A DNA stretch of 64,000 bases from Saprospiraceae bacterium (GTDB taxonomy: Bacteria > Bacteroidota > Bacteroidia > Chitinophagales > Saprospiraceae), in the NCBI GenBank assembly GCA_020630955.1, contig JAHDIE010000003.1, positions 21,558 through 85,557 on the forward strand. Direction: 5' to 3'. This document shows, in pieces, positions 1 through 64,000 of this stretch. How positions within the stretch are numbered: the first letter of the stretch is position 1; each line of letters begins with the position of its first letter. Below the pieces are notes generated by a model. That model saw only the letters and a list, made by a program, of their open reading frames with translations, searched no databases and was not told where the DNA came from. A program made the position numbers and the translations under genes.

Positions 1-13
1 ATTTTTTAAGGTA

Positions 14-1255
14 CTATAATATTTCTTGGCTTACCATTTCCAGTTCAATTAACTTGTTTACTTCCTGATTGTAGTTTTGTTGATTGATCCCAACAAGTCT
101 TTCAAGAACAGCAAAATACTGCAAATCTTCTTTTGTTCTTTTTGTTTTAAGCAATTCCCAAACCCCTTCAAATCCTTTTTCTTTCTCAATTTTTTGAACC
201 AACAGTGCTCCTACAAAGTCATCAACATAAACTTTTCGACCGTTTACAGGAATGTGAGATTCAAAACTTGATTTCTGATCTAACCAATCAGTGGTTTTGT
301 TCAACACAAAGTTTTTACAAAATTTCGGGAATAAAACGTCCCAACTTTCGCCCCACATTCCACCATATAAAGTGGCTATATAGCAATCCACACGACGATG
401 AATCTTGTTTCGAGGTATTATACGTCTCAGACGGTTATGCCACAAATCATGTGTGTCATAGCCAAAGACCCGATCTTCATTTGCAACCCAAATGCAAACT
501 TGTTCATCTTCAGCATGCCATCGAGAGTTTAGTTCATATCCATTATAATCTGATTTGTATTCTATACCGAATAATTTTAACGCATCAAATCCACGTTTCT
601 CTAAATAATAGTGAAACTGTCCATTATTATTGTTTAATTTATTATCATAAAAAATAGCTTTTTCTGTAAATCTGAAAGCTTCTTTCTCATCGATCGCATA
701 AGGATGAAAAAAATAGTGGTTTTCAATTTTTGTAGTATTCCAATTTCGAGTATTTCTTTTTAGCGGGGATGCAATAAAAAATTGACTCTCTTTTTTGTAT
801 GCGTTTAACTCTAAGTTTGCTCTTACAATAGGATAGTTATTAAATATTCCGATATATGAAACTTTGATAATGTAATCATGTTCGTCTATTGGAATGATAT
901 TCGTGACGTAAGGTTTATAAAAATGATCGATTCCATATTGATTGCTTTTTTGAATATTCTCAATTTCATCGATCAACAATTGGGTTTCTATAGTTTCTGT
1001 CGGTAGGACCCATTTGTTTTCAACATTTTGCTCTGCAAAAGTCAAAAAACCGGATAAGGCTACAAGAAGAGATACGCATTCCAAGCTATCTTCTGGAAGG
1101 ATTATCTCTGGAGTAAGGACAAGATTCTCTATAATCATTGGTGTTATGCTGTCTCTAGTACTAATCGTCGAAATAATCTCTTCATTGTTAGAGTTTTGGG
1201 CTATAGAGATTTGAAACAAAACGATACTGAGTAAGGTTGCAGAAATAATTTTCAT
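14..1255 (-). CDS. secreted protein of unknown function, 413 aa
   Basis: The N-terminus is a clear Sec signal peptide (residues 1-19, ending in SIAQ), so the protein is exported. The rest is soluble-looking and has no lipobox, no T9SS tail and no transmembrane segment. The C-terminal third (about residues 290-400) has a recognisable pattern: RRVDCYIATLYGGMWGESW, then a TDWL element, then a helical end rich in charged residues. I associate the YGGxWGxSW pattern with uncharacterised secreted Bacteroidota proteins, from memory only. No catalytic motif such as HExxH is present. It is transcribed alone; the next gene upstream is 660 bp away behind a dead transposase. ATG start; the stop lies 14 bases from the window edge. 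Function unknown. Confidence 0.8.
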   Translation of the reverse strand: MKIISATLLSIVLFQISIAQNSNNEEIISTISTRDSITPMIIENLVLTPEIILPEDSLECVSLLVALSGFLTFAEQNVENKWVLPTETIETQLLIDEIENIQKSNQYGIDHFYKPYVTNIIPIDEHDYIIKVSYIGIFNNYPIVRANLELNAYKKESQFFIASPLKRNTRNWNTTKIENHYFFHPYAIDEKEAFRFTEKAIFYDNKLNNNNGQFHYYLEKRGFDALKLFGIEYKSDYNGYELNSRWHAEDEQVCIWVANEDRVFGYDTHDLWHNRLRRIIPRNKIHRRVDCYIATLYGGMWGESWDVLFPKFCKNFVLNKTTDWLDQKSSFESHIPVNGRKVYVDDFVGALLVQKIEKEKGFEGVWELLKTKRTKEDLQYFAVLERLVGINQQNYNQEVNKLIELEMVSQEIL

Positions 1256-1328
1256 AATATTTTTAATTCATTGAAAGAATATTGTGAAATTATTTGAATA
1301 AGGTTATAAAAGGATATTGATCTCCCTC

Positions 1329-1362
1329 ATTAACAATGAATTTGAATCTTATTAACAATGAA
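1329..1362. repeat. 12-bp direct repeat ATTAACAATGAA, two copies
   Basis: The 12-mer ATTAACAATGAA occurs at 1329-1340 and again at 1351-1362, a period of 22 bp. It lies just upstream of the transposase remnant. It may be a degenerate end of that element or a chance AT-rich repeat; nothing decides between these. Confidence 0.45.
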
Positions 1363-1369
1363 GGATTGA

Positions 1370-1690
1370 ATTCGTAGGCCAGCAGAGCTAAGAAAAACCA
1401 CGTTCAGGTCGAAAATTAAAAGAAGAGAAACTGACGATTCTAAAAGAATGCGAGATATTCAATCCAATGATGACTTGCGTTGTGGACATCGGCGAATGAC
1501 AGATCAGATTCAACTACTTGGATTTTTGATCAATCATAAAAAGGTGTATCGAATAATGAAATTGTTTGATCTTTTGTTTCCAAAGCATGAGAAGCCATCT
1601 AAAAATTAAGTAAAGTACCGTATTATGGCACCTATTCAGCCGCTAAGCCATTTAGAAATGGGTATCAAGTTTATTTGGGTAGAAAATTAA
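1370..1690 (+). pseudogene. IS3-family transposase (OrfB) remnant
   Basis: Reading 1370-1690 in one frame gives a broken IS3-type OrfB N-terminal half. An RRP start and a basic stretch are followed by CGHRRMTDQ (family pattern YGYRRI), then INHKKVYRIM (family pattern NHKKVYRLM) and LLFPK. An in-frame TAA at 1607-1609 interrupts it. The same frame then resumes with KYR and LSHLEMGIKFIWVE, which matches the LEMDIKFVWV segment that begins the rve integrase core of Bacteroidota IS3 elements. A second stop follows at 1688. The catalytic DDE region, OrfA and inverted repeats are not recognisable, so the element is dead and strongly truncated. It sits between two short secreted-protein genes, in a 662-bp stretch with no other gene. 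Confidence 0.8.
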
Positions 1691-1917
1691 ATGTTTTGGT
1701 TCGAGCCGGTTTTATTTTACATAAATGGCGTAAACCAATGCAAGGAGAATTAAGTTGATGATATTGAAAAATCAACCTTGGTCTAATGAAGTTTAAATGA
1801 TTTCAGCCCATATTGTTAGGCTCTTAGAAAAGTGATTTGGTGAGATTTGGATTATTTGATTTTCTAATTAAATCAAATTACAAAGCAAACAGATAGAAAA
1901 TATATATTTATTTGAAA

Positions 1918-2475
1918 TTATAGAAAAGCATATTCACATTTAGGTTGCAAATTTCTGTTGGTCTTTTTCTTGAAAAGGTAAGAACCTGTTCCTGTAATTT
2001 TGTAAATTGGGATTCCATATGACATGCTCACAAACCAACCGGTCGAGTGTATGATTCGTGATCCAAATTCATATCCACCACCGATTTGGAGGTCGAGCAC
2101 ATTGATGCCAGAATAGATAGAAAATAGATTGATTTGTGAATAATCAAATTCATTAACTTTGCTCGAGTAGAGTAAACCCAATTGAAGGCCTATAATATTT
2201 CTGAATTCTGTTTGATCATTGATAAATTTTTGCTGTTCAGGACTTTTATAAAAGCTGGCTTCTCCAAAATTGATGCTTAAGCCAAGACCAAAAGAAGAAA
2301 AAAGCTCTAGGTGACCATTGCTTTCAGATTGGGATTTGTCGGTAATATGAAATTTTACTGCAGGAAGATTTATGCCACTATTCAGTAGCCATCTTTTTTC
2401 TTTGTAATAATGTTGCTGCGAATCTTGGGTATGGATAATAACAGGAAATAAAAGTAAAAGCAAGTAATATTTCAT
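1918..2475 (-). CDS. small secreted, possibly outer-membrane beta-barrel protein
   Basis: A 185-residue protein with a Sec signal peptide (residues 1-17, hydrophobic run LLLLLFPVII). The mature part alternates polar and hydrophobic residues, with Gly/Tyr-rich strands such as IGLQLGLLYSS and LQIGGGYEFG. This fits a small outer-membrane beta-barrel or OmpW/porin-like fold, but no specific family is recognised. ATG start; monocistronic, divergent from the MscS gene. A 9-bp inverted repeat lies downstream at 1854-1878 but has no T-tract, so I do not call it a terminator. Confidence 0.7.
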   Translation of the reverse strand: MKYYLLLLLFPVIIHTQDSQQHYYKEKRWLLNSGINLPAVKFHITDKSQSESNGHLELFSSFGLGLSINFGEASFYKSPEQQKFINDQTEFRNIIGLQLGLLYSSKVNEFDYSQINLFSIYSGINVLDLQIGGGYEFGSRIIHSTGWFVSMSYGIPIYKITGTGSYLFKKKTNRNLQPKCEYAFL

Positions 2476-2606
2476 GATGATATTAAATCAATATAAAACA
2501 ACAAATAGTTAATATTATTGTTTGGCCTTTTTGATATATTTTAACAAAAATGTAAATGTCAGTTACTTTAGTTTCATTAAATTGCCAATTCAAAAGAAAA
2601 AAATAA

Positions 2607-3431
2607 ATGAGTCCCGAAAAAATTCAAGAGTACGTTGATATGTTAATCAATTGGATCATCACTTTTGCACCAAAGATCCTATTGGCAATACTCATCCTAA
2701 TCGTTGGCTTTTATTTGGTTCGGAAATTAAGTGTTTTGGTCAAGAAAGGTCTTCAAAAATCAAACCTTGATATTGAGATTGCAGAATTTTTAGGCTCATT
2801 GATTGAAAATATTATGAAGATTGGTGTTATCCTATTTGCCGTAAGCATGCTTGGAGTGGAAATGACAGCCATCATAGGTTTATTGGCTGCTGCTGGGTTT
2901 GCGGTAGGAATGGCGCTTCAAGGATTTTTAGGAAACTTTGCTTCTGGATTAACCATACTGTTCTTAAAACCATACAAAGTAGGTGATTGGGTGAAGGTGT
3001 CAGACCATTTTGGTAAATGTGCCAGTATTCAGATTTTTAATACGACCTTGGTTACACCCAATGATAAGACCCTTGTTATACCCAATGGCCAAGTCACCGA
3101 TAACATAATTACCAATTTCTCAACACAAGGAAACATCCGACTTGAATTAAAAGTGACAATGCCTTACGAAGAAAGTTTTCCAAGGGTAAAAGAAGTAATT
3201 CAAAAAGCTCTAAATGAATCTGATTTTATCCTTAAGGATAAAGAGCCTTTTATCGGAATTGAAGAATACGAAAGTCATAATATAGTAGTAGCGGTTAGGC
3301 CATATATCATACCAGATCACTATTGGGAGGCAACTTTTGAGGTATATGGTAAAATTAAAAAAGCTTTTCATGAACATGGTATTAAAGCTGCTTACTCCGA
3401 AGGTGTTGAACTTGGACCAATTGGGGCTTAG
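2607..3431 (+). CDS. mscS: small-conductance mechanosensitive channel MscS
   Basis: At 274 residues this is close to classic MscS length (E. coli MscS is 286). Three membrane segments are visible at about residues 15-37, 62-84 and 88-118. The third is the pore-lining helix, with the Ala/Gly-rich pattern GLLAAAGFAVGMALQGFLGN followed by FASGLTIL and the KVGDWV turn that opens the cytoplasmic beta domain. That domain follows with VIPNGQVTDNIITNFS. In the family, homoheptamers open under membrane tension to release solutes during hypo-osmotic shock. No extra N-terminal domains. ATG start. It stands alone, 250 bp upstream of the marR-like gene. Strong family call. Confidence 0.95.
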   Translation: MSPEKIQEYVDMLINWIITFAPKILLAILILIVGFYLVRKLSVLVKKGLQKSNLDIEIAEFLGSLIENIMKIGVILFAVSMLGVEMTAIIGLLAAAGFAVGMALQGFLGNFASGLTILFLKPYKVGDWVKVSDHFGKCASIQIFNTTLVTPNDKTLVIPNGQVTDNIITNFSTQGNIRLELKVTMPYEESFPRVKEVIQKALNESDFILKDKEPFIGIEEYESHNIVVAVRPYIIPDHYWEATFEVYGKIKKAFHEHGIKAAYSEGVELGPIGA

Positions 3432-3642
3432 GTTTTATTATTATTAAGGAAGCTTGTTTATTAACATTTAGTTTTTCTATTTCTTTTGGAGAATTAATAT
3501 CCATTTATTCATAAACCTTGCATCGTTCTTGCTATTGCTGAAAATAAAGTCCATCAATATTAGTTTAAAAAGCGGTGTCGTATAACATTATCTTAAATTA
3601 ATGAGAATTTCAGTTTTTCCAAAAGTGAAAAATATTTATATT

Positions 3643-3670
3643 AATGTTGCAACATTGAAGTTTAAACATT
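3643..3670. promoter_or_regulatory. two adjacent palindromes, likely MarR operators
   Basis: AATGTTGCAACATT (3643-3656) is a perfect 14-bp palindrome. GAAGTTTAAACATT (3657-3670) is a near-palindrome built on the same half-site, (A)ATGTT/AACAT(T). Both lie directly upstream of the MarR-family gene starting at 3682. The same half-sites recur as a perfect palindrome before the YceI gene at 4150-4163. MarR proteins are dimers that bind such palindromes and usually repress themselves, so autoregulation is the natural reading. Binding is inferred. Confidence 0.7.
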
Positions 3671-3677
3671 AAATTTG
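3670..3677 (+). promoter_or_regulatory. -7 promoter box TAAATTTG of the marR-like gene
   Basis: TAAATTTG matches the Bacteroidota -7 consensus TAnnTTTG exactly. It directly abuts the second operator palindrome, so a bound repressor would cover it. Its G is only 5 bases before the GTG start, which implies a very short or absent 5' leader. Confidence 0.55.
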
Positions 3678-3681
3678 CTTT

Positions 3682-4131
3682 GTGAACCTAGAAAAAGCCA
3701 TATCGCAAACCAAAGCATTTAAAACCAGCCAGGAGAAGGCCATGGTGAATACCATCTATACCTACATCTGGTTAAGGGATAAGCAAAAACAATTTTTTAA
3801 GCAGTTTGATATTACCATGCAACAATTCAACATCTTAAGGATATTGCGAGGTGCCAAAGAACCGATATCTACTGCAGTCATTCGTGAAAGAATGCTTGAC
3901 CGTGCTTCTGATGCATCGAGGATGGTGGATCGAATGGAAAAAAAGAATTTGGTTATCAAGGAAACATGTGAAAGTGATCAACGTAAGATTGATGTGAGCA
4001 TCAGCAAAAAAGGATTGGCACTGCTCAATCGTATTGATGATAAAATGTTGGATTGGCAAAAGATGACCATGAATTTAAATAAGAAAGAAGCTGAACAATT
4101 AAGCCAATTGTTGGATAAAATGAGGAGTTAA
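3682..4131 (+). CDS. MarR-family transcriptional regulator
   Basis: A 149-residue winged-helix regulator of normal MarR size. The N-terminal dimerisation helices precede FDITMQQFNILRILRG. The recognition region contains RMLDRASDASRMVDRMEKK, and the wing follows with DQRKIDVSISKKGLALL. This is the typical order for MarR repressors. The start is GTG; its position fits the family, whose N-terminus begins a few residues before the LEKAI-type motif. Two palindromes and a -7 box sit immediately upstream. The YceI gene follows 51 bp downstream behind a palindrome of the same sequence, so this regulator probably controls both itself and that gene. The inducing ligand is unknown. Confidence 0.92.
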   Translation: MNLEKAISQTKAFKTSQEKAMVNTIYTYIWLRDKQKQFFKQFDITMQQFNILRILRGAKEPISTAVIRERMLDRASDASRMVDRMEKKNLVIKETCESDQRKIDVSISKKGLALLNRIDDKMLDWQKMTMNLNKKEAEQLSQLLDKMRS

Positions 4132-4149
4132 TATTTTTTTACATACATT

Positions 4150-4163
4150 GATGTTTAAACATC
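4150..4163. promoter_or_regulatory. perfect palindrome GATGTTTAAACATC, likely MarR operator
   Basis: A perfect 14-bp palindrome in the 51-bp gap between the MarR and YceI genes. It shares the ATGTT/AACAT half-site with the two palindromes before the MarR gene. A -7-like sequence AAATTTTG follows at 4171-4178, 5 bases before the YceI ATG. This is the same G-to-start distance as at the MarR promoter. Confidence 0.7.
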
Positions 4164-4182
4164 GAAAATTAAATTTTGTGTT

Positions 4183-4752
4183 ATGAAATTTTTATTATTT
4201 GCATTATTTGGAATCTTTGGAACCATCAATCCTCCTGCCAATGAGGGAGCAAAAGAGGTCGTTATTTCTGAAAGTAAAGTAGAGTGGGTTGGTTACAAGG
4301 TTTTAGGACAACATACTGGTGAGATCAGAATTAGTGAAGGAGGATTAGATTTTGATGGTGATCAATTGGTTGGTGGACGTTTTACCATTGACATGTCCAC
4401 GATCAGTACAACTGATTTGGAAGGTGAGATGGCTCAAAAATTGGTAGGGCATTTAAGTTCAGCTGATTTTTTTGGGATTAAAGAATTCCCAACTGCAACA
4501 TTTGAAATTACCAAAGTTGTTTCAAGAGGAAAAGTAGGGGATTACAAAATCATCGGAGACCTAACCATTAAAAACATTACCAAGTCAATTACTTTTAACG
4601 CTATGGTTGGTGCTGATACTGCAACAGCAGAAACCAAAATTGATAGATCTCAATTTGATATCAGATATGGTTCTGGAAGCTTCTTTGACAATCTAGGAGA
4701 CAACACCATTTATGATGAGTTTGATATCAAAGTAACACTTGCTTTAAAATAA
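4183..4752 (+). CDS. YceI-family secreted lipid-binding protein
   Basis: A 189-residue protein with a short signal peptide (about residues 1-17) and a YceI lipocalin-like barrel. The family landmarks are the opening SKVEWVGYKVLGQHTGEI, the FTIDMSTIS strand, HLSSADFFGIKEFPTATFEI in the middle, then KSITFNA and the closing DRSQFDIRYGSGSFF. In the family this fold binds isoprenoid or other amphiphilic lipids in the periplasm and is often induced by stress. Here it follows a MarR regulator and carries a matching operator, so induction by an amphiphilic or aromatic effector is plausible but unproven. Confidence 0.93.
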   Translation: MKFLLFALFGIFGTINPPANEGAKEVVISESKVEWVGYKVLGQHTGEIRISEGGLDFDGDQLVGGRFTIDMSTISTTDLEGEMAQKLVGHLSSADFFGIKEFPTATFEITKVVSRGKVGDYKIIGDLTIKNITKSITFNAMVGADTATAETKIDRSQFDIRYGSGSFFDNLGDNTIYDEFDIKVTLALK

Positions 4753-4795
4753 TTTATTGCTGAAGGATATTATATTTGATCCAACATTTAAAAAA

Positions 4796-4821
4796 GCCCC
4801 TAATTTTTTAAAATTAGGGGC
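4796..4821 (-). terminator. rho-independent terminator after the TonB receptor
   Basis: GCCCCTAATTTT pairs with AAAATTAGGGGC to give a GC-capped stem. Read on the minus strand it is followed by six T residues. The plus-strand side has no T-tract, so it ends the minus-strand unit whose last gene stops at 4853, though it also lies after the YceI gene. Confidence 0.85.
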
Positions 4822-4852
4822 AAAGGATCTGTATCCTTTGAAAAATTGCTAC

Positions 4853-7672
4853 TTAATATAACTTGTAATTAATACCAAAACTATACATACGTTCTGGCCT
4901 AAAAGATTCAAATATTTCAGATTGATCATTGTATGCTTGAAAACTTTTTGTTCTCTGAGAATTCAAAATATTTCTAACTCCAATACTGATTCTGAGTTTA
5001 TTCGTTTCTCCCAATGTTTTTGACATGTTAAAAGAGAGATTATGGAATGGATCTGTATACACATCTGGATTTAACCCAATTCCAACTATCGCAAGACTCT
5101 GGCCTTGTACATTGTAACTTAAATTAATGTCGGTCCCAGAATCAGAATCATTGTAATTTAAATAAGCATTAATAATGTATGGGGCCTGTCCCTGCATTTT
5201 TCTTGTGTCTTTCATTGCTTCTCCTTCTCTAAGATTTTGTAACCTTGAATCATATTCTCCTCCTGCAGTCCTATCCATTTCAACTTCTGAATTAACAAAG
5301 GTAAGATTGGATACAAAACTTAATTTTTCAAATTGGTTATTAATAAAACCTAAGTTCTTTCTCAATTCAAACTCTATTCCTTTTACCTTTGCATTGCCTA
5401 CATTTCTTGGTTGTAAATCTTCAGGTGCAGAAGAGCTAAAAGCAACAATCTCTATTGGGTTTTCAAACGATTTATAAAATCCGCTGATCGAAATCATTTG
5501 TCCATTGCCAATATAAGATTCAAGCCTTAGGTCATAATTAGAAATATTGGTTTGTTCCAAGTTGATATTTCCAATAAAGGTTCTATCTGAAATAGCATCA
5601 TATATTTGGGCTATAGATGCCTCCTTAAATGAAGGTCTTGCCACTGTCTTTCCATACGAAGCTCTAATTTTAGATGAAGCATTTATTTGATAGCTTACGT
5701 TTATGGCAGGTAATAAATTCAATTCGTTAAGAATTCTTTGGTTAGAATAAACCAAAGATCCAGTATTGTTTTGCCCTGTATAGTTTTGAGTGAATTTCTC
5801 AATTCTAACTCCAGTTGAAATTTTAAATTTTTCTTGATATTCTAGGTCAGCCATCAAATATGAAAATGTAATATTTTGATTTGCATTGTAGGTGTTTGTT
5901 GGTTCATAATTACCTGTGATGTATACCCCCTTTTGACTTTCTGGAGTCCAAATATTTTCTTCTAAAAATAATTCATTTGGATTGCCAGTAAGACCTAATT
6001 CATTTTGTCCCTTGACATTAACAAGAAAATTGAGAATACTATAATCTCTCTCCTTGTAAGTATTGCCAAAACCTGCTTTTAGCAAAATATTTTGATCTAG
6101 TATGCTAATATTTTTATTCGCCTCCATCTTTGCTCCAACGTTTATTTCAGTTAGGTCTCTGTACATTCTTCTAGGTTGTGCTCCTTCTGATGGTTCGATG
6201 GTAAGACTCCCATCATCATCCAATCTAAATGGGCTGATCCTAATGTCTTTGTCCTTAATAATTGAATAAGTAGGAGAAATATTCCAATTTAACTGCAAAT
6301 CATTTTTAAAATTTTGTTTTCCACTTAGGAGGATATTGCTTACGGAGCTTTGAGTGTATTCAGCATTTTCTCGAATAATAGTATTTGATGCTCTAATGAT
6401 AGAATTTCGTTCAAATACACCAGCTGTTGATTTTCCGTTTTGGATATGCATTAGTTTTAAGCTGTATTCGTGATTTTTATATTTAATTGCTCCACCCACT
6501 AAACTGCTTATTAAAACATTCTGATTTCCAAGATCTCCTGTTGAGGTTCTATCTTCTAATAGTTTATGATTTTGACTATTTGAGTCTTTGATATAATTGT
6601 TAAATTTTACATTTTCAAAGTATTCAGAGCTAATTCTATAGTTGATTGATCCTATTAACCCTATTGAGTATTTTTGTTTGTCTATTTGATTTCCAAAAGA
6701 AAAACCTGCACTTATATTAGGTAAATTTGAATTTCTCTCAACTCCCATATTATTTGCAAAACTAGAAGTAATGTTGGTTAAATTTGAATCGTTAATTGGT
6801 GCTGGAATTGCTTGATGCCTATTGATGGGCAGAGATCTTAAGCTATTGTCAAAACCCAACCAATCCGTTTTACTTTTTTGCGAATTGATGTAATTTTCAT
6901 TAAAATGCATGTTGGGGTTATAAGAACTACTCACTGAAAAATGAGCAGTTTTGGATTCTGGAAAATCTTTGGTAACAATATTTATAACACCACCGGTAAA
7001 ATCTCCAGGTAATTCTGGAGAAAATGACTTTGATACGATAATATTATCCAACAAGTTAGTGGGAAAAATATCCATTTGGATCGTATTTCTATCTGGATCT
7101 AAGCCTGGAATTTCCATATCGTTAAGCAGACTTTTAGTATAGCGATCTCCAAGACCTCTTACAAAAACATACTTACCACCTTGAATCGAAACGCCAGTTA
7201 CTCTTTTCACCGCTGAAGCTGCATTTGCATCGCCGATTTTTCTAAAAGTTTGAGCACTTATACCATCAATAAGTCGTGATGATTTTCTTTGAATAGTCAT
7301 CAAGGCGTTTTCTGTATTTTTAATTTGTTTCGCTTTGACTACCACTTCATCAATTATCTCTCCTGCTTCTACCATGAAAATATCCATAATGGTTTTTTGG
7401 CCTGCAATAACTTCGATTTTTTCTATCCTTTCTTTGTTGTAACCTACATAACTTATTTCAAAAGAATAGATTCCTTCAGGAATTTCAATGGAATAATTAC
7501 CATCAAAATCAGAATTAAATCCACCTCCTGTTTCAGGTATAACTATGTTGGCATAGATAATAGGTTCTCCTGTGTTTTTATCCGTAATTGTTCCTGCAAC
7601 AGTTCCAATTTGTGCAAAAAGATTAATCGTTGTAAATAAAAATGCACAGAAAAATAATTGAAATTTTTTCAT
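4853..7672 (-). CDS. TonB-dependent outer-membrane receptor
   Basis: A 939-residue receptor. After the signal peptide (1-20) there is a carboxypeptidase-regulatory-like domain (about 22-110, GTVAGTITDKNTGEPIIYAN). A plug domain follows (about 120-235), with VKRVTGVSIQGGKYVFVRGLGDRY and the closing GGVINIVTKDFP. The remaining ~700 residues form a beta-barrel ending in an aromatic-rich strand (SFGINYKLY). It lacks the SusC signature and there is no SusD partner. Instead the gene just upstream encodes a beta-helix lipoprotein, 35 bp away on the same strand. That lipoprotein may act as the surface lid or binding partner (inference). Substrate unknown. A terminator ends the unit. Confidence 0.93.
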   Translation of the reverse strand: MKKFQLFFCAFLFTTINLFAQIGTVAGTITDKNTGEPIIYANIVIPETGGGFNSDFDGNYSIEIPEGIYSFEISYVGYNKERIEKIEVIAGQKTIMDIFMVEAGEIIDEVVVKAKQIKNTENALMTIQRKSSRLIDGISAQTFRKIGDANAASAVKRVTGVSIQGGKYVFVRGLGDRYTKSLLNDMEIPGLDPDRNTIQMDIFPTNLLDNIIVSKSFSPELPGDFTGGVINIVTKDFPESKTAHFSVSSSYNPNMHFNENYINSQKSKTDWLGFDNSLRSLPINRHQAIPAPINDSNLTNITSSFANNMGVERNSNLPNISAGFSFGNQIDKQKYSIGLIGSINYRISSEYFENVKFNNYIKDSNSQNHKLLEDRTSTGDLGNQNVLISSLVGGAIKYKNHEYSLKLMHIQNGKSTAGVFERNSIIRASNTIIRENAEYTQSSVSNILLSGKQNFKNDLQLNWNISPTYSIIKDKDIRISPFRLDDDGSLTIEPSEGAQPRRMYRDLTEINVGAKMEANKNISILDQNILLKAGFGNTYKERDYSILNFLVNVKGQNELGLTGNPNELFLEENIWTPESQKGVYITGNYEPTNTYNANQNITFSYLMADLEYQEKFKISTGVRIEKFTQNYTGQNNTGSLVYSNQRILNELNLLPAINVSYQINASSKIRASYGKTVARPSFKEASIAQIYDAISDRTFIGNINLEQTNISNYDLRLESYIGNGQMISISGFYKSFENPIEIVAFSSSAPEDLQPRNVGNAKVKGIEFELRKNLGFINNQFEKLSFVSNLTFVNSEVEMDRTAGGEYDSRLQNLREGEAMKDTRKMQGQAPYIINAYLNYNDSDSGTDINLSYNVQGQSLAIVGIGLNPDVYTDPFHNLSFNMSKTLGETNKLRISIGVRNILNSQRTKSFQAYNDQSEIFESFRPERMYSFGINYKLY

Positions 7673-7707
7673 TAATAATATTAAATTATTTGTTTGTAAG
7701 ATTACTT

Positions 7708-8982
7708 TTAAAAATTTAATGCACCTGATTTAAATGAATAAGTCCATTCAAAATCACTGGTGTTTGCTCCTTTGCTAATTACAGAAGCTGTTTGGTTTTG
7801 TAATTTCATTTTTTCATCAAAGGCAAGTTCATCTGCATTTTCTGATTTATCGTGACAAATTTCTTCCAATGATAGGGTGGAGACAAATTCGAGTTGGGCC
7901 AAATTTAATGCATCATTAAAAAAGTTTTCGGAACTATGATTGTCATCAATCTCTAGATCTCCATCAGCCGGAAAATTGAAAAAACTGCAATTATTTATAA
8001 TGCATGTTGCACCTTCTCTAAAATCAGCAATTTCAGAATTGAGACCCTTAAATGTGCCTCCAGTCAATCTGAAACTTCCAGAACTTGATCCTTCAGGACC
8101 ATCGACCTCCAATCCATGATCTGAATCAGGGCCAGCAATGTATACTATGTTATTGATGCTGCCAGCATATCCTTGATCGAAGTCGAAAGCATCGTCTCCT
8201 TGTGCCCAAACTATTGCATTATTTAAGTTGACGGTACCACCAAAAAATTCTATTCCATCATCTAAGTTTGCGACCACTTCAATATTAGAAACTTGTGTTT
8301 GCGACCCAACGCCTCCAAAGGTAATTCCGTTGATTTCATTATTTTCTCCGATAGATGCTCCACCATGTCTAATTGATAAATAACATATGGTTCCAGAGTT
8401 ATCTGCTGGATCATTACCACCATATAGGCCAAATGTATCATCAGCTGGTATTCCTTCGATTTGGAACTCGTCTACATCACCTTCGAAAGACCCTGGTGCA
8501 TTTCCTAAAATAATAAGACCTCCCCAAAGTCCATTTTGACTTGAATCTAAATTACTTCCAGAAGTCTGACCTACTTCAATATTATCTAAAATTGAAGTGA
8601 ATATAATTGGTGCTTCTGAAGTTCCACAAGCATTTATTTTACTTCCTCTAGATATTATTAGTGCTGATGCCAAGGATCCTGTACCTTCTGATCCCTTAAT
8701 AATGGTTCCTTCTTCAATGGTCAAGGTTGAACCAGGCATAACGACTACTTTTCCTGATATATTATATATATTTTCTGAGCTCCATGTTTCATCAGAATTG
8801 ATTACTCCAGTTTTTATTATAATGTTGGTTTCGTTGTTTGTATTACTTTGACATTCACAACTACCATTTAATTCTACAGGTATGAATCCTTCTTGACAAA
8901 AAATTCCTTCGCATACATCTTTGTCAGAACAAGCAGCAAATGAAATTGTAACAATTAATAAAATAAAATACTTTTGGATCAT
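7708..8982 (-). CDS. surface lipoprotein with EGF-like knot and beta-helix
   Basis: A 424-residue lipoprotein. I choose the ATG at 8982 because it gives a compact signal peptide with lipobox SFAAC; the longer ATG at 9015 only adds a charged tail and would overlap a -7-like box. After the lipid Cys comes a short Cys-rich EGF-like segment (CEGIFCQEGF...CEC). Then comes a long right-handed beta-helix, shown by ETWSSENIYNISGKVVVMPG, LTIEEGTIIKG, SALIISRG, NGLWGGLIILG and DDGIEFFGGTVN rungs. I associate this fold with Bacteroidota proteins paired with TonB receptors, from memory. It is first in a two-gene unit with the receptor downstream. The ligand is unknown. Confidence 0.82.
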   Translation of the reverse strand: MIQKYFILLIVTISFAACSDKDVCEGIFCQEGFIPVELNGSCECQSNTNNETNIIIKTGVINSDETWSSENIYNISGKVVVMPGSTLTIEEGTIIKGSEGTGSLASALIISRGSKINACGTSEAPIIFTSILDNIEVGQTSGSNLDSSQNGLWGGLIILGNAPGSFEGDVDEFQIEGIPADDTFGLYGGNDPADNSGTICYLSIRHGGASIGENNEINGITFGGVGSQTQVSNIEVVANLDDGIEFFGGTVNLNNAIVWAQGDDAFDFDQGYAGSINNIVYIAGPDSDHGLEVDGPEGSSSGSFRLTGGTFKGLNSEIADFREGATCIINNCSFFNFPADGDLEIDDNHSSENFFNDALNLAQLEFVSTLSLEEICHDKSENADELAFDEKMKLQNQTASVISKGANTSDFEWTYSFKSGALNF

Positions 8983-9017
8983 TGTTAATTGAATTTTTCT
9001 TTTTTTAAAATACAATC

Positions 9018-9025
9018 CAAAGATG
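9018..9025 (-). promoter_or_regulatory. possible -7 box before the lipoprotein-receptor unit
   Basis: On the minus strand this reads CATCTTTG, one base off TAnnTTTG. It would give a leader of roughly 30 bases to the ATG at 8982. No convincing upstream -33 element was found. Confidence 0.35.
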
Positions 9026-9148
9026 GGCTTGTTGCTTAAAGTGCAGGTTAATCATAGATTAACATATTGTTAATCAAATCAAGCAAAACTTAACATTAAA
9101 TTAATAATGGCCTTCTAGAAGCAAAATTGGACTAAAAATTAGCCCTTT

Positions 9149-11002
9149 TTATTGCTTTAATTCGAGAATATAGGCTCTCATAGGTGATAATTCTAAGTCC
9201 TGATCAAGAACAAATTGTTCGTTCGTGATCACATCTTGAGCAATTTTAAAGTTGTTTAGCATTTCTGCAAACCTTTTAAGCTTTAATGTAGAATTGGTTT
9301 TGTTTTTATTGATGATTACCATTATTGATTCAGAATTGATATGTCTGAAATAAATATAGCAGCTATTTTGTGGTGCAAAATGAGTGAGTTTACCTTGATG
9401 AATCACTTTGTTGTGCTTACGCCAATTCAATAATTTTTCACAAAACTCTAAGGCCTTAATTTGTTCCTCTGTCATTCCTCTTTTTGCAGGAATGTTTACT
9501 TCTTCATTTGGCCAACCACCAGGAAAATCTGATCTGATATTTCCATGGCTGTTGTCCCCAGTGTTGGTCATTGCTATTTCTGTCCCATAATATAATTGTG
9601 GAATTCCCCTCATGGTTAAAATATAGCTAAGCGCCATTTTGTACTTTTGAAAATCATCACCAACCTGTGTGAAGATTCGACTCATGTCATGGTTGTCTGG
9701 AAATATTACCAATTGGCTTGGATCAGGGTATAAATAGTCTTGTGCAACAGATTCATATAGTTTGACTAAACCATCACTCCAACCTTCTTCTTTTTGCAAG
9801 GCATTATGTAGTGCAAAACACAAAGGGAAATCCATAAGTCCTGGCAAGCAAGAATTATTGCCATCTGAATTATTTTTACCTTCCTGCCAATAAGAAATGA
9901 GGGCAGGGGAGTCTACCCATTCCTCTCCGACAATATAAAAATATGGGTACTCGTTTTTAATAGCACAGGTCCAATCCGTCATAAATTCTTTAAATGGATA
10001 AGAGTAAGTGTCTTGACGAATACCTGTAATATGTGTATTTTCAATCCACCAGATTGAATTTTGAATTAGATAGGTGGACATGAAGCTGTTTCTTTGATTT
10101 AGGTCAGGCATTGCTTCTACAAACCATCCTTCTACCATTTCTTTTCGATCTATTTTTGATGCATATGGATCAAGTAAGGTGTATTTTCTATGGTTGGAGA
10201 AAGTGTAATCAGATTGTTGCTGGTAATTAACCCAATCACTAAATGGCGGGTCTTTCATCCAATAGTGTTCACTGCCACAATGATTGACAATGATATCCAT
10301 GATCATGCCTATGCCCATTTCGTTTGCTTTTTTTCCCAATTGGATATACTCTTCATTACTCCCAAACCTAGGATCCACATTGTAATAATCTGTTGTTGCA
10401 TAGCCATGATACGACCACTCTGGCATATCATTTTCTAATACTGGATTAAGCCAAATTGAGGTAAATCCAGTCTGCTGAATATAGGGCAGATAGTCGATGA
10501 TGCCTTGTATGTCACCGCCATGCCTTCCAAAATCTTGCTCTCTGGAAAGTCCTTCTTTCATGCCTTTAATTACATCATTTTTAGGATTCCCATTAACAAA
10601 TCGGTCAGGAGTGATCAGATAGATGACATCAGACGCGTTTGCTCCTTTTCTTGTGGCGCTATCCTCCCTTCGTTCCTTCAGTTCATAATCTATTGATTGA
10701 AGTACTTTCCCATCTCGAACAAACTCTAATTGAAAATGGTCAGCAGATTGATTGCTTGGAATTTCTAAATCTACAAACAGATAGTTTTTGCTTTCCGCCT
10801 GGTGCACTTTTTCAATGGTAACTAATGAGTTAGAAATCTTTAGGTCAAAAGTGGAGATATCCTCCCCATGTATGAGTAATTGGAGAGAGGTGTTTTTCAT
10901 TCCAGCCCACCAGAAAGGAGGTTCTATTTTATTGATATTTACTTGCGTAAATATATTACTAAAACTCAATAATAAACATTGAAGGATAAGCAGCTTTTTC
11001 AT
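9149..11002 (-). CDS. GH13 alpha-amylase / neopullulanase (SusA-like)
   Basis: A 617-residue secreted GH13 enzyme. A signal peptide (1-19) is followed by an N-terminal beta domain (about 22-110, with PPFWWAGM) as in cyclomaltodextrinases and SusA. The (beta/alpha)8 domain has all four conserved regions: DIIVNH (236-241), GIRQD with nucleophile D331, VGEEW with acid/base E360, and FPDNHD with D439. The C-terminal beta domain ends in MRAYILEL. No lipobox or T9SS tail, so it is probably periplasmic, like SusA. It would cut imported maltooligosaccharides. It is the last gene of the five-gene operon, one base after the CotH gene. Confidence 0.93.
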   Translation of the reverse strand: MKKLLILQCLLLSFSNIFTQVNINKIEPPFWWAGMKNTSLQLLIHGEDISTFDLKISNSLVTIEKVHQAESKNYLFVDLEIPSNQSADHFQLEFVRDGKVLQSIDYELKERREDSATRKGANASDVIYLITPDRFVNGNPKNDVIKGMKEGLSREQDFGRHGGDIQGIIDYLPYIQQTGFTSIWLNPVLENDMPEWSYHGYATTDYYNVDPRFGSNEEYIQLGKKANEMGIGMIMDIIVNHCGSEHYWMKDPPFSDWVNYQQQSDYTFSNHRKYTLLDPYASKIDRKEMVEGWFVEAMPDLNQRNSFMSTYLIQNSIWWIENTHITGIRQDTYSYPFKEFMTDWTCAIKNEYPYFYIVGEEWVDSPALISYWQEGKNNSDGNNSCLPGLMDFPLCFALHNALQKEEGWSDGLVKLYESVAQDYLYPDPSQLVIFPDNHDMSRIFTQVGDDFQKYKMALSYILTMRGIPQLYYGTEIAMTNTGDNSHGNIRSDFPGGWPNEEVNIPAKRGMTEEQIKALEFCEKLLNWRKHNKVIHQGKLTHFAPQNSCYIYFRHINSESIMVIINKNKTNSTLKLKRFAEMLNNFKIAQDVITNEQFVLDQDLELSPMRAYILELKQ

Positions 11003-11003
11003 T

Positions 11004-13262
11004 TTATTTTTTTTGAATCATAAAGCTTTTCACATGCATAGAATGATTGTTTTGAATCAATAAGCTGTATATGCCATTTTGTAAGTGCTTGATAGAAATT
11101 TGATTTGAATTCCTTTTGATTGGAAACACCTGTCCAATGGCGTTGACACAACTTAGCTGAAAATCATCTAAATTGATGTCTGTATCAATCGTTAATAGAT
11201 CGAAAGCAGGATTTGGGAATAACTGCAGATAGGAATAACTAATTTCATTATTGGATGATAGGTCATTGTCAAACCCAAAAGTTGGTTTATCAACAATCAT
11301 AAAATCCCCAAGGGCATTTGGTTTTCTAGCAAAGCTAAAATCAGTTTCCATCTCAGGAATTTCTATCTCATTGATGACCTTAAAATGGTTGTCTTTATCA
11401 TCATAAAGACCCAATGTCTCTCCTGATTTTTTGAGTTTGAAATTTGCATGTTGATTACCTTGAAACGGATCTCCATCTGCCCAAATAATAAGATATTGCT
11501 TGCTGTTTAACGCCGTATTGGGTAGTCTCCATTTTCCTGGATTATTTGGATTATCAGATAGACTTAATTTGCCAATGGGTAATACTGTTCCACTTGCATT
11601 ATATAGTTCAATCCAATCATCGTATTCGTCATATTCATCTTTTGCTATACTTGTGTTGGAACTTACAATTTCATTAATGATCAGATTGGGTGATTCTAAA
11701 TATCCTAATCTTACCGTTGCGTCCTTGCATAATGGATAGCTTCTGTAATTACCATCATTGTCAATAACTTCAATGTAGTAATTCATGATACCTTCTTGAT
11801 TCACCTGATGCGTATAGCTTGCTCCACTGTTTTGATCAACATTCAAAACATCCTCCTTCCATTCATTATTATCGAATCGATGATAGAAATTAATTCCAGC
11901 AATTTGTTCGTCATCATATCCTTTGATTTTAAATACCAATTCTTCTTTGGACCAATCTATGGTGATATTCTGAATAATGGGCGTTAAAGATCCAATGTTT
12001 ACTTCTTCTATTGCATTTTGATGACGTTGAGAAATATATTCCTTCATCCCTTTTTGTACATGATCACCGATACCATTTTCATAACTTTCTAGAAAGTCAT
12101 CATAGCTCCAGCCATAATCTAGACCAGCGACAGGATCGTCAATTCTAAAATCTTTGATCAATGCAAGCTTATTGTCCAAATAAGGTCCCAGAGTTTCGAC
12201 ATTAAAATAGTCTTCCAGTATCTCCTTCATGTAATGATCGAAACGTTCCTTATATTCTGGTATAGCAATTATACTTTCGTAAATAGGTCTTGCGCCTCCA
12301 TCAAAACTATTGTTTGACCAATTGTAAATGCTTATTTCCGTGAAGTCTCTTCCTGCCCAATCTATACCAAAAGTGTTGTCTAAATCATAAGAAATGAATT
12401 GAATTTGATCAGTACATGGGTTATGATATAGATAAAAATTATTCATATTAGAAATGGGTCCATCCCAATGGCCTATTAAAATGTCTAAGGCCATGATCTT
12501 AATGTAATTATCTACATCAAATATTCTTTCTAGTTCGCATTTAAAATCTTCACCTTGGTAATTGTTCAGTACGTCGATAAAGTGTGCCAACTTGGAATAA
12601 TCATCTTGGATTTTATTTGTTTTTAGATCATAGATTCTTCGCCCATTTGATTCTACTTTATACAAATCAGGGTTAAAGCCTAAATAATTAAGATCAGCAG
12701 GGTAGAGACATTTCCATAAATTTCCATTTTTATCCTCAAATCTTTTTGCGATAAATTCCTCATCAATATGTTCTACATTTATATACAAGCCTAGATAATC
12801 TCCATTGACAAACAATTCGACATGATTAGATCTACTTGCTGGAACCCCAATCCAGTTTGAAAGATCCCATGCTAACTTTGATCTTATGATGGATGGGTCA
12901 TTATGCTCTCCATTGATGTTCATTTTTTCAAGACCATAGAATTTTCTCCCTGGTTTGAATGTATTAAACGAAATTTTAATTGATTTTTTGGCAGCACCCC
13001 TTGACGTATTTCCTCTTAGTCGTACACCTACTTGTTCTAACGTGTCTTTGATTTCTGAACTTGTAAAAATAAATTGTGCCTCGTATTCTTCATTACTCCA
13101 AGGATCATTGGCAATTGCTTCGATAAACGTCTCATCAATGTTAATATCGATTCTTGGTACCTCGTCATCTACAAATACTGGACCTGGCTCAGGGTTTAGA
13201 AATTGTGCATTCAATGAAAAAGAAATGCAAAACATAAAAGTAAAAAATATTGCTCTAGTCAA
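11004..13262 (-). CDS. T9SS-exported CotH-kinase protein with lamin-tail domain
   Basis: A 752-residue protein: signal peptide (1-20), CotH kinase-like domain (about 80-360), lamin-tail domain (about 526-650, LIINEIVSSN...DDWIELYN) and a T9SS type A sorting tail (about 678-752, LFPNPAFDLLTI). The CotH part shows RLRGNTSRG, KMNINGEHNDPSIIRSKLA, GHWDG (near 265) and YDLDNTFG (D293/D295). These correspond to the catalytic and metal-binding positions of the atypical kinase family. The start is TTG, overlapping the previous stop by 8 bp, and a later ATG would destroy the signal peptide. It lies between two amylase genes, which is unusual company. Its phosphate donor outside the cell, and whether it is active, are unknown. 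Confidence 0.88.
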   Translation of the reverse strand: MTRAIFFTFMFCISFSLNAQFLNPEPGPVFVDDEVPRIDINIDETFIEAIANDPWSNEEYEAQFIFTSSEIKDTLEQVGVRLRGNTSRGAAKKSIKISFNTFKPGRKFYGLEKMNINGEHNDPSIIRSKLAWDLSNWIGVPASRSNHVELFVNGDYLGLYINVEHIDEEFIAKRFEDKNGNLWKCLYPADLNYLGFNPDLYKVESNGRRIYDLKTNKIQDDYSKLAHFIDVLNNYQGEDFKCELERIFDVDNYIKIMALDILIGHWDGPISNMNNFYLYHNPCTDQIQFISYDLDNTFGIDWAGRDFTEISIYNWSNNSFDGGARPIYESIIAIPEYKERFDHYMKEILEDYFNVETLGPYLDNKLALIKDFRIDDPVAGLDYGWSYDDFLESYENGIGDHVQKGMKEYISQRHQNAIEEVNIGSLTPIIQNITIDWSKEELVFKIKGYDDEQIAGINFYHRFDNNEWKEDVLNVDQNSGASYTHQVNQEGIMNYYIEVIDNDGNYRSYPLCKDATVRLGYLESPNLIINEIVSSNTSIAKDEYDEYDDWIELYNASGTVLPIGKLSLSDNPNNPGKWRLPNTALNSKQYLIIWADGDPFQGNQHANFKLKKSGETLGLYDDKDNHFKVINEIEIPEMETDFSFARKPNALGDFMIVDKPTFGFDNDLSSNNEISYSYLQLFPNPAFDLLTIDTDINLDDFQLSCVNAIGQVFPIKRNSNQISIKHLQNGIYSLLIQNNHSMHVKSFMIQKK

Positions 13263-16200
13263 TGATGGATATTTTAGTTGTTAAAATGCTATCCGAACTT
13301 CTAAGCTCAAGAAAATAGATCCCACTTTTAATGGCTGGGATGACGAATTCAGGACCTAAGTTGATTTTTAATCCATCGATGGAATACAAAGCTATAGAAT
13401 GAAATTTGACATCATGGTCTATTTCAATATTTAGTTTTGTGCCTGCCTTAATTGGGTTTGGAAATATGCTGCCATTCAATGTAATATACTCATTTACGGA
13501 AGTGAAAAAACCTCCTGGGGGTGTTATCTTTTGAGAAGTATAAATTTGATATTCTCCAGGTGCAAATGTGATATTTTCATTTACATTGGTGACATCTATT
13601 TCCTTTCCTGTGAAATACTCATACCAAACACCTTCGTATGGAAAATTTGGATTTACATCTGATGCTGTAATTCTAAAATTTGCAAGACTGATTAAGTCAA
13701 GGTCTGTATGGTTAATATGTACAGATTTAACGAAGGAGTTGCCATCCCTCAATTGATGAGTCCCTTCCAAAAATACCTGAGGGAAACTATTCCGTAAGAA
13801 GGTCAAAGCAGCAATACGGTCATAGAGAGAAGCACGTGATGAATCATCTTGGTAATCCCATCTGATTGGTTTTGGATCCAAACGACAATCGGGATTGATG
13901 GCCCCATTGACACATCGATTGATGGAGTAGTCGTAACCTAGTTCTCCAAATTGCCACAACATTTTAGGTCCTGGGATACATAAATAAATAGAGCTTGCCG
14001 CAGCAATTCTTTCCATTCTTGTTGTAAAGTCTTTGGTGCTGTATTCCGAATTTTCATTTCCATATTCTTTTAATTTGTAGCCCATGCGTTCTTCGTCATG
14101 GCTTTCCATATAGGCAATCAGATTCGGATTTTCCCAACCACGCTCTGTATAGTCAGACCATTTTAAATTTGAGCTATAGCCCATTGCTGCCTCAGCATAA
14201 TCGTGGGTTGCATTACCCCATAACATCATCCCATAATCTGATAGATTAATTTCCTCATCGTTATCAGCAAAGTGCTCCATGATCACATAAGATTGAGGGT
14301 CAATAGACCAAATATGATCGGAGTAATCCTTAAGTATGGTTACTCGGCTTAAGTCAAATTGTGACATTGCAGCAGCATTGGTTCCTGAAAATTTTTGTGT
14401 CAATCCCTTTGATAGATCAAATCTGAATCCATCAAAATGAAATTCCTCTATCCAATAAGTAAGGACTTGTTTAACCCATTGTCTCGTAAAACTACTTTCA
14501 TGGTTAAAGTCATAACCTACATTGAAAGGATGTTTGGGTTCTTCATTAAGATATGGACTATCTTCTGAAGGTCTAAATTCGGTAGGATTCCAATACATTT
14601 GACAAAGAGGACTTTGAGAAAAGGCATGATTGAATACTACATCCAAAATAACAGCAATTCCTCTTTTGTGCGCTTCATTGATGACTGCTTTTAATTGTTT
14701 TCGGCTTCCATAATATTTATCAACAGCCATATGGAAACTAGGGTTATATCCCCAGCTCTGATTTCCTTCAAATTCAGAAATCGGCATGAGTTCAATTGCC
14801 GTAACACCTAGGCGTTCTAAATAATCCAAAGTGTCTAGTAGAGATTTGTAATTTTTATCTTCTAGAAAATCTCTCATCATGATTTCATAGATTATGAGAT
14901 TACTTTGATCCACTCGATCAAAATTTTGATCCTCCCATTGAAAAATATCTGGAATTGTATCAAATGCAGTAACTATTCCTGAGGTCATTCCATCTGGATA
15001 TGGAGGTAATTCCGAAAGCACATCAGCGGGAACAGTGTCATCATTCCATGGGTCTAAAACAACCATTGAAAATGGATCAGCAATGGTGATTCTTCCGTCT
15101 ATATAATACTGATAGCTATTCTGACCATTCTCAAAAGCGGACATTGGAAGTTCTATCCAAAATGTATTCTGGTTTTCTGCTTTTTTAAGCCTGAAATCTA
15201 AGTCTACCTTATATTCATTGGCCGGACACAATAGAAAGACTAATTCTTTGTTTGGTGCTGTCAATTGGAATACATAACTGCTGTCGGAGTAATAATTGAT
15301 ACCGTTTTTAATTCCTGAAGGCGGATTCTCCAATACCTCATTTGGGTCTAACACAAAATAAGTTCTGGTAATTGTTATTTCTTCTGCACTGTTTGTGATT
15401 ATGAATTCCAATGTGTGCTTTCCTAATCCATCTGCTAAAAATTCTAATCCTACGTTGTCGGTGAGTGAGTTGTATTTGGTTATCCCATTATCAATAATCT
15501 CAACATTTGCTGTTTGACTTAATTCCATTTGAACCAAAAATGATTCGCCCTGATAGACGATGGTGTTTTCTTTTGGATTGATCAAATTGACCAACAGGCC
15601 CTGATCGGGAGGGTATATATCCAGAAAGATATCAGACCCATCGGTGTCTCTGCCAACAATACTACCATTGCTATTTCGAAAAACAAATGCTAATTGTTCG
15701 ACAATTTCTCCAGGAGATATGCCATAGTAATCTTCAATATTATAGCTCAAAGAATAAATATCATTTCCTTCAGAAGTCATTAAGGTATTATTATCAGGAG
15801 TACCCCAATTACCTTGCACATGTTGCCAATCACTAGGATTTGTAGATTCATTGGTTATCAAACCAGTATGCGCATAGACATTGCCTGTAAAGCCTTCTAA
15901 AGCAGCATTTCCTTCCGATGCATCAAAGTATACAGTGATATCATCCAGTTGGGTTGGGAATGGTGGTTCTGTCCAAACTACTTCAGCTGAAGATTCTACC
16001 TCATTGCTTTCGAGAATGTTAATGATCGAATTGATTTCCACTTCAGTTATACTTTGATATTTACCGGAAGGCCAGTGGATAACCAAGCTATCAATTTGTT
16101 CAATATCATTCAGCCCAAAATGAATTCTAGAAGAATTCTGTGAGCAATAGCCAGATCCAACAATAAGTTCTTTTGTCCAACTTTGACCTTGGGCAAACAA

Positions 16201-17412
16201 GCATACTTTGGCTCCTATTGCTTGTCTATTGGATATAGTTCCTTCAAGATTAATACTTAGGAAGTTTTTTTGATCTTGAATATTCTGAAATATTTGATTT
16301 CCATCTTCTCCTACATTACATACAAATAAATCAATCAACCCATCATTATTGAAATCTGAAGTAGCTGATCCATATGATGCATACATGTTTTGCAAATCAT
16401 CTACTTGATCGCTCATCGAGAATTGAAGATTACCTTGATTGCGTATTAACTTATTACAGAAATATTCATTGTTGACAGGGTAGTGTCCGTCATTAGCAAC
16501 ATATAAATCTAAAAGTGAATTATTGTTGCTGTCGAAAAAATTTGTTCCCCAAGACATGCCCCGATCTTTCAAACTTTCAATGGTATTTTCAGTAAAAATC
16601 CCAGGGCTATTTTGTAGATATAAAACATTTTTGTGCAAATTAGTAAAGTATATATCTGTTAAGCCATTGTTATCCAAGTCAGCGACATCTACACCCATGC
16701 CTTGGCCTTTGTAACCAGTATTACTTTCTGATGTTACATTGGTAAAATATCCCCCATCATTTCTAAATAATAAATTTCCTTTTTCCCCATCTAAAGTTTG
16801 ATATAAGTCTTGGTCTCCATCATTATCATAATCGAAGAAAATGGCTCCCATCGATTGTTCTAAATTACTTATCCCTGAAGGCACAATATAATTTACAAAG
16901 AAATCTCCTTCATTGCGATATAAAATGTTTTCAGCATTAAATTGAGCCAGATAAATATCAAGATCTCCATCATTGTCAAAATCTACTGCATTAACTGATT
17001 GAATGTTGTGATTTTCAAAAATGCCGTAAGTTAATCCAACCTCTTCAAACGAACCGTTGGTATTCTTGTATAATTTACTTCTTTCAAATTGATTTGCAAC
17101 AAATAGGTCAAGGTCCCCATCATTGTCAAAGTCAATCCAAATACTGCCTATCGTTTTACCATCATCGGCAAGACCTAGTAATTCGGCTTTTTCAATAAAT
17201 TGAAAATTTCCGTAATTGACAAACAAAGAATTTGGTCCATTTTTTCTGCTAATATAAATGTCCTCAAAACCATTTTTGTCAAAATCACCAATCGCAACTC
17301 CTCGATTTACACCACCTTCATTAATGGCCAATTCAGCACTTCTATCAATAAAAGATTGACTACAAATACTAAGGGATGCCAAAAGAAAAGTTATTGCAGA
17401 TAATAATTTCAT
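13255..17412 (-). CDS. FG-GAP/ASPIC - GH13 amylase fusion, T9SS-exported
   Basis: A 1385-residue multidomain protein. After a signal peptide (1-19), residues 20-380 hold FG-GAP/VCBS propeller repeats with calcium-type DFDNDGDLD loops (near 94, 144, 194). A UnbV/ASPIC domain follows (about 395-468, SSRIHFGL, LVIHWPSGK), then a starch-binding-like domain (about 478-600), a beta domain (605-695) and a CBM48-like domain (700-800). The GH13 domain (about 840-1200) keeps every key residue: DVVFNH (924-929), GFRFD with nucleophile D999, IMEH with E1046, and ESHDEE with D1106. A T9SS tail closes it (FPNPIKAG). FG-GAP/ASPIC units normally occur without a catalytic domain. It follows SusD by 9 bp and overlaps the CotH gene by 8 bp. 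It is likely a cell-surface alpha-glucan hydrolase of the pullulanase/amylase type. Confidence 0.9.
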   Translation of the reverse strand: MKLLSAITFLLASLSICSQSFIDRSAELAINEGGVNRGVAIGDFDKNGFEDIYISRKNGPNSLFVNYGNFQFIEKAELLGLADDGKTIGSIWIDFDNDGDLDLFVANQFERSKLYKNTNGSFEEVGLTYGIFENHNIQSVNAVDFDNDGDLDIYLAQFNAENILYRNEGDFFVNYIVPSGISNLEQSMGAIFFDYDNDGDQDLYQTLDGEKGNLLFRNDGGYFTNVTSESNTGYKGQGMGVDVADLDNNGLTDIYFTNLHKNVLYLQNSPGIFTENTIESLKDRGMSWGTNFFDSNNNSLLDLYVANDGHYPVNNEYFCNKLIRNQGNLQFSMSDQVDDLQNMYASYGSATSDFNNDGLIDLFVCNVGEDGNQIFQNIQDQKNFLSINLEGTISNRQAIGAKVCLFAQGQSWTKELIVGSGYCSQNSSRIHFGLNDIEQIDSLVIHWPSGKYQSITEVEINSIINILESNEVESSAEVVWTEPPFPTQLDDITVYFDASEGNAALEGFTGNVYAHTGLITNESTNPSDWQHVQGNWGTPDNNTLMTSEGNDIYSLSYNIEDYYGISPGEIVEQLAFVFRNSNGSIVGRDTDGSDIFLDIYPPDQGLLVNLINPKENTIVYQGESFLVQMELSQTANVEIIDNGITKYNSLTDNVGLEFLADGLGKHTLEFIITNSAEEITITRTYFVLDPNEVLENPPSGIKNGINYYSDSSYVFQLTAPNKELVFLLCPANEYKVDLDFRLKKAENQNTFWIELPMSAFENGQNSYQYYIDGRITIADPFSMVVLDPWNDDTVPADVLSELPPYPDGMTSGIVTAFDTIPDIFQWEDQNFDRVDQSNLIIYEIMMRDFLEDKNYKSLLDTLDYLERLGVTAIELMPISEFEGNQSWGYNPSFHMAVDKYYGSRKQLKAVINEAHKRGIAVILDVVFNHAFSQSPLCQMYWNPTEFRPSEDSPYLNEEPKHPFNVGYDFNHESSFTRQWVKQVLTYWIEEFHFDGFRFDLSKGLTQKFSGTNAAAMSQFDLSRVTILKDYSDHIWSIDPQSYVIMEHFADNDEEINLSDYGMMLWGNATHDYAEAAMGYSSNLKWSDYTERGWENPNLIAYMESHDEERMGYKLKEYGNENSEYSTKDFTTRMERIAAASSIYLCIPGPKMLWQFGELGYDYSINRCVNGAINPDCRLDPKPIRWDYQDDSSRASLYDRIAALTFLRNSFPQVFLEGTHQLRDGNSFVKSVHINHTDLDLISLANFRITASDVNPNFPYEGVWYEYFTGKEIDVTNVNENITFAPGEYQIYTSQKITPPGGFFTSVNEYITLNGSIFPNPIKAGTKLNIEIDHDVKFHSIALYSIDGLKINLGPEFVIPAIKSGIYFLELRSSDSILTTKISIID

Positions 17413-17421
17413 ACTGATTTT

Positions 17422-19620
17422 TTAATATCCAGGATTTTGTTGCAGATTAGGATTTGCCCCAATATCTGCAGCTGGAATAGGAAATATATTTCGGTAATTG
17501 TCAACCTGTGTACCTTCCATGACGCCTCCTTTCCATTGCCACACGTAATCGCCATCTGTAAATTGCCCAAATCGGATGAGATCTGTTCTTCTATGGCATT
17601 CCCAATACAGTTCTCGCGCACGCTCGTCCAAAATCAAATCAAGACTTAATTCTTCTGGAGTCACGTTTGCGGAAGCGCTAAGGTAGGCCCTGGTTCTTAC
17701 CGCATTAAAATAATCTGCAGCTGATTGAGTAGCGGATCCGCTGCGAAGGATTGCTTCTGCGGCCATTAAGTAAAAATCGGCTAATCGAAAAACAGGAAAG
17801 TCGGTATCTGCGTGTGTGTTATCAGAACCTGGGGTCCCATCCGAATTGATATTTTTAAATTTATTCACAGCGTATCCATCCGTAAAGTTAGTCATATCAA
17901 CAATATCTAAGGTCTGCCCATCAGAATGGAATAGCGGTCTTCTGTCAAAACTAAGAGAAGTAATTTTATATGTATAATCGGGCCTGTTTAGGTATAAAAG
18001 TATTTCCCATTCTCCAGCTTCAATAGGGATATTCGCACCATCAAATTGTAGCAAGCCATTAAAATCGTTATCACCTAAACTAAGAACCCAATCATCGTTG
18101 GCTCTAAATTTAATTTCTCCATTGCTCGTGACTAAGGTAGCGCGCATAGCGTTTTTCTCGACATCAAATTCCAAGTCGATATCTTCATCCCATCCAACAT
18201 CCGTCGCATCACCAAGCACTCCCCAAGTCTGTAGATCCATTTCGTAACTATTGTTGTTTAGATCAACCTTGATGTAATAAAGACCAGCTTGTGGTACGTT
18301 AATGTTTGCTCCAAATTGTTCTAGACTTCCATCTCCACCATTGTCTCCAAAGTAAGGTGCATTTTCGTCAGGAATTCTAGTGATTAAAAATTCGCCATTG
18401 TCTTCTGGAAAATATTTATATCCTTCGAAGATATTATCTGAATTAATCGAGGACAGAGCATTATTGGTATCACTATAATCAAAATCCTGAAAAGAGCCAG
18501 GTGTGTATATTTTGGGGTATTGCACAGTGTTCCCCGGATTTGGATTGACATACACTCCACCTAATTCTCCAAACTTCTCAATCAGCTGACGGGTTGTTCT
18601 TGTTCCTCCCCAACCTCCACCGACTCCTGAATCAGCAGGATTCATCGTGCCTCCAATCCCCGCATTGATAATAAAGGTCGTTCCTCCCCAGGTTCTAGTA
18701 TTGATTCCATCATAAGCAATAGGGAAGATGATTTCATCTGAGGTGTGGTTGTCGGCCAAAAATAGATTTTGATAATTTGGATCTAAAGTATAGCCTGCGT
18801 TTATGATTTTTTCACAATATTCCAAACATTCTATATATTTAGATTGACCAATATAAACTTCTGCATTAAGATAGAGTTTTGAAAGCAAAGCCCAAACAGC
18901 ACCTTGGTCAGCTCGTCCGTATTCGTTGGTTCGCACAGGTGCAATGCTGTTTTCAATATCAAGCAATTCTGATTCTATATAATTAAATAGGTCATTGGCA
19001 TTGGTCTGCTGAGGGAAAAATGCTCCAACCAAATCTTCTTCTGTCACAAATGGAACATTTCTAAACAGGTCAAGAGCATGCCAATAACTGAGTGCTCTTA
19101 AAAATCTTGCTTCTGCACGAAATCCTTGAATTTCGGTTTGTAGGGATGGAGATACACCTCGCCCATTTAATTTTTCTTCGGTTGTCTCTCTTAGGAATTC
19201 ATTACAGATGGGAATTTGGTAATAAATTCTACTGTACATAGCAAAAATAAATCCATCCTCACCAATCCAGTCTTGTTCATGAAAATCTTTGATGGTTTGA
19301 TCATTCCAACCAACGACAGCTTCTTCTGTGGTTAATTCTTGGTGATACCACAGCATTCTAAGATATTGACCAAAGCCTTCATCTATACCTTCGATATCGC
19401 CATCTCCAGCCGGTCCTTGTTGACCAGTTACAGCCAGTCCCGCGTACAATTTTGCAAGTACTTTTCTGTAAGAATCTTCAGATTCATAGACTTGTTCGGA
19501 AGTTTGAACATCTTCATCAATTGGGGTCGTGTCTAGATCTTTAAAGCAACTAGTGATCATTATGCTCAAGGCAAATAGGCCTAGTGCTAAATATAATTTC
19601 TGTGAATTCATTGTCTTCAT
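17422..19620 (-). CDS. susD: SusD-like glycan-binding lipoprotein with SusE/F-type insert
   Basis: A 732-residue SusD/RagB protein, about 200 longer than usual. The signal peptide ends at lipobox IMITSC (C25). The SusD TPR core is seen before (ERFLRAL-type AEARFLRALSYWHALDLF) and after the insert (FRLADFYLMAAEAILRSG; LDERARELYWECHRR; terminal NPNLQQNPGY). Residues about 395-556 do not belong to the SusD fold. They form one partial and one full copy of the SusE/SusF glucan-binding repeat, with FGDNGGDGSLEQFGANI and then WGVLGDATDVGWD, KFRANDDW, GANIPIEAG. The same repeat fills the divergent protein at 22690. It pairs with the SusC gene 11 bp upstream and should bind alpha-glucan at the surface. 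Confidence 0.92.
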   Translation of the reverse strand: MKTMNSQKLYLALGLFALSIMITSCFKDLDTTPIDEDVQTSEQVYESEDSYRKVLAKLYAGLAVTGQQGPAGDGDIEGIDEGFGQYLRMLWYHQELTTEEAVVGWNDQTIKDFHEQDWIGEDGFIFAMYSRIYYQIPICNEFLRETTEEKLNGRGVSPSLQTEIQGFRAEARFLRALSYWHALDLFRNVPFVTEEDLVGAFFPQQTNANDLFNYIESELLDIENSIAPVRTNEYGRADQGAVWALLSKLYLNAEVYIGQSKYIECLEYCEKIINAGYTLDPNYQNLFLADNHTSDEIIFPIAYDGINTRTWGGTTFIINAGIGGTMNPADSGVGGGWGGTRTTRQLIEKFGELGGVYVNPNPGNTVQYPKIYTPGSFQDFDYSDTNNALSSINSDNIFEGYKYFPEDNGEFLITRIPDENAPYFGDNGGDGSLEQFGANINVPQAGLYYIKVDLNNNSYEMDLQTWGVLGDATDVGWDEDIDLEFDVEKNAMRATLVTSNGEIKFRANDDWVLSLGDNDFNGLLQFDGANIPIEAGEWEILLYLNRPDYTYKITSLSFDRRPLFHSDGQTLDIVDMTNFTDGYAVNKFKNINSDGTPGSDNTHADTDFPVFRLADFYLMAAEAILRSGSATQSAADYFNAVRTRAYLSASANVTPEELSLDLILDERARELYWECHRRTDLIRFGQFTDGDYVWQWKGGVMEGTQVDNYRNIFPIPAADIGANPNLQQNPGY

Positions 19621-19631
19621 TGGGTTATCAT

Positions 19632-22571
19632 TTAAAAGTTAGCACTTAATCCAAAAACTAATGTTCTAGGTCTCGGATAAACATCATTATCAATTCCATC
19701 ATCGATTTCAGGGTCTAAACCTTGGTACTTGGTCATCAACAAAGGATTTTGAATGGTAAAATAAATGCTATTTACAAATGGGGCTAACTCGGACAAGTCG
19801 GCTGATAATGTAATATGGTCTAGCCTTAAAAAAGAAGCATCTTGCACAAAGTGATCAGAAAAAGTGACATTGTTTTGATTTTCGATATTTAAATCTACAC
19901 CAACTTGATGAATATTATATAAGACACCTTGACTCGAAACCAATCTTTTTAGATTGCCTATATCAGTATGCACATTATTGAATACATAATTGCCAGTTAA
20001 TGCTCTTGCTCCAAAAGAAAACCCAAATATTTTATAATTGAAATTACTGGTTAGCCCAAAGCTATAATCTGCTGCCGGTTTTTCTAGACGATAGAAGTCA
20101 TTGTCAGCTCCATCACCATTTCTGTCCACAAATTCACCTTCTAATAGGTTTCCTTGCTCATCATATAGTTGTTCTTTCACATAAAATGAAAATGGTGCAT
20201 AACCAACAGTATGGATTTGAATATTTGATCCTACTCCGCCAGCGACACCGCCAACTTGAATTCCTTGATAACTAGGATCGTCTGATGCGGTAAGTTTCGT
20301 AATTTCATTTCGGTTATATGATGTATTAAAAGCAAGATCCCAGCTAAATTCTTTGGATTGAAGAGGGCTTAAGAACAGAGAAAGTTCAACGCCTTGATTC
20401 TGCATGTTTCCAACATTGGTGGTAATAAAATTGGTCAAATTTGTTCCAGCTGGGACAGGAATTCGATTGAGAAGATCCTTGGTGTCTCTTTGGTAAACAT
20501 CAAGAGATCCAGAAAGTCTATCAGGTATAATTGAGAAATCAAGGCCTAAATTTATAGTAGAAGTCTCCTCCCACTTAATTTGAGAATCATATCCTTCAGG
20601 TCTAAGCGTAAGGACTTGTTCATCTCCAAAAGGGTAGCTTGCATTGTCAAAACTGAGTGTATACTGAGGTAAGTATGCATATCTGTTTCCAATATTTTCC
20701 TGTCCTGTAATTCCCCATCCAGCCCTAACTTTTAGACTGTTGAATAGGCTGTTCTCATTGTTTAAAATTTTGTAAGCTAAGGCAGCTGCTGGGAATAAAC
20801 CCCATCTGTTTTCTGATGAAAATCGAGAAGTCCCATCTCTTCTAAGACTTAAGGTAAGGAGTAATTTTTCATTATAATCATAATTAATTCTTCCAAACAA
20901 AGAAACCAAGAACAATTCATCTGCATTCCTTCCAGCTGATTGCGTCGATGGGGTTCCTGCTACATCTGAGTTAGAGAAAGACTCTTCAAACTGGAATCTT
21001 TGCCAAGAATAACCACCCATTAAATCAAATCCATGTTGACCTTTGTTTTTGGTGTAGTTAAGATAAAATTCTAAAAGGCTGTTTGTTTTTTGTTCATCAT
21101 AAATATTATTTACCCCACCTCCAGTTAAAGCATTAAACTCAAATGCAGCATCTGTGGGAACAAACACTTCGCCATTAGATACTGTTTTATCATAGGCTAG
21201 GTTTAAATTTGCTCTTAAGTCAGGGAATTGGGGCAGACGATAATCTATACTTCCATTCATTACAATCCTATTTACCTTTGAATCATCTTGTCTTTGATTT
21301 AATTGAGCTAATGGATTTTTTGGAGCAATGAATTGTGGTATACCTTGAGGATCGAGCCAGGTTGTATATCCTCCATAGACACTTTCGGAATCTAGAATTT
21401 CTTGTGTAGGGTCAAAAGCTAAGGCATTTCCGATGGCACCTCTATCAGCAAAGTGATTTTTAGACCAAATACCCTTCAGTCCATAATTAACTTGTAAGGT
21501 GTTATTAAAAAATCCAGGGTTGATATTTAGTCCAATTGAATTCCTTTGATAGTTGTCGGTTTTTAACACTCCATTTTTGTTGAGATATCCAAGACTTAAA
21601 CGATATGGTATTTCCTTTAATCCTCCAGACAAATTGATATTGTGTTCTTGTCCAATAGCAGTTTGGTAAATTTGATCTTGCCAATCAGTATTTGCCGACC
21701 CCATGGCCATAGCTTCATCGGAGTCTTCTCCAAATCTATTGTTGATCAAATCTCTATATTCAATCGCATCCAGAACATCAACTTTGTTTGTGATTTTGCC
21801 GAAGCTGAGATTGCCATTGTAGCCTAGATGTAATTTCTCTGAAGATTTCCCTTTTTTGGTAGTGATTATTATTACGCCACCTGCAGCCCTATTTCCATAA
21901 ATGGCCGTCGCAGAAGCATCTTTTAATACAGTAAAAGTTTCGACATCATTTGGATTTATAACATCCAAAGGGTTTCTGTTTCCTGCAATTTCTCCATTCT
22001 CCAAAGGAACTCCATCAATCACGATCAGTGGATCATTGGATGCATTCAACGAAGATTCTCCTCTAATTCTTATTTTGGATCCGCCTCCAGGATCTCCATT
22101 GGTTGTGATCGAAACTCCAGCTACCTTTCCAGCCAATAATTCTTGGGGACCTGTTAGTGCCCCACGATTAAAATCTTTCGAGTTGACACTTTGAATGGCG
22201 CCTGTCGCATCATCTCGCTTAATGGTTCCATAACCAATGACCACAACTTCATCCAATAATTCTCCAAAGCTCATTTCAATATTAAATTGACTTTGGGTTC
22301 CTACAGAGATCTCTTGATTGGCATAACCGGTATAACTAACCAATAAGACTTCTGAATCATCTTTGACCTCTAATCTGAAATTACCATCTAAATCTGTTGT
22401 GGTGCCAATTCCGGTAGAATTTAATATAACAGTTGCCCCAATCAAGGGATCTCCAGTTTGTGCATCTGTAATATTTCCATTGATGGCTCTTTGGCCGAAT
22501 GAAATTGTGCCTATTGTGAGTACTAGTAAAGTACTCAAAATGAAATTTGGTGTGAGTTGTTTTCTTCTCAT
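19632..22571 (-). CDS. susC: SusC-like TonB-dependent oligosaccharide importer
   Basis: A 979-residue SusC/RagA receptor: signal peptide (1-27), carboxypeptidase-regulatory-like domain (ITDAQTGDPLIGATV, about 30-110), and the SusC TonB-box region DEVVVIGYGT. The plug carries the family hallmarks LIVIDGVP, TVLKDASATAIYGNRAAGGV and IITTKKG. The C-terminus is a barrel closing in LVFGLSANF. First gene of the alpha-glucan operon; SusD follows after 11 bp. Import energy would come from TonB-ExbBD, which is not encoded here. The 118-bp gap upstream separates it from a divergent SusE/F-type gene, so one control region probably serves both. Confidence 0.95.
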   Translation of the reverse strand: MRRKQLTPNFILSTLLVLTIGTISFGQRAINGNITDAQTGDPLIGATVILNSTGIGTTTDLDGNFRLEVKDDSEVLLVSYTGYANQEISVGTQSQFNIEMSFGELLDEVVVIGYGTIKRDDATGAIQSVNSKDFNRGALTGPQELLAGKVAGVSITTNGDPGGGSKIRIRGESSLNASNDPLIVIDGVPLENGEIAGNRNPLDVINPNDVETFTVLKDASATAIYGNRAAGGVIIITTKKGKSSEKLHLGYNGNLSFGKITNKVDVLDAIEYRDLINNRFGEDSDEAMAMGSANTDWQDQIYQTAIGQEHNINLSGGLKEIPYRLSLGYLNKNGVLKTDNYQRNSIGLNINPGFFNNTLQVNYGLKGIWSKNHFADRGAIGNALAFDPTQEILDSESVYGGYTTWLDPQGIPQFIAPKNPLAQLNQRQDDSKVNRIVMNGSIDYRLPQFPDLRANLNLAYDKTVSNGEVFVPTDAAFEFNALTGGGVNNIYDEQKTNSLLEFYLNYTKNKGQHGFDLMGGYSWQRFQFEESFSNSDVAGTPSTQSAGRNADELFLVSLFGRINYDYNEKLLLTLSLRRDGTSRFSSENRWGLFPAAALAYKILNNENSLFNSLKVRAGWGITGQENIGNRYAYLPQYTLSFDNASYPFGDEQVLTLRPEGYDSQIKWEETSTINLGLDFSIIPDRLSGSLDVYQRDTKDLLNRIPVPAGTNLTNFITTNVGNMQNQGVELSLFLSPLQSKEFSWDLAFNTSYNRNEITKLTASDDPSYQGIQVGGVAGGVGSNIQIHTVGYAPFSFYVKEQLYDEQGNLLEGEFVDRNGDGADNDFYRLEKPAADYSFGLTSNFNYKIFGFSFGARALTGNYVFNNVHTDIGNLKRLVSSQGVLYNIHQVGVDLNIENQNNVTFSDHFVQDASFLRLDHITLSADLSELAPFVNSIYFTIQNPLLMTKYQGLDPEIDDGIDNDVYPRPRTLVFGLSANF

Positions 22572-22689
22572 ATTGGTTTATTCCGTAAAAATTTGGAAAT
22601 CTTGGTTTTGGTAAAAATAAAAATTTGTACCTTATAACGCGAAATCTAACTCCGAAACAAATAGAATTTTTAAATCATAAATATTTAGC

Positions 22690-24477
22690 ATGTTAAGAAA
22701 TTTACTAACTATTGTTGGTCTTGTTTTTCTTTCTCTTGGATTATTTGGTCAGATGTCAGTGGGTATCATTGGTTCTGCAACACCTGGGGGATGGGATGAA
22801 GATACCGACATGACACTTATTAATGAGATGGACAGTATCTGGTCCGTTGACATTACTTTATTTGATGGGGCTGTGAAATTTAGAGCTGATGACGATTGGG
22901 CAGTCAATTGGGGTTCATCAGATTTTCCAGCAGGGATAGGAGAACAGGATGGATCTGATATTCCAGTTTATGCAGGCGATTATACAGTAACATTAAACAC
23001 AAAAACTGGAGAATACTATTTTGATGTGGATAGTGACATTGGAATAATTGGAGACGCTACACCAGGTGGCTGGGATGACGATACAGATATGTTCAAAGAT
23101 CAAACTGATTCTAACAAATTTTTTATTATGATTGATTTGGTTCCTGGAGGAGCTAAATTTAGAAAAGATGATGACTGGGCTGTTAACTGGGGTGGGCCTG
23201 ATTTTCCTACAGGTGTTGCAACCGCAGATGGCGACAACATTCCTGTTGATGCTGCAGCACCTTACTTTGTAACCTTGGATACACTCACTGGTGATTATAG
23301 TTTTGAGTCCATGGTTACCTATGAGACCATTGGTATTATTGGTTCTGCTACGCCTGGCATGTGGGATGAAGATACAGATATGAATCAAGATCCGAATGAT
23401 CCTAATATCTGGACACTAAGCATGACTTTAACCGATGGTGAAGCAAAATTTAGAGCTGACAACGATTGGGTAGTAAACTGGGGGGCTCCAGATTTTCCTA
23501 CAGGAACTGGTGTGATGGGTGGAGATAATATCCAAGTTCTTGCTGGTGATTATTTCATCACATTCAATTCTGAAACCGGTGAATATAACTTTAAAGAAAT
23601 TGTAGAATATGCTTCAGTTGGAATTATTGGTGATGCTACTCCTGGTGGATGGTCTGATGACACTGACCTGGAAAAAGATCCTAACGATGTACATATGTGG
23701 AGTACAAGATTAGTTCTAGGTGATGGAGAAGCAAAATTCAGGGCTGATGATGATTGGGCAGTAAACTGGGGTGCTGGAGACTTTCCTGCCGGTGTTGGAG
23801 TTCAAGATGGTGCAAATATTCCTGTTACTGCTGGAGATTACATCATCACATTTAATTCTCTTTCAGGATCTTATAGCTTCACCGAAATTGTTGAGTATGG
23901 CACAGTTGGGCTAATTGGTGTTTCTGGTCCTTTTGGAGATTGGGAAAATGATACTCCTTTAAATAAGGATGCCAATGACTTCAATATCTGGACCCTGAAT
24001 AGTGTTGATCTTATCGACTTTGATGAAGCAACAGATGGAGGAGTAAAATTCAGAGCCGAGAATGATTGGGCAGTCAACTGGGGTGCAGAAGATTTTCCAA
24101 CAGGAATTGGTGTAGGTGGAGGACCAAATATCCGACCAGTGGCAGGAACTTATAGTATTTGGTTTAATTCAGGAACAGGTGAATACATTTTTGGCGATCC
24201 AGTTTCTACGCAAGAAATTGTTAGTCCATTAGAGATCAATCTATTTCCTAATCCAGCAAATAATCAATTAAATATAGATCTAAGTTCAATCAATTTTGAA
24301 GGTGAGGTAATCTTAAAGATTATCAATATGAATGGTGGACTTGTTAAAACTATAATACGAAATGATAATGATCTAAGCAATATTAATATTGCAGAATTAG
24401 CCACAGGTCAATACATGTTAAGCATACAAAATGACAAATATATAATTGGAAAAAGATTTTCATTAATAAGGAATTAA
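22690..24477 (+). CDS. five-repeat SusE/F-type glucan-binding protein with T9SS tail
   Basis: A 595-residue protein made almost wholly of five copies of one ~95-residue module, starting near residues 22, 114, 210, 307 and 401. Each shows the pattern GIIGxATPGGWDxDTDM, KFRADDDWAVNWG, DFPxG, xxNIxVxAGxY. This is the SusE/SusF-type starch-binding repeat. Unlike SusE and SusF it has a plain Sec signal peptide (1-21, no lipobox) and a T9SS type A tail (about 515-595, LFPNPANNQLNI). It is therefore exported across the outer membrane by T9SS rather than anchored as a lipoprotein. It is divergent from SusC and ends at a good terminator. No catalytic domain; a binding role on alpha-glucan is inferred. 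Confidence 0.9.
   Translation: MLRNLLTIVGLVFLSLGLFGQMSVGIIGSATPGGWDEDTDMTLINEMDSIWSVDITLFDGAVKFRADDDWAVNWGSSDFPAGIGEQDGSDIPVYAGDYTVTLNTKTGEYYFDVDSDIGIIGDATPGGWDDDTDMFKDQTDSNKFFIMIDLVPGGAKFRKDDDWAVNWGGPDFPTGVATADGDNIPVDAAAPYFVTLDTLTGDYSFESMVTYETIGIIGSATPGMWDEDTDMNQDPNDPNIWTLSMTLTDGEAKFRADNDWVVNWGAPDFPTGTGVMGGDNIQVLAGDYFITFNSETGEYNFKEIVEYASVGIIGDATPGGWSDDTDLEKDPNDVHMWSTRLVLGDGEAKFRADDDWAVNWGAGDFPAGVGVQDGANIPVTAGDYIITFNSLSGSYSFTEIVEYGTVGLIGVSGPFGDWENDTPLNKDANDFNIWTLNSVDLIDFDEATDGGVKFRAENDWAVNWGAEDFPTGIGVGGGPNIRPVAGTYSIWFNSGTGEYIFGDPVSTQEIVSPLEINLFPNPANNQLNIDLSSINFEGEVILKIINMNGGLVKTIIRNDNDLSNINIAELATGQYMLSIQNDKYIIGKRFSLIRN
22753..24200 (+). repeat. five tandem ~280-bp coding repeats (SusE/F-type module)
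   Basis: The DNA is internally repetitive because the encoded module recurs five times. The clearest nucleotide similarity is around the GATGATTGGGCAGT / AACTGGGG segment that encodes DDWAVNWG. Repeat 5 is the most divergent; its opening reads LIGVSGPFGDWEND. Such repeats could recombine to change copy number. Confidence 0.8.
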
Positions 24478-24504
24478 TGGCCTTATTTAATATATTTTAT
24501 AATT

Positions 24505-24538
24505 GGAGAGATCAATAATCATTGGTCTCTTCTTTTTT
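24505..24538 (+). terminator. rho-independent terminator after the SusE/F-type gene
   Basis: GGAGAGATCAA pairs with TTGGTCTCTTC (11 pairs, two of them G-U) around a 6-base loop and is followed by six T residues. It lies 28 bp after the stop at 24477. It overlaps the extended reading frame of the next gene, which supports the later start at 24597. Confidence 0.8.
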
Positions 24539-24596
24539 ATTCCATCTTTTTATTCTAAGTGTAAATATTCCACTTGTCAAAGTACAACCAATCACG

Positions 24597-25808
24597 ATGA
24601 ACAAAATTCTTTTTCTATTAATAATATTGCTCTTTTCTTTAAGTACTATTGCACAAAATCAGAAACATCGACTTTTATCTGACAAGCTTGAAGTTGATTT
24701 TGTGGATGGTGGAATATTTTATAATGGCGGATGGACAGCTGATCCGCAAATTGAATTAGATGCACATAAGGTCTTAATCCATGATACCATAAAAAAGATA
24801 TCTTTCTATTCTGAAATCGATTCGATTTCATTTTATCTCAACCCTGATACATGTTTTGATTTTGATATCGTTGTAAAGGATGAAACAGCAAAAACTAGGA
24901 TTTGCGCAGATAGTCTTTCATTGCCAAAGCTAAATTTTACCAATGAAAAGTATGAAACAAATGAAGTTGATACCATCGATATTAAACTTCGAGAAGATAA
25001 CAGGCCCTATTTATACGGCCATGTGAACAATTCTAAAAAACTTAGTCTTCTTTTCGATACTGGTGCGGGAAGTAATGTGCTCGATGCAACGAAAATGTTG
25101 CCAAACGATGTACAACTTTCATCTAAAATAGACACTATAATCAATAGAGGTATAGATGGAATAACTAAAGTCGTTAGAAGTGTTGGAAATGAAATTCAGA
25201 TTTCTAATTTTAAATGGGAGGATGAGACTTGCATCGTAATAGATTATAGAAATGCAAAGTTTGATGGAGTACTGTCTTGGAAAGTTTTTGAAAATGCCAT
25301 TGTTGAAATAAATAATTCTGATCAGATTTTGGTCGTTCACAAAGACCTTCCTGATAATATTTTGGAATATTCAAGAATTGAAATGATGAATTCGCATGGA
25401 GTTCATTATATTCCTGTGACATTCAGACTTGGCAAAGAAAAGATTGTCGATTGGTTTGAGTTTGACACGGGGTTTTCTAAAACTTTGAATGTTAATTATG
25501 AATTCTCTATCAAACATGATTTATATAATAAATTAAAATTATTACACAAAGATCAAACTTCTGGTTCTGCTAGTAAGGATATTTCAGTGGATAAGGTCTT
25601 ACTACCAGAATTACATATTGGCGAATTTGAAATGTATCAAATTCCAATTTCATTGGTGGATAAAATTGAGCAAGGAATAGACCATAATGGTTTGATTGGA
25701 AATGCCATCATGAAAAGGTTTGATTTAATCATTGATTATAGAAATAATTTCCTTTACATCAAGCCTAACCGATTAATCAATTCGCCTTATAAAATAAAGA
25801 CCAACTAA
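24597..25808 (+). CDS. secreted pepsin/retropepsin-like aspartyl protease
   Basis: A 403-residue protein with a signal peptide (1-19, ending STIAQ). Two catalytic Asp-Thr-Gly motifs are present, FDTGAGS (154-156) and FDTGFS (290-292), each opening a half of a bilobal aspartyl protease. The C-terminus has the usual GLIGNAIMKRFDLIIDYRN segment. The longer frame beginning at 24522 is rejected because it runs through the preceding terminator and would bury the signal peptide. It lies downstream of the glucan-binding gene but is separated from it by that terminator, so co-function is uncertain. Target protein unknown. Confidence 0.85.
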   Translation: MNKILFLLIILLFSLSTIAQNQKHRLLSDKLEVDFVDGGIFYNGGWTADPQIELDAHKVLIHDTIKKISFYSEIDSISFYLNPDTCFDFDIVVKDETAKTRICADSLSLPKLNFTNEKYETNEVDTIDIKLREDNRPYLYGHVNNSKKLSLLFDTGAGSNVLDATKMLPNDVQLSSKIDTIINRGIDGITKVVRSVGNEIQISNFKWEDETCIVIDYRNAKFDGVLSWKVFENAIVEINNSDQILVVHKDLPDNILEYSRIEMMNSHGVHYIPVTFRLGKEKIVDWFEFDTGFSKTLNVNYEFSIKHDLYNKLKLLHKDQTSGSASKDISVDKVLLPELHIGEFEMYQIPISLVDKIEQGIDHNGLIGNAIMKRFDLIIDYRNNFLYIKPNRLINSPYKIKTN

Positions 25809-25862
25809 ACCACAGTAATTATGAAACTTTAATTTTTGACTTTTGCTGCGTATTTTACTTTT

Positions 25863-25880
25863 AAGAACAATAAGCTAATT
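25863..25880. repeat. 18-bp direct repeat, copy 1
   Basis: AAGAACAATAAGCTAATT occurs here and again, same orientation, at 33774-33791. The two copies bracket the whole laminarin-type locus (26000-33659). The flanks beyond the 18 bp are not alike. No integrase or transposase lies between them. Confidence 0.75.
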
Positions 25881-25999
25881 AATTCACATCTTTAGAATTT
25901 GTGTTTACTAAAGCAACGCGTTCTCTGACGGCTTTTCGTGTTCACCAAGAATTGTTCAATTCCACCTTTGGTTCTAAATCCTTTATTCACTTCCGTAAA

Positions 26000-27547
26000 T
26001 TAGTATCCTGGATTCTGATTAAAGGTTCCTGCAGAAAGATCGACTTCAGTTTGCGGAATAGGTAGCAAGCCTTGTGTGGCAGAATTGAAACTTACATCGA
26101 AAATGATATCATCGCCTTCATAATTGGGCCCTAATTGACTTTGGTTACTTAATTCTGAGGATGCGGTAGCTTGGCCTTGGCGTAAAAGGTCAAAATATCT
26201 TATTCCCTCCAATGCGAATTCCAATCTTCTCTCTTGCATAATATTTTCTTGGCTTACAGGAACAGAAGGAAGATCAACTCTTGCTCTTACTAAGTCTAAA
26301 TACTCCTGTGCATTAGGACTGCCTAGCTCAGCCGCCATCAGTAAAATATCTGAAAATCTAATCACTCTAAAATTACATGTTCTATTATGTTCAAATTGTC
26401 CATCTGAACCCCAATGTTCAGCATCAGAACTATATTTTTTGCTGTAATACCCAGTATGTTGGTAACCTTTTACCAAATTTCCATCAAGTTCTTCTTGAGT
26501 CAAAATAGTTGCATTAAATCTTGGATCATCCGCCATTGCCTGTGCTAGTTTTTCAGTAACTGGAGCAAAACTCCAACCTCTATTCCAATTGGTAGATCCT
26601 GTTACCCTTGGTCCTTGCATCTGTGCAGCTAGGTTGCCTTCACTTCCTCTTAGATATCCCCAATCCCACCAAGCCGGACTATCTCCATGTACAATTTCAA
26701 ATACTGACTCGGTGCTGAATTCCGATGCCAGCCTGAATATTTCTCCATAATCAGCAAGAAGTTCATGTCCGCTATTGGAAATGCAATCTTCAAGATAACT
26801 CAATACAACTGCTTGATCAATATTCTGACCATTAGCCAATAGGTTTGATCCGTAAACTCCACTATAAAATAGATATGTTCTTGCCAAAAGTCCTTGTGCT
26901 GCCCATTTGCTCACTCTACCTTGTTCATTGTTTGGAATGTTTGCGGGTAATACATTGATTGCATCCACCAGGTCTGTAGCGATTTGATTATAGGTATCTG
27001 TTGGAGTTGCTTGTGGTTGATTGTATTCCGAAGGTCCTTTTATTGTTGCTGTAAGAAGTGGAATATTTTCAAAGAATCTCACTAATTCCAAATAAAAATA
27101 TGCTCTTAAAAATTTGCACTCTGCAATGACTCTATTCTTGAATTCGTCGCTAGCTTCTATTAAGTCTATTTTTTCAAGTAACAAATTTGCTCTGTAAATC
27201 CCGGTGTAATTTTTTAGCCAAACGGAGTGTACTAGACGATTACCTGTTGGTATAACAAACTTATTAAGTTCGTCTTCATCAAGTCCATCATTCGCATCTC
27301 CTCCACCTGCATAGGCATCATCGGACAAAATATCTGATACGGTTAAAAATGGCGCCCACGAAACTCCAGGTGAAGATTGATATCCCAATGCATCATATAC
27401 AGCAACCAATGCCTCCATTGCATCAGATTCTGATTGGTAAAAATTTGATGATACAACTTGATCCAATGGCTTTCTATCCAAAAACTCTTCACCGCAAGAA
27501 GTCAAGGAAATTATAAATGCAAAGCTTATAAAATATATCTTTTTCAT
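26000..27547 (-). CDS. SusD/RagB-like glycan-binding lipoprotein
   Basis: A 515-residue SusD homologue of ordinary length with lipobox SLTSC (C18). Family landmarks are FLDRKPLDQVV at the mature N-terminus, AECKFLRAYFYLELVRFFENIPLL, ISKWAAQGLLARTYLFY-type TPR helices (here VSKWAAQGLLARTYLF), ERRLEFALEGIRYFDLLRQG and the terminal FNQNPGY. No inserted binding module, unlike the SusD at 17422. It follows its SusC partner by 22 bp and is the last gene of the locus. With GH16 and PKD proteins nearby, beta-1,3-glucan (laminarin) is the likely ligand. Confidence 0.94.
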   Translation of the reverse strand: MKKIYFISFAFIISLTSCGEEFLDRKPLDQVVSSNFYQSESDAMEALVAVYDALGYQSSPGVSWAPFLTVSDILSDDAYAGGGDANDGLDEDELNKFVIPTGNRLVHSVWLKNYTGIYRANLLLEKIDLIEASDEFKNRVIAECKFLRAYFYLELVRFFENIPLLTATIKGPSEYNQPQATPTDTYNQIATDLVDAINVLPANIPNNEQGRVSKWAAQGLLARTYLFYSGVYGSNLLANGQNIDQAVVLSYLEDCISNSGHELLADYGEIFRLASEFSTESVFEIVHGDSPAWWDWGYLRGSEGNLAAQMQGPRVTGSTNWNRGWSFAPVTEKLAQAMADDPRFNATILTQEELDGNLVKGYQHTGYYSKKYSSDAEHWGSDGQFEHNRTCNFRVIRFSDILLMAAELGSPNAQEYLDLVRARVDLPSVPVSQENIMQERRLEFALEGIRYFDLLRQGQATASSELSNQSQLGPNYEGDDIIFDVSFNSATQGLLPIPQTEVDLSAGTFNQNPGY

Positions 27548-27569
27548 CGCAAATAGATTTTGTCCTTTT

Positions 27570-30500
27570 TTAAAATGTTACAGATGTTCCAAATCGGATG
27601 GTCTTGGATTGTGGGTAAACTGCACGATCTATTCCAAAGTCAAATGCATTTAATGCTCCACCTGACCCGAATAGTGCACCAATCTCAGGATCAACCCCAG
27701 TATATTTCGTAAATGTTAATAAGTTTTCACCAGATATATAAATTCTAAATAATTCAGCTCCAATCTTTTCTCTTATTGTACTTGGCAGTGAATAACCCAA
27801 TTGTGCATTCTTTAATCGCATATAAGATCCGTCTTCGATATATAGATCAGAAACTCTGTAGTTATTATTGTTATCAGCCCAAGTATATCTTGGAGTAGAA
27901 TTTGAAGTTCCTTCGCCTGTCCATCTGTCCAGAGCACTAACCGGTCTATTGGTTAATCTCAGATCTTGTCTTTGGGTACCATTGAATATGTCATTCCCAT
28001 AGGTTCCTTGAAGAAAAATGGAAAGATCAAATCCTTTAAAATCTACTGAAGCATTAAATCCAAAGGTCATGTCTGGATTAGGATTTCCAATGATGGTTCG
28101 ATCATCATCATTGATTATTCCATCTCCATTGAAATCTACAAACCTTACGTCACCAGGAACAGCATTGGGTTGGAGCACTTCACCATCGATATTAATATGA
28201 CTGAAAACTTCTGATTGATTTTGGAATATTCCATCTGTTTGATATCCCCAAAAATATGCAATCGGCAAGCCTTCTTCAGCCCTTGTAACCGCTCCCGCTA
28301 ATGCCCATCCAGCTCCATTGATCACTTTTTCTGAATTTCCAATGAAAGTCATTTCATTGATATTAAATGCTCCATTGAATCCAATGAAATACTTGAAATC
28401 TCCATTGACAGATCTCCAATCAATAGACCATTCGATACCTCTATTCTGGACACTACCAACATTTGCTATGGGACCATCGTTACCTACATGTCCTGGAATC
28501 GGAATCTTTTCAAGCAAACCATTGGTGTTCTTTAAATAATAGTCAAGAGAAGCTTGCATTTTGTTTTCAAATAATCCGAAATCTACTCCCGCATTGTATT
28601 GTTCTGATTCCTCCCAACGTATGTCATCATTTTCCAAAAAGAGTGGGGATGAGCCGATAGCAGTTCCACCTCCAATTCCATAGCCTCTTCCTTGATTGAT
28701 GGTTGATAAAAATTGGAAATCACCAATTTCCTGATTGCCATTTACACCCCAAGAAGCTCTTAATTTTAGGTAATTGATTGGTCCAATGTTTGTAAGAAAG
28801 TCCTCGTCACTGGCTACCCAAGCAACACCAACAGAAGGGAAGATACCCCATCGACTGTTTGATCCAAATTTTGATGATCCATCTCTTCTTAGGATAGTCG
28901 TGATGGAATACTTATCCTTAAAGCTATAATTAGCTCTTCCGAAGTATGAAAGTAGGGCAGAATGTGTAGCTCCTCCATTTGCAGTCCATACCGTGTCAGT
29001 CGCTAAATTTAGATATACATTGTCTGGATCATTGACGGGCACTTTTGCGTTGAATCCAGAAAGATCTTCATAATTAAATTCACTTGCTGTGGTTCCTGCA
29101 AGCAGTCCAATGGTGTGTGCTTCATTAAATGTTTTTTCATAAGCCAAAGTGTTCTCCCATTGCCATGTGAAAAATCGTTCTATTCTTTTGTTGACAGAGG
29201 TTTTGTTGTCGTTAAGTTGTGCACCATTAAGATAGAAAAGTGGTCTGAATCCATCATTCAAGAGATAAGCCATATCTATTCCTAGGCTGGTTCTGAATTT
29301 AAGATTTTGAATAGGTTCTAACTCCCCAAAGATATTTCCAACAATTTGATCTTTTCTGGTTTCATCATTGTCAATTTCAATGAGGGCAAGTGGGTTTACA
29401 ATTTCTGCAGCAACATATTTTGAGATACCGTAAGTATCCCCTGTATCATTTCTTACGACAGGTTCAAGATTGTATGGATATCCACTAAGTTCATTTTCAT
29501 CTGTTTCAAATACAGGAGTTAATGGATCTAAATTTAAAGCGCTACTATAAGCTCCATTAAAGGATTGATTGGTGCCGATTCCTCTTTTGATCAAATGAGT
29601 GTATGCTAAATTGTTTCCAAAACTTAGCATTTTATTGACCTTATGATTTGAGTTAATTCTTGCAGTGTATCTATCAAATTGCGATTTTTCTCCTCCGATT
29701 ATACCTTCCTGAGAAAAGTAAGAAATACTTGATGCAAAGGTTGATTTATCATTGCCTCCACCAACAGACAATTGGTGATTTTGCATTGGTACATTTTTAT
29801 TAAAAAGCGCATCTTGCCAATCGGTATTATAAGCAGATATTTCTAATAGATCAAATGGCTCAGAAAACCCTCCATTTCTTGCGCCCTCATTCATCAGCAT
29901 TTTATAATCATCTGCTCCTAACATGTCTAATCTATTGACGGTATTCTGCAGGCCATAATATGCATCATAGCTGATGTTTAATTTTCCTTTTTGGCCCGAT
30001 TTTGTGGTGATTAGGATTACGCCATTGGCTGCTCTAGCTCCATATATTGCAGAAGAAGCTGCATCTTTAAGGACATCGATGGTTTCAATGTCTCCAGGAT
30101 TCAAATAATCAATACCACCCACAGCTAAACCATCTACAATATATAGTGGCTTTGCATTCCCAGTTGTCCCGATTCCTCTGACTCGGACGGTTGGTTCATC
30201 TCCCGGCTGTCCTGATTGAGCAGTTACTTGAACCCCAGGTGTTCTTCCTTGCAGCGCTTGTTCAACACGTAGAGTAGGTGTTGCTGTTATATCGTCATTG
30301 GAAATTCTGGCTACAGCACCGGTGACAACTTTTTTCTTTTGACGACCATAACCTACGACAACCACCTCCTCTAATTGGTTGTTATTAATCCCCATTGATT
30401 CTTTGATAATTGTTCTTCCAGCAATAGCAACTTCCATAGGGGTAAACCCAACGAAACTAATTAAAAGTGTGTCATTTAAAGAATTGACATTTAGTGAAAA

Positions 30501-30686
30501 GTTTCCATCTAGATCAGTTATTGTTCCAGCGTCTGTACCTTTTAACAGGACTGTAGCTCCAATGATCGATTCTCCTGTTTCACCATCTAGAATTGTACCT
30601 GTTACGGTTTGATTTTGACCGAATATGCTTAGACTTAGCATCAATAGTAAAATACTAAATGAAAATTTCGAAATTGTCTTTGACAT
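27570..30686 (-). CDS. SusC/RagA-like TonB-dependent importer
   Basis: A 1038-residue receptor with signal peptide (1-23), carboxypeptidase-like domain (TGTILDGETGESIIGATV), DEVVV-type box here as LEEVVVVGYGRQKKK, and plug motifs GTTGNAKPLYIVDGLAVGG and IDVLKDAASSAIYGARAANG. The barrel ends in IRFGTSVTF. It pairs with the SusD at 26000. A possible promoter box lies at 30722-30729, between the GH16 stop and this start, so SusCD may also be transcribed separately. By context it would import laminari-oligosaccharides. Confidence 0.95.
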   Translation of the reverse strand: MSKTISKFSFSILLLMLSLSIFGQNQTVTGTILDGETGESIIGATVLLKGTDAGTITDLDGNFSLNVNSLNDTLLISFVGFTPMEVAIAGRTIIKESMGINNNQLEEVVVVGYGRQKKKVVTGAVARISNDDITATPTLRVEQALQGRTPGVQVTAQSGQPGDEPTVRVRGIGTTGNAKPLYIVDGLAVGGIDYLNPGDIETIDVLKDAASSAIYGARAANGVILITTKSGQKGKLNISYDAYYGLQNTVNRLDMLGADDYKMLMNEGARNGGFSEPFDLLEISAYNTDWQDALFNKNVPMQNHQLSVGGGNDKSTFASSISYFSQEGIIGGEKSQFDRYTARINSNHKVNKMLSFGNNLAYTHLIKRGIGTNQSFNGAYSSALNLDPLTPVFETDENELSGYPYNLEPVVRNDTGDTYGISKYVAAEIVNPLALIEIDNDETRKDQIVGNIFGELEPIQNLKFRTSLGIDMAYLLNDGFRPLFYLNGAQLNDNKTSVNKRIERFFTWQWENTLAYEKTFNEAHTIGLLAGTTASEFNYEDLSGFNAKVPVNDPDNVYLNLATDTVWTANGGATHSALLSYFGRANYSFKDKYSITTILRRDGSSKFGSNSRWGIFPSVGVAWVASDEDFLTNIGPINYLKLRASWGVNGNQEIGDFQFLSTINQGRGYGIGGGTAIGSSPLFLENDDIRWEESEQYNAGVDFGLFENKMQASLDYYLKNTNGLLEKIPIPGHVGNDGPIANVGSVQNRGIEWSIDWRSVNGDFKYFIGFNGAFNINEMTFIGNSEKVINGAGWALAGAVTRAEEGLPIAYFWGYQTDGIFQNQSEVFSHINIDGEVLQPNAVPGDVRFVDFNGDGIINDDDRTIIGNPNPDMTFGFNASVDFKGFDLSIFLQGTYGNDIFNGTQRQDLRLTNRPVSALDRWTGEGTSNSTPRYTWADNNNNYRVSDLYIEDGSYMRLKNAQLGYSLPSTIREKIGAELFRIYISGENLLTFTKYTGVDPEIGALFGSGGALNAFDFGIDRAVYPQSKTIRFGTSVTF

Positions 30687-30721
30687 TTCTCAGTATATTT
30701 TTATTGGTTTTAATTTATTTA

Positions 30722-30729
30722 CGAAAGTA
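30722..30729 (-). promoter_or_regulatory. possible -7 box before the second susC
   Basis: On the minus strand this reads TACTTTCG, one base off TAnnTTTG. It sits in the 54-bp gap before the ATG at 30686 and would give a leader of about 30 bases. No clear -33 element. Confidence 0.35.
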
Positions 30730-30740
30730 TAGATTGGATT

Positions 30741-31847
30741 CTATGATTCGCTAAACACTCTTACATAATCCACTTGCATCCTAGTTGGAAAAATCGTTGT
30801 TTCATCTGGGCTGCCAGGCCAATTACCTCCTACAGCAACATTAAATATCATGTAAAAAGGATTTTGAAACTCTGTCCGATCTGAAGTTGTGATACTAAAA
30901 GAATGATATTCAATATCATCTACAAACCACTTGATTTCTTGTTCATCCCATATGATGGTAAAGACAAAATATTTGTCTGCAAATGTTCCTTCTGACAAAG
31001 TGTAGGATTCTGGTTGATCAACTGTACCGTTGTTATCCCAATATACATTTCCTCCAATTGTTTTTTCTCTTCCTGATCCACCAATCATTTCCATAATATC
31101 TATTTCTCCGCATTTAGGCCAACCTACTGCAGGTTGATTCGTTCCTAACATCCAAAGAGCAGGCCAAAGACCTTGACCCTTTGGCAGGGTAGCTCGAATA
31201 TCTATTCTCCCATATTGGAAGGCCTCTTTTCCGCGAGTTACAATCTTGCCAGATGTATATTCTCTTCCTCCAAAATTTTCTTTCCTAGCTTCAATGGTTA
31301 GGACTCCGTTGCTTACCCAAACATTTTCTGGTTTGTAATATTCTAATTCATTATTGCCCCAACCACAAAGATCAGGACATCCAGTACCTATGTCGTAACC
31401 CCAAGAATCCTCATCTAGACTTGTTCCATCAAATTCGTCATTCCAAACCAATTCATAGCCTTCATAACTAATTGGAGTAGAATAGCCTAATCCGATATCA
31501 ACGGGTTCGTCTGCCGCAACTAAAACCCTTTTTTCTTTGGAAATATACCTACCAGATGAGCCATAGGCTCGTACCTGAATATTATATGATCCTGACTTTG
31601 CATAAGTATACTCATAAGTACCTGAAGAACTTATAAACGGAACTTCTGTGCCATCGTCCATGAAATAATGATATTCAACGGCATTTTCAGCAGTTGCGCT
31701 TACCACAACAATGCCTGTTAAGTCTTCATAGACTAAAATATCTAAATTAAGATTAGCCGGATCTCCAGGATTATCATTGTCAGGATTATTACCATCATCA
31801 CAAGCAACTATCGAGAACATTATTAATGAAAAGACAAGATGTTTCAT
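30741..31847 (-). CDS. GH16 endo-beta-1,3-glucanase (laminarinase) lipoprotein
   Basis: A 368-residue lipoprotein with lipobox SIVAC (C16) and an Asp/Asn/Pro linker. A PKD-like beta domain follows (about 35-110) and then a GH16 domain (about 125-366). The catalytic motif is GEIDIMEMIG, with nucleophile E248, D250 and acid/base E253. Substrate-cleft motifs are WNDEFDG, GWGNNELEYY, ARKENFGG, GRIDIRATLPKGQGLWPALWM and the closing MQVDYVRVF. The pattern fits the laminarinase branch rather than agarase or carrageenase. It would cut beta-1,3-glucan at the cell surface for uptake by the SusCD pair encoded downstream. It is 93 bp after the PKD gene, separated from it by a terminator. Confidence 0.94.
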   Translation of the reverse strand: MKHLVFSLIMFSIVACDDGNNPDNDNPGDPANLNLDILVYEDLTGIVVVSATAENAVEYHYFMDDGTEVPFISSSGTYEYTYAKSGSYNIQVRAYGSSGRYISKEKRVLVAADEPVDIGLGYSTPISYEGYELVWNDEFDGTSLDEDSWGYDIGTGCPDLCGWGNNELEYYKPENVWVSNGVLTIEARKENFGGREYTSGKIVTRGKEAFQYGRIDIRATLPKGQGLWPALWMLGTNQPAVGWPKCGEIDIMEMIGGSGREKTIGGNVYWDNNGTVDQPESYTLSEGTFADKYFVFTIIWDEQEIKWFVDDIEYHSFSITTSDRTEFQNPFYMIFNVAVGGNWPGSPDETTIFPTRMQVDYVRVFSES

Positions 31848-31892
31848 GTTGTTGTATTTCTAATGTAAAGATGTTCGTATTAAGATATGAAT

Positions 31893-31928
31893 AAAAAGCA
31901 ATGAAGACCATTGTCTTCATTGCTTTTT
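31893..31928 (-). terminator. strong hairpin terminator inside the laminarin locus
   Basis: A perfect 16-bp stem around a 4-base loop, ending in five T residues on both strands. It lies between the PKD gene (stop at 31941) and the GH16 gene (start at 31847). It should end or attenuate transcription from the PKD gene, making that gene much more abundant than the enzymes and importers behind it. Confidence 0.85.
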
Positions 31929-31940
31929 ATTATTGGTGAA

Positions 31941-33659
31941 TTATTCAGAAACTAAAGTAAACGTCCACCAGGCAGTTCCATCTCCAGCAATATCTACAGC
32001 TAAAATGATTTTTTCATTTGTATCACTTTTAACATAATCAAATACTTGATATCGTACACTGCTTTCAGTTGGAGGTGCCATTTGATATTCTCCACCGTTG
32101 TATGCTTTCGGAAGACCTATAAATGCACCAATACCATTAACAGTGACAAAAGACGGATCTCCATTTTCTCCTACCTCTACTTCGAAACTGTGAAGACCTG
32201 AAGCCCAAGCTGAAGCATCTTCTGAAAGCATATCTTCTGCAATACAACCTGCTGGATCTACACCCATATAAGCTTCGGCCCAAACTTCTCCAGTTGCATC
32301 ATATTGAAATTCGCCATTGGTTCTGAAGGTATATTCATCATCAAAAGTGCATGCTCTACCATCAACATCATCTATGGTGTTTGCCCACCATTCTCCACTA
32401 CCTATTCCAGGACCTACGGCCAGTGCACCAGCTTGAGGATTTAATTTCCAAGTTTTTGCATCAGATCCAGTTAAGGTTTCGGCATCAAAAAATGAATTAA
32501 CAGAGATAATTATTGTGGAACTAGCTACGCTGCTAGCTTCTGAATTGGTAGCAGTTAAAGTTACAGTATAGCATCCATCTCCTGAATAAGTATGGGTTGG
32601 GTTTTCCTCTGTTGAGGTATTTCCATCACCAAAATCCCAAAGATAAGAATCTGCATTGGTAGATGTGTTCTCAAAACTAGCAGTACTTTGATCAACAGAT
32701 AAAGTAAATCCTGCAACTGGTAATGCCGCTCCTAATCCAGGTTCGTCATTCGGATCATCGTAACTGACCAAATTAAATTGCCAATATCCACCATCAATGG
32801 TAGTTTCTAAAGACAATTTATCAATGGGTCCGTCTGTTTCTAATTTGACTATTTTGTACGTAACTGCATTTTGAGGAGTTAGTACTTCAGCGTTGGTTCC
32901 AACTTTTGCTAGTCCGACATGAGCACCAAGGCCTTCTAAAGTAAGCGTTCCATTTGCGGCATCAAAATCGAAAGTGAAGTCACCAGGTCCCCATGCTGAT
33001 AGATCTTCTCCATTTGGTCCTGTCATGTTTTCTGGTACTGAGGCATCTACACATCCACCAGCAACATTATCATTCCAGACACCACCTTCTGCCCATACTT
33101 CGCCTTTTGGATCATAGGTGAAAGAACCATCTACATTAAAAATGTATTCCTCTTCCATCATACAAGGTCGATCTGCAATCTGATCAACACCACCAAGTGA
33201 CCACCAAATTTGTGATCTATCTTCGGGACCGACAATTAATGGAAACTCAGCTTCTGCTTCGTCTGTGTTTCTTGATAATTTCCAAACCTTACCAGATTCT
33301 CCTGTAATTTTCTTCACCTCCTGATTTGGATCAGTAATCGTAATTGTTTTTGAAGATTCTCTGGATTCAGTTCCATTACTTGCAGTAAGTGTGACAGTAT
33401 AATCACCTCCAGCAGCATAGCTGTGTGTAGGGTTTTCTTCGGTTGATGAATTTCCATCACCAAAATCCCAAGCATAGCTTGTCGCATTTTGCGAGAAATT
33501 TGAGAATACAACTTTTAAGAAATCTGCAGCATCAATTTCAAATTGAAAACTCGAAATTGGAGCATCAGGGGTTGGGGTAGGCATTGGCTCATCTTTTTCA
33601 CAGGAAGTCATGAGAAATACCGAAAGTGCCAAAATGGCAAGTAACTTTGTGATTTTCAT
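31941..33659 (-). CDS. PKD-domain surface glycan-binding lipoprotein, duplicated
   Basis: A 572-residue lipoprotein with lipobox LMTSC (C20). It consists of two copies of a two-part unit. PKD domain 1 (about 37-110, SYAWDFGDGNSSTEENPTH) is followed by a ~190-residue domain (WKLSRN...EEYIFNVDGSFTYDPKGEVWAEGG). PKD domain 2 (about 317-390, SYLWDFGDGNTSTEENPTH) is followed by a shorter version (WKLNPQ...DEYTFRTNGEFQYDATGEVWAEA). The Trp-rich second parts are probably the glycan-binding surfaces. I associate PKD lipoproteins of this kind with laminarin loci, where they act as SusE-position binding proteins, from memory. It is the first gene of the locus and has its own terminator. Confidence 0.88.
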   Translation of the reverse strand: MKITKLLAILALSVFLMTSCEKDEPMPTPTPDAPISSFQFEIDAADFLKVVFSNFSQNATSYAWDFGDGNSSTEENPTHSYAAGGDYTVTLTASNGTESRESSKTITITDPNQEVKKITGESGKVWKLSRNTDEAEAEFPLIVGPEDRSQIWWSLGGVDQIADRPCMMEEEYIFNVDGSFTYDPKGEVWAEGGVWNDNVAGGCVDASVPENMTGPNGEDLSAWGPGDFTFDFDAANGTLTLEGLGAHVGLAKVGTNAEVLTPQNAVTYKIVKLETDGPIDKLSLETTIDGGYWQFNLVSYDDPNDEPGLGAALPVAGFTLSVDQSTASFENTSTNADSYLWDFGDGNTSTEENPTHTYSGDGCYTVTLTATNSEASSVASSTIIISVNSFFDAETLTGSDAKTWKLNPQAGALAVGPGIGSGEWWANTIDDVDGRACTFDDEYTFRTNGEFQYDATGEVWAEAYMGVDPAGCIAEDMLSEDASAWASGLHSFEVEVGENGDPSFVTVNGIGAFIGLPKAYNGGEYQMAPPTESSVRYQVFDYVKSDTNEKIILAVDIAGDGTAWWTFTLVSE

Positions 33660-33731
33660 AAAATAGTTTTTTGATATGTTTCAGCTTATTATTAAACAAT
33701 GATTTCTTGATTTCTGTTTAATTTATGCTGT

Positions 33732-33752
33732 TAATGTTTGTACTAAACATTA
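33732..33752. promoter_or_regulatory. 8-bp dyad upstream of the PKD gene
   Basis: TAATGTTT and AAACATTA form perfect 8-bp inverted arms around a 5-base spacer. It lies about 75 bp upstream of the PKD start. It resembles a dimeric operator; the cognate regulator is unknown. Confidence 0.4.
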
Positions 33753-33773
33753 TTTCTTTAAACTTATTGTAAA

Positions 33774-33791
33774 AAGAACAATAAGCTAATT
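33774..33791. repeat. 18-bp direct repeat, copy 2
   Basis: Identical to 25863-25880 and in the same orientation. Here part of it forms the right arm of the small stem-loop at 33763-33785, so it overlaps local secondary structure that the first copy lacks. Confidence 0.75.
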
Positions 33792-33968
33792 TACATAAAA
33801 TTTCCGAATTTTATGCTGTATTTATTCATCTATTTGAGATAAACTTTTTTAAGATACATCATATAATTCCATCCTCTTAAATTCAACCAACAAATCGTCG
33901 ATCGATTTTAATCCCAGAGACTTTAGCTTCTGCATTCTAAGAAGTTAGTTAATGAACCGAAAGTAACT

Positions 33969-33976
33969 TACTTTTG
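33969..33976 (+). promoter_or_regulatory. -7 promoter box TACTTTTG of the helicase gene
   Basis: An exact TAnnTTTG match whose G lies 6 bases before the ATG at 33982. As with the marR-like gene, this implies a very short or absent leader. Confidence 0.5.
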
Positions 33977-33981
33977 CAACA

Positions 33982-35355
33982 ATGAGCGACCAAAAATTTA
34001 ATAACTGGAAGTTATCGAAACAATTAAAAGCTGCAATAGCAGAACTTGGTTTTAGCAAGGCAACTCCTATACAAGCAGAGTCATATTCTGTAATCTTGTC
34101 AGGGAAAAACGTTGTCGGTATTTCTCAGACGGGTACAGGAAAAACTTTGGCCTTCATGCTTCCCATTCTACAAGACCTTAAATTCTCGGAACAAAATTCG
34201 CCACGAGTCCTTGCACTAGTTCCAACGAGAGAATTGGTGATACAGTTGGTGAACAATATTAAGGAATACAGCAAGTATAAAACTGTCAGAGTCATTGGTG
34301 TCTATGGTGGATCAAATATCAACAAACAAAAAGAAGCTGTTGCTGGAGGAACCGATATTATAATAGCCACTCCAGGCCGCTTGTACGATATCGTCATGCA
34401 CGGAGCATTATCGCTAAAAACGATTAAAAAACTGGTAATAGATGAAGTCGATGTAATGTTAGATCTTGGATTTCGTTTTCAAATCAACAACATTTTTGAA
34501 TTGCTTCCTTCAAAACGCCAAAATATTATGTTCTCGGCAACCATGACCGAAGAAGTTGATACTTTGATTCAAGATTTCTTTGTTAAGCCCCACTATATAT
34601 CGATTGCAGTGAGCGGAACACCGCTTGAAAATATTAAACAAAGCTCCTATGCAGTTCCTAACTTTTATACCAAAGCAAACCTCTTAAGTTTGTTGTTGGA
34701 GGACAAAGAGACATACTCTAAGGTTTTGGTTTTTACTTCAAGTAAAAAGAATGCCGATCGATTGTTTGATAATCTAGAAGAAAAATATTCTAATGAAATG
34801 GGAATTATTCACTCTAATAAAACTCAAAACTATCGACTTAGAAATATCGAATCCTTTGAGTCTGGAGAATTTAGATTTTTAATTACAACGGATGTAATGG
34901 CGCGTGGCCTCGATTTAGAAAAGGTCACCCACGTAATCAATCTGGATACACCTGCCTTTCCTGAAAACTATATGCACAGAATTGGTCGAACGGGAAGAGC
35001 AGAACAGGAAGGGTGTTCGATCTTATTTTATACAGAAAAAGAATATGAAAACAAATTGGCTATAGAATTATTGATGGATTATGAAATTCCTCAACTAACC
35101 CTTCCGGAAAATTTAGTTTTCTCACATGAACTCATACCCGAAGAAAGAAAAAAAACCAGCGGGGAAAGTAATTATAACCGTAATGACTCAAAAAAATTAT
35201 CAGGCCCTGCATTCCATGAAAAGAAAGAAAAAAATAAAAAAGTAAATCTAGGAAGTAAGTGGAAACGTATTGGTTCAAAGAAATATAAAAAACCTCAAAA
35301 AAGAGGGGATAAGATTCAAAATATGGCCAGCAAGAAAAGTAAGAAGAGAAAGTAG
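33982..35355 (+). CDS. DEAD-box-type ATP-dependent RNA helicase (DEVD form)
   Basis: A 457-residue helicase with motifs in the usual order: Q motif (FNNWKL...TPIQAES, residues 6-34), Walker A SQTGTGKT (48-55), PTRELV, TPGRLYD, motif II DEVD (154-157), SAT (185-187), and motif VI HRIGRTGR (about 331-338). Motif II is DEVD instead of DEAD; I recall this variant from other Bacteroidota helicases, so it is probably functional. The last ~75 residues are Lys/Arg-rich and disordered-looking, ending KKSKKRK, a likely RNA-binding tail. In the family these enzymes unwind short RNA duplexes in ribosome assembly or mRNA decay. Monocistronic. Confidence 0.94.
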   Translation: MSDQKFNNWKLSKQLKAAIAELGFSKATPIQAESYSVILSGKNVVGISQTGTGKTLAFMLPILQDLKFSEQNSPRVLALVPTRELVIQLVNNIKEYSKYKTVRVIGVYGGSNINKQKEAVAGGTDIIIATPGRLYDIVMHGALSLKTIKKLVIDEVDVMLDLGFRFQINNIFELLPSKRQNIMFSATMTEEVDTLIQDFFVKPHYISIAVSGTPLENIKQSSYAVPNFYTKANLLSLLLEDKETYSKVLVFTSSKKNADRLFDNLEEKYSNEMGIIHSNKTQNYRLRNIESFESGEFRFLITTDVMARGLDLEKVTHVINLDTPAFPENYMHRIGRTGRAEQEGCSILFYTEKEYENKLAIELLMDYEIPQLTLPENLVFSHELIPEERKKTSGESNYNRNDSKKLSGPAFHEKKEKNKKVNLGSKWKRIGSKKYKKPQKRGDKIQNMASKKSKKRK

Positions 35356-35437
35356 GTTGTTCGCTTTGCTCACCCTCAGACTGAAGATCGTTTGCTGGGC
35401 TCACGATCCGACTTTATATTTTCAAACAAACACTTCT

Positions 35438-36499
35438 CTACCGGACAATGATCACCTTTTGTTCTGCGATGCTTTCTCCATTGGTGAGTTTTAGTAGATA
35501 ATTCCCTGTAGGGAGATAAGAAATATCCAAACTAGTTAATTGATCAGTTACTTCTGTACATAGGACTTCAACTCCTATTTGATTGTAAAGAATGATTTTT
35601 CCTTTATTGATTTGAGATTCAACATTGATGAAGTTGGTTCCTGGATTCGGAATGACTTTTAAACGGAGAATCTCAGAATTGTTTTCATTAGACGTGATTA
35701 CTCCTTCACTCAGTTGCATTTTGCTCGCTTGAAGGACCTCAATGTCCTGAAGATTATCAGGGTTGTATTTTGAAACCATGACAACGACAAACATATTGTC
35801 TAAATTAAAATGATCCGGGATTTCATATTGAAAACTGGTGTTTATGCTTGTATTTGCATCAGGGTTAATTAATTCGTCAATTTGGGAACCCCAAGCGCTG
35901 TCTCCAATGTGTCTAACAACATTTCTGTGTTGGTAATTCCATATTTCATTTCCTAAACCATAATGAGGATGACCTTCTACATTATTGTAATAATTGTCTT
36001 GAGGTTCGCCGGTAACCATATCTTCTACAATGATATAATTAACTCTGTATTCTCCTTGAGCAACATCTGTAAAGAAATCTATGGCGACATCAAAAGTTAA
36101 CTCATTCGTAAAGGCATTGGTTACCATGTTGTTGATGCCAATGGCAATAATTTGATCTTCTTCTAATTTGGCTTCTATGACATTTCTCCATTGATTATTG
36201 GGTGTAAATAAACCATTGTCATACTTTCTGTCCACAAGTATTGAGGGTACACCAAAAAGATTAAAGTCAAACCATAATTGATTACTTTCCTCATTGTTTA
36301 AGGGGTTGCCTTCAAAGGGTTTGTAGTGGGTGATCCAAATAGCATTTGGGTTATCATCTACAATATCTTGGATGATCAACGACGCATTTGGGCAATTACC
36401 ACAGTGGGAATTTGAGAATTTTTCAACCAGAACGGTTTTTTGCGCAGTCGCTATTTGCGTAAGCGCCAAGAAAAATAAATACAACAGTGAAACTCTCAT
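35438..36499 (-). CDS. Omp28-like thioredoxin-fold protein with T9SS tail
   Basis: A 353-residue secreted protein. I use the ATG at 36499, which begins a clean signal peptide (ending IATAQ). The upstream TTG at 36520 overlaps the promoter box. The mature start has a thioredoxin-like CGNC pair in FSNSHCGNCPNA, and the segment VPSILVDRK fits the cis-Pro side of that fold. This matches the Omp28-related family of Bacteroidota. The C-terminus is a T9SS type A tail (VIPNPGTNFINV ... LPTGNYLLKL). A redox or folding role outside the cell is possible but unproven. It follows the discoidin-like gene by 82 bp and has its own promoter box. Confidence 0.85.
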   Translation of the reverse strand: MRVSLLYLFFLALTQIATAQKTVLVEKFSNSHCGNCPNASLIIQDIVDDNPNAIWITHYKPFEGNPLNNEESNQLWFDFNLFGVPSILVDRKYDNGLFTPNNQWRNVIEAKLEEDQIIAIGINNMVTNAFTNELTFDVAIDFFTDVAQGEYRVNYIIVEDMVTGEPQDNYYNNVEGHPHYGLGNEIWNYQHRNVVRHIGDSAWGSQIDELINPDANTSINTSFQYEIPDHFNLDNMFVVVMVSKYNPDNLQDIEVLQASKMQLSEGVITSNENNSEILRLKVIPNPGTNFINVESQINKGKIILYNQIGVEVLCTEVTDQLTSLDISYLPTGNYLLKLTNGESIAEQKVIIVR

Positions 36500-36517
36500 C
36501 TTAAAATTAATTTGTTT

Positions 36518-36525
36518 CAAAGATA
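36518..36525 (-). promoter_or_regulatory. -7 promoter box TATCTTTG of the Omp28-like gene
   Basis: An exact TAnnTTTG match on the minus strand, about 18 bases before the ATG at 36499. It argues for the ATG start over the upstream TTG and for independent transcription of this last gene of the cluster. Confidence 0.55.
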
Positions 36526-36581
36526 AGTTGAAAATGAATAGATGCTAGTCTTTATTAAGACCATGTAAAGTGAAATTTTAA

Positions 36582-37259
36582 TTAATTCCCATTTGGGCAA
36601 TCCTCTATTCTTGCTTCAAAAACAGCACCTTGCTTTGATTCGAAACCTGGATCCAGGTTTATCTCATTTTCGGATTGGAATAATACATCACTGGTGGCAT
36701 TGATCAAGCCTTCTGCATTTAAGACTTGTTCTGCATGGTAAAGGCCACTTAAAACTGGGATTTCATGTTTATTCAAAGTCAGTTGATCACATGGATCCTC
36801 ATAAATTCCAATGCGCATTTCGGAAAAACCAAAACAATCACCTCCATAATTTTCTTCAATCGTAATGAGAACATATCTAGCCTCTGCTCCATTTAATTGT
36901 GGACCTACCTCTCCTTCATAAAAGCTACTTGCGATGGCTTCGGAAACAGTGTGATTGATTCCCCCTTGCCAGGATGAGGTATTAATGCCATAATCGATAA
37001 TGATGTTTTGCATTCCTTTATTTGTTTCCCCCGGATAATTATAATTCCAAAAATGAAATTGGCCTAATGCATAGGTGCTTCCTAAGTCATACATGATCCA
37101 ATGCCCAGTCCCTCTTGCTGGATTGGGGTTACTGCTTGGACTGCATGATTCCCACGAACTGTGATCCGAGCTATCGTGTCTGTCAACAAAACATTGCCCA
37201 AATGAATGTAAAGCCATGAACATTAAAATCAAACTTGTTAGGTATGTTGTCTTTTTCAT
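36582..37259 (-). CDS. secreted discoidin-like protein with coat-hanger C-terminus
   Basis: A 225-residue protein with a signal peptide (1-21). Residues about 25-155 look like a discoidin (F5/8 type C) beta-sandwich: WIMYDLGSTYALGQFHFWNY, then IIIDYGINTSSWQG, then ARYVLITIEENYGG and FGFSEMRIGIY. The C-terminal 60 residues match the coat-hanger-stack type pattern: LFQSENEINLDPGFESKQG followed by FEARIEDC. Such domains commonly bind sugars or cell walls, but no ligand can be named. It lies 9 bp after the DUF1501 gene, so it is probably in the same transcript. Confidence 0.75.
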   Translation of the reverse strand: MKKTTYLTSLILMFMALHSFGQCFVDRHDSSDHSSWESCSPSSNPNPARGTGHWIMYDLGSTYALGQFHFWNYNYPGETNKGMQNIIIDYGINTSSWQGGINHTVSEAIASSFYEGEVGPQLNGAEARYVLITIEENYGGDCFGFSEMRIGIYEDPCDQLTLNKHEIPVLSGLYHAEQVLNAEGLINATSDVLFQSENEINLDPGFESKQGAVFEARIEDCPNGN

Positions 37260-37268
37260 TTCTTCGAT

Positions 37269-38666
37269 TTATAGGTTTAGAAATCCAATAGGTGGATCAT
37301 CTGATCCTATGGTATAAAAATGATCTAGGTTTGGAAATATATCTGCAAGGTCTGCATTGTTAACTCCAAACCACATGGCAAGCTCAGCAAAGTATTCATC
37401 ACACGAAAGTTGTGGGATCAAAACGCCACCTCCTACTTCGATTGAATTGTTTAATTCGAGAGAAGGGTAGTTGCCATAGATATTACCACCATTTATAGGT
37501 CCACCCATGGCCATAACATTTCCTCCCCAAGCATGATCGGTTCCATTTCCGTTAGATGTCAATGTCCTTGAGAATTCTGACATGGTAAAGGTTGAAACGC
37601 ATCCAGAAGTGCCAATTTCTTCCATTGCGTCATTGAATTCTTTCATGGCATCACTTAGCACTGTAAGCATTTCATCTTGATTGACAAGAACTTCGTCATG
37701 ATGATCCCAACCTCCAAATTCAACAAAAAATATTTGTCGTTGTACTCCTAAGGTATCACGTGCAGCAATGGTTTTTGCAATCATTTGCATTGATTGAGAA
37801 ACATCATTGTTTGAAAATTGCGTGTTAAAATCTGATACTCCATCTATTGCTGTGCTAAATTCTTCATGGGAATCTCTAGCCACCTTAATGATGTCAACAT
37901 ATGTTTTTTTATACATGTCTGCATAAGCTTGATCAATAAAATGATCTACTGAGTTTGTTATAATTTGCTGCCTGGAGTTGGCTCCATTATAACCTTCTAT
38001 TCCAATCGCACCATCATATGGATCGATAACATATTCGACAGTACTATTACCTTTTTGAAAGGTATTGGTTCCAGCCAAGGAAATGTTCATTGAGATATTT
38101 GAATTGCCATTCATGGATTGAAGAAGATCGGCAGTTTTACCGCCCCAACCAACAGCAGTCCTGTCATGAGGTATAGATGTTTGCCATTGCTGAGCTTGAT
38201 CAGCATGAGAAAACAATCCAAGCGGAATATCCACAGATTCGTCGTAGTATTCTTGTTTTGTGATTGGTTGTATCAAAGTCCCAATATTAGAAATGAATGA
38301 TAATTTGTTATCATTGTACAAGGATTGAATTCCTGTCATAGCTGGATGCAATCCATGATTTGTTCCATTCAAAGGAAGAATATCATTAAGCGGAATGGCC
38401 AGATTTGATCTTGTTACAGCATAGTGGTTGTAAGCTGTGGTTTCTGTTGGTATCAACATGTTAAATGAATCATTGCCACCTGATTGCATAATACAAACCA
38501 AGGCTTTGTAATTACCATCTGCTAGGCTACTAGAAGCGGCTGCTGCCGCATTTATTTTCTTAAGGTCCAATAATGTAGATAGTAAGGAAGTTGAACCAAT
38601 TGCTGCGCAACTAGCCTGTCCTAAAAATTTTCTTCTTGATATTTTATTGTAATATTTTTTATTCAT
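37269..38666 (-). CDS. DUF1501 family protein with Tat-type signal
   Basis: A 465-residue DUF1501 protein. The N-terminus SRRKFLGQA (RR at 11-12) followed by a hydrophobic stretch is a twin-arginine signal. The mature domain opens with the family motif VCIMQSGGNDSFNMLIPT, continues with GLHPAM and LFSHADQAQQWQT, and has VEFGGWDHHDEV and MSEFSRTLTSNGNGTDHAWGG in the second half. These His/Asp-rich segments resemble the alkaline-phosphatase/sulfatase superfamily, which DUF1501 is thought to belong to; activity is unproven. It lies 5 bp after the DUF1800 gene, the usual partner of this family. Confidence 0.9.
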   Translation of the reverse strand: MNKKYYNKISRRKFLGQASCAAIGSTSLLSTLLDLKKINAAAAASSSLADGNYKALVCIMQSGGNDSFNMLIPTETTAYNHYAVTRSNLAIPLNDILPLNGTNHGLHPAMTGIQSLYNDNKLSFISNIGTLIQPITKQEYYDESVDIPLGLFSHADQAQQWQTSIPHDRTAVGWGGKTADLLQSMNGNSNISMNISLAGTNTFQKGNSTVEYVIDPYDGAIGIEGYNGANSRQQIITNSVDHFIDQAYADMYKKTYVDIIKVARDSHEEFSTAIDGVSDFNTQFSNNDVSQSMQMIAKTIAARDTLGVQRQIFFVEFGGWDHHDEVLVNQDEMLTVLSDAMKEFNDAMEEIGTSGCVSTFTMSEFSRTLTSNGNGTDHAWGGNVMAMGGPINGGNIYGNYPSLELNNSIEVGGGVLIPQLSCDEYFAELAMWFGVNNADLADIFPNLDHFYTIGSDDPPIGFLNL

Positions 38667-38671
38667 GTTGA

Positions 38672-40453
38672 TTATTTTTGGGTGGCAAAATCTGGAGAAA
38701 TCATTAGGATGTAGAGCATTATTAAGGCATCATCCAAATCACTCCAATTTAGGTCAATAGCTGCTTGTCTAATTATGTTTCTGGTATCATCCGAAATTTG
38801 ACCTAAGCCCAAAATGATTTCTATATCGGATAAAAATTCCTCGATGCCATCATTTTGTATTCTGTTAGAAAGGTGATTGTCAGATAGGCTAACACCATTT
38901 GGTCCAAAAATATCGTCATCTTCCCAATCATATAATATGAAATCCCAATTGGTCCAATCATTTACTTTGTTGAGATATCCAATGGAAGTTTGCGTGTTAA
39001 ATATCTGAAACTCCGGAGCAACCAAATTGGCATTACCAATCTCTCCCAAAGGTTGATAGTCTGGAAGATAGAAATTAAAAACAGTTGGAGAAGCCATCGG
39101 TTGTTGGCTCATTGCATTATTTTGTTGCACGCCTGCTTCCCAGAAATTATTTGCCACATTGTCCAGCGGAAATGCTTTAAGTAATGAAGTTAATCTTAAA
39201 ATCGGCTCCTTTAATCTACCTGGATTGTTTATTTCTAATGCATCACAGCTTCTTGCTTCTGGGTCGAGAAGAATAGCTTTGATAAAAGCTAGCATATCAC
39301 CTCGGACGCCTTGTCCATTGTTGTTAAATACAGCGGCTGTTCTTGCAATATAAGCTGGACTTGGATTTGATTTTACAAGTCGTTGAATTAATCGTTGCGA
39401 TAAAAACGGACCAACATTCTCGTGATTGAAAATGTAATCTATAGCGTCTTCGATGTCTTCCATTCCTGATTGGCCTGCTGGAATAGTGTAATCTCCTCCA
39501 AATAAAACTTTAGGTCCGGGTTCGTGTTCCTCATCGTACATCATCATTGGGACAGTTCGATCTGTTGCCCATATTCCTAAGCCCCAAACTGGGAGTCCAT
39601 TGGTCCAGTCAACCCAATCTTGGATCCCTCCTGCACCAAGTCCAGTGAACACTTTGGCTAATTCCTTGATGTCGTTGTTGTTGTAGGTAGGAATTTTTTC
39701 TCCATTGCCATCGAGTTTGTAAGTTCCATTTAAATTTAATTCGTAGAGCCCAATCGAAAATAATTGCATAATCTCTCGTGCATAGTTTTCATCTGGATGA
39801 ATATTATTGGGAGTGTCGGTTTTAGGATTTTCAAAATGGCTTAGATAATATCCCATGGCAGGATGCAAAGAAATGTCCATTAATAAGTCTTTATAATTAC
39901 CTAAACCATGGGTTTGAAATATATCATAATAGCTGGCCAATGAGTAAGCCCAATCCCTGAGGTCTGAGTTTATTGAAACCACAAAAATTTGGCTTAAGGC
40001 GTAAGATATTTTTTGTCTAAACTGATCATCTTCCGTCATCAAATGTTCAAACCAAGTATAGGAAAAATGAGGATGATACGGACCAAATATATCTGTTACA
40101 CCATATGCCAGCTGAGTATCATATATGTAATTCCAAATGTCTTCTAATTCCAACAAGTATTCGGAAGTAGGCAAGGTAACTTGATTATCAATCCATGTTT
40201 CGAAGCCGACTGCAAGAACATCATCGACATCCTGCATATTACCACCAAAACTAGCTTGTGCAAGAAATCTTGCAGCGTCTGCACGTTTTGCAGTCAAACC
40301 ATCTCCATCTATTGTTTTGATGGCATTGTTTCCACTACTACTCGTGACACTAATTCCATTTGCGTGGCCACCACCAATATAATCGGTATATTGACTAAAA
40401 CTGAAGTAATGGAGTAGGGTGAAGAGAATTACAATAAAATTGATTCTTTTCAT
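38672..40453 (-). CDS. DUF1800 family secreted protein
   Basis: A 593-residue DUF1800 protein. I use the ATG at 40453, giving the signal peptide MKRINFIVILFTLLHYFSFSQ. The upstream ATG at 40507 adds an 18-residue polar extension. Family features are ARFLAQASFGGNMQDVDDV, FRQKISYALSQIFVVS, the central HPDENYAREIMQLFSIGLYELN, and then VFTGLG and HEPGPKVLFGG. The C-terminal half has QRLIQRLVKSNPSP and MSQQPMASPTVFNFYLPDY. Function of the family is unknown, but it nearly always travels with DUF1501. First gene of the minus-strand cluster. Confidence 0.9.
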   Translation of the reverse strand: MKRINFIVILFTLLHYFSFSQYTDYIGGGHANGISVTSSSGNNAIKTIDGDGLTAKRADAARFLAQASFGGNMQDVDDVLAVGFETWIDNQVTLPTSEYLLELEDIWNYIYDTQLAYGVTDIFGPYHPHFSYTWFEHLMTEDDQFRQKISYALSQIFVVSINSDLRDWAYSLASYYDIFQTHGLGNYKDLLMDISLHPAMGYYLSHFENPKTDTPNNIHPDENYAREIMQLFSIGLYELNLNGTYKLDGNGEKIPTYNNNDIKELAKVFTGLGAGGIQDWVDWTNGLPVWGLGIWATDRTVPMMMYDEEHEPGPKVLFGGDYTIPAGQSGMEDIEDAIDYIFNHENVGPFLSQRLIQRLVKSNPSPAYIARTAAVFNNNGQGVRGDMLAFIKAILLDPEARSCDALEINNPGRLKEPILRLTSLLKAFPLDNVANNFWEAGVQQNNAMSQQPMASPTVFNFYLPDYQPLGEIGNANLVAPEFQIFNTQTSIGYLNKVNDWTNWDFILYDWEDDDIFGPNGVSLSDNHLSNRIQNDGIEEFLSDIEIILGLGQISDDTRNIIRQAAIDLNWSDLDDALIMLYILMISPDFATQK

Positions 40454-40879
40454 TTTGTTTTTTTGAGGGTAAAGAAACTTGAATTGATACTGCAAAGGAT
40501 GAGCCATAAATCTAATGCTTCCTCATTGGTATTTTATAGGGGGAAACACTCATTTTATAACTTTCAGTCTCATTGTTTGCTTCCGCAAATGGCAAAATCC
40601 TTTAGATCTACGAAATTTATTAATCAAGTATGGGGAGAAAATTAAATGGCTTAAGTTAGAAATAATATTTTTTTAGAAAAATTATGTCTTTGATAAGTTG
40701 GAATAAATGTAATCTGTTGGTCATTAGGATTAGTGTCTTAAATAAATTTCTTAAAAATCAGTAAGGATATTGAATCATTTATTATCCTGTTAGAAATGAT
40801 GATTAAATGCCTCCTCCATAGCAAAAGCAAGGAGAAGGCATCTTATAAAACCAACTTAAAAACAAATGAACGTTTTCTG
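40454..40879. other. 426-bp intergenic region with a hairpin
   Basis: No credible gene. It carries the promoter of the DUF1800 gene at the left (not pinpointed). At 40807-40841 there is a stem ATGCCTcCTCC / GGAGaAGGCAT, ten pairs with one mismatch. That hairpin lies 39 bp past the stop of the giant gene at 40880 and could slow or end its transcript, but it has no T-tract. Confidence 0.55.
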
Positions 40880-43800
40880 TTATTTTAGCAATGTAACATC
40901 ACCAAATTTTTCATAAAGTATTGGGTCCTCACAAGTGGTATATTCTAATTCAATTCTCCATACAAACACTCCAGGATTAATATCCTCATTTTGAAAGAAG
41001 CCATTCCAAAACTCTTCATTGTTGGTTGAATCAAATAATTTATTTCCCCATCTATCGAATATGGTAAAGCGATAGGAAATGACATCAATTTCCTCATGAA
41101 GGAGTGGCTTTAATTCTTGGTTGCCGTCACTTGAGTCAGGTGTAAAAATGTTTGGCATATAAGCAGGATTTTGAACTCCATGTTCTTCATCAAATTGAAT
41201 ATCCCAAATTTGAGACCGAATAGAACAGCCATCATTTATTTCTAACTCGTATATCCCAGATTGCCCCACGATAATACTTTCTGCAGTCTCTCCTGTGCTC
41301 CATTGATAACTTATTTCTGATGATGGATTTATAGCAGAACTGATCAACTCAACCTCCTGTGTGCTGCATTCAATGACCGGGTCATTAAATTCGATATCCG
41401 TGGTTTCAATTTCTTCAATGGTAATCTCTATTTCTGTTGGACAAAGATTTTCGTCTTGAGCGAATATAGTATAATCGCCAGAAGCTAAGTTTTCAAAAAA
41501 TGGGTCCGCTTGGAAATTCAAACCATCTATTGAGTAACTTAAATTTTCAGTATTTATAAATTCAACCCAGCCATTATCTTGGCCAACACAAGATGCTTTA
41601 GTGATGATGTCAATGGCAAATGGTTCATATCCACCAATGGTAAATGGCAATTCAAACACGCAATTGTCAGCAGTTTCTACATATAATATGTGATCGCCAA
41701 TTTGTAAGTCTAAAAACTCTTGAGTTGTGCTAAAATTAACACCGTCAATTGAAAATTCTAGATTAGTTTCATCAGTAGTGATGAAAATTGCACCCAAATA
41801 TTGTCCAGCACAACTGTCATATGTCTCAAGGCTAAGTTCAGGCTCAGCGTAGGCATTTATTTCAAATATTTGTGTTCCACTACATCCGTTTTCATCAAAG
41901 GTATAAAGTGTGTGCTCTCCAACTTCTAAATTATTAAAAACGGTGTTACTGACAGGACTATTTGGATCATCCACTGCATAGGTCCAATTTACGGAAGTGT
42001 TATTATCAATTTCTAATGACCCACTAGCCATCCCACTACATGTGTTTTCTGTTGTGAAATCTGGAATTGGTATATTCATCAGATCAATTTCAAAATTGTA
42101 TTCATACAAACAACCTTCAGGGTCTACTACATATAGAATATGCGAACCTGCCGAAAGATTGTTGATAGTGGTAACTTCCGTCATATTGCTTAAATCATCT
42201 ATTGCAAAGGATAAATTAGAAGTTGAATTATTTGTGATAAAAAGTGAACCATTTGATTCCATTGGACAAGTGCCTTCCGATGTATAAATAATGTTGGGTA
42301 CTTCAGATTCAATAATTTCAAAATCATGTTCTGTTATGCATCCATTTTCATGATAAGTAGTTATCGTGTAGTTGCCAGCTGCAAGATTATTAAAAGTGTT
42401 TCCATAGTTAACGGTTTGACCACCATCAAGGGAATAATTTGTCGTGAATAATGGGTAATTGATCACAGTTACTTCACCTGAATTCTGTCCTGAACACGAA
42501 TTGCTGGTCATAAGTTGAATTTCATCAATTTCATATGGCAATACTTCTAAATTAATGGTTGATTCACAACCATCAGCATCTATCATCGTAATAGTCTCTG
42601 TGTCGTAGGCGCTGTACAAATTATTCTCATATTCTACCTGTTCATTGGGACAAGTAAAAAGCGTTAAATCAAAAGTTGAGCTAGTGCAGTCTTTGTTAAG
42701 AGGAAAATCTTGGTTTAATTCCTCTATGCATGACTTTAGTTCAAAGTCATAAAATAAGTTGCCTTGACCGCTATTGAGAGAAAGTCCGGTAGTGTCAATT
42801 ACAACCATGCCAGTTGTGGTGGGCAAAGGATCAAATTCGTAGAATCCATTTGCATCAGTATTGGTATTTCCGGTGCTTGTGTTACCAGAGAAAAGGTTTA
42901 CAGGTACATTTTCAAGTAATTCCTCACCTGGATCATGAATATTATTATTGTTGCTATCGATAAATACTATGCCCGACAATTTTTGATCTTTAGTTTCTGG
43001 GCTAATACTAAGAATGTCACTCATAACGGTACATCCGTAGGTGTTCTCTAGCAATACCTGATAATCACCAACTTCGTTAATTTGTATACTAGGAGCATTG
43101 CCCTCAGACCCAACAATTGCTACACCATCTAGAAACCACTGGTATGAAGTTGACGAAGAGGAATTTGCTACGCACAAGGTGTCTGGAAAACAAAGTTCTT
43201 GACAACCAGTTAGCATTCTATCAATGATTGGGAGTGGGTTAATTCTCAATCTATTACTTTGGCGAATACAGCCAAATTGATTGATCGCTTCTGCAAAATA
43301 TTCACCAGGGCTGGTTGTTTTTATCGAGTTTCCTTCAGCACCATTGTTCCAAAAATACCTAAGATCAGGATTTGGATTGATGACTGAAAATGTAAACTCA
43401 ACTCCCTCACAGAATGTACTTTGATCGGATTCAATATTAAATGCATCTGGTATTGGATGAACAATGACTTCAAAAGGTTCTGAGGCTATTTGACATCCAC
43501 TAGTCGTATGGGTTACAGTTATTGTGTATTCATGATTTCCAACAGGTAAGCCGCTTGTTTCATTTGCTTGTAAGAAAGAATTTGTTTGGCCTGATGACCA
43601 TTCATATGCATTGGCATTTGGTATCCATCCCACAAATAACTCAAATAATTCATTTTCACAGATTTCTAATTGTTCGTATTGACTATTGTAATTAAAAGTA
43701 CTTGGATCATAAACGTATCCTTGGATAACAGGATTTAGAGGTCTTATCACATTGACCAAAACAGGTTCTGGTATGTACTCACAACCATCAAAGGAGCTTA

Positions 43801-46800
43801 CCGTTACCATGTAGATACCTGCCTGATCTGTGGATATTGTTGAAGTGGTCTCTCCGGTATTCCAAAGATATGCAATACCACCTGCTGGTGCATCTAGGTT
43901 CACTTGTTCACCATCGCAGATCGGCATTGATTTGTCCATGTTTATTTCTCCTGCTAGGAGATTATCAAACACTTCAATGGTTTTTGCTACTTCGGTTCTA
44001 CACCCATAAATATTTTCTCCGAAAAATGAAACATTGTAGCTGCCTGCATTGTGAAAATGGTGTAAAGCATGCTGACTGACAGAATATTGATTAGGATTAT
44101 CATCAAAATCCCATAAATATATTGGAGTAGTTCCTTGGCTAAAAAATTGGACAGGTTTATCCGAACATGTACTTGTTGAATAACTAAAATCAACCGCTGG
44201 GCCTTCATGGACGATGACATTCTTTTTTATCTGAGAAATGCAACCTGTATTGCTGGTGGTTGTCAGCGTTACTTCAAACATTCCACCTGAAGTAAATTCA
44301 TGTGTAGGATTCGGATCGGAGGATGTATTATTTAATCCGGAAGAAGGATCATCAAATTCCCAAAGGTAATTGCTAATCGAATAATCAGGTAAATAATTAC
44401 TTAAATCGATAAACTCAATGGGACTATTTGAGCAACCAGGGATGTAGTCGAAATCAGCAACCATTTCCACAGTTACTACATCGACGAACCTAGCAGCACA
44501 TGTTTCAGTAGGGTCCGTAGCGCTTGGAACTGTTCCTGATAGTTGTACCAAAAAGTGACCTGCTTTCGAAAAACGGTGACTTGGATTTTCCAAAGTAGAA
44601 CTATTTGAAGCTCCACTATCAGGGTCTCCAAAATCATAAGTTAGGGATCCTGCGATATATGCTACTGAGGTGTTTGTAAAGTCAAAATCATCACACCTTG
44701 TTCCTCGGTTATAACTAAAGCTTACACCGCCATCGGGTCTACAATCACATCGACTCTGTACACATTCCAAATTCACACCCATTTGATTGGTGCATCCATT
44801 TTGATCCGTCACCTCCAAACTGTAATTGTCTTCATCGTTAATTGTGATTTGTGAAGAATTACCACCAATCGGTAGGCCATTATGATACCACTGATAGGAT
44901 AGACCTTCATTTGTTGAAAGCGCTTCAATTAATGCTGTACCTCCAGGAGTACATAAATTTCCCCATTCTGTTGAGGAAATATTTATTGGTGGCGCATTAT
45001 AAGAATCAATGTAGATTGAGCTATAGGCTTGACATCCATTAATGTCATAAACTTCGATTCCATAATATCCGGGACCAACATCAATCGGATTTGAATCTCC
45101 AAGAAAAGTCCCAAGCTCATTGAAAACTCTGAAACTTCCTCCGGTTGGTGGGTTTACATTAATTTCTCCAAATTGACCTTCGCAAAGACCATCAGGATTT
45201 ACTACCGCGAAAGAAAAATCTGTTATCGTAATGTCCAAATTGTAACTATTACCGCAGTATTCCGCGACCAAGGAATGAATACCTGTTTCATGCCATTGTA
45301 CGGAAATTTCTCCATCTGCAAGCTCGAGGATTGACCCCGCATCAGAAGGAATGGTGTTCCAGGTTACATCAAATCCTTCTACTCCCTCGAGTTTATAATT
45401 ACTGAATGCATTATGACAAACTATGTTGTCACCAACTATAGAACTTGCATCAGCTGGTGTATAATTTTCTGTATAAACTTCTGATGTACATCCAGTTTTA
45501 GTCGAAAACACTTCTACGCTTAATTCAAATGGACCTGAACTAGTCCATTCTACGAATATATCCTCACCTTGTAATTGTTGTAGGTTACCACCATCATTAA
45601 TTGTCCAATGGAACTCCAAATTACTTTCTAAAACCTTAACCGAATATTGATATCCTTCACCCAAACAAACATATTCTGGTCCTTCAATTAATGCTGGAGT
45701 ATCTGGCTGAGCCATGACAATAAATCCAGTTCTAAATTCTTCATTGCAAAAGTCATCCGTTTGATTGACAGCATACAGTTCATGATAACCCGTTCCATAT
45801 GTTAATTCAACATCAGCAAAGTTTTGTCCTTGTGCCAAAGTATGAACGTTTTGATCAGGAGTAATTAAAAACCAATCAACCGATGCATTATTGTATCCTG
45901 AAAAGGAATTGAAATAAGCTGTTTGACCTTCACAATATTCTGCTTGGACATATAATTCAAATGGATCTTTAATGACTACATTTTTTGAACCATAACTGCT
46001 ACATTCTAAGGTACAATTGTCTAAGTCAAGCTCAATTAAAGCATTTTTTGAAGAAGCAAAAGTTGGTAACCACTTTACCTTTATTTGGTTGGTTCCTTGT
46101 CCTTCAACAATTTGACCATTGCCTCCAGTGATCTTCCAATTATAATCAGTTCCTTGATATGGTGGAGCATAAAAAATACTCAAGTCATCAGAACAAACTT
46201 CATTAGGTCCGTTTATGATTATAGATGGATCTATGATTGGAATTAATTCAAAAGCTGCTTGGGAACAAATATTTGCATCGTCACACGAAATCGTTGACAA
46301 ACCAACAAATCCAACAGGTCCTGAACCCCAATTTAGAGTTATAAAATTATCATCATCTGCACCTCCTTCCAAAATACTTGCATCTCCTTGAATGTCCCAA
46401 ATGTATTCTCCACATATATCACTCGCAAAATAGGTGACTTCTGAGTTGGAACAAATGGTGCCTGTACAATCTATTGTTGGACTTATAAAGTCAATCACAT
46501 TAATCGTGATTTCTGTTTCAACTTGGCAAAGACAATCTGTGGTTGCAATAAGTGTAACTTGATAACTGCCAGCTTGCTGGTAGCTAAATTCTGCAAAAGG
46601 GCCTTCGGAAACTTGACCATCGGAGCTTAACCATGTAAAATTGGCAGCATCATTACTTTCTGATTCTAGATATATAGTTTGGTTTTGACAAACAGAGCTC
46701 AAATCAATTTGGTTATTGGAGTGAATGATGGACAATTGAGGTTTTGGCATAATTTCAATACAAGTAAAACTTGTATCTCTGCATCCAGCCATAGTTTCTT

Positions 46801-47338
46801 CAACCAGCATAATGCTTCCAAAGCCTTCATCTGGCCAACTTATTTCAATGCCATCATTTGTAATATTGGTGTTATTGGCACCTTCTATAAACCATTCAAA
46901 ATTGCTGTCATCAAATCCAAATGCATTATAAAATACTTGAGATCCACCACATACTAAGCGACAGTTTTCTGAGTTCGGAAGATCTTCTTGAAAATTAATT
47001 GAATCTTGTGTTTGGCAAATTGGAATTTGTGGGTATCCAATATTTGGTGCTGGAAGTTCAGATATCACTACCATGAGATTAGCTAAAGAAACAGTTGGAT
47101 CAAATCCACTAATTCTGATATTTCCTTCTAGTACATCTTCCCAACAAATTTCAATTTCTTCACCCTGGTTAATATCAACCAAACCACCTTCTACCGTCCA
47201 AAAAGCAGGGCCAGGTTCGTTTAAGCTATAAGTATAGCATTCAAAAGCACAAACATTCGTAGGACCAGAAATGGCAAGTTGGCTTAATGAGTAATTTTGA
47301 GCTGAAAATAACAGAATTAAGATCCAGAAAAAGCGCAT
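40880..47338 (-). CDS. giant surface protein with PKD and SprB repeats, T9SS type B
   Basis: A 2152-residue exported protein. After the signal peptide (1-20) come Cys-rich Ig-like domains (to about 870, with repeated GPxxVC openings). Three PKD-like domains follow (about 870-1130: LTYDFGDPDSG, YLWEFDDPSSG, YLWDFDDNP), more Ig-like domains, and one SdrD_B-like domain (about 1450-1520, GIVFIDSNNNNIHDPGEE). Then come five SprB-type repeats of ~65 residues (about 1600-1980). Each has SCxGxxxGxxxI, then NLxxGxxTxxxxDxxGC and xxxFEI. The tail is the T9SS type B / gliding-associated form (YMPNIFTPDSSDGNQ ... FDRWGNKLFDS). SprB repeats are known from the gliding adhesin SprB, so adhesion or gliding is a reasonable inference. 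Divergent from a second giant. Confidence 0.9.
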   Translation of the reverse strand: MRFFWILILLFSAQNYSLSQLAISGPTNVCAFECYTYSLNEPGPAFWTVEGGLVDINQGEEIEICWEDVLEGNIRISGFDPTVSLANLMVVISELPAPNIGYPQIPICQTQDSINFQEDLPNSENCRLVCGGSQVFYNAFGFDDSNFEWFIEGANNTNITNDGIEISWPDEGFGSIMLVEETMAGCRDTSFTCIEIMPKPQLSIIHSNNQIDLSSVCQNQTIYLESESNDAANFTWLSSDGQVSEGPFAEFSYQQAGSYQVTLIATTDCLCQVETEITINVIDFISPTIDCTGTICSNSEVTYFASDICGEYIWDIQGDASILEGGADDDNFITLNWGSGPVGFVGLSTISCDDANICSQAAFELIPIIDPSIIINGPNEVCSDDLSIFYAPPYQGTDYNWKITGGNGQIVEGQGTNQIKVKWLPTFASSKNALIELDLDNCTLECSSYGSKNVVIKDPFELYVQAEYCEGQTAYFNSFSGYNNASVDWFLITPDQNVHTLAQGQNFADVELTYGTGYHELYAVNQTDDFCNEEFRTGFIVMAQPDTPALIEGPEYVCLGEGYQYSVKVLESNLEFHWTINDGGNLQQLQGEDIFVEWTSSGPFELSVEVFSTKTGCTSEVYTENYTPADASSIVGDNIVCHNAFSNYKLEGVEGFDVTWNTIPSDAGSILELADGEISVQWHETGIHSLVAEYCGNSYNLDITITDFSFAVVNPDGLCEGQFGEINVNPPTGGSFRVFNELGTFLGDSNPIDVGPGYYGIEVYDINGCQAYSSIYIDSYNAPPINISSTEWGNLCTPGGTALIEALSTNEGLSYQWYHNGLPIGGNSSQITINDEDNYSLEVTDQNGCTNQMGVNLECVQSRCDCRPDGGVSFSYNRGTRCDDFDFTNTSVAYIAGSLTYDFGDPDSGASNSSTLENPSHRFSKAGHFLVQLSGTVPSATDPTETCAARFVDVVTVEMVADFDYIPGCSNSPIEFIDLSNYLPDYSISNYLWEFDDPSSGLNNTSSDPNPTHEFTSGGMFEVTLTTTSNTGCISQIKKNVIVHEGPAVDFSYSTSTCSDKPVQFFSQGTTPIYLWDFDDNPNQYSVSQHALHHFHNAGSYNVSFFGENIYGCRTEVAKTIEVFDNLLAGEINMDKSMPICDGEQVNLDAPAGGIAYLWNTGETTSTISTDQAGIYMVTVSSFDGCEYIPEPVLVNVIRPLNPVIQGYVYDPSTFNYNSQYEQLEICENELFELFVGWIPNANAYEWSSGQTNSFLQANETSGLPVGNHEYTITVTHTTSGCQIASEPFEVIVHPIPDAFNIESDQSTFCEGVEFTFSVINPNPDLRYFWNNGAEGNSIKTTSPGEYFAEAINQFGCIRQSNRLRINPLPIIDRMLTGCQELCFPDTLCVANSSSSTSYQWFLDGVAIVGSEGNAPSIQINEVGDYQVLLENTYGCTVMSDILSISPETKDQKLSGIVFIDSNNNNIHDPGEELLENVPVNLFSGNTSTGNTNTDANGFYEFDPLPTTTGMVVIDTTGLSLNSGQGNLFYDFELKSCIEELNQDFPLNKDCTSSTFDLTLFTCPNEQVEYENNLYSAYDTETITMIDADGCESTINLEVLPYEIDEIQLMTSNSCSGQNSGEVTVINYPLFTTNYSLDGGQTVNYGNTFNNLAAGNYTITTYHENGCITEHDFEIIESEVPNIIYTSEGTCPMESNGSLFITNNSTSNLSFAIDDLSNMTEVTTINNLSAGSHILYVVDPEGCLYEYNFEIDLMNIPIPDFTTENTCSGMASGSLEIDNNTSVNWTYAVDDPNSPVSNTVFNNLEVGEHTLYTFDENGCSGTQIFEINAYAEPELSLETYDSCAGQYLGAIFITTDETNLEFSIDGVNFSTTQEFLDLQIGDHILYVETADNCVFELPFTIGGYEPFAIDIITKASCVGQDNGWVEFINTENLSYSIDGLNFQADPFFENLASGDYTIFAQDENLCPTEIEITIEEIETTDIEFNDPVIECSTQEVELISSAINPSSEISYQWSTGETAESIIVGQSGIYELEINDGCSIRSQIWDIQFDEEHGVQNPAYMPNIFTPDSSDGNQELKPLLHEEIDVISYRFTIFDRWGNKLFDSTNNEEFWNGFFQNEDINPGVFVWRIELEYTTCEDPILYEKFGDVTLLK

Positions 47339-47392
47339 TCTAATTGATTTAGTTTCTTAATAATCGATCTACTTTAGATCATACATGTCATA

Positions 47393-47400
47393 TATCTTTG
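47393..47400 (+). promoter_or_regulatory. possible -7 box TATCTTTG in the giant-gene divergent region
   Basis: An exact TAnnTTTG match in the 266-bp region between the two giant genes. It would give a leader of about 200 bases to the ATG at 47605, which is long for this phylum. It may therefore be a chance match in AT-rich DNA. Confidence 0.3.
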
Positions 47401-47604
47401 AAATCTTAAAACGTTGCGTAGAATTAATATATATTTTTTCATTCCAAAATATTTTGCATTTTGGTCTTCTTTAATAGGTAGTAGATTTAATATCATTGAT
47501 TTTGGGATTTCTTGCAACGAATTTGCTTTTCAAAGCATCTTATAGTAAAGTAGTTTGCTGAAAAAGAGTTAACTTATACTTGATTTCTATTTTTAACTTG
47601 ACAT

Positions 47605-50600
47605 ATGAAGTGCCAACCCCATATCATAGGTAGTTTTCTTTTGTTGATACTAGCTCAACAATTGATGTCACAATGTAATGTTAATCCCTCTTGGGATATT
47701 TCTCCCAGCAATTTAAATGTTTCCTTTAATAGTTCCGATTTTCCTCAAGGAACTGTTTGTCCTGGATCAGACCCTATCATTGATCCAATAGATTCAGGAA
47801 TACCAACAGCCATTCCAAATGATCCATCTTTTGATTGTGATTTGTCACAGTTAAATATTTCCTACTTGGACTCTTATTCTTCATCTGATCCTGCTAATGA
47901 TTGTACGATTACTATACAGAGGCAATGGAAAGCTACTTACACACAGGCAAATGGAGGTACAGGTAATATCGATGGAATTCAAGAAATTCAAATTGTTGAT
48001 GATGTTCCACCGATTCTGACTTGCCCTTCAGATATAACCTTGGCTTTTTTAAATGGATGTGATGAAAGTGATCCAAATGTAGAATCCATATCAGGTTATT
48101 CTTATGGTGCTTCAAATGGCTTGTCAGGCACTCAATTCGAAATTCTAACCGATGGACAAGCTTTTGATAATTGCGACACTGAATTAGAAATTTCTTTTAT
48201 TGATGGTCCAGTTACATCATATCCTGGAAATTGTCCAAGTGCATTTATTAGTTGGGTCAGAACTTGGACAATAACAGATAATTGTGGGCTCATGGATCAA
48301 TGCGATCAACTCATTGAAGTATTTGATAGTGAGGTTCCTGTTTTTACATCAAATCTTCCCGACTTTGATGAGAACATGATGATAACTGCATGTGATGTTT
48401 TTGATCCTAATATCGAATTACTAAGTGGGTACCCATTTAATGATGCCACTAGTACAAACATCGACGAACCTGATTTCGAAGCACTTGGGGGATTTGTTGA
48501 AGATAATTGCAAGGCGGGATACGGAATTAATTATTCCTACTTAGATGTTTACTTTGATCTACCAGGAAATTGTCCAGGTGAAATCGGTCAAATTTTTAGA
48601 GTATGGACTGCGACTGATCATTGTGGTAATATTGAAATAGATCGTCAAGAGATATTTCTTTTTGATAATCTTGGCCCAGAGATTACAAGCTGCCCTTCAG
48701 ATGTAGAAATTGTTGTAGATTCTCCAGCATCCTGTGATCAAAACAACCCAGATATTGAAACAGTTTCTGGATTTCCATTTAGTTTTTCAGGAACAATCTT
48801 AGATAACATTTCTTTATTTCAAGGCAGCGCAATAGACAATTGCGATGGGCAAAACTACGCCCAAGTAAGTTACATTGATGAAGTAACTCAGTCAGCTTGT
48901 CAGTCTGGTTCTGATGTTGCCTTTGAGATTGCCAGAACTTGGATTGTAAGCGATGCTTGTGGAAACGAAACGACTTGTGAGCAACTCATCCAACTATTAG
49001 ATAAGCAACCACCTGTGTTATTGCTTGGTGCCGATTATTTTTATAATCAAGATGTAATCAATCCAAGTAACCCAATGTATTTTGAGACTGTTGCTTGTGA
49101 GCAAGAAGTGGCATGGGAAGATCCAGTACCAGCTGACATTTTTGATAATTGCGAATCCTTCGATGAATTAGTTATTTGGAAGAGTCACCAATCACCATTT
49201 TTATTTAGGGAAGGAACAACAGAAGTAACTTATGTTTTTCGAGACAACTGTGGTAATCAATCGGAAGTGACTTGGGAAGTAACCGTAGTCTGTGTGCCTT
49301 GTACGCCTCAGAATATTTATTATCTATGCACTGATCCACCTACAATATGTGATTTTTCCGAGGTCAACACTTTTAGTTCATGTACTCCAGCTCCAATTGG
49401 TCCTGAACCTCTTAGTTATTTATGTGATGATACTGAATTTATTGAGAACCCTTCTTATTTAAGATTTGTAGCTGGTGAGGAGAGCATATCTATTATCTAT
49501 TTGGTTGAAAATTGTGCCAATGATGAAGGTCTTCAAATTGCAATTACCGACCCCTGTGACCCATTGGCTTGTTATCTTGATGATAAGCTGGAATGCGTCA
49601 CAGGCTTTGGAAATGTAACTGCAAGTAATTTAACCGTTGGCAATATATATCAAATAATAGTCGATGGTTGTAATGGTGATCAGTGTGAATATACAATATC
49701 AATTAATACAGGTCCATTTCTTTTGCCCGATTTTCAATCTGAACCTCCAGCGGTTTCATCTTTGACATCTCTTTCCTGCCATCCGGATGATTTTCGATTT
49801 TGTGTGGGTCAACAGGTTTCTTTATTTCCTGATGGTTATGAAGATGCAATTTATAATTTTTGCTGGTCCATTGATAACCAAAATGGCGTCGTAGCTTTAA
49901 ATGATCAACCCAATTGTGGTCAAGCTGTCGTTGGAACACAGCAAGGCATGAACTTTTCTTGTTCCAATGATTATTCTACCTGTGGCCCTTTGGAAATGCA
50001 ATTCAATGAAGTAGGTACTTACAAAATTTGTTTGATTGAAGTCGAGAATGGGTGTGATCATGTAGATCTCACAGATTACTGCTGGCAAATAACTGTTGTT
50101 CCTAGTGGTCCCGTTGATTTTGGAACTTTTTCTGTGTGTCAATCGGAAATGCCATGGTTCGTGGATGTGCTAGGTCCTAATGGTGAGGCATGGCCTGGAC
50201 CTCCAATGGATGAAGGACAAATGACCATTGTGGACACTGATTATTGCGGATGTACTTATGAATATATGATTGAAGTAAAGGCTATATCTGAATCTCAAGG
50301 AGAAGGTGATATAAGAGTGTGTTTTGAGGATCGCGAAAATTGGCAAGATCCACTATTAGATGTAGATTGGGAAGATATAATGAATGGATATGTTCCAGAC
50401 GCTATGGGTGCCGAAGTTTTTGTTGACAATGGTTCTTCTCTTGTTAATTATGAGGGAACATATTGCGATACCATGGTATTTTATAATGTCTATGTCTATG
50501 ATGTTCCGGGAGAAATCAAAACGACACCCGGCCCTGCATGTGATGCTATTCTAAATTTTGAGATTGATACACTTTTGTTTCCAGAATTTATTGATGAAGA

Positions 50601-53600
50601 TGAGCTCGACTTTACTTGGTTTAATAATAATGAAATAGTTGATGTTGGTCCTACGATTTCTGTTGACGAAGAAGGAATCTATATATTAACCATAGAACTT
50701 GAAATTGATGAATGGACAACTTGCACTTATGAGTTTGTCGATACAGTAACACTGAATACTCAAACACTTGGTGAACCTACATTTGTCTTAGCGCCATCTC
50801 AAACATGCCCCAATGCACTCGATGGATTAATATTTTCGGTTCCAACTTCCACTCAAGCTAATTATTCATGGATCGTTGAAAATGGTTCTTTTATTCCAAA
50901 TATAAGCACTGATCAAATATCCGTAGATATAGATGATCCTAATTTGCCACTGGTTGTTTCTGTATATTCTACAAGTATGTGTGGTCAAAGTCCAATAGCA
51001 ACCACAGAGTTAATGGTAGTAGATGCACCAATCATCGAATTATTACCATTGGAGGATATTTGTATTGATGAGGTGGCAAACATAAGCTCCAACTTGATTT
51101 CTGGTTCAGTTGAAGATTATTATTGGTTTATTGATGATACATCTGCTGAATGGAACATGATAAACTCCAACACACAATCAACCATTGAAGTTTCTTGGCC
51201 GACTGCTGGAGTTAAAACCTTTAGCCTATATGTTGTTGATCCGGGGAGTTGTGAATCTGAAATATTAACAGCGCAGGTGAATGTGCTTGATGTATTAAGT
51301 CCTCCTCAGGTGAGTTGTACGGAAACTACTTCTAATTCTGTAACGATTAGCTGGCAAGATAATATACTTGGTGATGGCACTTCCGTAAATGTGACCTCTG
51401 GCCAAACTGGAGTTCAAAATGGTAATGAATTTATTGTCGAAAATTTGACAGCTAATGAAATCGTCTCATTTGAATTATCAACCTTAGGTCAAAATCATCC
51501 TTGTGGAAATTCTGTTAATGTAGATATTGAATGCGAAGCATCAGCATGTAATTTAAATCCAATTATTGAAAGCCCAGCAACGGAGATCTGTTTGGATGAA
51601 AATTCAATAGCTATTCAATTGATAGAAACAAATGGCTTTCCAGGAGGAGTGTGGAGTGGAGAAGGGGTGAGTGCAACAGGCCTCTTTGATCCAAATAGCT
51701 CAGGCGCAGGCACTTTTGAAATTGAATACCTAGTGGAAGATGAGTTATTAGATTGCTTCACGAGCACATCCCTCCAAATTATAGTTTCTGAAAGGCCTGT
51801 CGAAGAGTTCTTCCTGAGTATAGACACTGTTTGTATCGGTGAATTGATAGAAGTAGATTTTAAAAATACCAATGGATACCAGTATGAATGGGAGTTTGAT
51901 GAAGGTTCATCAAATCCTATGATTAGTGGATCTAGTTTTGATTTAAGCTATCAATCATCAGGTGATAAACTGATCCAGCTCAAAATCTCTAATGGTTTAA
52001 ATTGTGAATATGAAATTGCGTTACCTGTTTATGTTCGGCCAGAATTTACTTTTGAGGGAGTTGTCTGCGTCGAACAAACAACTAGTAGTGTAGAGTTTGG
52101 GTGGCCAGATGAGGTTGGAGAATACGAAATAACTGTAAGCATTAATGGAGAAATTTTAGAAATTATAATCAGTAATGAAAATATATACTTGGTAAATGAT
52201 TTATCTGAAGGGGATTTAGTGGAGATTTCAGTTCTAGCTATAGACCCAAATGGTTGTCAAAATTCAATTGACATTGCCTCCTGTGTTTCCGTAGCTTGCC
52301 CGGATTATGAAGTTGTGATCACTGCAGAATCACAAGTTGAATGCTGGAATCAAATGGGGGTTGAGATAGAATTAAGTCAAGTAACCTATGACGAAAATGG
52401 GATTGAGCTTTCAAGTTCTGGAACTTGGGAAAGCCAATATGTAGATCAAAATTCTGGTATTTTTACTGCACCTGGCCCAGGAATTTATTATGTTCTTTAT
52501 AGTTACCTAGATGATGAGTCCAATTGTTTTTATAGCAATGAAATAGAGCTATCTATTTTAGAGGAACCAAATGCAGAATTTTATTTAAATCAGTCAATTG
52601 TATGTGCTTCTGATGCTATTACAATAAATATTAATGGGGAATACAACCAAGCTGTAGAATTTGGATGGAATCTAGATTTAGACCCGAGTATGTATTTGTT
52701 AGAGGATAATATGGATGGAAGCTTTACGCTGGAAATATTTGAATCAGGAAATTATAGCATAGACTTACAAGCCATTGTTGGCGATTGTGTTTCAGAGATT
52801 TTTTCTCAAAATATTTTAGTTGAAGAACCCCCAGTTTTGCCTAACATATTTTGTGATTCAGAGATTAATTCGATATTGTTTTCTTGGGATGAAGTGCCAT
52901 GCGCAGAAATGTATATTGTAACCATTGATGATAATCCACCGATTACTCAAACCGATAATGAGGTTTTCATTGACGGTCTTAATGAATCTCAAGAGGTTAA
53001 TATTGAAATCGAAGTCATATCAAATTGTGTTTGTCCATTTGATGGCTTAATAACAATAAACTGTAGTTCTCGAGCCTGTGAACCTGCAGAAATTATGTAT
53101 GGAAATAATATAGAAACAAGTTTTTGTCCCAATGAAATCCCTGAACCTTTTCCTTTAGAGCTGTCAATAGAAGGTGCAAACATTTTAGGAACTGGTAGTT
53201 TTGAGTGGACGAGTGAATACATAAATCAAAATGGGTTGGTGGACCTGACGGGAGAAATTCCAGGTATATATAATATCGAGCTTAGTTATGTGGAGGAGGG
53301 ATGTACTTATTATTCGAATATAGAATTTAGAATTTTCGAAATTCCAGATGTAACCATTGATATTATGAATGCGCCATGCCCAGATAGTGAGTTTGGATTG
53401 GTTAATATTTTCCCTGAAGGTAGTGAGTCATTTACCTTGAGTATAGATGGACAAGAAATAAACCCAGGTCAACTCGAATTAATTCCTGGTTCTTATGAAT
53501 TGGTTCTTACCAATAATGACAATTGTTCATTCTCAGAGCAATTTGATGTGGGTGCAGCTTTGCCACCAAGCCTTGAAATTAACGGCCCAGGATTTATTAG

Positions 53601-54135
53601 AACTGATAGTATTGGGTTTTTTAATGTTCAGTTTTCTGAAATTGCAGATAGTTTGTTGTGGACTATAAATGGTGAGGATCTTCTTTTTATTGATTGTAGT
53701 CTTTCAGACTGTGATGAATTAAGTTATTCAGCTTCTGTACCAGGTGAGTATGAACTTTGTTTGACAAATTATTATGGTCAAAATTGTGCTGAAACAAGTT
53801 GCCATTACTTTGTTGTTTCTTCAATTGCAATAAGCAATGTCTATATTCCAAATATCTTTAATCCTAATAGTGGCAATGAAGAAAACAATACATTGAATAT
53901 TTATGTTACGGGATTTGATGTAATGATAAAAGAAGTAAATATCTACGATAGGTGGGGGAATGTGGTTCATCGAAACAGCTCAGAAATGAGTGTTTCATCT
54001 GGAGAAAAAGCTTTGATTTGGAATGGGGAATTTAGCGGTTCTGATTATTTGCCCGGTGTATATGTTTATAAAGTTGAAATTTCAATTGATGGAATAGATG
54101 ATGTGCTTGTAGGTGATATAAGTATCATTGATTAG
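47605..54135 (+). CDS. giant surface protein with HYR-like and Ig-like modules, T9SS type B
   Basis: A 2176-residue exported protein with signal peptide (about 1-22). The N-terminal ~550 residues hold four HYR-like repeats with WTxTDNCG motifs and paired Cys, each opening like DDVPPILTCPSDI or DKQPPVLLL. A middle region of Cys-rich Ig-like domains follows. From about 51300 to 53350 there are three tandem copies of a larger module combining a fibronectin-like part, a GGxWSGEG-type part and a PKD-like part; the third lacks the PKD. One SprB-like repeat then precedes a T9SS type B tail (VYIPNIFNPNSGNEENN ... YDRWGNVVH, GVYVYKVEI). It has no enzyme domain. Probable adhesin or stalk-like surface protein; the gene is divergent from the other giant. 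Confidence 0.9.
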   Translation: MKCQPHIIGSFLLLILAQQLMSQCNVNPSWDISPSNLNVSFNSSDFPQGTVCPGSDPIIDPIDSGIPTAIPNDPSFDCDLSQLNISYLDSYSSSDPANDCTITIQRQWKATYTQANGGTGNIDGIQEIQIVDDVPPILTCPSDITLAFLNGCDESDPNVESISGYSYGASNGLSGTQFEILTDGQAFDNCDTELEISFIDGPVTSYPGNCPSAFISWVRTWTITDNCGLMDQCDQLIEVFDSEVPVFTSNLPDFDENMMITACDVFDPNIELLSGYPFNDATSTNIDEPDFEALGGFVEDNCKAGYGINYSYLDVYFDLPGNCPGEIGQIFRVWTATDHCGNIEIDRQEIFLFDNLGPEITSCPSDVEIVVDSPASCDQNNPDIETVSGFPFSFSGTILDNISLFQGSAIDNCDGQNYAQVSYIDEVTQSACQSGSDVAFEIARTWIVSDACGNETTCEQLIQLLDKQPPVLLLGADYFYNQDVINPSNPMYFETVACEQEVAWEDPVPADIFDNCESFDELVIWKSHQSPFLFREGTTEVTYVFRDNCGNQSEVTWEVTVVCVPCTPQNIYYLCTDPPTICDFSEVNTFSSCTPAPIGPEPLSYLCDDTEFIENPSYLRFVAGEESISIIYLVENCANDEGLQIAITDPCDPLACYLDDKLECVTGFGNVTASNLTVGNIYQIIVDGCNGDQCEYTISINTGPFLLPDFQSEPPAVSSLTSLSCHPDDFRFCVGQQVSLFPDGYEDAIYNFCWSIDNQNGVVALNDQPNCGQAVVGTQQGMNFSCSNDYSTCGPLEMQFNEVGTYKICLIEVENGCDHVDLTDYCWQITVVPSGPVDFGTFSVCQSEMPWFVDVLGPNGEAWPGPPMDEGQMTIVDTDYCGCTYEYMIEVKAISESQGEGDIRVCFEDRENWQDPLLDVDWEDIMNGYVPDAMGAEVFVDNGSSLVNYEGTYCDTMVFYNVYVYDVPGEIKTTPGPACDAILNFEIDTLLFPEFIDEDELDFTWFNNNEIVDVGPTISVDEEGIYILTIELEIDEWTTCTYEFVDTVTLNTQTLGEPTFVLAPSQTCPNALDGLIFSVPTSTQANYSWIVENGSFIPNISTDQISVDIDDPNLPLVVSVYSTSMCGQSPIATTELMVVDAPIIELLPLEDICIDEVANISSNLISGSVEDYYWFIDDTSAEWNMINSNTQSTIEVSWPTAGVKTFSLYVVDPGSCESEILTAQVNVLDVLSPPQVSCTETTSNSVTISWQDNILGDGTSVNVTSGQTGVQNGNEFIVENLTANEIVSFELSTLGQNHPCGNSVNVDIECEASACNLNPIIESPATEICLDENSIAIQLIETNGFPGGVWSGEGVSATGLFDPNSSGAGTFEIEYLVEDELLDCFTSTSLQIIVSERPVEEFFLSIDTVCIGELIEVDFKNTNGYQYEWEFDEGSSNPMISGSSFDLSYQSSGDKLIQLKISNGLNCEYEIALPVYVRPEFTFEGVVCVEQTTSSVEFGWPDEVGEYEITVSINGEILEIIISNENIYLVNDLSEGDLVEISVLAIDPNGCQNSIDIASCVSVACPDYEVVITAESQVECWNQMGVEIELSQVTYDENGIELSSSGTWESQYVDQNSGIFTAPGPGIYYVLYSYLDDESNCFYSNEIELSILEEPNAEFYLNQSIVCASDAITININGEYNQAVEFGWNLDLDPSMYLLEDNMDGSFTLEIFESGNYSIDLQAIVGDCVSEIFSQNILVEEPPVLPNIFCDSEINSILFSWDEVPCAEMYIVTIDDNPPITQTDNEVFIDGLNESQEVNIEIEVISNCVCPFDGLITINCSSRACEPAEIMYGNNIETSFCPNEIPEPFPLELSIEGANILGTGSFEWTSEYINQNGLVDLTGEIPGIYNIELSYVEEGCTYYSNIEFRIFEIPDVTIDIMNAPCPDSEFGLVNIFPEGSESFTLSIDGQEINPGQLELIPGSYELVLTNNDNCSFSEQFDVGAALPPSLEINGPGFIRTDSIGFFNVQFSEIADSLLWTINGEDLLFIDCSLSDCDELSYSASVPGEYELCLTNYYGQNCAETSCHYFVVSSIAISNVYIPNIFNPNSGNEENNTLNIYVTGFDVMIKEVNIYDRWGNVVHRNSSEMSVSSGEKALIWNGEFSGSDYLPGVYVYKVEISIDGIDDVLVGDISIID

Positions 54136-54216
54136 ATGGGGTAAAATAAATCCTTAGCTTCAAATGCCTAATAGTCTGGTGGAATTAATAATTTAGAGAC
54201 TAACTATCTCGACACT

Positions 54217-55665
54217 ATGAAAGATGCCATTCAGATTAGCTTTACAAAAGCAATAACACCTATAGCTTTTTTCTTTCTATTGCTTATTTATGGTCTATTT
54301 ATTCATCCGGTTTGGGTTGGAGGAGAAATGCTTCCTCTCGAAATATTGGTCCTTCTTGCCATTAGCTTTGGATCTGTATATATACTTTATATGGGTTACG
54401 ACTGGAATACGATTCAAAAGCACATAGTAAGGAAAGTATCAGAATCCTTGCCTGTTATTTTTATTCTCTTTGCCATTGGGGTTTTGATTGGAAGTTGGAT
54501 GGTATCAGGTACGATTCCTATGATGATCTATTATGGAATATCGATAATAAGCCCTGATTGGATATATATTTTTAGCTTTATTATTTGTATCATATTCTCA
54601 TTGTTAACAGGGACCTCTTGGGGGTCGGCAGGAACGATCGGTGTTGTTATGTTGGGAATTACTCAAGTTTTTGGAGCCAACATTGCAATTACTGCTGGCG
54701 CTGTTGTTGGAGGTTCTTTTTTTGGAGACAAGTTATCCCCGTTATCAGATACTACAAATATTGCTTCATTAGCAACCGGAGTACCATTGTATCAACATAT
54801 TTATTCAATGTTGTTCACAACTGGACCTGCAGCCATTTTAGCAGCTTTAATATATATCTATCTTTCACCAAGTATGGGAGGCGATGTAACGCAAGGTGGT
54901 GTCGAAAATTTTGTTTTAATTAATGATACCTTAAGAGATTTAAGCAGCATTTTTAATTTTAATTTAGTCTTGCTTCTTCCCATGTTAATTGTCATTTATG
55001 GTACAATAAAAAAGAAATCTATTTTCCTGACATTACTCAATTCTTCTTGGGTAGCAATGCTTCTAGCATTTATTTTTCAAGACTTTAGTCTTACAGATGT
55101 GTTTGTAGCATTTAAGTCTGGATTTAATACTTCAATGGCTTCTGTTTCAATATCTGATGATTCACCGGTTTTAGCGATTCTAAATAGAGGAGGTTTGTAT
55201 AATTTGATTGAAGGGATTGTTGTATCCCTTCTTGTTTTTACTTTTATTGGAGTTCTTGATGTGATCAATGCAATAGAGATAAGCATTCAATCGATTATGC
55301 AGAAAATCAAAAAACGTTATCAGCTCATTGCAGCAGCATTAACATCAACATGGATAACCAACCTTACAACTTCAAATCAGTATGCCACGAGTTTTATTAT
55401 TGGAACTGCCTTTGGAAAAAAGTTTGATGAGTTAGGAGTAAATAGAAAAGTGTTAAGCAGATCCATTGAGGATGCAGGAACAATGATGGAGAACTTAATG
55501 CCTTGGACGCCCACAGGTATATTTATGGCAGCAACTTTAGGCGTTGCTCCTTTTGAATACGCTCCATATCAGTTTTTATCACTCATTAATATTGTCATTG
55601 CATATTTCTTTGCCTTTACTGGCATTGCATGTTTTTACAATGTAAGAAATAAAGAAAATGGATAA
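54217..55665 (+). CDS. NhaC-family Na+/H+ (or organic anion) antiporter
   Basis: A 482-residue inner-membrane protein with about 11 hydrophobic helices. It has the NhaC family segments LLTGTSWGSAGTIGVVM, GAVVGGSFFGDKLSPLSDTTNIAS and, in the second half, LTTSNQYATSFIIG and EDAGTMMENLMPWTPTG. NhaC proteins include Na+/H+ antiporters and malate-lactate exchangers, so the substrate cannot be fixed. The stop overlaps the start of the MetC-like gene by 8 bp, a tight translational link. The transporter may therefore handle a product or substrate of that enzyme rather than simply sodium. Confidence 0.9.
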   Translation: MKDAIQISFTKAITPIAFFFLLLIYGLFIHPVWVGGEMLPLEILVLLAISFGSVYILYMGYDWNTIQKHIVRKVSESLPVIFILFAIGVLIGSWMVSGTIPMMIYYGISIISPDWIYIFSFIICIIFSLLTGTSWGSAGTIGVVMLGITQVFGANIAITAGAVVGGSFFGDKLSPLSDTTNIASLATGVPLYQHIYSMLFTTGPAAILAALIYIYLSPSMGGDVTQGGVENFVLINDTLRDLSSIFNFNLVLLLPMLIVIYGTIKKKSIFLTLLNSSWVAMLLAFIFQDFSLTDVFVAFKSGFNTSMASVSISDDSPVLAILNRGGLYNLIEGIVVSLLVFTFIGVLDVINAIEISIQSIMQKIKKRYQLIAAALTSTWITNLTTSNQYATSFIIGTAFGKKFDELGVNRKVLSRSIEDAGTMMENLMPWTPTGIFMAATLGVAPFEYAPYQFLSLINIVIAYFFAFTGIACFYNVRNKENG

Positions 55666-56851
55666 AAAGAAATTTGGTCCGCGGACATTACTTTGCCATG
55701 ATGATAAAGAATACTTGTATAATAAAGGGGCAATTGTTCCACCTCTTTTTCAGAATTCTTTATTTGCTTTTGAGGATTGGGGGTCCATTGATCAAGCTTT
55801 TGAGAATCCTAATGAATCATACATCTACAGCAGGTTGCATAACCCAACTTCTCGTATTGCCGAAAAAAAAATAGCGGCAATAGCAGGTGCAGAAGATGCA
55901 AAATTAACAGCTAGTGGGATGGGGGCAATATCTGCTGCTATTTTGCATTTTGTTGGGCAAGGAGATCATATCGTTACGGTTAAAGATGTGTATGCTCCGA
56001 CAAGTACTTTTATCAATACCTTCTTAAAAGAAAAATGTGGAATAACTTGCAGCTTTGTAGATGGTACAACTGTGGAGTCCTTCAAGGAGGCAATTAACCA
56101 AAATACAAAACTCATTTATTTAGAAAGCCCGGCTTCTATCACAATGAATTTACAAGATATAATGGGTGTAGTGAAGTTGGCGAAATCTAAAGGTATAAAA
56201 ACGGTAATTGACAATACTTGGGCGACACCTTTGTTTCAAAAATGTATTGGAATGGGAGTAGATATTGAAGTTCATTCTGTTTCAAAATATTTGTCTGGTC
56301 ATAGTGATTTAGTAGCTGGAGTCATTATTGGTAATAAAAAAGACCTTGACGAAATTTTATTGAAAGAGCACGCTCTCCTTGGACCTAAAATGGCCCCTTT
56401 TGAATCCTGGTTATTGCTTAGAAGTTTAAGAACTTTTCCTCTTAGAATGAGAGCGCATCAAGAAGGAGGAATTCAACTTGCACAGTTTTTGGAATCACAT
56501 AAAAATGTAAGAAAGGTATTATATCCTGGACTTGAATCTTTTCCGCAATATCAACTTGGAAAAAACCAAATGTTAGGATATGGAAGCTTAATTAGCTTTG
56601 AATTAAATACAGATGATTTGTCAAAAATTAAAAACTTCATTGAGAAATTATCGTTATTTCATCTTGGTGTCAGTTGGGGAGGACATGAATCCCTAGTCTA
56701 TGCTCCAGTAATTAGTTATGCCAAGGAGTTGCCTCCTGATAGGTTTGAAGCAATGGGAATCGTTCCTGGTTTAATTAGGATATCCGTGGGTCTAGAAGAT
56801 CCAAAAGACCTTATTAATGATCTTAATATGGCTTTGAATTGTGTAAGCTAG
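55658..56851 (+). CDS. MetC-like PLP-dependent transsulfuration enzyme
   Basis: A 397-residue Cys/Met-metabolism PLP enzyme of normal length. Phosphate-binding YSRLHNPT (Y57, R59), TASGMGAISAAI, the strand with D185 (VIDNTWATP) and the PLP lysine K210 in SVSKYLSGHSD are all present. The LESPASITM segment and VYAPT (112-115) resemble cystathionine beta-lyase (MetC). Methionine gamma-lyase carries a key Cys where this protein has Pro. I therefore favour a C-S beta-lyase, with cystathionine gamma-synthase or methionine gamma-lyase as alternatives. It overlaps the NhaC gene by 8 bp and ends 83 bp before the HTCS gene. Confidence 0.9.
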   Translation: MDKKKFGPRTLLCHDDKEYLYNKGAIVPPLFQNSLFAFEDWGSIDQAFENPNESYIYSRLHNPTSRIAEKKIAAIAGAEDAKLTASGMGAISAAILHFVGQGDHIVTVKDVYAPTSTFINTFLKEKCGITCSFVDGTTVESFKEAINQNTKLIYLESPASITMNLQDIMGVVKLAKSKGIKTVIDNTWATPLFQKCIGMGVDIEVHSVSKYLSGHSDLVAGVIIGNKKDLDEILLKEHALLGPKMAPFESWLLLRSLRTFPLRMRAHQEGGIQLAQFLESHKNVRKVLYPGLESFPQYQLGKNQMLGYGSLISFELNTDDLSKIKNFIEKLSLFHLGVSWGGHESLVYAPVISYAKELPPDRFEAMGIVPGLIRISVGLEDPKDLINDLNMALNCVS

Positions 56852-56934
56852 TATGTATTGGCAATAATTTACAATTAAACTAGTAACTTAAAGCGTCTTA
56901 AAATAATGCAATAACATTGCAATAATCAATTTCC

Positions 56935-59900
56935 ATGACTGTGAAATCAATTATTCAGTCTTTAATCATTTTTCAATTGTGGACTACCATATTATATGGT
57001 CAGCTTCAATTCAGAAATCTCCAAACACAGGATGGATTATCTCAAAGCAGTGTAGTCGCAATTGAACAAGATCAATTGGGTAATCTCTGGTTTGCTACAC
57101 AAGATGGCTTAAATAAATATTATGGAGAATTTGAAATATTTGAACATCAGTTTGATGATATAACAAGAAAGTCTCATCATACTCTAGGTAAATTATTTGT
57201 TGACCATTTGGATAGAGTTTGGATGATTGAAAAATTTGGTAATCTAAGTTTCAAAGAAGGAAGTCAGGTAGTAAATGTTCCTGAATTTGGCAAAGTTGCA
57301 GAAATAACCCAAGATAAGGATCATAACTATTGGCTTGTTTCTAGAAAAAATATAATCTATAAAACAGACATAAACCTGAATCTTATTGATTCAATAAAAT
57401 TAAATTGTCAGGCGGTTTATGATCTTCAAAAACATCCTAATAATGGTGTCTTAATAGCAAATGATCAGGGATTGATTCAATTAACTGATAATTTACAACA
57501 AGTTGTCATTTACAATGGTCAATCGGTTTCTGACATTCAAGTTAAAAATGATCGTATTTATTTCTCTCTATTTAGTAATGTAGTATTTGTGAAAACAAGA
57601 GAAAGTCAACAGGCAACTAGATTAAATATTGGGCTTGATCAAGAAGTAGTTATTTACTCAATCTTGCTAGATAGCAAAGATAAATTATGGATAGGAAGCT
57701 ATGGAAATGGCTTGTATGTTTATGATATGATTACAGAAGATGTTGCTAACTATGTACCCATAAAAACAAATCCGTACTCATTCAGCTATCATGATGTATT
57801 AGATATTTTTGAGGATGAGTTGGGTACGATTTGGATTGGAACGGATGGTGGAGGTATCTGTTTTTATGATCAGTATTTGCAAAAATTTCATTTGGCAAGT
57901 AATATCACTTTACCTGAAAAAATAAATGTAGATGTTGTGAGGGCGATTTATAGTGATGAAAAATTTATGTCCTTGGGTATTTCTGGTAAAGGCTTAACCA
58001 GATTTGATAAAGTTAATAACCATTGGAAATCATATAACAAAAGTGATGGACTTTTTAGTGATAGGATCATGGCTTTGGAAGGTGACGGGCAAGGGGGGCT
58101 TTGGCTTGGAAGTCAGTTCGACGGTTTAGCTCATCTTAAGTTTGATAACGAGATAATTCGTTCACATGAGAATTATCTTGATTCAATGACAATTTGGAAC
58201 ATTTTAAAAGGTAAAACACCAAACTTATATCTTGGAACTCAAAGTAATGGCTTAATAACATTCAATACTGAAAACCACAACTACTTTACAAGTTATCCAA
58301 ATAAGGAGTATAGGAATGATTTCAGTATTAGGTCCTTAACTTGGTTGGATGAAGAAAGAATTATGGTTGGAACAGATGAAAATGGTGTTTATGAATACCA
58401 CGTTTCTCAAAAGCTTTGGAAGATAATAGGTAAGGGTATACTTCCAAAAAAAATTAAACACGTTTTTGTTTTTGGAAATAGATTATTTGTTTCAAGCAAC
58501 GGATATGGATTGTATATCTGGGATTTAGAAAATAACTCTTTGGTTGCCCACTATGATAATAAAAATGGTCTTCCAAATAATGTAATTTATGGTGCATTAA
58601 CAGTTGATGGTAAAGAGGTTTGGGTATCATCTAATCGAGGACTGAGTAGAATTGATATCTCTGATTTTGATCAAACGAAAATTAAAAACTATGGAATAAG
58701 CATGGGCCTTCAGTCATTAGAGTTTAATACAGGTGCTCATTTTTTAGACTATAGCGGACATATGTTTTTTGGTGGAATTAATGGGGTTAATTGGTTTCAT
58801 CCGCAACATTTGAACTCCAACCCTTACCCTCCTAAAACCAATCTTTTATCAATAGCTGTAAAGGATGATGTTTTCCAAGCAAGCGAAAATGTTCTTGAGC
58901 TTCCTTTTGATAAAAATTCAATCAATTTTCATGTTAGCTGTATGGCACATACCTTACCGGAGGAGGCGGAATTTATCTATCGATTAAAAGGATTTGATGA
59001 AGCTTGGAAATATTCAAAAGAATCCAGATTTGAATACATGAATATACCACCTGGAAACTATGTTTTTGAATGCAAATCTCGAAATTACGATGGGGTAGAA
59101 TCTATTCATCTACTCCGACAAAAGATAAACATTAATCAAGCTTGGTATTTAAGCAATTGGTTTAAATTAATGATTGGTTCCATTTTGTTTTTCATTTTAT
59201 GGAAGATTCGAAATTCTGAAATGAAAGCTTTAAGGCTAAAAAATGAAAAGGAATTGGAAAAAGAACGTAATGAGCGATTGAAAGAAGTAGGAGAGGTAAG
59301 GAAAAAGTTCTTTACAAACATCTCTCATGAAATACGGACACCGTTGACAATTATTAATGGATTGGTAGATAAGATCAATGGTAACAATGAAATAAAGTCT
59401 ATTCTAAAGAGAAATTCAACTAGTCTACTTGAATTGCTCGAGCAACTATTAAAGGTAAATAAATTGGAATCAGCAAATCTTGTTGTTCATGAAGAAAAGA
59501 TAGAGTTAATAAGTTTTCTCAGAGTAATTACGGAAGGATTTGCCTCTTTAGCCAATGATAAAAATATTAGCCTAAATTTTTATTCAGCATTGGATCAAAA
59601 ATTAATGATTATCGATAAATCCAAATTGAAACATATTGTTGAAAACCTTTTGAATAACGCAATAAAGTATACTTTAGACTATGGTAAAGTAATTTTAGTA
59701 GCAAATATTGAAAAGAATGAAGTAATTATTGACATTCAAGATTCAGGAATCGGAATAGACAAAGAAGATCAAAAGAAAATATTTAACAGGTATTATCAAA
59801 TAAAAAAATCTGCGAATAGTGATCAATATAAGGGAGGTATTGGGGTAGGCTTGTCAATTGTAAAAGATTTGATATCAGCAATGTCAGGAAGCATCAATTT

Positions 59901-60750
59901 AACATCAAGATTGGGTTTAGGGTCAAAATTTACAATTACTGTACCTTTTAAAAGTGTAAATCAGGATAGAGATTCAAAAGAAAATTTGGCTATTGATGAT
60001 TCAGAGAATAAAGCCTCCATATTGCTTGTAGATGATAATAAAGATTTGGTTTTTTACTATGAAAAAATATTAAGTAATAACTATCATACATTAAAGGCAT
60101 TTGACGGTAGTATGGGAATTGAAATTGCTGAAAAAATAATACCTGATCTTATTTTAACAGATTTAATGATGCCTAATACAGATGGGATAGCCTTGGTAAA
60201 AAAATTAAAATCAAATAAAAATACAGATCACATCCCTATTATCGTACTTTCTGCAAAAACCAATAAAGAATCAAAACTTAAAAGTCTGGCAGCAGGTGCA
60301 AATGCAATTATGCACAAACCTTTTGACGAAGAAGAATTGTTGGTCCGTATTGAAGGTCTGCTTAATCAACGTCATAATCAACACAAAGAATTTCAGCTGA
60401 CCTTCAAGATTGAAAACCCTAAACAAAATTCATTTATTGAATCTGTTGGAAATATTATTGAAGAAAATATCAGCAATCCTGAATTCAGTATTCAAAATAT
60501 TTGTGATAAAGTGCATTTGGAGCGTAGTCAACTTTATAGAAAGGTAAAAGCAATTACAGGGTTTTCACCCAATGAATTGATTACTAAGAAAAGAATGGAA
60601 AAGGCAAAAGAATTATTGTCTTCAAATAATATTTCATCCATAAAAGAGGTAGCGATAGAAGTAGGGTATTTTGACATTAGCTATTTTTCTCGTGTTTTCA
60701 AAAAGCACAACCAACAAACCCCAAAACAGTTTCGTGATTCGTTGATGTAA
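56935..60750 (+). CDS. hybrid two-component sensor/regulator (HTCS)
   Basis: A 1271-residue one-protein two-component system. The signal peptide (1-22) leads into a periplasmic two-propeller sensor of Reg_prop repeats (about 25-640, e.g. DQLGNLWFATQDGLNKY, TIWIGTDGGGICFYD). A Y_Y_Y domain follows (about 665-735, FIYRLKGFDEAW), then one membrane helix (about 740-762). HisKA has H798 in FTNISHEIRTP. The ATPase has ENLLNNAIKYT, DSGIGI and GGIGVGLSIV. The receiver has ILLVDDN and phospho-acceptor D1076, and the AraC-type HTH occupies about 1175-1268. HTCS proteins sense oligosaccharides and switch on sugar loci. Neither locus in this window is adjacent, so the target is open. Confidence 0.95.
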   Translation: MTVKSIIQSLIIFQLWTTILYGQLQFRNLQTQDGLSQSSVVAIEQDQLGNLWFATQDGLNKYYGEFEIFEHQFDDITRKSHHTLGKLFVDHLDRVWMIEKFGNLSFKEGSQVVNVPEFGKVAEITQDKDHNYWLVSRKNIIYKTDINLNLIDSIKLNCQAVYDLQKHPNNGVLIANDQGLIQLTDNLQQVVIYNGQSVSDIQVKNDRIYFSLFSNVVFVKTRESQQATRLNIGLDQEVVIYSILLDSKDKLWIGSYGNGLYVYDMITEDVANYVPIKTNPYSFSYHDVLDIFEDELGTIWIGTDGGGICFYDQYLQKFHLASNITLPEKINVDVVRAIYSDEKFMSLGISGKGLTRFDKVNNHWKSYNKSDGLFSDRIMALEGDGQGGLWLGSQFDGLAHLKFDNEIIRSHENYLDSMTIWNILKGKTPNLYLGTQSNGLITFNTENHNYFTSYPNKEYRNDFSIRSLTWLDEERIMVGTDENGVYEYHVSQKLWKIIGKGILPKKIKHVFVFGNRLFVSSNGYGLYIWDLENNSLVAHYDNKNGLPNNVIYGALTVDGKEVWVSSNRGLSRIDISDFDQTKIKNYGISMGLQSLEFNTGAHFLDYSGHMFFGGINGVNWFHPQHLNSNPYPPKTNLLSIAVKDDVFQASENVLELPFDKNSINFHVSCMAHTLPEEAEFIYRLKGFDEAWKYSKESRFEYMNIPPGNYVFECKSRNYDGVESIHLLRQKININQAWYLSNWFKLMIGSILFFILWKIRNSEMKALRLKNEKELEKERNERLKEVGEVRKKFFTNISHEIRTPLTIINGLVDKINGNNEIKSILKRNSTSLLELLEQLLKVNKLESANLVVHEEKIELISFLRVITEGFASLANDKNISLNFYSALDQKLMIIDKSKLKHIVENLLNNAIKYTLDYGKVILVANIEKNEVIIDIQDSGIGIDKEDQKKIFNRYYQIKKSANSDQYKGGIGVGLSIVKDLISAMSGSINLTSRLGLGSKFTITVPFKSVNQDRDSKENLAIDDSENKASILLVDDNKDLVFYYEKILSNNYHTLKAFDGSMGIEIAEKIIPDLILTDLMMPNTDGIALVKKLKSNKNTDHIPIIVLSAKTNKESKLKSLAAGANAIMHKPFDEEELLVRIEGLLNQRHNQHKEFQLTFKIENPKQNSFIESVGNIIEENISNPEFSIQNICDKVHLERSQLYRKVKAITGFSPNELITKKRMEKAKELLSSNNISSIKEVAIEVGYFDISYFSRVFKKHNQQTPKQFRDSLM

Positions 60751-60829
60751 TTTAGGCATTACTTTACTTCATTCAGTTTTTTCAAAATCAGCTAAACATC
60801 TAGTAGAAAAACATTAGTAATTATAATGA

Positions 60830-60925
60830 ATGTACCTAAACGCCTCTATAGTCCTATTGTTTGCATTATTTATCCTGTTTGGAATTAGTATTATGATCTA
60901 TCTTGCTTTTACAATATTAAAATAA
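60830..60925 (+). CDS. candidate 31-residue single-helix membrane peptide
   Basis: ATG at 60830 opens a 31-codon frame. The peptide begins MYLNASIVLLFALFIL, continues with GISIMIYLAF and ends TILK: one long hydrophobic helix with a Lys end, as in small membrane regulators or small subunits of membrane complexes. It lies 79 bp after the HTCS gene and 32 bp before a strong terminator, which is where a real last gene of a transcript would be. No family recognised and the ribosome site is weak, so it stays a candidate. Confidence 0.45.
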   Translation: MYLNASIVLLFALFILFGISIMIYLAFTILK

Positions 60926-60956
60926 GGAAGCGATTTAATATTGGATAGAACAACTT

Positions 60957-60998
60957 AATACAGCTGAGAAATTTTTTTTCTCAGCTGTATTGTTTTTT
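60957..60998 (+). terminator. strong rho-independent terminator
   Basis: A 15-bp perfect stem (AATACAGCTGAGAAA with its complement, loop of five T) followed by GTTTTTT. It ends the HTCS transcript and the small peptide frame. Confidence 0.9.
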
Positions 60999-61167
60999 AA
61001 GTTTAAATTATCAATCTGACAGTTTTGGATTTATAGTTTTCCCGTTTATTCGTTGAAAAATGAGAAAATATGGCCTTGAGGACGACAATTAAGGAATTGT
61101 GCAACATTAATCCTTTCAATTACATCAATTGTGCAATCATTTTTGTTCGATTTATAGCAATTTGGAT

Positions 61168-61303
61168 AAAATGATTAATTTATCAAGTTGGTGAATTTAA
61201 TCATTTTGACGATCGCTAGCCAATAACCTTGCATAGCCCTGCAAGCGATTTTTAAACAACTTCAATACGACCCAAAGCAATTAGCTTTCGGTCGTGTTTT
61301 TTT
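61168..61303 (+). ncRNA. candidate structured small RNA between convergent genes
   Basis: Three hairpins in 136 bp. The first has an 11-bp stem AAAATGATTAA / TTAATCATTTT (61168-61207). The second is CTTGCA-tagccc-TGCAAG (61228-61245), with outer ATCGC/GCGAT pairing. The third is a final terminator at 61267-61303. There is no protein frame. The previous transcript already ends at 60998, so a second plus-strand terminator here implies another plus-strand transcript. An exact promoter box was not found (nearest is CATTTTTG around 61138), and no RNA family is recognised. Confidence 0.4.
61267..61303 (+). terminator. second rho-independent terminator, no gene before it
   Basis: ACGACCcAAAGC pairs with GCTTTcGGTCGT (12-bp stem with one mismatch, loop AATTA), followed by G and seven T residues. 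The T-tract is only on the plus strand, so it does not serve the minus-strand SulP gene ending at 61400. Confidence 0.8.
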
Positions 61304-61399
61304 AATTAAGAATTGTTAATAGCTTTCAAAAGAATTAAAGACCAAGTTTTAAGCATTATAATTTCCTAATCTTGATTATTGTGTCTCAGTATTGACGCT

Positions 61400-63013
61400 T
61401 TATATTTCTTTATCCATTCGGTCTGTTGCCACAAAATACCTGGGATCATCTATATTGATTCTGATGTATTCCTTCCACTTTGGGTTCGCTTTAATAAGTA
61501 ATTTTTTGCATTCTGGACTTAGGTGTACCAATTCAATTTGTCTTCCTGAGTCTATGTACTTGTTGGCTAGATTCCTAAGAGCTTCAAGACCAGAATGATC
61601 GCTTACTTTCGATTCTATAAAATCCAATTCAATCTTTTGGGGATCATTCTTAATATCAAACTTTGCATTAAAGTTTTGAACTGAACCAAAGAAAAGCGGA
61701 CCCCATATTTCGTAAACCTTAGTGCCATCTTCTTTCATTTTTTTTCTTGCCCGAATCATTGTTGCATTATTCCATGCAAAAACTAAAGCTGACATGACCA
61801 CACCAGCGATAACTGCAATTGCCAAATCCTGCCAAACTGTAATAAGTGATACAGCAATAAGAACAAAAGCATCTGATTTTGGAATTTTATTGATAATTCT
61901 GAAACTACTCCATGCGAAAGTTCCAATGACAACCATAAACATAACACCTACTAAAGCTGCAATTGGAATTTGTTCAATTAAACTTGACCCAAAAAGAACA
62001 AAGCTTAAAAGCATTAGAGCTGCAACAATTCCAGAAAGTCTTCCTCTACCTCCTGATTCTACATTGATTATTGATTGACCAATCATAGCGCATCCACCCA
62101 TTCCACCAAACATACCACTAAGTATGTTCCCCATGCCTTGCGCAACACATTCTCTGTTTCCACTTCCTCTTGTATCTGTAAGTTCATCAATTAAATTCAA
62201 TGTCATCAAGGATTCTATTAAACCTATAGCAGCAAGCAAGAATGCTGTGGTTATGATCATTTTCCAATGGGGTCCAATAGTACCTATCATTTCAAATAGT
62301 TGAAATTGAAGTGTAGGAAGCCCACCATTTAATCCAGTCCCACCTCCATCTTTGATGAATGAACCCACTGTGCTTACATCCATATTGCCTAAAATGGTTA
62401 CAGCGGCAACAACTATAATGGCTACTAAGGCAGATGGGATTTTTGTGGTGAGTTTAGGGAGTAAATACATAATTGCCATAGTAAGTGCAACCAAAGAAAG
62501 CATTGTATATAATTCGGTTCCTTGTAACCATGATGTCCTTCCATCAATAGTTTCTTTGAACATTCCTAATTGAGATATAAAAATCACTATAGCTAAGCCA
62601 TTTACAAAACCCATCATTACTGGATGAGGAATTAGTCTAACAAATTTGCCTAAGCGAAAGACACCTCCCATGATTTGGATAATTCCAACAATCAATAAAG
62701 TAATCAATAGCCATTGTAATCCTAGATTTGGAATTACTGTATCCAAAGTTTCACCGACAATATTTCCTTCTTGAACTAAATGCACCATCACCACTGCCAT
62801 CGCTCCAGTAGCTCCTGAAATCATTCCAGGTCTACCTCCAAAAATCGCTGTTATAATACCCATGATAAACGCACCGTAAAGTCCTACAAGTGGATCTAAG
62901 CCTGCAACAAATGCAAATGCTACTGCTTCTGGGACTAGAGCCAATGCCACAGTTAATCCTGATAAAATATCACTCTTAGGGTTTGTACTTAAATTCTTTA
63001 TGTATGCTGTCAT
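61400..63013 (-). CDS. SulP-family inorganic anion transporter with STAS domain
   Basis: A 537-residue inner-membrane transporter. I choose the ATG at 63013; the longer TTG frame from 63064 would start upstream of a likely -7 box. The membrane part opens with the SulP signature GLTVALALVPEAVAFAFVAGLDPLVGLYGAFIMG and includes FGGRPGMISGATGAMA, PHPVMMGFVNGLAIVIF, and ECVAQGMGNILSGMFGGMGGCAMIGQS. A STAS domain occupies about residues 425-525, with DFIESKVSDHSGLEAL. Family members carry sulfate, bicarbonate or other anions, often coupled to sodium or protons. The substrate cannot be assigned. Monocistronic, convergent with the HTCS unit. Confidence 0.94.
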   Translation of the reverse strand: MTAYIKNLSTNPKSDILSGLTVALALVPEAVAFAFVAGLDPLVGLYGAFIMGIITAIFGGRPGMISGATGAMAVVMVHLVQEGNIVGETLDTVIPNLGLQWLLITLLIVGIIQIMGGVFRLGKFVRLIPHPVMMGFVNGLAIVIFISQLGMFKETIDGRTSWLQGTELYTMLSLVALTMAIMYLLPKLTTKIPSALVAIIVVAAVTILGNMDVSTVGSFIKDGGGTGLNGGLPTLQFQLFEMIGTIGPHWKMIITTAFLLAAIGLIESLMTLNLIDELTDTRGSGNRECVAQGMGNILSGMFGGMGGCAMIGQSIINVESGGRGRLSGIVAALMLLSFVLFGSSLIEQIPIAALVGVMFMVVIGTFAWSSFRIINKIPKSDAFVLIAVSLITVWQDLAIAVIAGVVMSALVFAWNNATMIRARKKMKEDGTKVYEIWGPLFFGSVQNFNAKFDIKNDPQKIELDFIESKVSDHSGLEALRNLANKYIDSGRQIELVHLSPECKKLLIKANPKWKEYIRINIDDPRYFVATDRMDKEI

Positions 63014-63037
63014 CTTCTTGATTTCTGAATAAGTCGG

Positions 63038-63045
63038 CGAAGGTA
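63038..63045 (-). promoter_or_regulatory. possible -7 box TACCTTCG of the SulP gene
   Basis: One base off TAnnTTTG, about 25 bases before the ATG at 63013. It supports that start over the TTG at 63064. Confidence 0.4.
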
Positions 63046-63374
63046 GGACTTTATTCAGTCTCAAAAAGATATTTACATAATGATTTAATTTAATATGTTT
63101 GTCCTTACTACCACACTTAATAGCATACTAGAACTAGTTTTTCGAATTTTGAATGGTTAATTGTTTAGAGTGCAATAGTTCATTGTGTTGATATGGTAAT
63201 TTTCAGAACGGAAAGAAATATTTTCTTAATCTAAATAGTTGAATACTTGTCGTTTTTTTAACAGGCGATAGGATTCAATCTAAATAAGGAATAACTGTTA
63301 TCATTAAATTTTGCGCTCATAGAAATTATAAATCTTAGAAATAACCAATAGAGCTATGTAAAGTGTTGAGCAGC
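63046..63374. other. 329-bp intergenic region, nothing recognised
   Basis: AT-rich DNA between the SulP promoter area and the stop of the 2TM gene. I see no frame, hairpin or repeat that stands out. Confidence 0.6.
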
Positions 63375-63749
63375 TTAAACAAAATCTTCATCTCTATACT
63401 CTTTCTCCAATTGGTTAAGTCTTAATATTTCTTCATCTCTAAGTAATTTATTCTTTTGTTTCAATTCTTTGAGTTTCATGTACTCAATTTCTAATTTGTC
63501 TTCTTCCCAATTTTGTAATTTATCTTGAATTTTAGAAAACTTGAACACGATCAGATAATGGATAAATACAGATAAGCCAAAAATTCCTACGGGAATAAAA
63601 ACCCAACTATTAGCTCCAGGGGCAATTATAAAGGTTAATGTAAGCAGCAAAATTGAAAAAATAGACATAATCAATGTGTGCTTATAAAACTTCTTTTTAC
63701 GTTTTACTCTTGAGGTGGCTTTTCGATATAAAATTATGTCATCAATCAT
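63375..63749 (-). CDS. 2TM-domain protein with charged coiled-coil tail
   Basis: A 124-residue protein of the small Bacteroidota 2TM type. A basic N-terminus (ATSRVKRKKKFYKH) leads to two membrane helices (about 27-44 and 51-69, with IHYLIVF between them and the tail). A highly charged, probably coiled-coil C-terminus follows: WEEDKLEIEYMKLKELKQK ... EKEYRDEDFV. Function unknown. In other Bacteroidota this domain occurs beside LytTR-type regulators, as I recall. The next gene upstream on this strand is a paralog 32 bp away, so the two arose by tandem duplication and are probably co-transcribed. Confidence 0.8.
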   Translation of the reverse strand: MIDDIILYRKATSRVKRKKKFYKHTLIMSIFSILLLTLTFIIAPGANSWVFIPVGIFGLSVFIHYLIVFKFSKIQDKLQNWEEDKLEIEYMKLKELKQKNKLLRDEEILRLNQLEKEYRDEDFV

Positions 63750-63781
63750 TTGAAATGATTAACAATGTGTTATATAATCTT

Positions 63782-64000
63782 TTAAACAAAGTCTCCGTTT
63801 CTTTCCTTTTTTTCAAGCTCTTTTAGTTCCAAATATTCTTTATCGCTTAAGATGTCTTTGATGTCTTCTAATCGCTTCAATCTAAGGTATTCTTTTTCTA
63901 ATTCTCGTTCTTCCCAATCTTCTCCCATATTTCCAACTCCCGGAATTCCAAATACTGTGATAAAGTGAAGTAGGACAGATAATCCCATTCCTAAAAGTGC
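63782..64000 (-). CDS. 2TM-domain protein, cut by the window edge
   Basis: The last 72 residues of a gene whose N-terminus lies beyond the window. The frame stays open to base 64000 (reading ALLG before MGLSVLLHF), so the internal ATG at 63988 is not the true start. It aligns with its neighbour: second membrane helix GLSVLLHFITVF against GLSVFIHYLIVF, then DWEERELEKEYLRLKRLE against NWEEDKLEIEYMKLKELK, and the same GDFV/EDFV ending. Same unknown function; probably one operon with the 63375 gene. Confidence 0.85.
   Translation of the reverse strand, partial: ALLGMGLSVLLHFITVFGIPGVGNMGEDWEERELEKEYLRLKRLEDIKDILSDKEYLELKELEKKERNGDFV

Follow-up and report, generated by a model that had tools for sequence, protein, structure and literature searches.

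A SusE-type module pair embedded in a Saprospiraceae SusD lid protein, predicted to act as a starch-capture arm

Among the described proteins, the closest to those of this locus are SusD, SusE and SusF of Bacteroides thetaiotaomicron. SusE and SusF are separate lipoproteins with further N-terminal parts, whereas in the protein reported here two modules of their kind, and nothing else of them, lie inside SusD. A starch-binding module within a Sus component has a precedent in SusG: according to an extract of PMC11267923, CBM58 is inserted in domain B of this enzyme, and without it the enzyme was more active on soluble but less active on insoluble substrates. CBM58 belongs to another module family, however, and its host is an enzyme rather than a transporter lid. 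In the levan and dextran utilisomes (SusCD, a surface glycan-binding protein and a GH), the glycan-binding protein associates with SusCD (PMC7618045, in extract) and is held by protein contacts, in contrast to the covalent merger found here. As far as the same extract goes, its authors regard the starch system as possibly more dynamic, and it is debated whether the surface glycan-binding proteins of that system are a fixed part of SusCD or loose partners. In F. johnsoniae, dextran polymer is bound by a SusE-type protein, and oligosaccharide by the protein of SusD type (PMC10316084, in extract).

The window, i.e. the whole 64,000-nucleotide stretch of a Saprospiraceae contig that was analysed, contains the following features.

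9149..11002, minus strand: GH13 cyclomaltodextrinase-type enzyme, 617 aa (Pfam)
11004..13262, minus strand: protein with CotH, lamin-tail and T9SS-tail domains, 752 aa (Pfam)
13255..17412, minus strand: FG-GAP/UnbV_ASPIC and GH13 protein, 1385 aa, directly after susD (ORF, Pfam)
17422..19620, minus strand: susD, 732 aa, lipoprotein cysteine C25 (ORF list, Pfam, NCBIfam)
17425..17946, minus strand: SusD C-terminal part, residues 559-732 (Pfam, PDB-sequence alignment, blastp)
17947..18555, minus strand: insert, residues 356-558, a pair of SusE/F-type (X25-like) modules (blastp, AF2, fold matches)
17947..18228, minus strand: module 2 (R2), residues 465-558, predicted binding residues kept (alignments, model)
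18229..18528, minus strand: module 1 (R1), residues 365-464, a complete beta-sandwich that has lost its predicted binding residues (alignments, model)
18556..19545, minus strand: SusD N-terminal part, mature, residues 26-355 (alignment to B. thetaiotaomicron SusD, 3ck7)
19632..22571, minus strand: susC, TonB-dependent partner of SusD, 979 aa (NCBIfam OMP_RagA_SusC, 719 bits)
22690..24477, plus strand: divergent SusF/SusE-type protein of 595 aa with five modules and a T9SS sorting domain (PF16411, E 2.9e-28)

The GH13 genes (for the FG-GAP/ASPIC-GH13 protein and the cyclomaltodextrinase-type enzyme) make an alpha-glucan the very likely substrate of the locus. A 435-aa ORF (7708..9015, minus strand), situated between the GH13 enzyme and a TonB receptor, had no Pfam match at E <= 0.001.

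The susD product scored above the Pfam cut-offs for SusD_RagB (128.8 bits against 23.1; E 4.4e-37) and SusD-like_3 (29.9 bits against 27; E 8.2e-7). NCBIfam NF033071 (SusD) was its best family by far at 429 bits, which is under the cut-off of 725 of this exception-type model; the protein is therefore a member of the SusD family and not SusD in NCBI's narrow sense. The neighbourhood is that of a SusD, with susC directly upstream in addition to the lipoprotein cysteine. In an alignment of 77 of the 123 distinct SusDs collected, C25, R88, W105, D107 and W337 are invariant; W311 is not listed among the invariant positions. Residues R88, W105, W311 and W337 align opposite R81, W98, Y296 and W320 of B. 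thetaiotaomicron SusD (3ck7), and V103 opposite W96, these five being sugar-contacting residues of that protein. The starch-site positions of the window SusD itself are largely kept, D107 among them. An AF2 model of the whole protein with the same 77 SusDs as input (pLDDT 91.4, pTM 0.81) has the SusD fold, matching 3jys (Z 50.6) and 3ckb (Z 48.7; rmsd 1.6 over 456 residues) with an rmsd of 1.5-1.6 over 454-456 residues. The whole core superposes on B. thetaiotaomicron SusD (3ck7-3ckc) and 3jys with Z 47.8-50.6 at 40-42% identity.

The first-pass annotation had described this SusD as about 200 codons longer than usual, and length comparison bears this out: in the set collected, insert-free SusDs have 522-600 aa, complete two-module ones 720-764 aa. 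The window protein has about 203 extra residues, in a segment absent from eight relatives (L086-L093). Since in six of these eight the blastp blocks stop at residue 355 or 356 and resume at 559, the insert is placed at approximately 356-558 (17947..18555), beginning some 19 residues past the starch-site position W337. The PDB-sequence matches to 3jys (B. vulgatus) and 3ck7 are interrupted in the same place, roughly 200 residues of the query (350 to 558 or 574) remaining uncovered between the two matching parts. 3jys runs almost straight through the insertion site without a SusE module; B. thetaiotaomicron SusD, also without one, has a loop there that is some 35 residues longer. The segment first singled out, residues 395-556, does correspond to 18438..17953, and an insert is present there. 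Its limits were drawn too narrowly, as module 1 starts at about residue 365, some 30 residues earlier, and the description as one partial and one complete repeat was mistaken, since the models show two full strand sets (370-464 and 466-555 in the whole-SusD AF2 model) and thus two complete modules.

Several lines of evidence bear on the nature of the insert. In many sister loci, susD is followed by a separate SusE gene; most of these genes, which code for about 345 aa, begin like lipoproteins, and their C-terminal 190 or so residues match insert residues 366-554 at 31-48% identity (blastp) and align residue by residue through both modules. Against PF16411 (SusF_SusE) the window insert gave E = 5.7e-4 at 20.7 bits, below the Pfam cut-off of 27.5, which two other two-module SusD inserts exceeded (G417, 35.1 bits; G407, 31.8 bits). 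In an alignment of 46 members (22 inserts and 24 SusEs), PF16411 matched 44 and X25_BaPul_like 32 of the 46 sequences at E <= 0.01. Cut near the module border, the halves of the insert gave no SusF_SusE match in separate Pfam scans, and the insert profile, run against the PDB sequences, matched BT3088 only, neither SusE nor SusF. In the window genome PF14292 (SusE) had no match at E <= 0.001, and matches to PF16411 at E <= 1 are confined to susD, the T9SS gene, a 3905-aa ORF and a weak 190-aa frame. The 3905-aa ORF (G000:C17:8864-13828) has weak PF16411 matches, of 28.7 bits with neighbours.

A model of the insert alone, built from the 46 sequences, reached pLDDT 96.7 and pTM 0.89. Its best fold match in the PDB is SusF 275-485, the last two modules (4fe9; Z 12.3 over 175 residues), followed by SusE 179-387 (4fch; Z 11.8 over 173 residues) and the Sca5 X25 module (Z 10.3); the rmsd of 5.2-5.4 for the SusF and SusE matches is that of two modules superposed together. 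Foldseek agrees (insert model against SusE, E 2.2e-6). The insert corresponds to the solved module pair of SusE and to the two final modules of SusF, with their order preserved (4fch, 4fem, 4fe9). Other solved proteins of SusD fold, 5cjz (BT4246), 7bll (BT3013) and 7nek, have chains of 603-615 residues of which 415-442 aligned, and must therefore have sizeable extra parts; the insert profile did not pick them up by sequence. As judged by sequence comparison and modelling, what is embedded in this SusD as a conserved pair of modules is the double starch-binding domain from the C-terminus of SusE. The original proposal of SusE/F-type modules inside a genuine SusD is accordingly upheld by profile and fold matches. 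It was to be given up if profiles gave no SusE/SusF hit, but PF16411 did give one, for the window insert under the Pfam cut-off, or if the segment was an ordinary SusD loop, but it is missing from insert-free relatives and matches SusE in fold and profile.

The same insertion site was surveyed in 123 distinct SusDs, comprising the window protein, L014-L093 (80 loci kept of 318 relatives) and those of survey loci, and classified by the number of residues between window positions 352 and 562. Two modules are present in 76 (204-220 residues), the first module only in eight (119-151; L097, L099-L103, L105 and L106), the second only in three (102-112; L098, L104 and L131), an unrelated insert in two (88-89) and no insert in 34 (6-21); these counts are biased towards the two-module state, since the set was gathered with a two-module query. 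The two unrelated inserts, of about 80 residues, are in the 613-aa SusDs of L132 and L133. In a sample of the family (199 genomes searched), 103 genomes gave a SusD match, which in 53 of them runs continuously through two modules, and two further matches (G511, G544) appear to be split at contig ends. In an even sample of the phylum (395 genomes searched), at least three of the 101 genomes with a match have two-module SusDs, all of the window's family among the matches listed, which also include at least eight first-module and at least three second-module SusDs. Strain-named records with two-module SusDs are those of Maribellus sediminis, Neolewinella aurantiaca, Neolewinella antarctica and Marinifilum caeruleilacunae; the remaining two-module records examined are mostly metagenome bins. 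One two-module SusD (L059) lies on a contig labelled Chlorobiota, either a mislabelled bin or a transfer. A 742-aa SusD is common to L014, whose record is labelled Saprospiraceae, and to G514, a genus-mate of the window genome.

The length of the site does vary among SusDs, as the longer B. thetaiotaomicron loop and the unrelated inserts of L132 and L133 demonstrate, and the segment could be regarded as an ordinary variable loop or as an effect of assembly or chance. Hardly any credence is given to this: the same insert recurs in 76 of the 123 distinct SusDs, which come from numerous assemblies and include strain-named records, and its fold and profile matches are to SusE. On the fold and profile evidence an ordinary SusD loop was ruled out.

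A quick, unrooted tree was built from 74 two-module inserts and the C-terminal pairs of 51 SusEs (profile match covering at least 170 positions); one branch with SH-aLRT 98 has all the inserts to one side; divergent SusE-like ORFs, e.g. those of L042, L056, L057, L059, L066, L070, L073 and L078, stood outside the SusE trees. The eight first-only inserts form one group (99), as do the three second-only ones (96). On the SusD-core tree of 120 rows, from which the fragments L080 and L082 as well as L135 were omitted, the two-module state needs five changes, two of them forced by starred branches. A 69-row core subset, which also omits L138 and both SusDs with unrelated inserts and uses 26 of the 74 two-module rows, needs six changes, four of them forced; here a single clade of all insert-bearing SusDs was rejected (p-AU 2.2e-62), while a single clade of the two-module SusDs was not (p-AU 0.076). 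First modules (two-module and first-only) group together, apart from those of SusE, in a 64-row subset (SH-aLRT 98) but not among all 133 rows, where the two-module state needs five changes. For the second modules (59 rows) one group was not rejected (p-AU 0.594). The 64- and 59-row trees omit the long-branch L072, L060, L064, L141, L091, L093, L080, L089, L021 and L023, the rest being sampled. On these sequence trees one old insertion followed by losses, transfer between species, or several insertions are all possible origins.

The divergent gene at 22690..24477 had been credited with five copies of the same repeat, and five module matches were indeed obtained (residues 23-503), ahead of a Por_Secre_tail match in residues 518-585 (E 6.4e-12); all five repeats (T1-T5) are of the module-2 type. 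It had also been suggested that modules had moved within the locus. A recent transfer from this gene into susD would be in keeping with the shared module family and locus, and the best insert-to-repeat identity is 48% over query residues 57-140. The trees speak against it: both window modules are nearest to the SusD modules of L014 and its kin, the insert being 69% identical to that of L014 over its whole length, and T1-T5 are each nearest to same-kind repeats in other species. These placements come from single-module trees with few columns, the repeat comparison using 20 of the 74 two-module inserts and 20 of the 51 SusEs. Many of the insert-bearing loci also showed no multi-module ORF. With the pairs on one side of a branch against the 51 SusE pairs, transfer from the five-repeat gene is unsupported, and we consider it very improbable.

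In the window no SusE ORF follows susD, and the slot which susE has in sister loci is occupied by the 1385-aa GH13 protein. Among the two-module loci, 52 have a SusE within 500 bases after susD, 20 have none in at least 1.3 kb downstream, and four end too soon to be judged. A few calls were made by hand: in L050 and L057 the start of the SusE ORF overlaps SusD, and the 445-aa "SusE" of L126 was reclassified as a cut-off ORF with four modules. As 52 of the 72 loci that could be judged keep SusE, the insert is not a simple replacement for it. Nineteen of the 20 SusE-less loci have site data, and all 19 belong to the subclade of the window, a single clade of 20 rows in the core tree (SH-aLRT 97); they therefore represent one history and not 19 independent cases. 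All three key residues of module 1 are kept in none of these 19 as against 45 of 51 loci with SusE. In six nearby loci (L037, L043, L058, L060, L064 and L075) SusE is present and one to three of the module-1 residues are gone.

A multi-module ORF was found in 15 of the 20 subclade loci, 13 of them complete with five modules and two truncated; in the five remaining loci the flank is too short, upstream or on both sides, for a judgement. By Pfam the T9SS tail was assigned for the window protein only, and the set compared includes lipoprotein-type proteins, e.g. those of L086, L092, L136, L139 and L141. One member of the family, a 908-aa frame (G396:C68:18266-20566), has several PF16411 matches, so module number varies among the multi-module proteins. 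Since four near relatives (L029, L037, L043 and L058) hold both SusE and a multi-module ORF, the order suggested is that the multi-module protein was gained first and SusE lost afterwards.

Binding positions were predicted from conservation and the two-tryptophan binding pattern described for X25 modules (PMC9112005, in extract), not from contacts in complexes. In the first module of SusE the corresponding W, K and W are kept in 51 of 51 rows. The 54 two-module SusDs outside the subclade are similar, with W1a in 52, K1 in 51 and W1b in 48 for module 1, and W2a, K2 and W2b in 53 each for module 2. The SusD of Maribellus sediminis (L056) is an example in which the module-1 residues are retained. 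Within the subclade (20 rows), module 1 has W1a in seven, K1 in two and W1b in none, and module 2 has W2a in 13, K2 in 15 and W2b in 12; all three key residues of module 2 remain in 11 of the 19 SusE-less loci. This partial erosion of module 2 weakens the view that binding is the point of the insert. The window protein has F380, L412 and E419 at the module-1 positions and keeps W477, K504, R506, N508, W511 and N530 in module 2. Of the extra starch site which the first-pass annotation expected, module 2 at most would qualify on its residues, and module 1 would not.

Sixteen pairs of SusDs were compared, a few proteins belonging to more than one pair. They yielded dN/dS values for 21 of the 32 modules (0-0.115, in many cases a little higher than in the core) and for 13 of the 16 cores (0.018-0.089); all others, including the window-L014 pair, were saturated. 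Where the pairs are close, the insert is under purifying selection. The module 1 of L028/L083 has a dN/dS of 0.039 without the key residues, so that the fold is kept there without the binding site.

This last case, together with the decay of the module-1 residues in the subclade (7, 2 and 0 of 20) and the high confidence with which the window insert is predicted to fold, would suit modules that are mainly structural and dock the lid to SusC, a partner SusD, the GH13 enzyme or the T9SS protein, glucan binding being secondary or absent. Pure docking needs none of the key residues, however, and outside the subclade both modules keep them (48-53 of 54). SusC length also shows no visible difference between SusD classes among loci with a complete SusC ORF (13 two-module without SusE, 49 other two-module, nine insert-free and two single-module), so a docking loop to match the insert is not evident at this coarse level. 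A mainly structural role of the modules is considered rather unlikely; docking is the leading alternative, especially for module 1.

The preferred reading is that the SusE module pair embedded in the SusD lid probably acts as a starch-capture arm, on account of the precedents in the extracts of PMC10316084, PMC7618045 and PMC11267923 and the proximity to W337. The embedded modules, fixed to the lid, would hold long alpha-glucan at the transporter, and short chains would then pass to SusD's own site. The arm may point over the SusC pore, as the first-pass annotation suggested. In the window protein only module 2 is predicted to bind; module 1 may have become a non-binding spacer or docking domain, and the capture of bulk polymer may have shifted to the five-module T9SS protein. 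A wider reading is put forward tentatively, with chances a little short of even: the loop after W337 would be a socket for glycan-binding modules, occupied in different lineages by a SusE pair, a lone first or second module or an unrelated insert, the pair a predicted capture arm on the lid, and the lineage of the window one that lost susE, handed bulk binding to the T9SS protein and retained module 1 as a non-binding hinge. If this socket reading is true, it would be natural evidence that SusE modules act at the mouth of SusCD.

Within the open-licence literature, a scope in which subscription papers mostly and preprints wholly fall outside and in which some sources are extracts, no report of SusE modules within SusD was found. 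The parts are known; their arrangement as SusE within SusD appears to be a new and widespread SusD variant. The merger may unite starch capture and import in one molecule. As a covalent joining of SusD and SusE over many genera, it offers a natural experiment on whether glycan-binding proteins are fixed or loose partners, and since its junctions (355|559) are known, the merged protein, putatively one of two functions, can be cut apart there and set beside sister proteins that lack the insert. In Saprospiraceae and Prolixibacteraceae, SusE domains are concealed in some SusD annotations, and loci without a susE gene may still hold them.

Other genes of the window have counterparts in related loci. 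ORFs of 1151 and 1394 aa related to the 1385-aa FG-GAP/UnbV_ASPIC-GH13 protein follow susD in L014 and L020, and L020 also has a relative of the CotH protein at the corresponding place.
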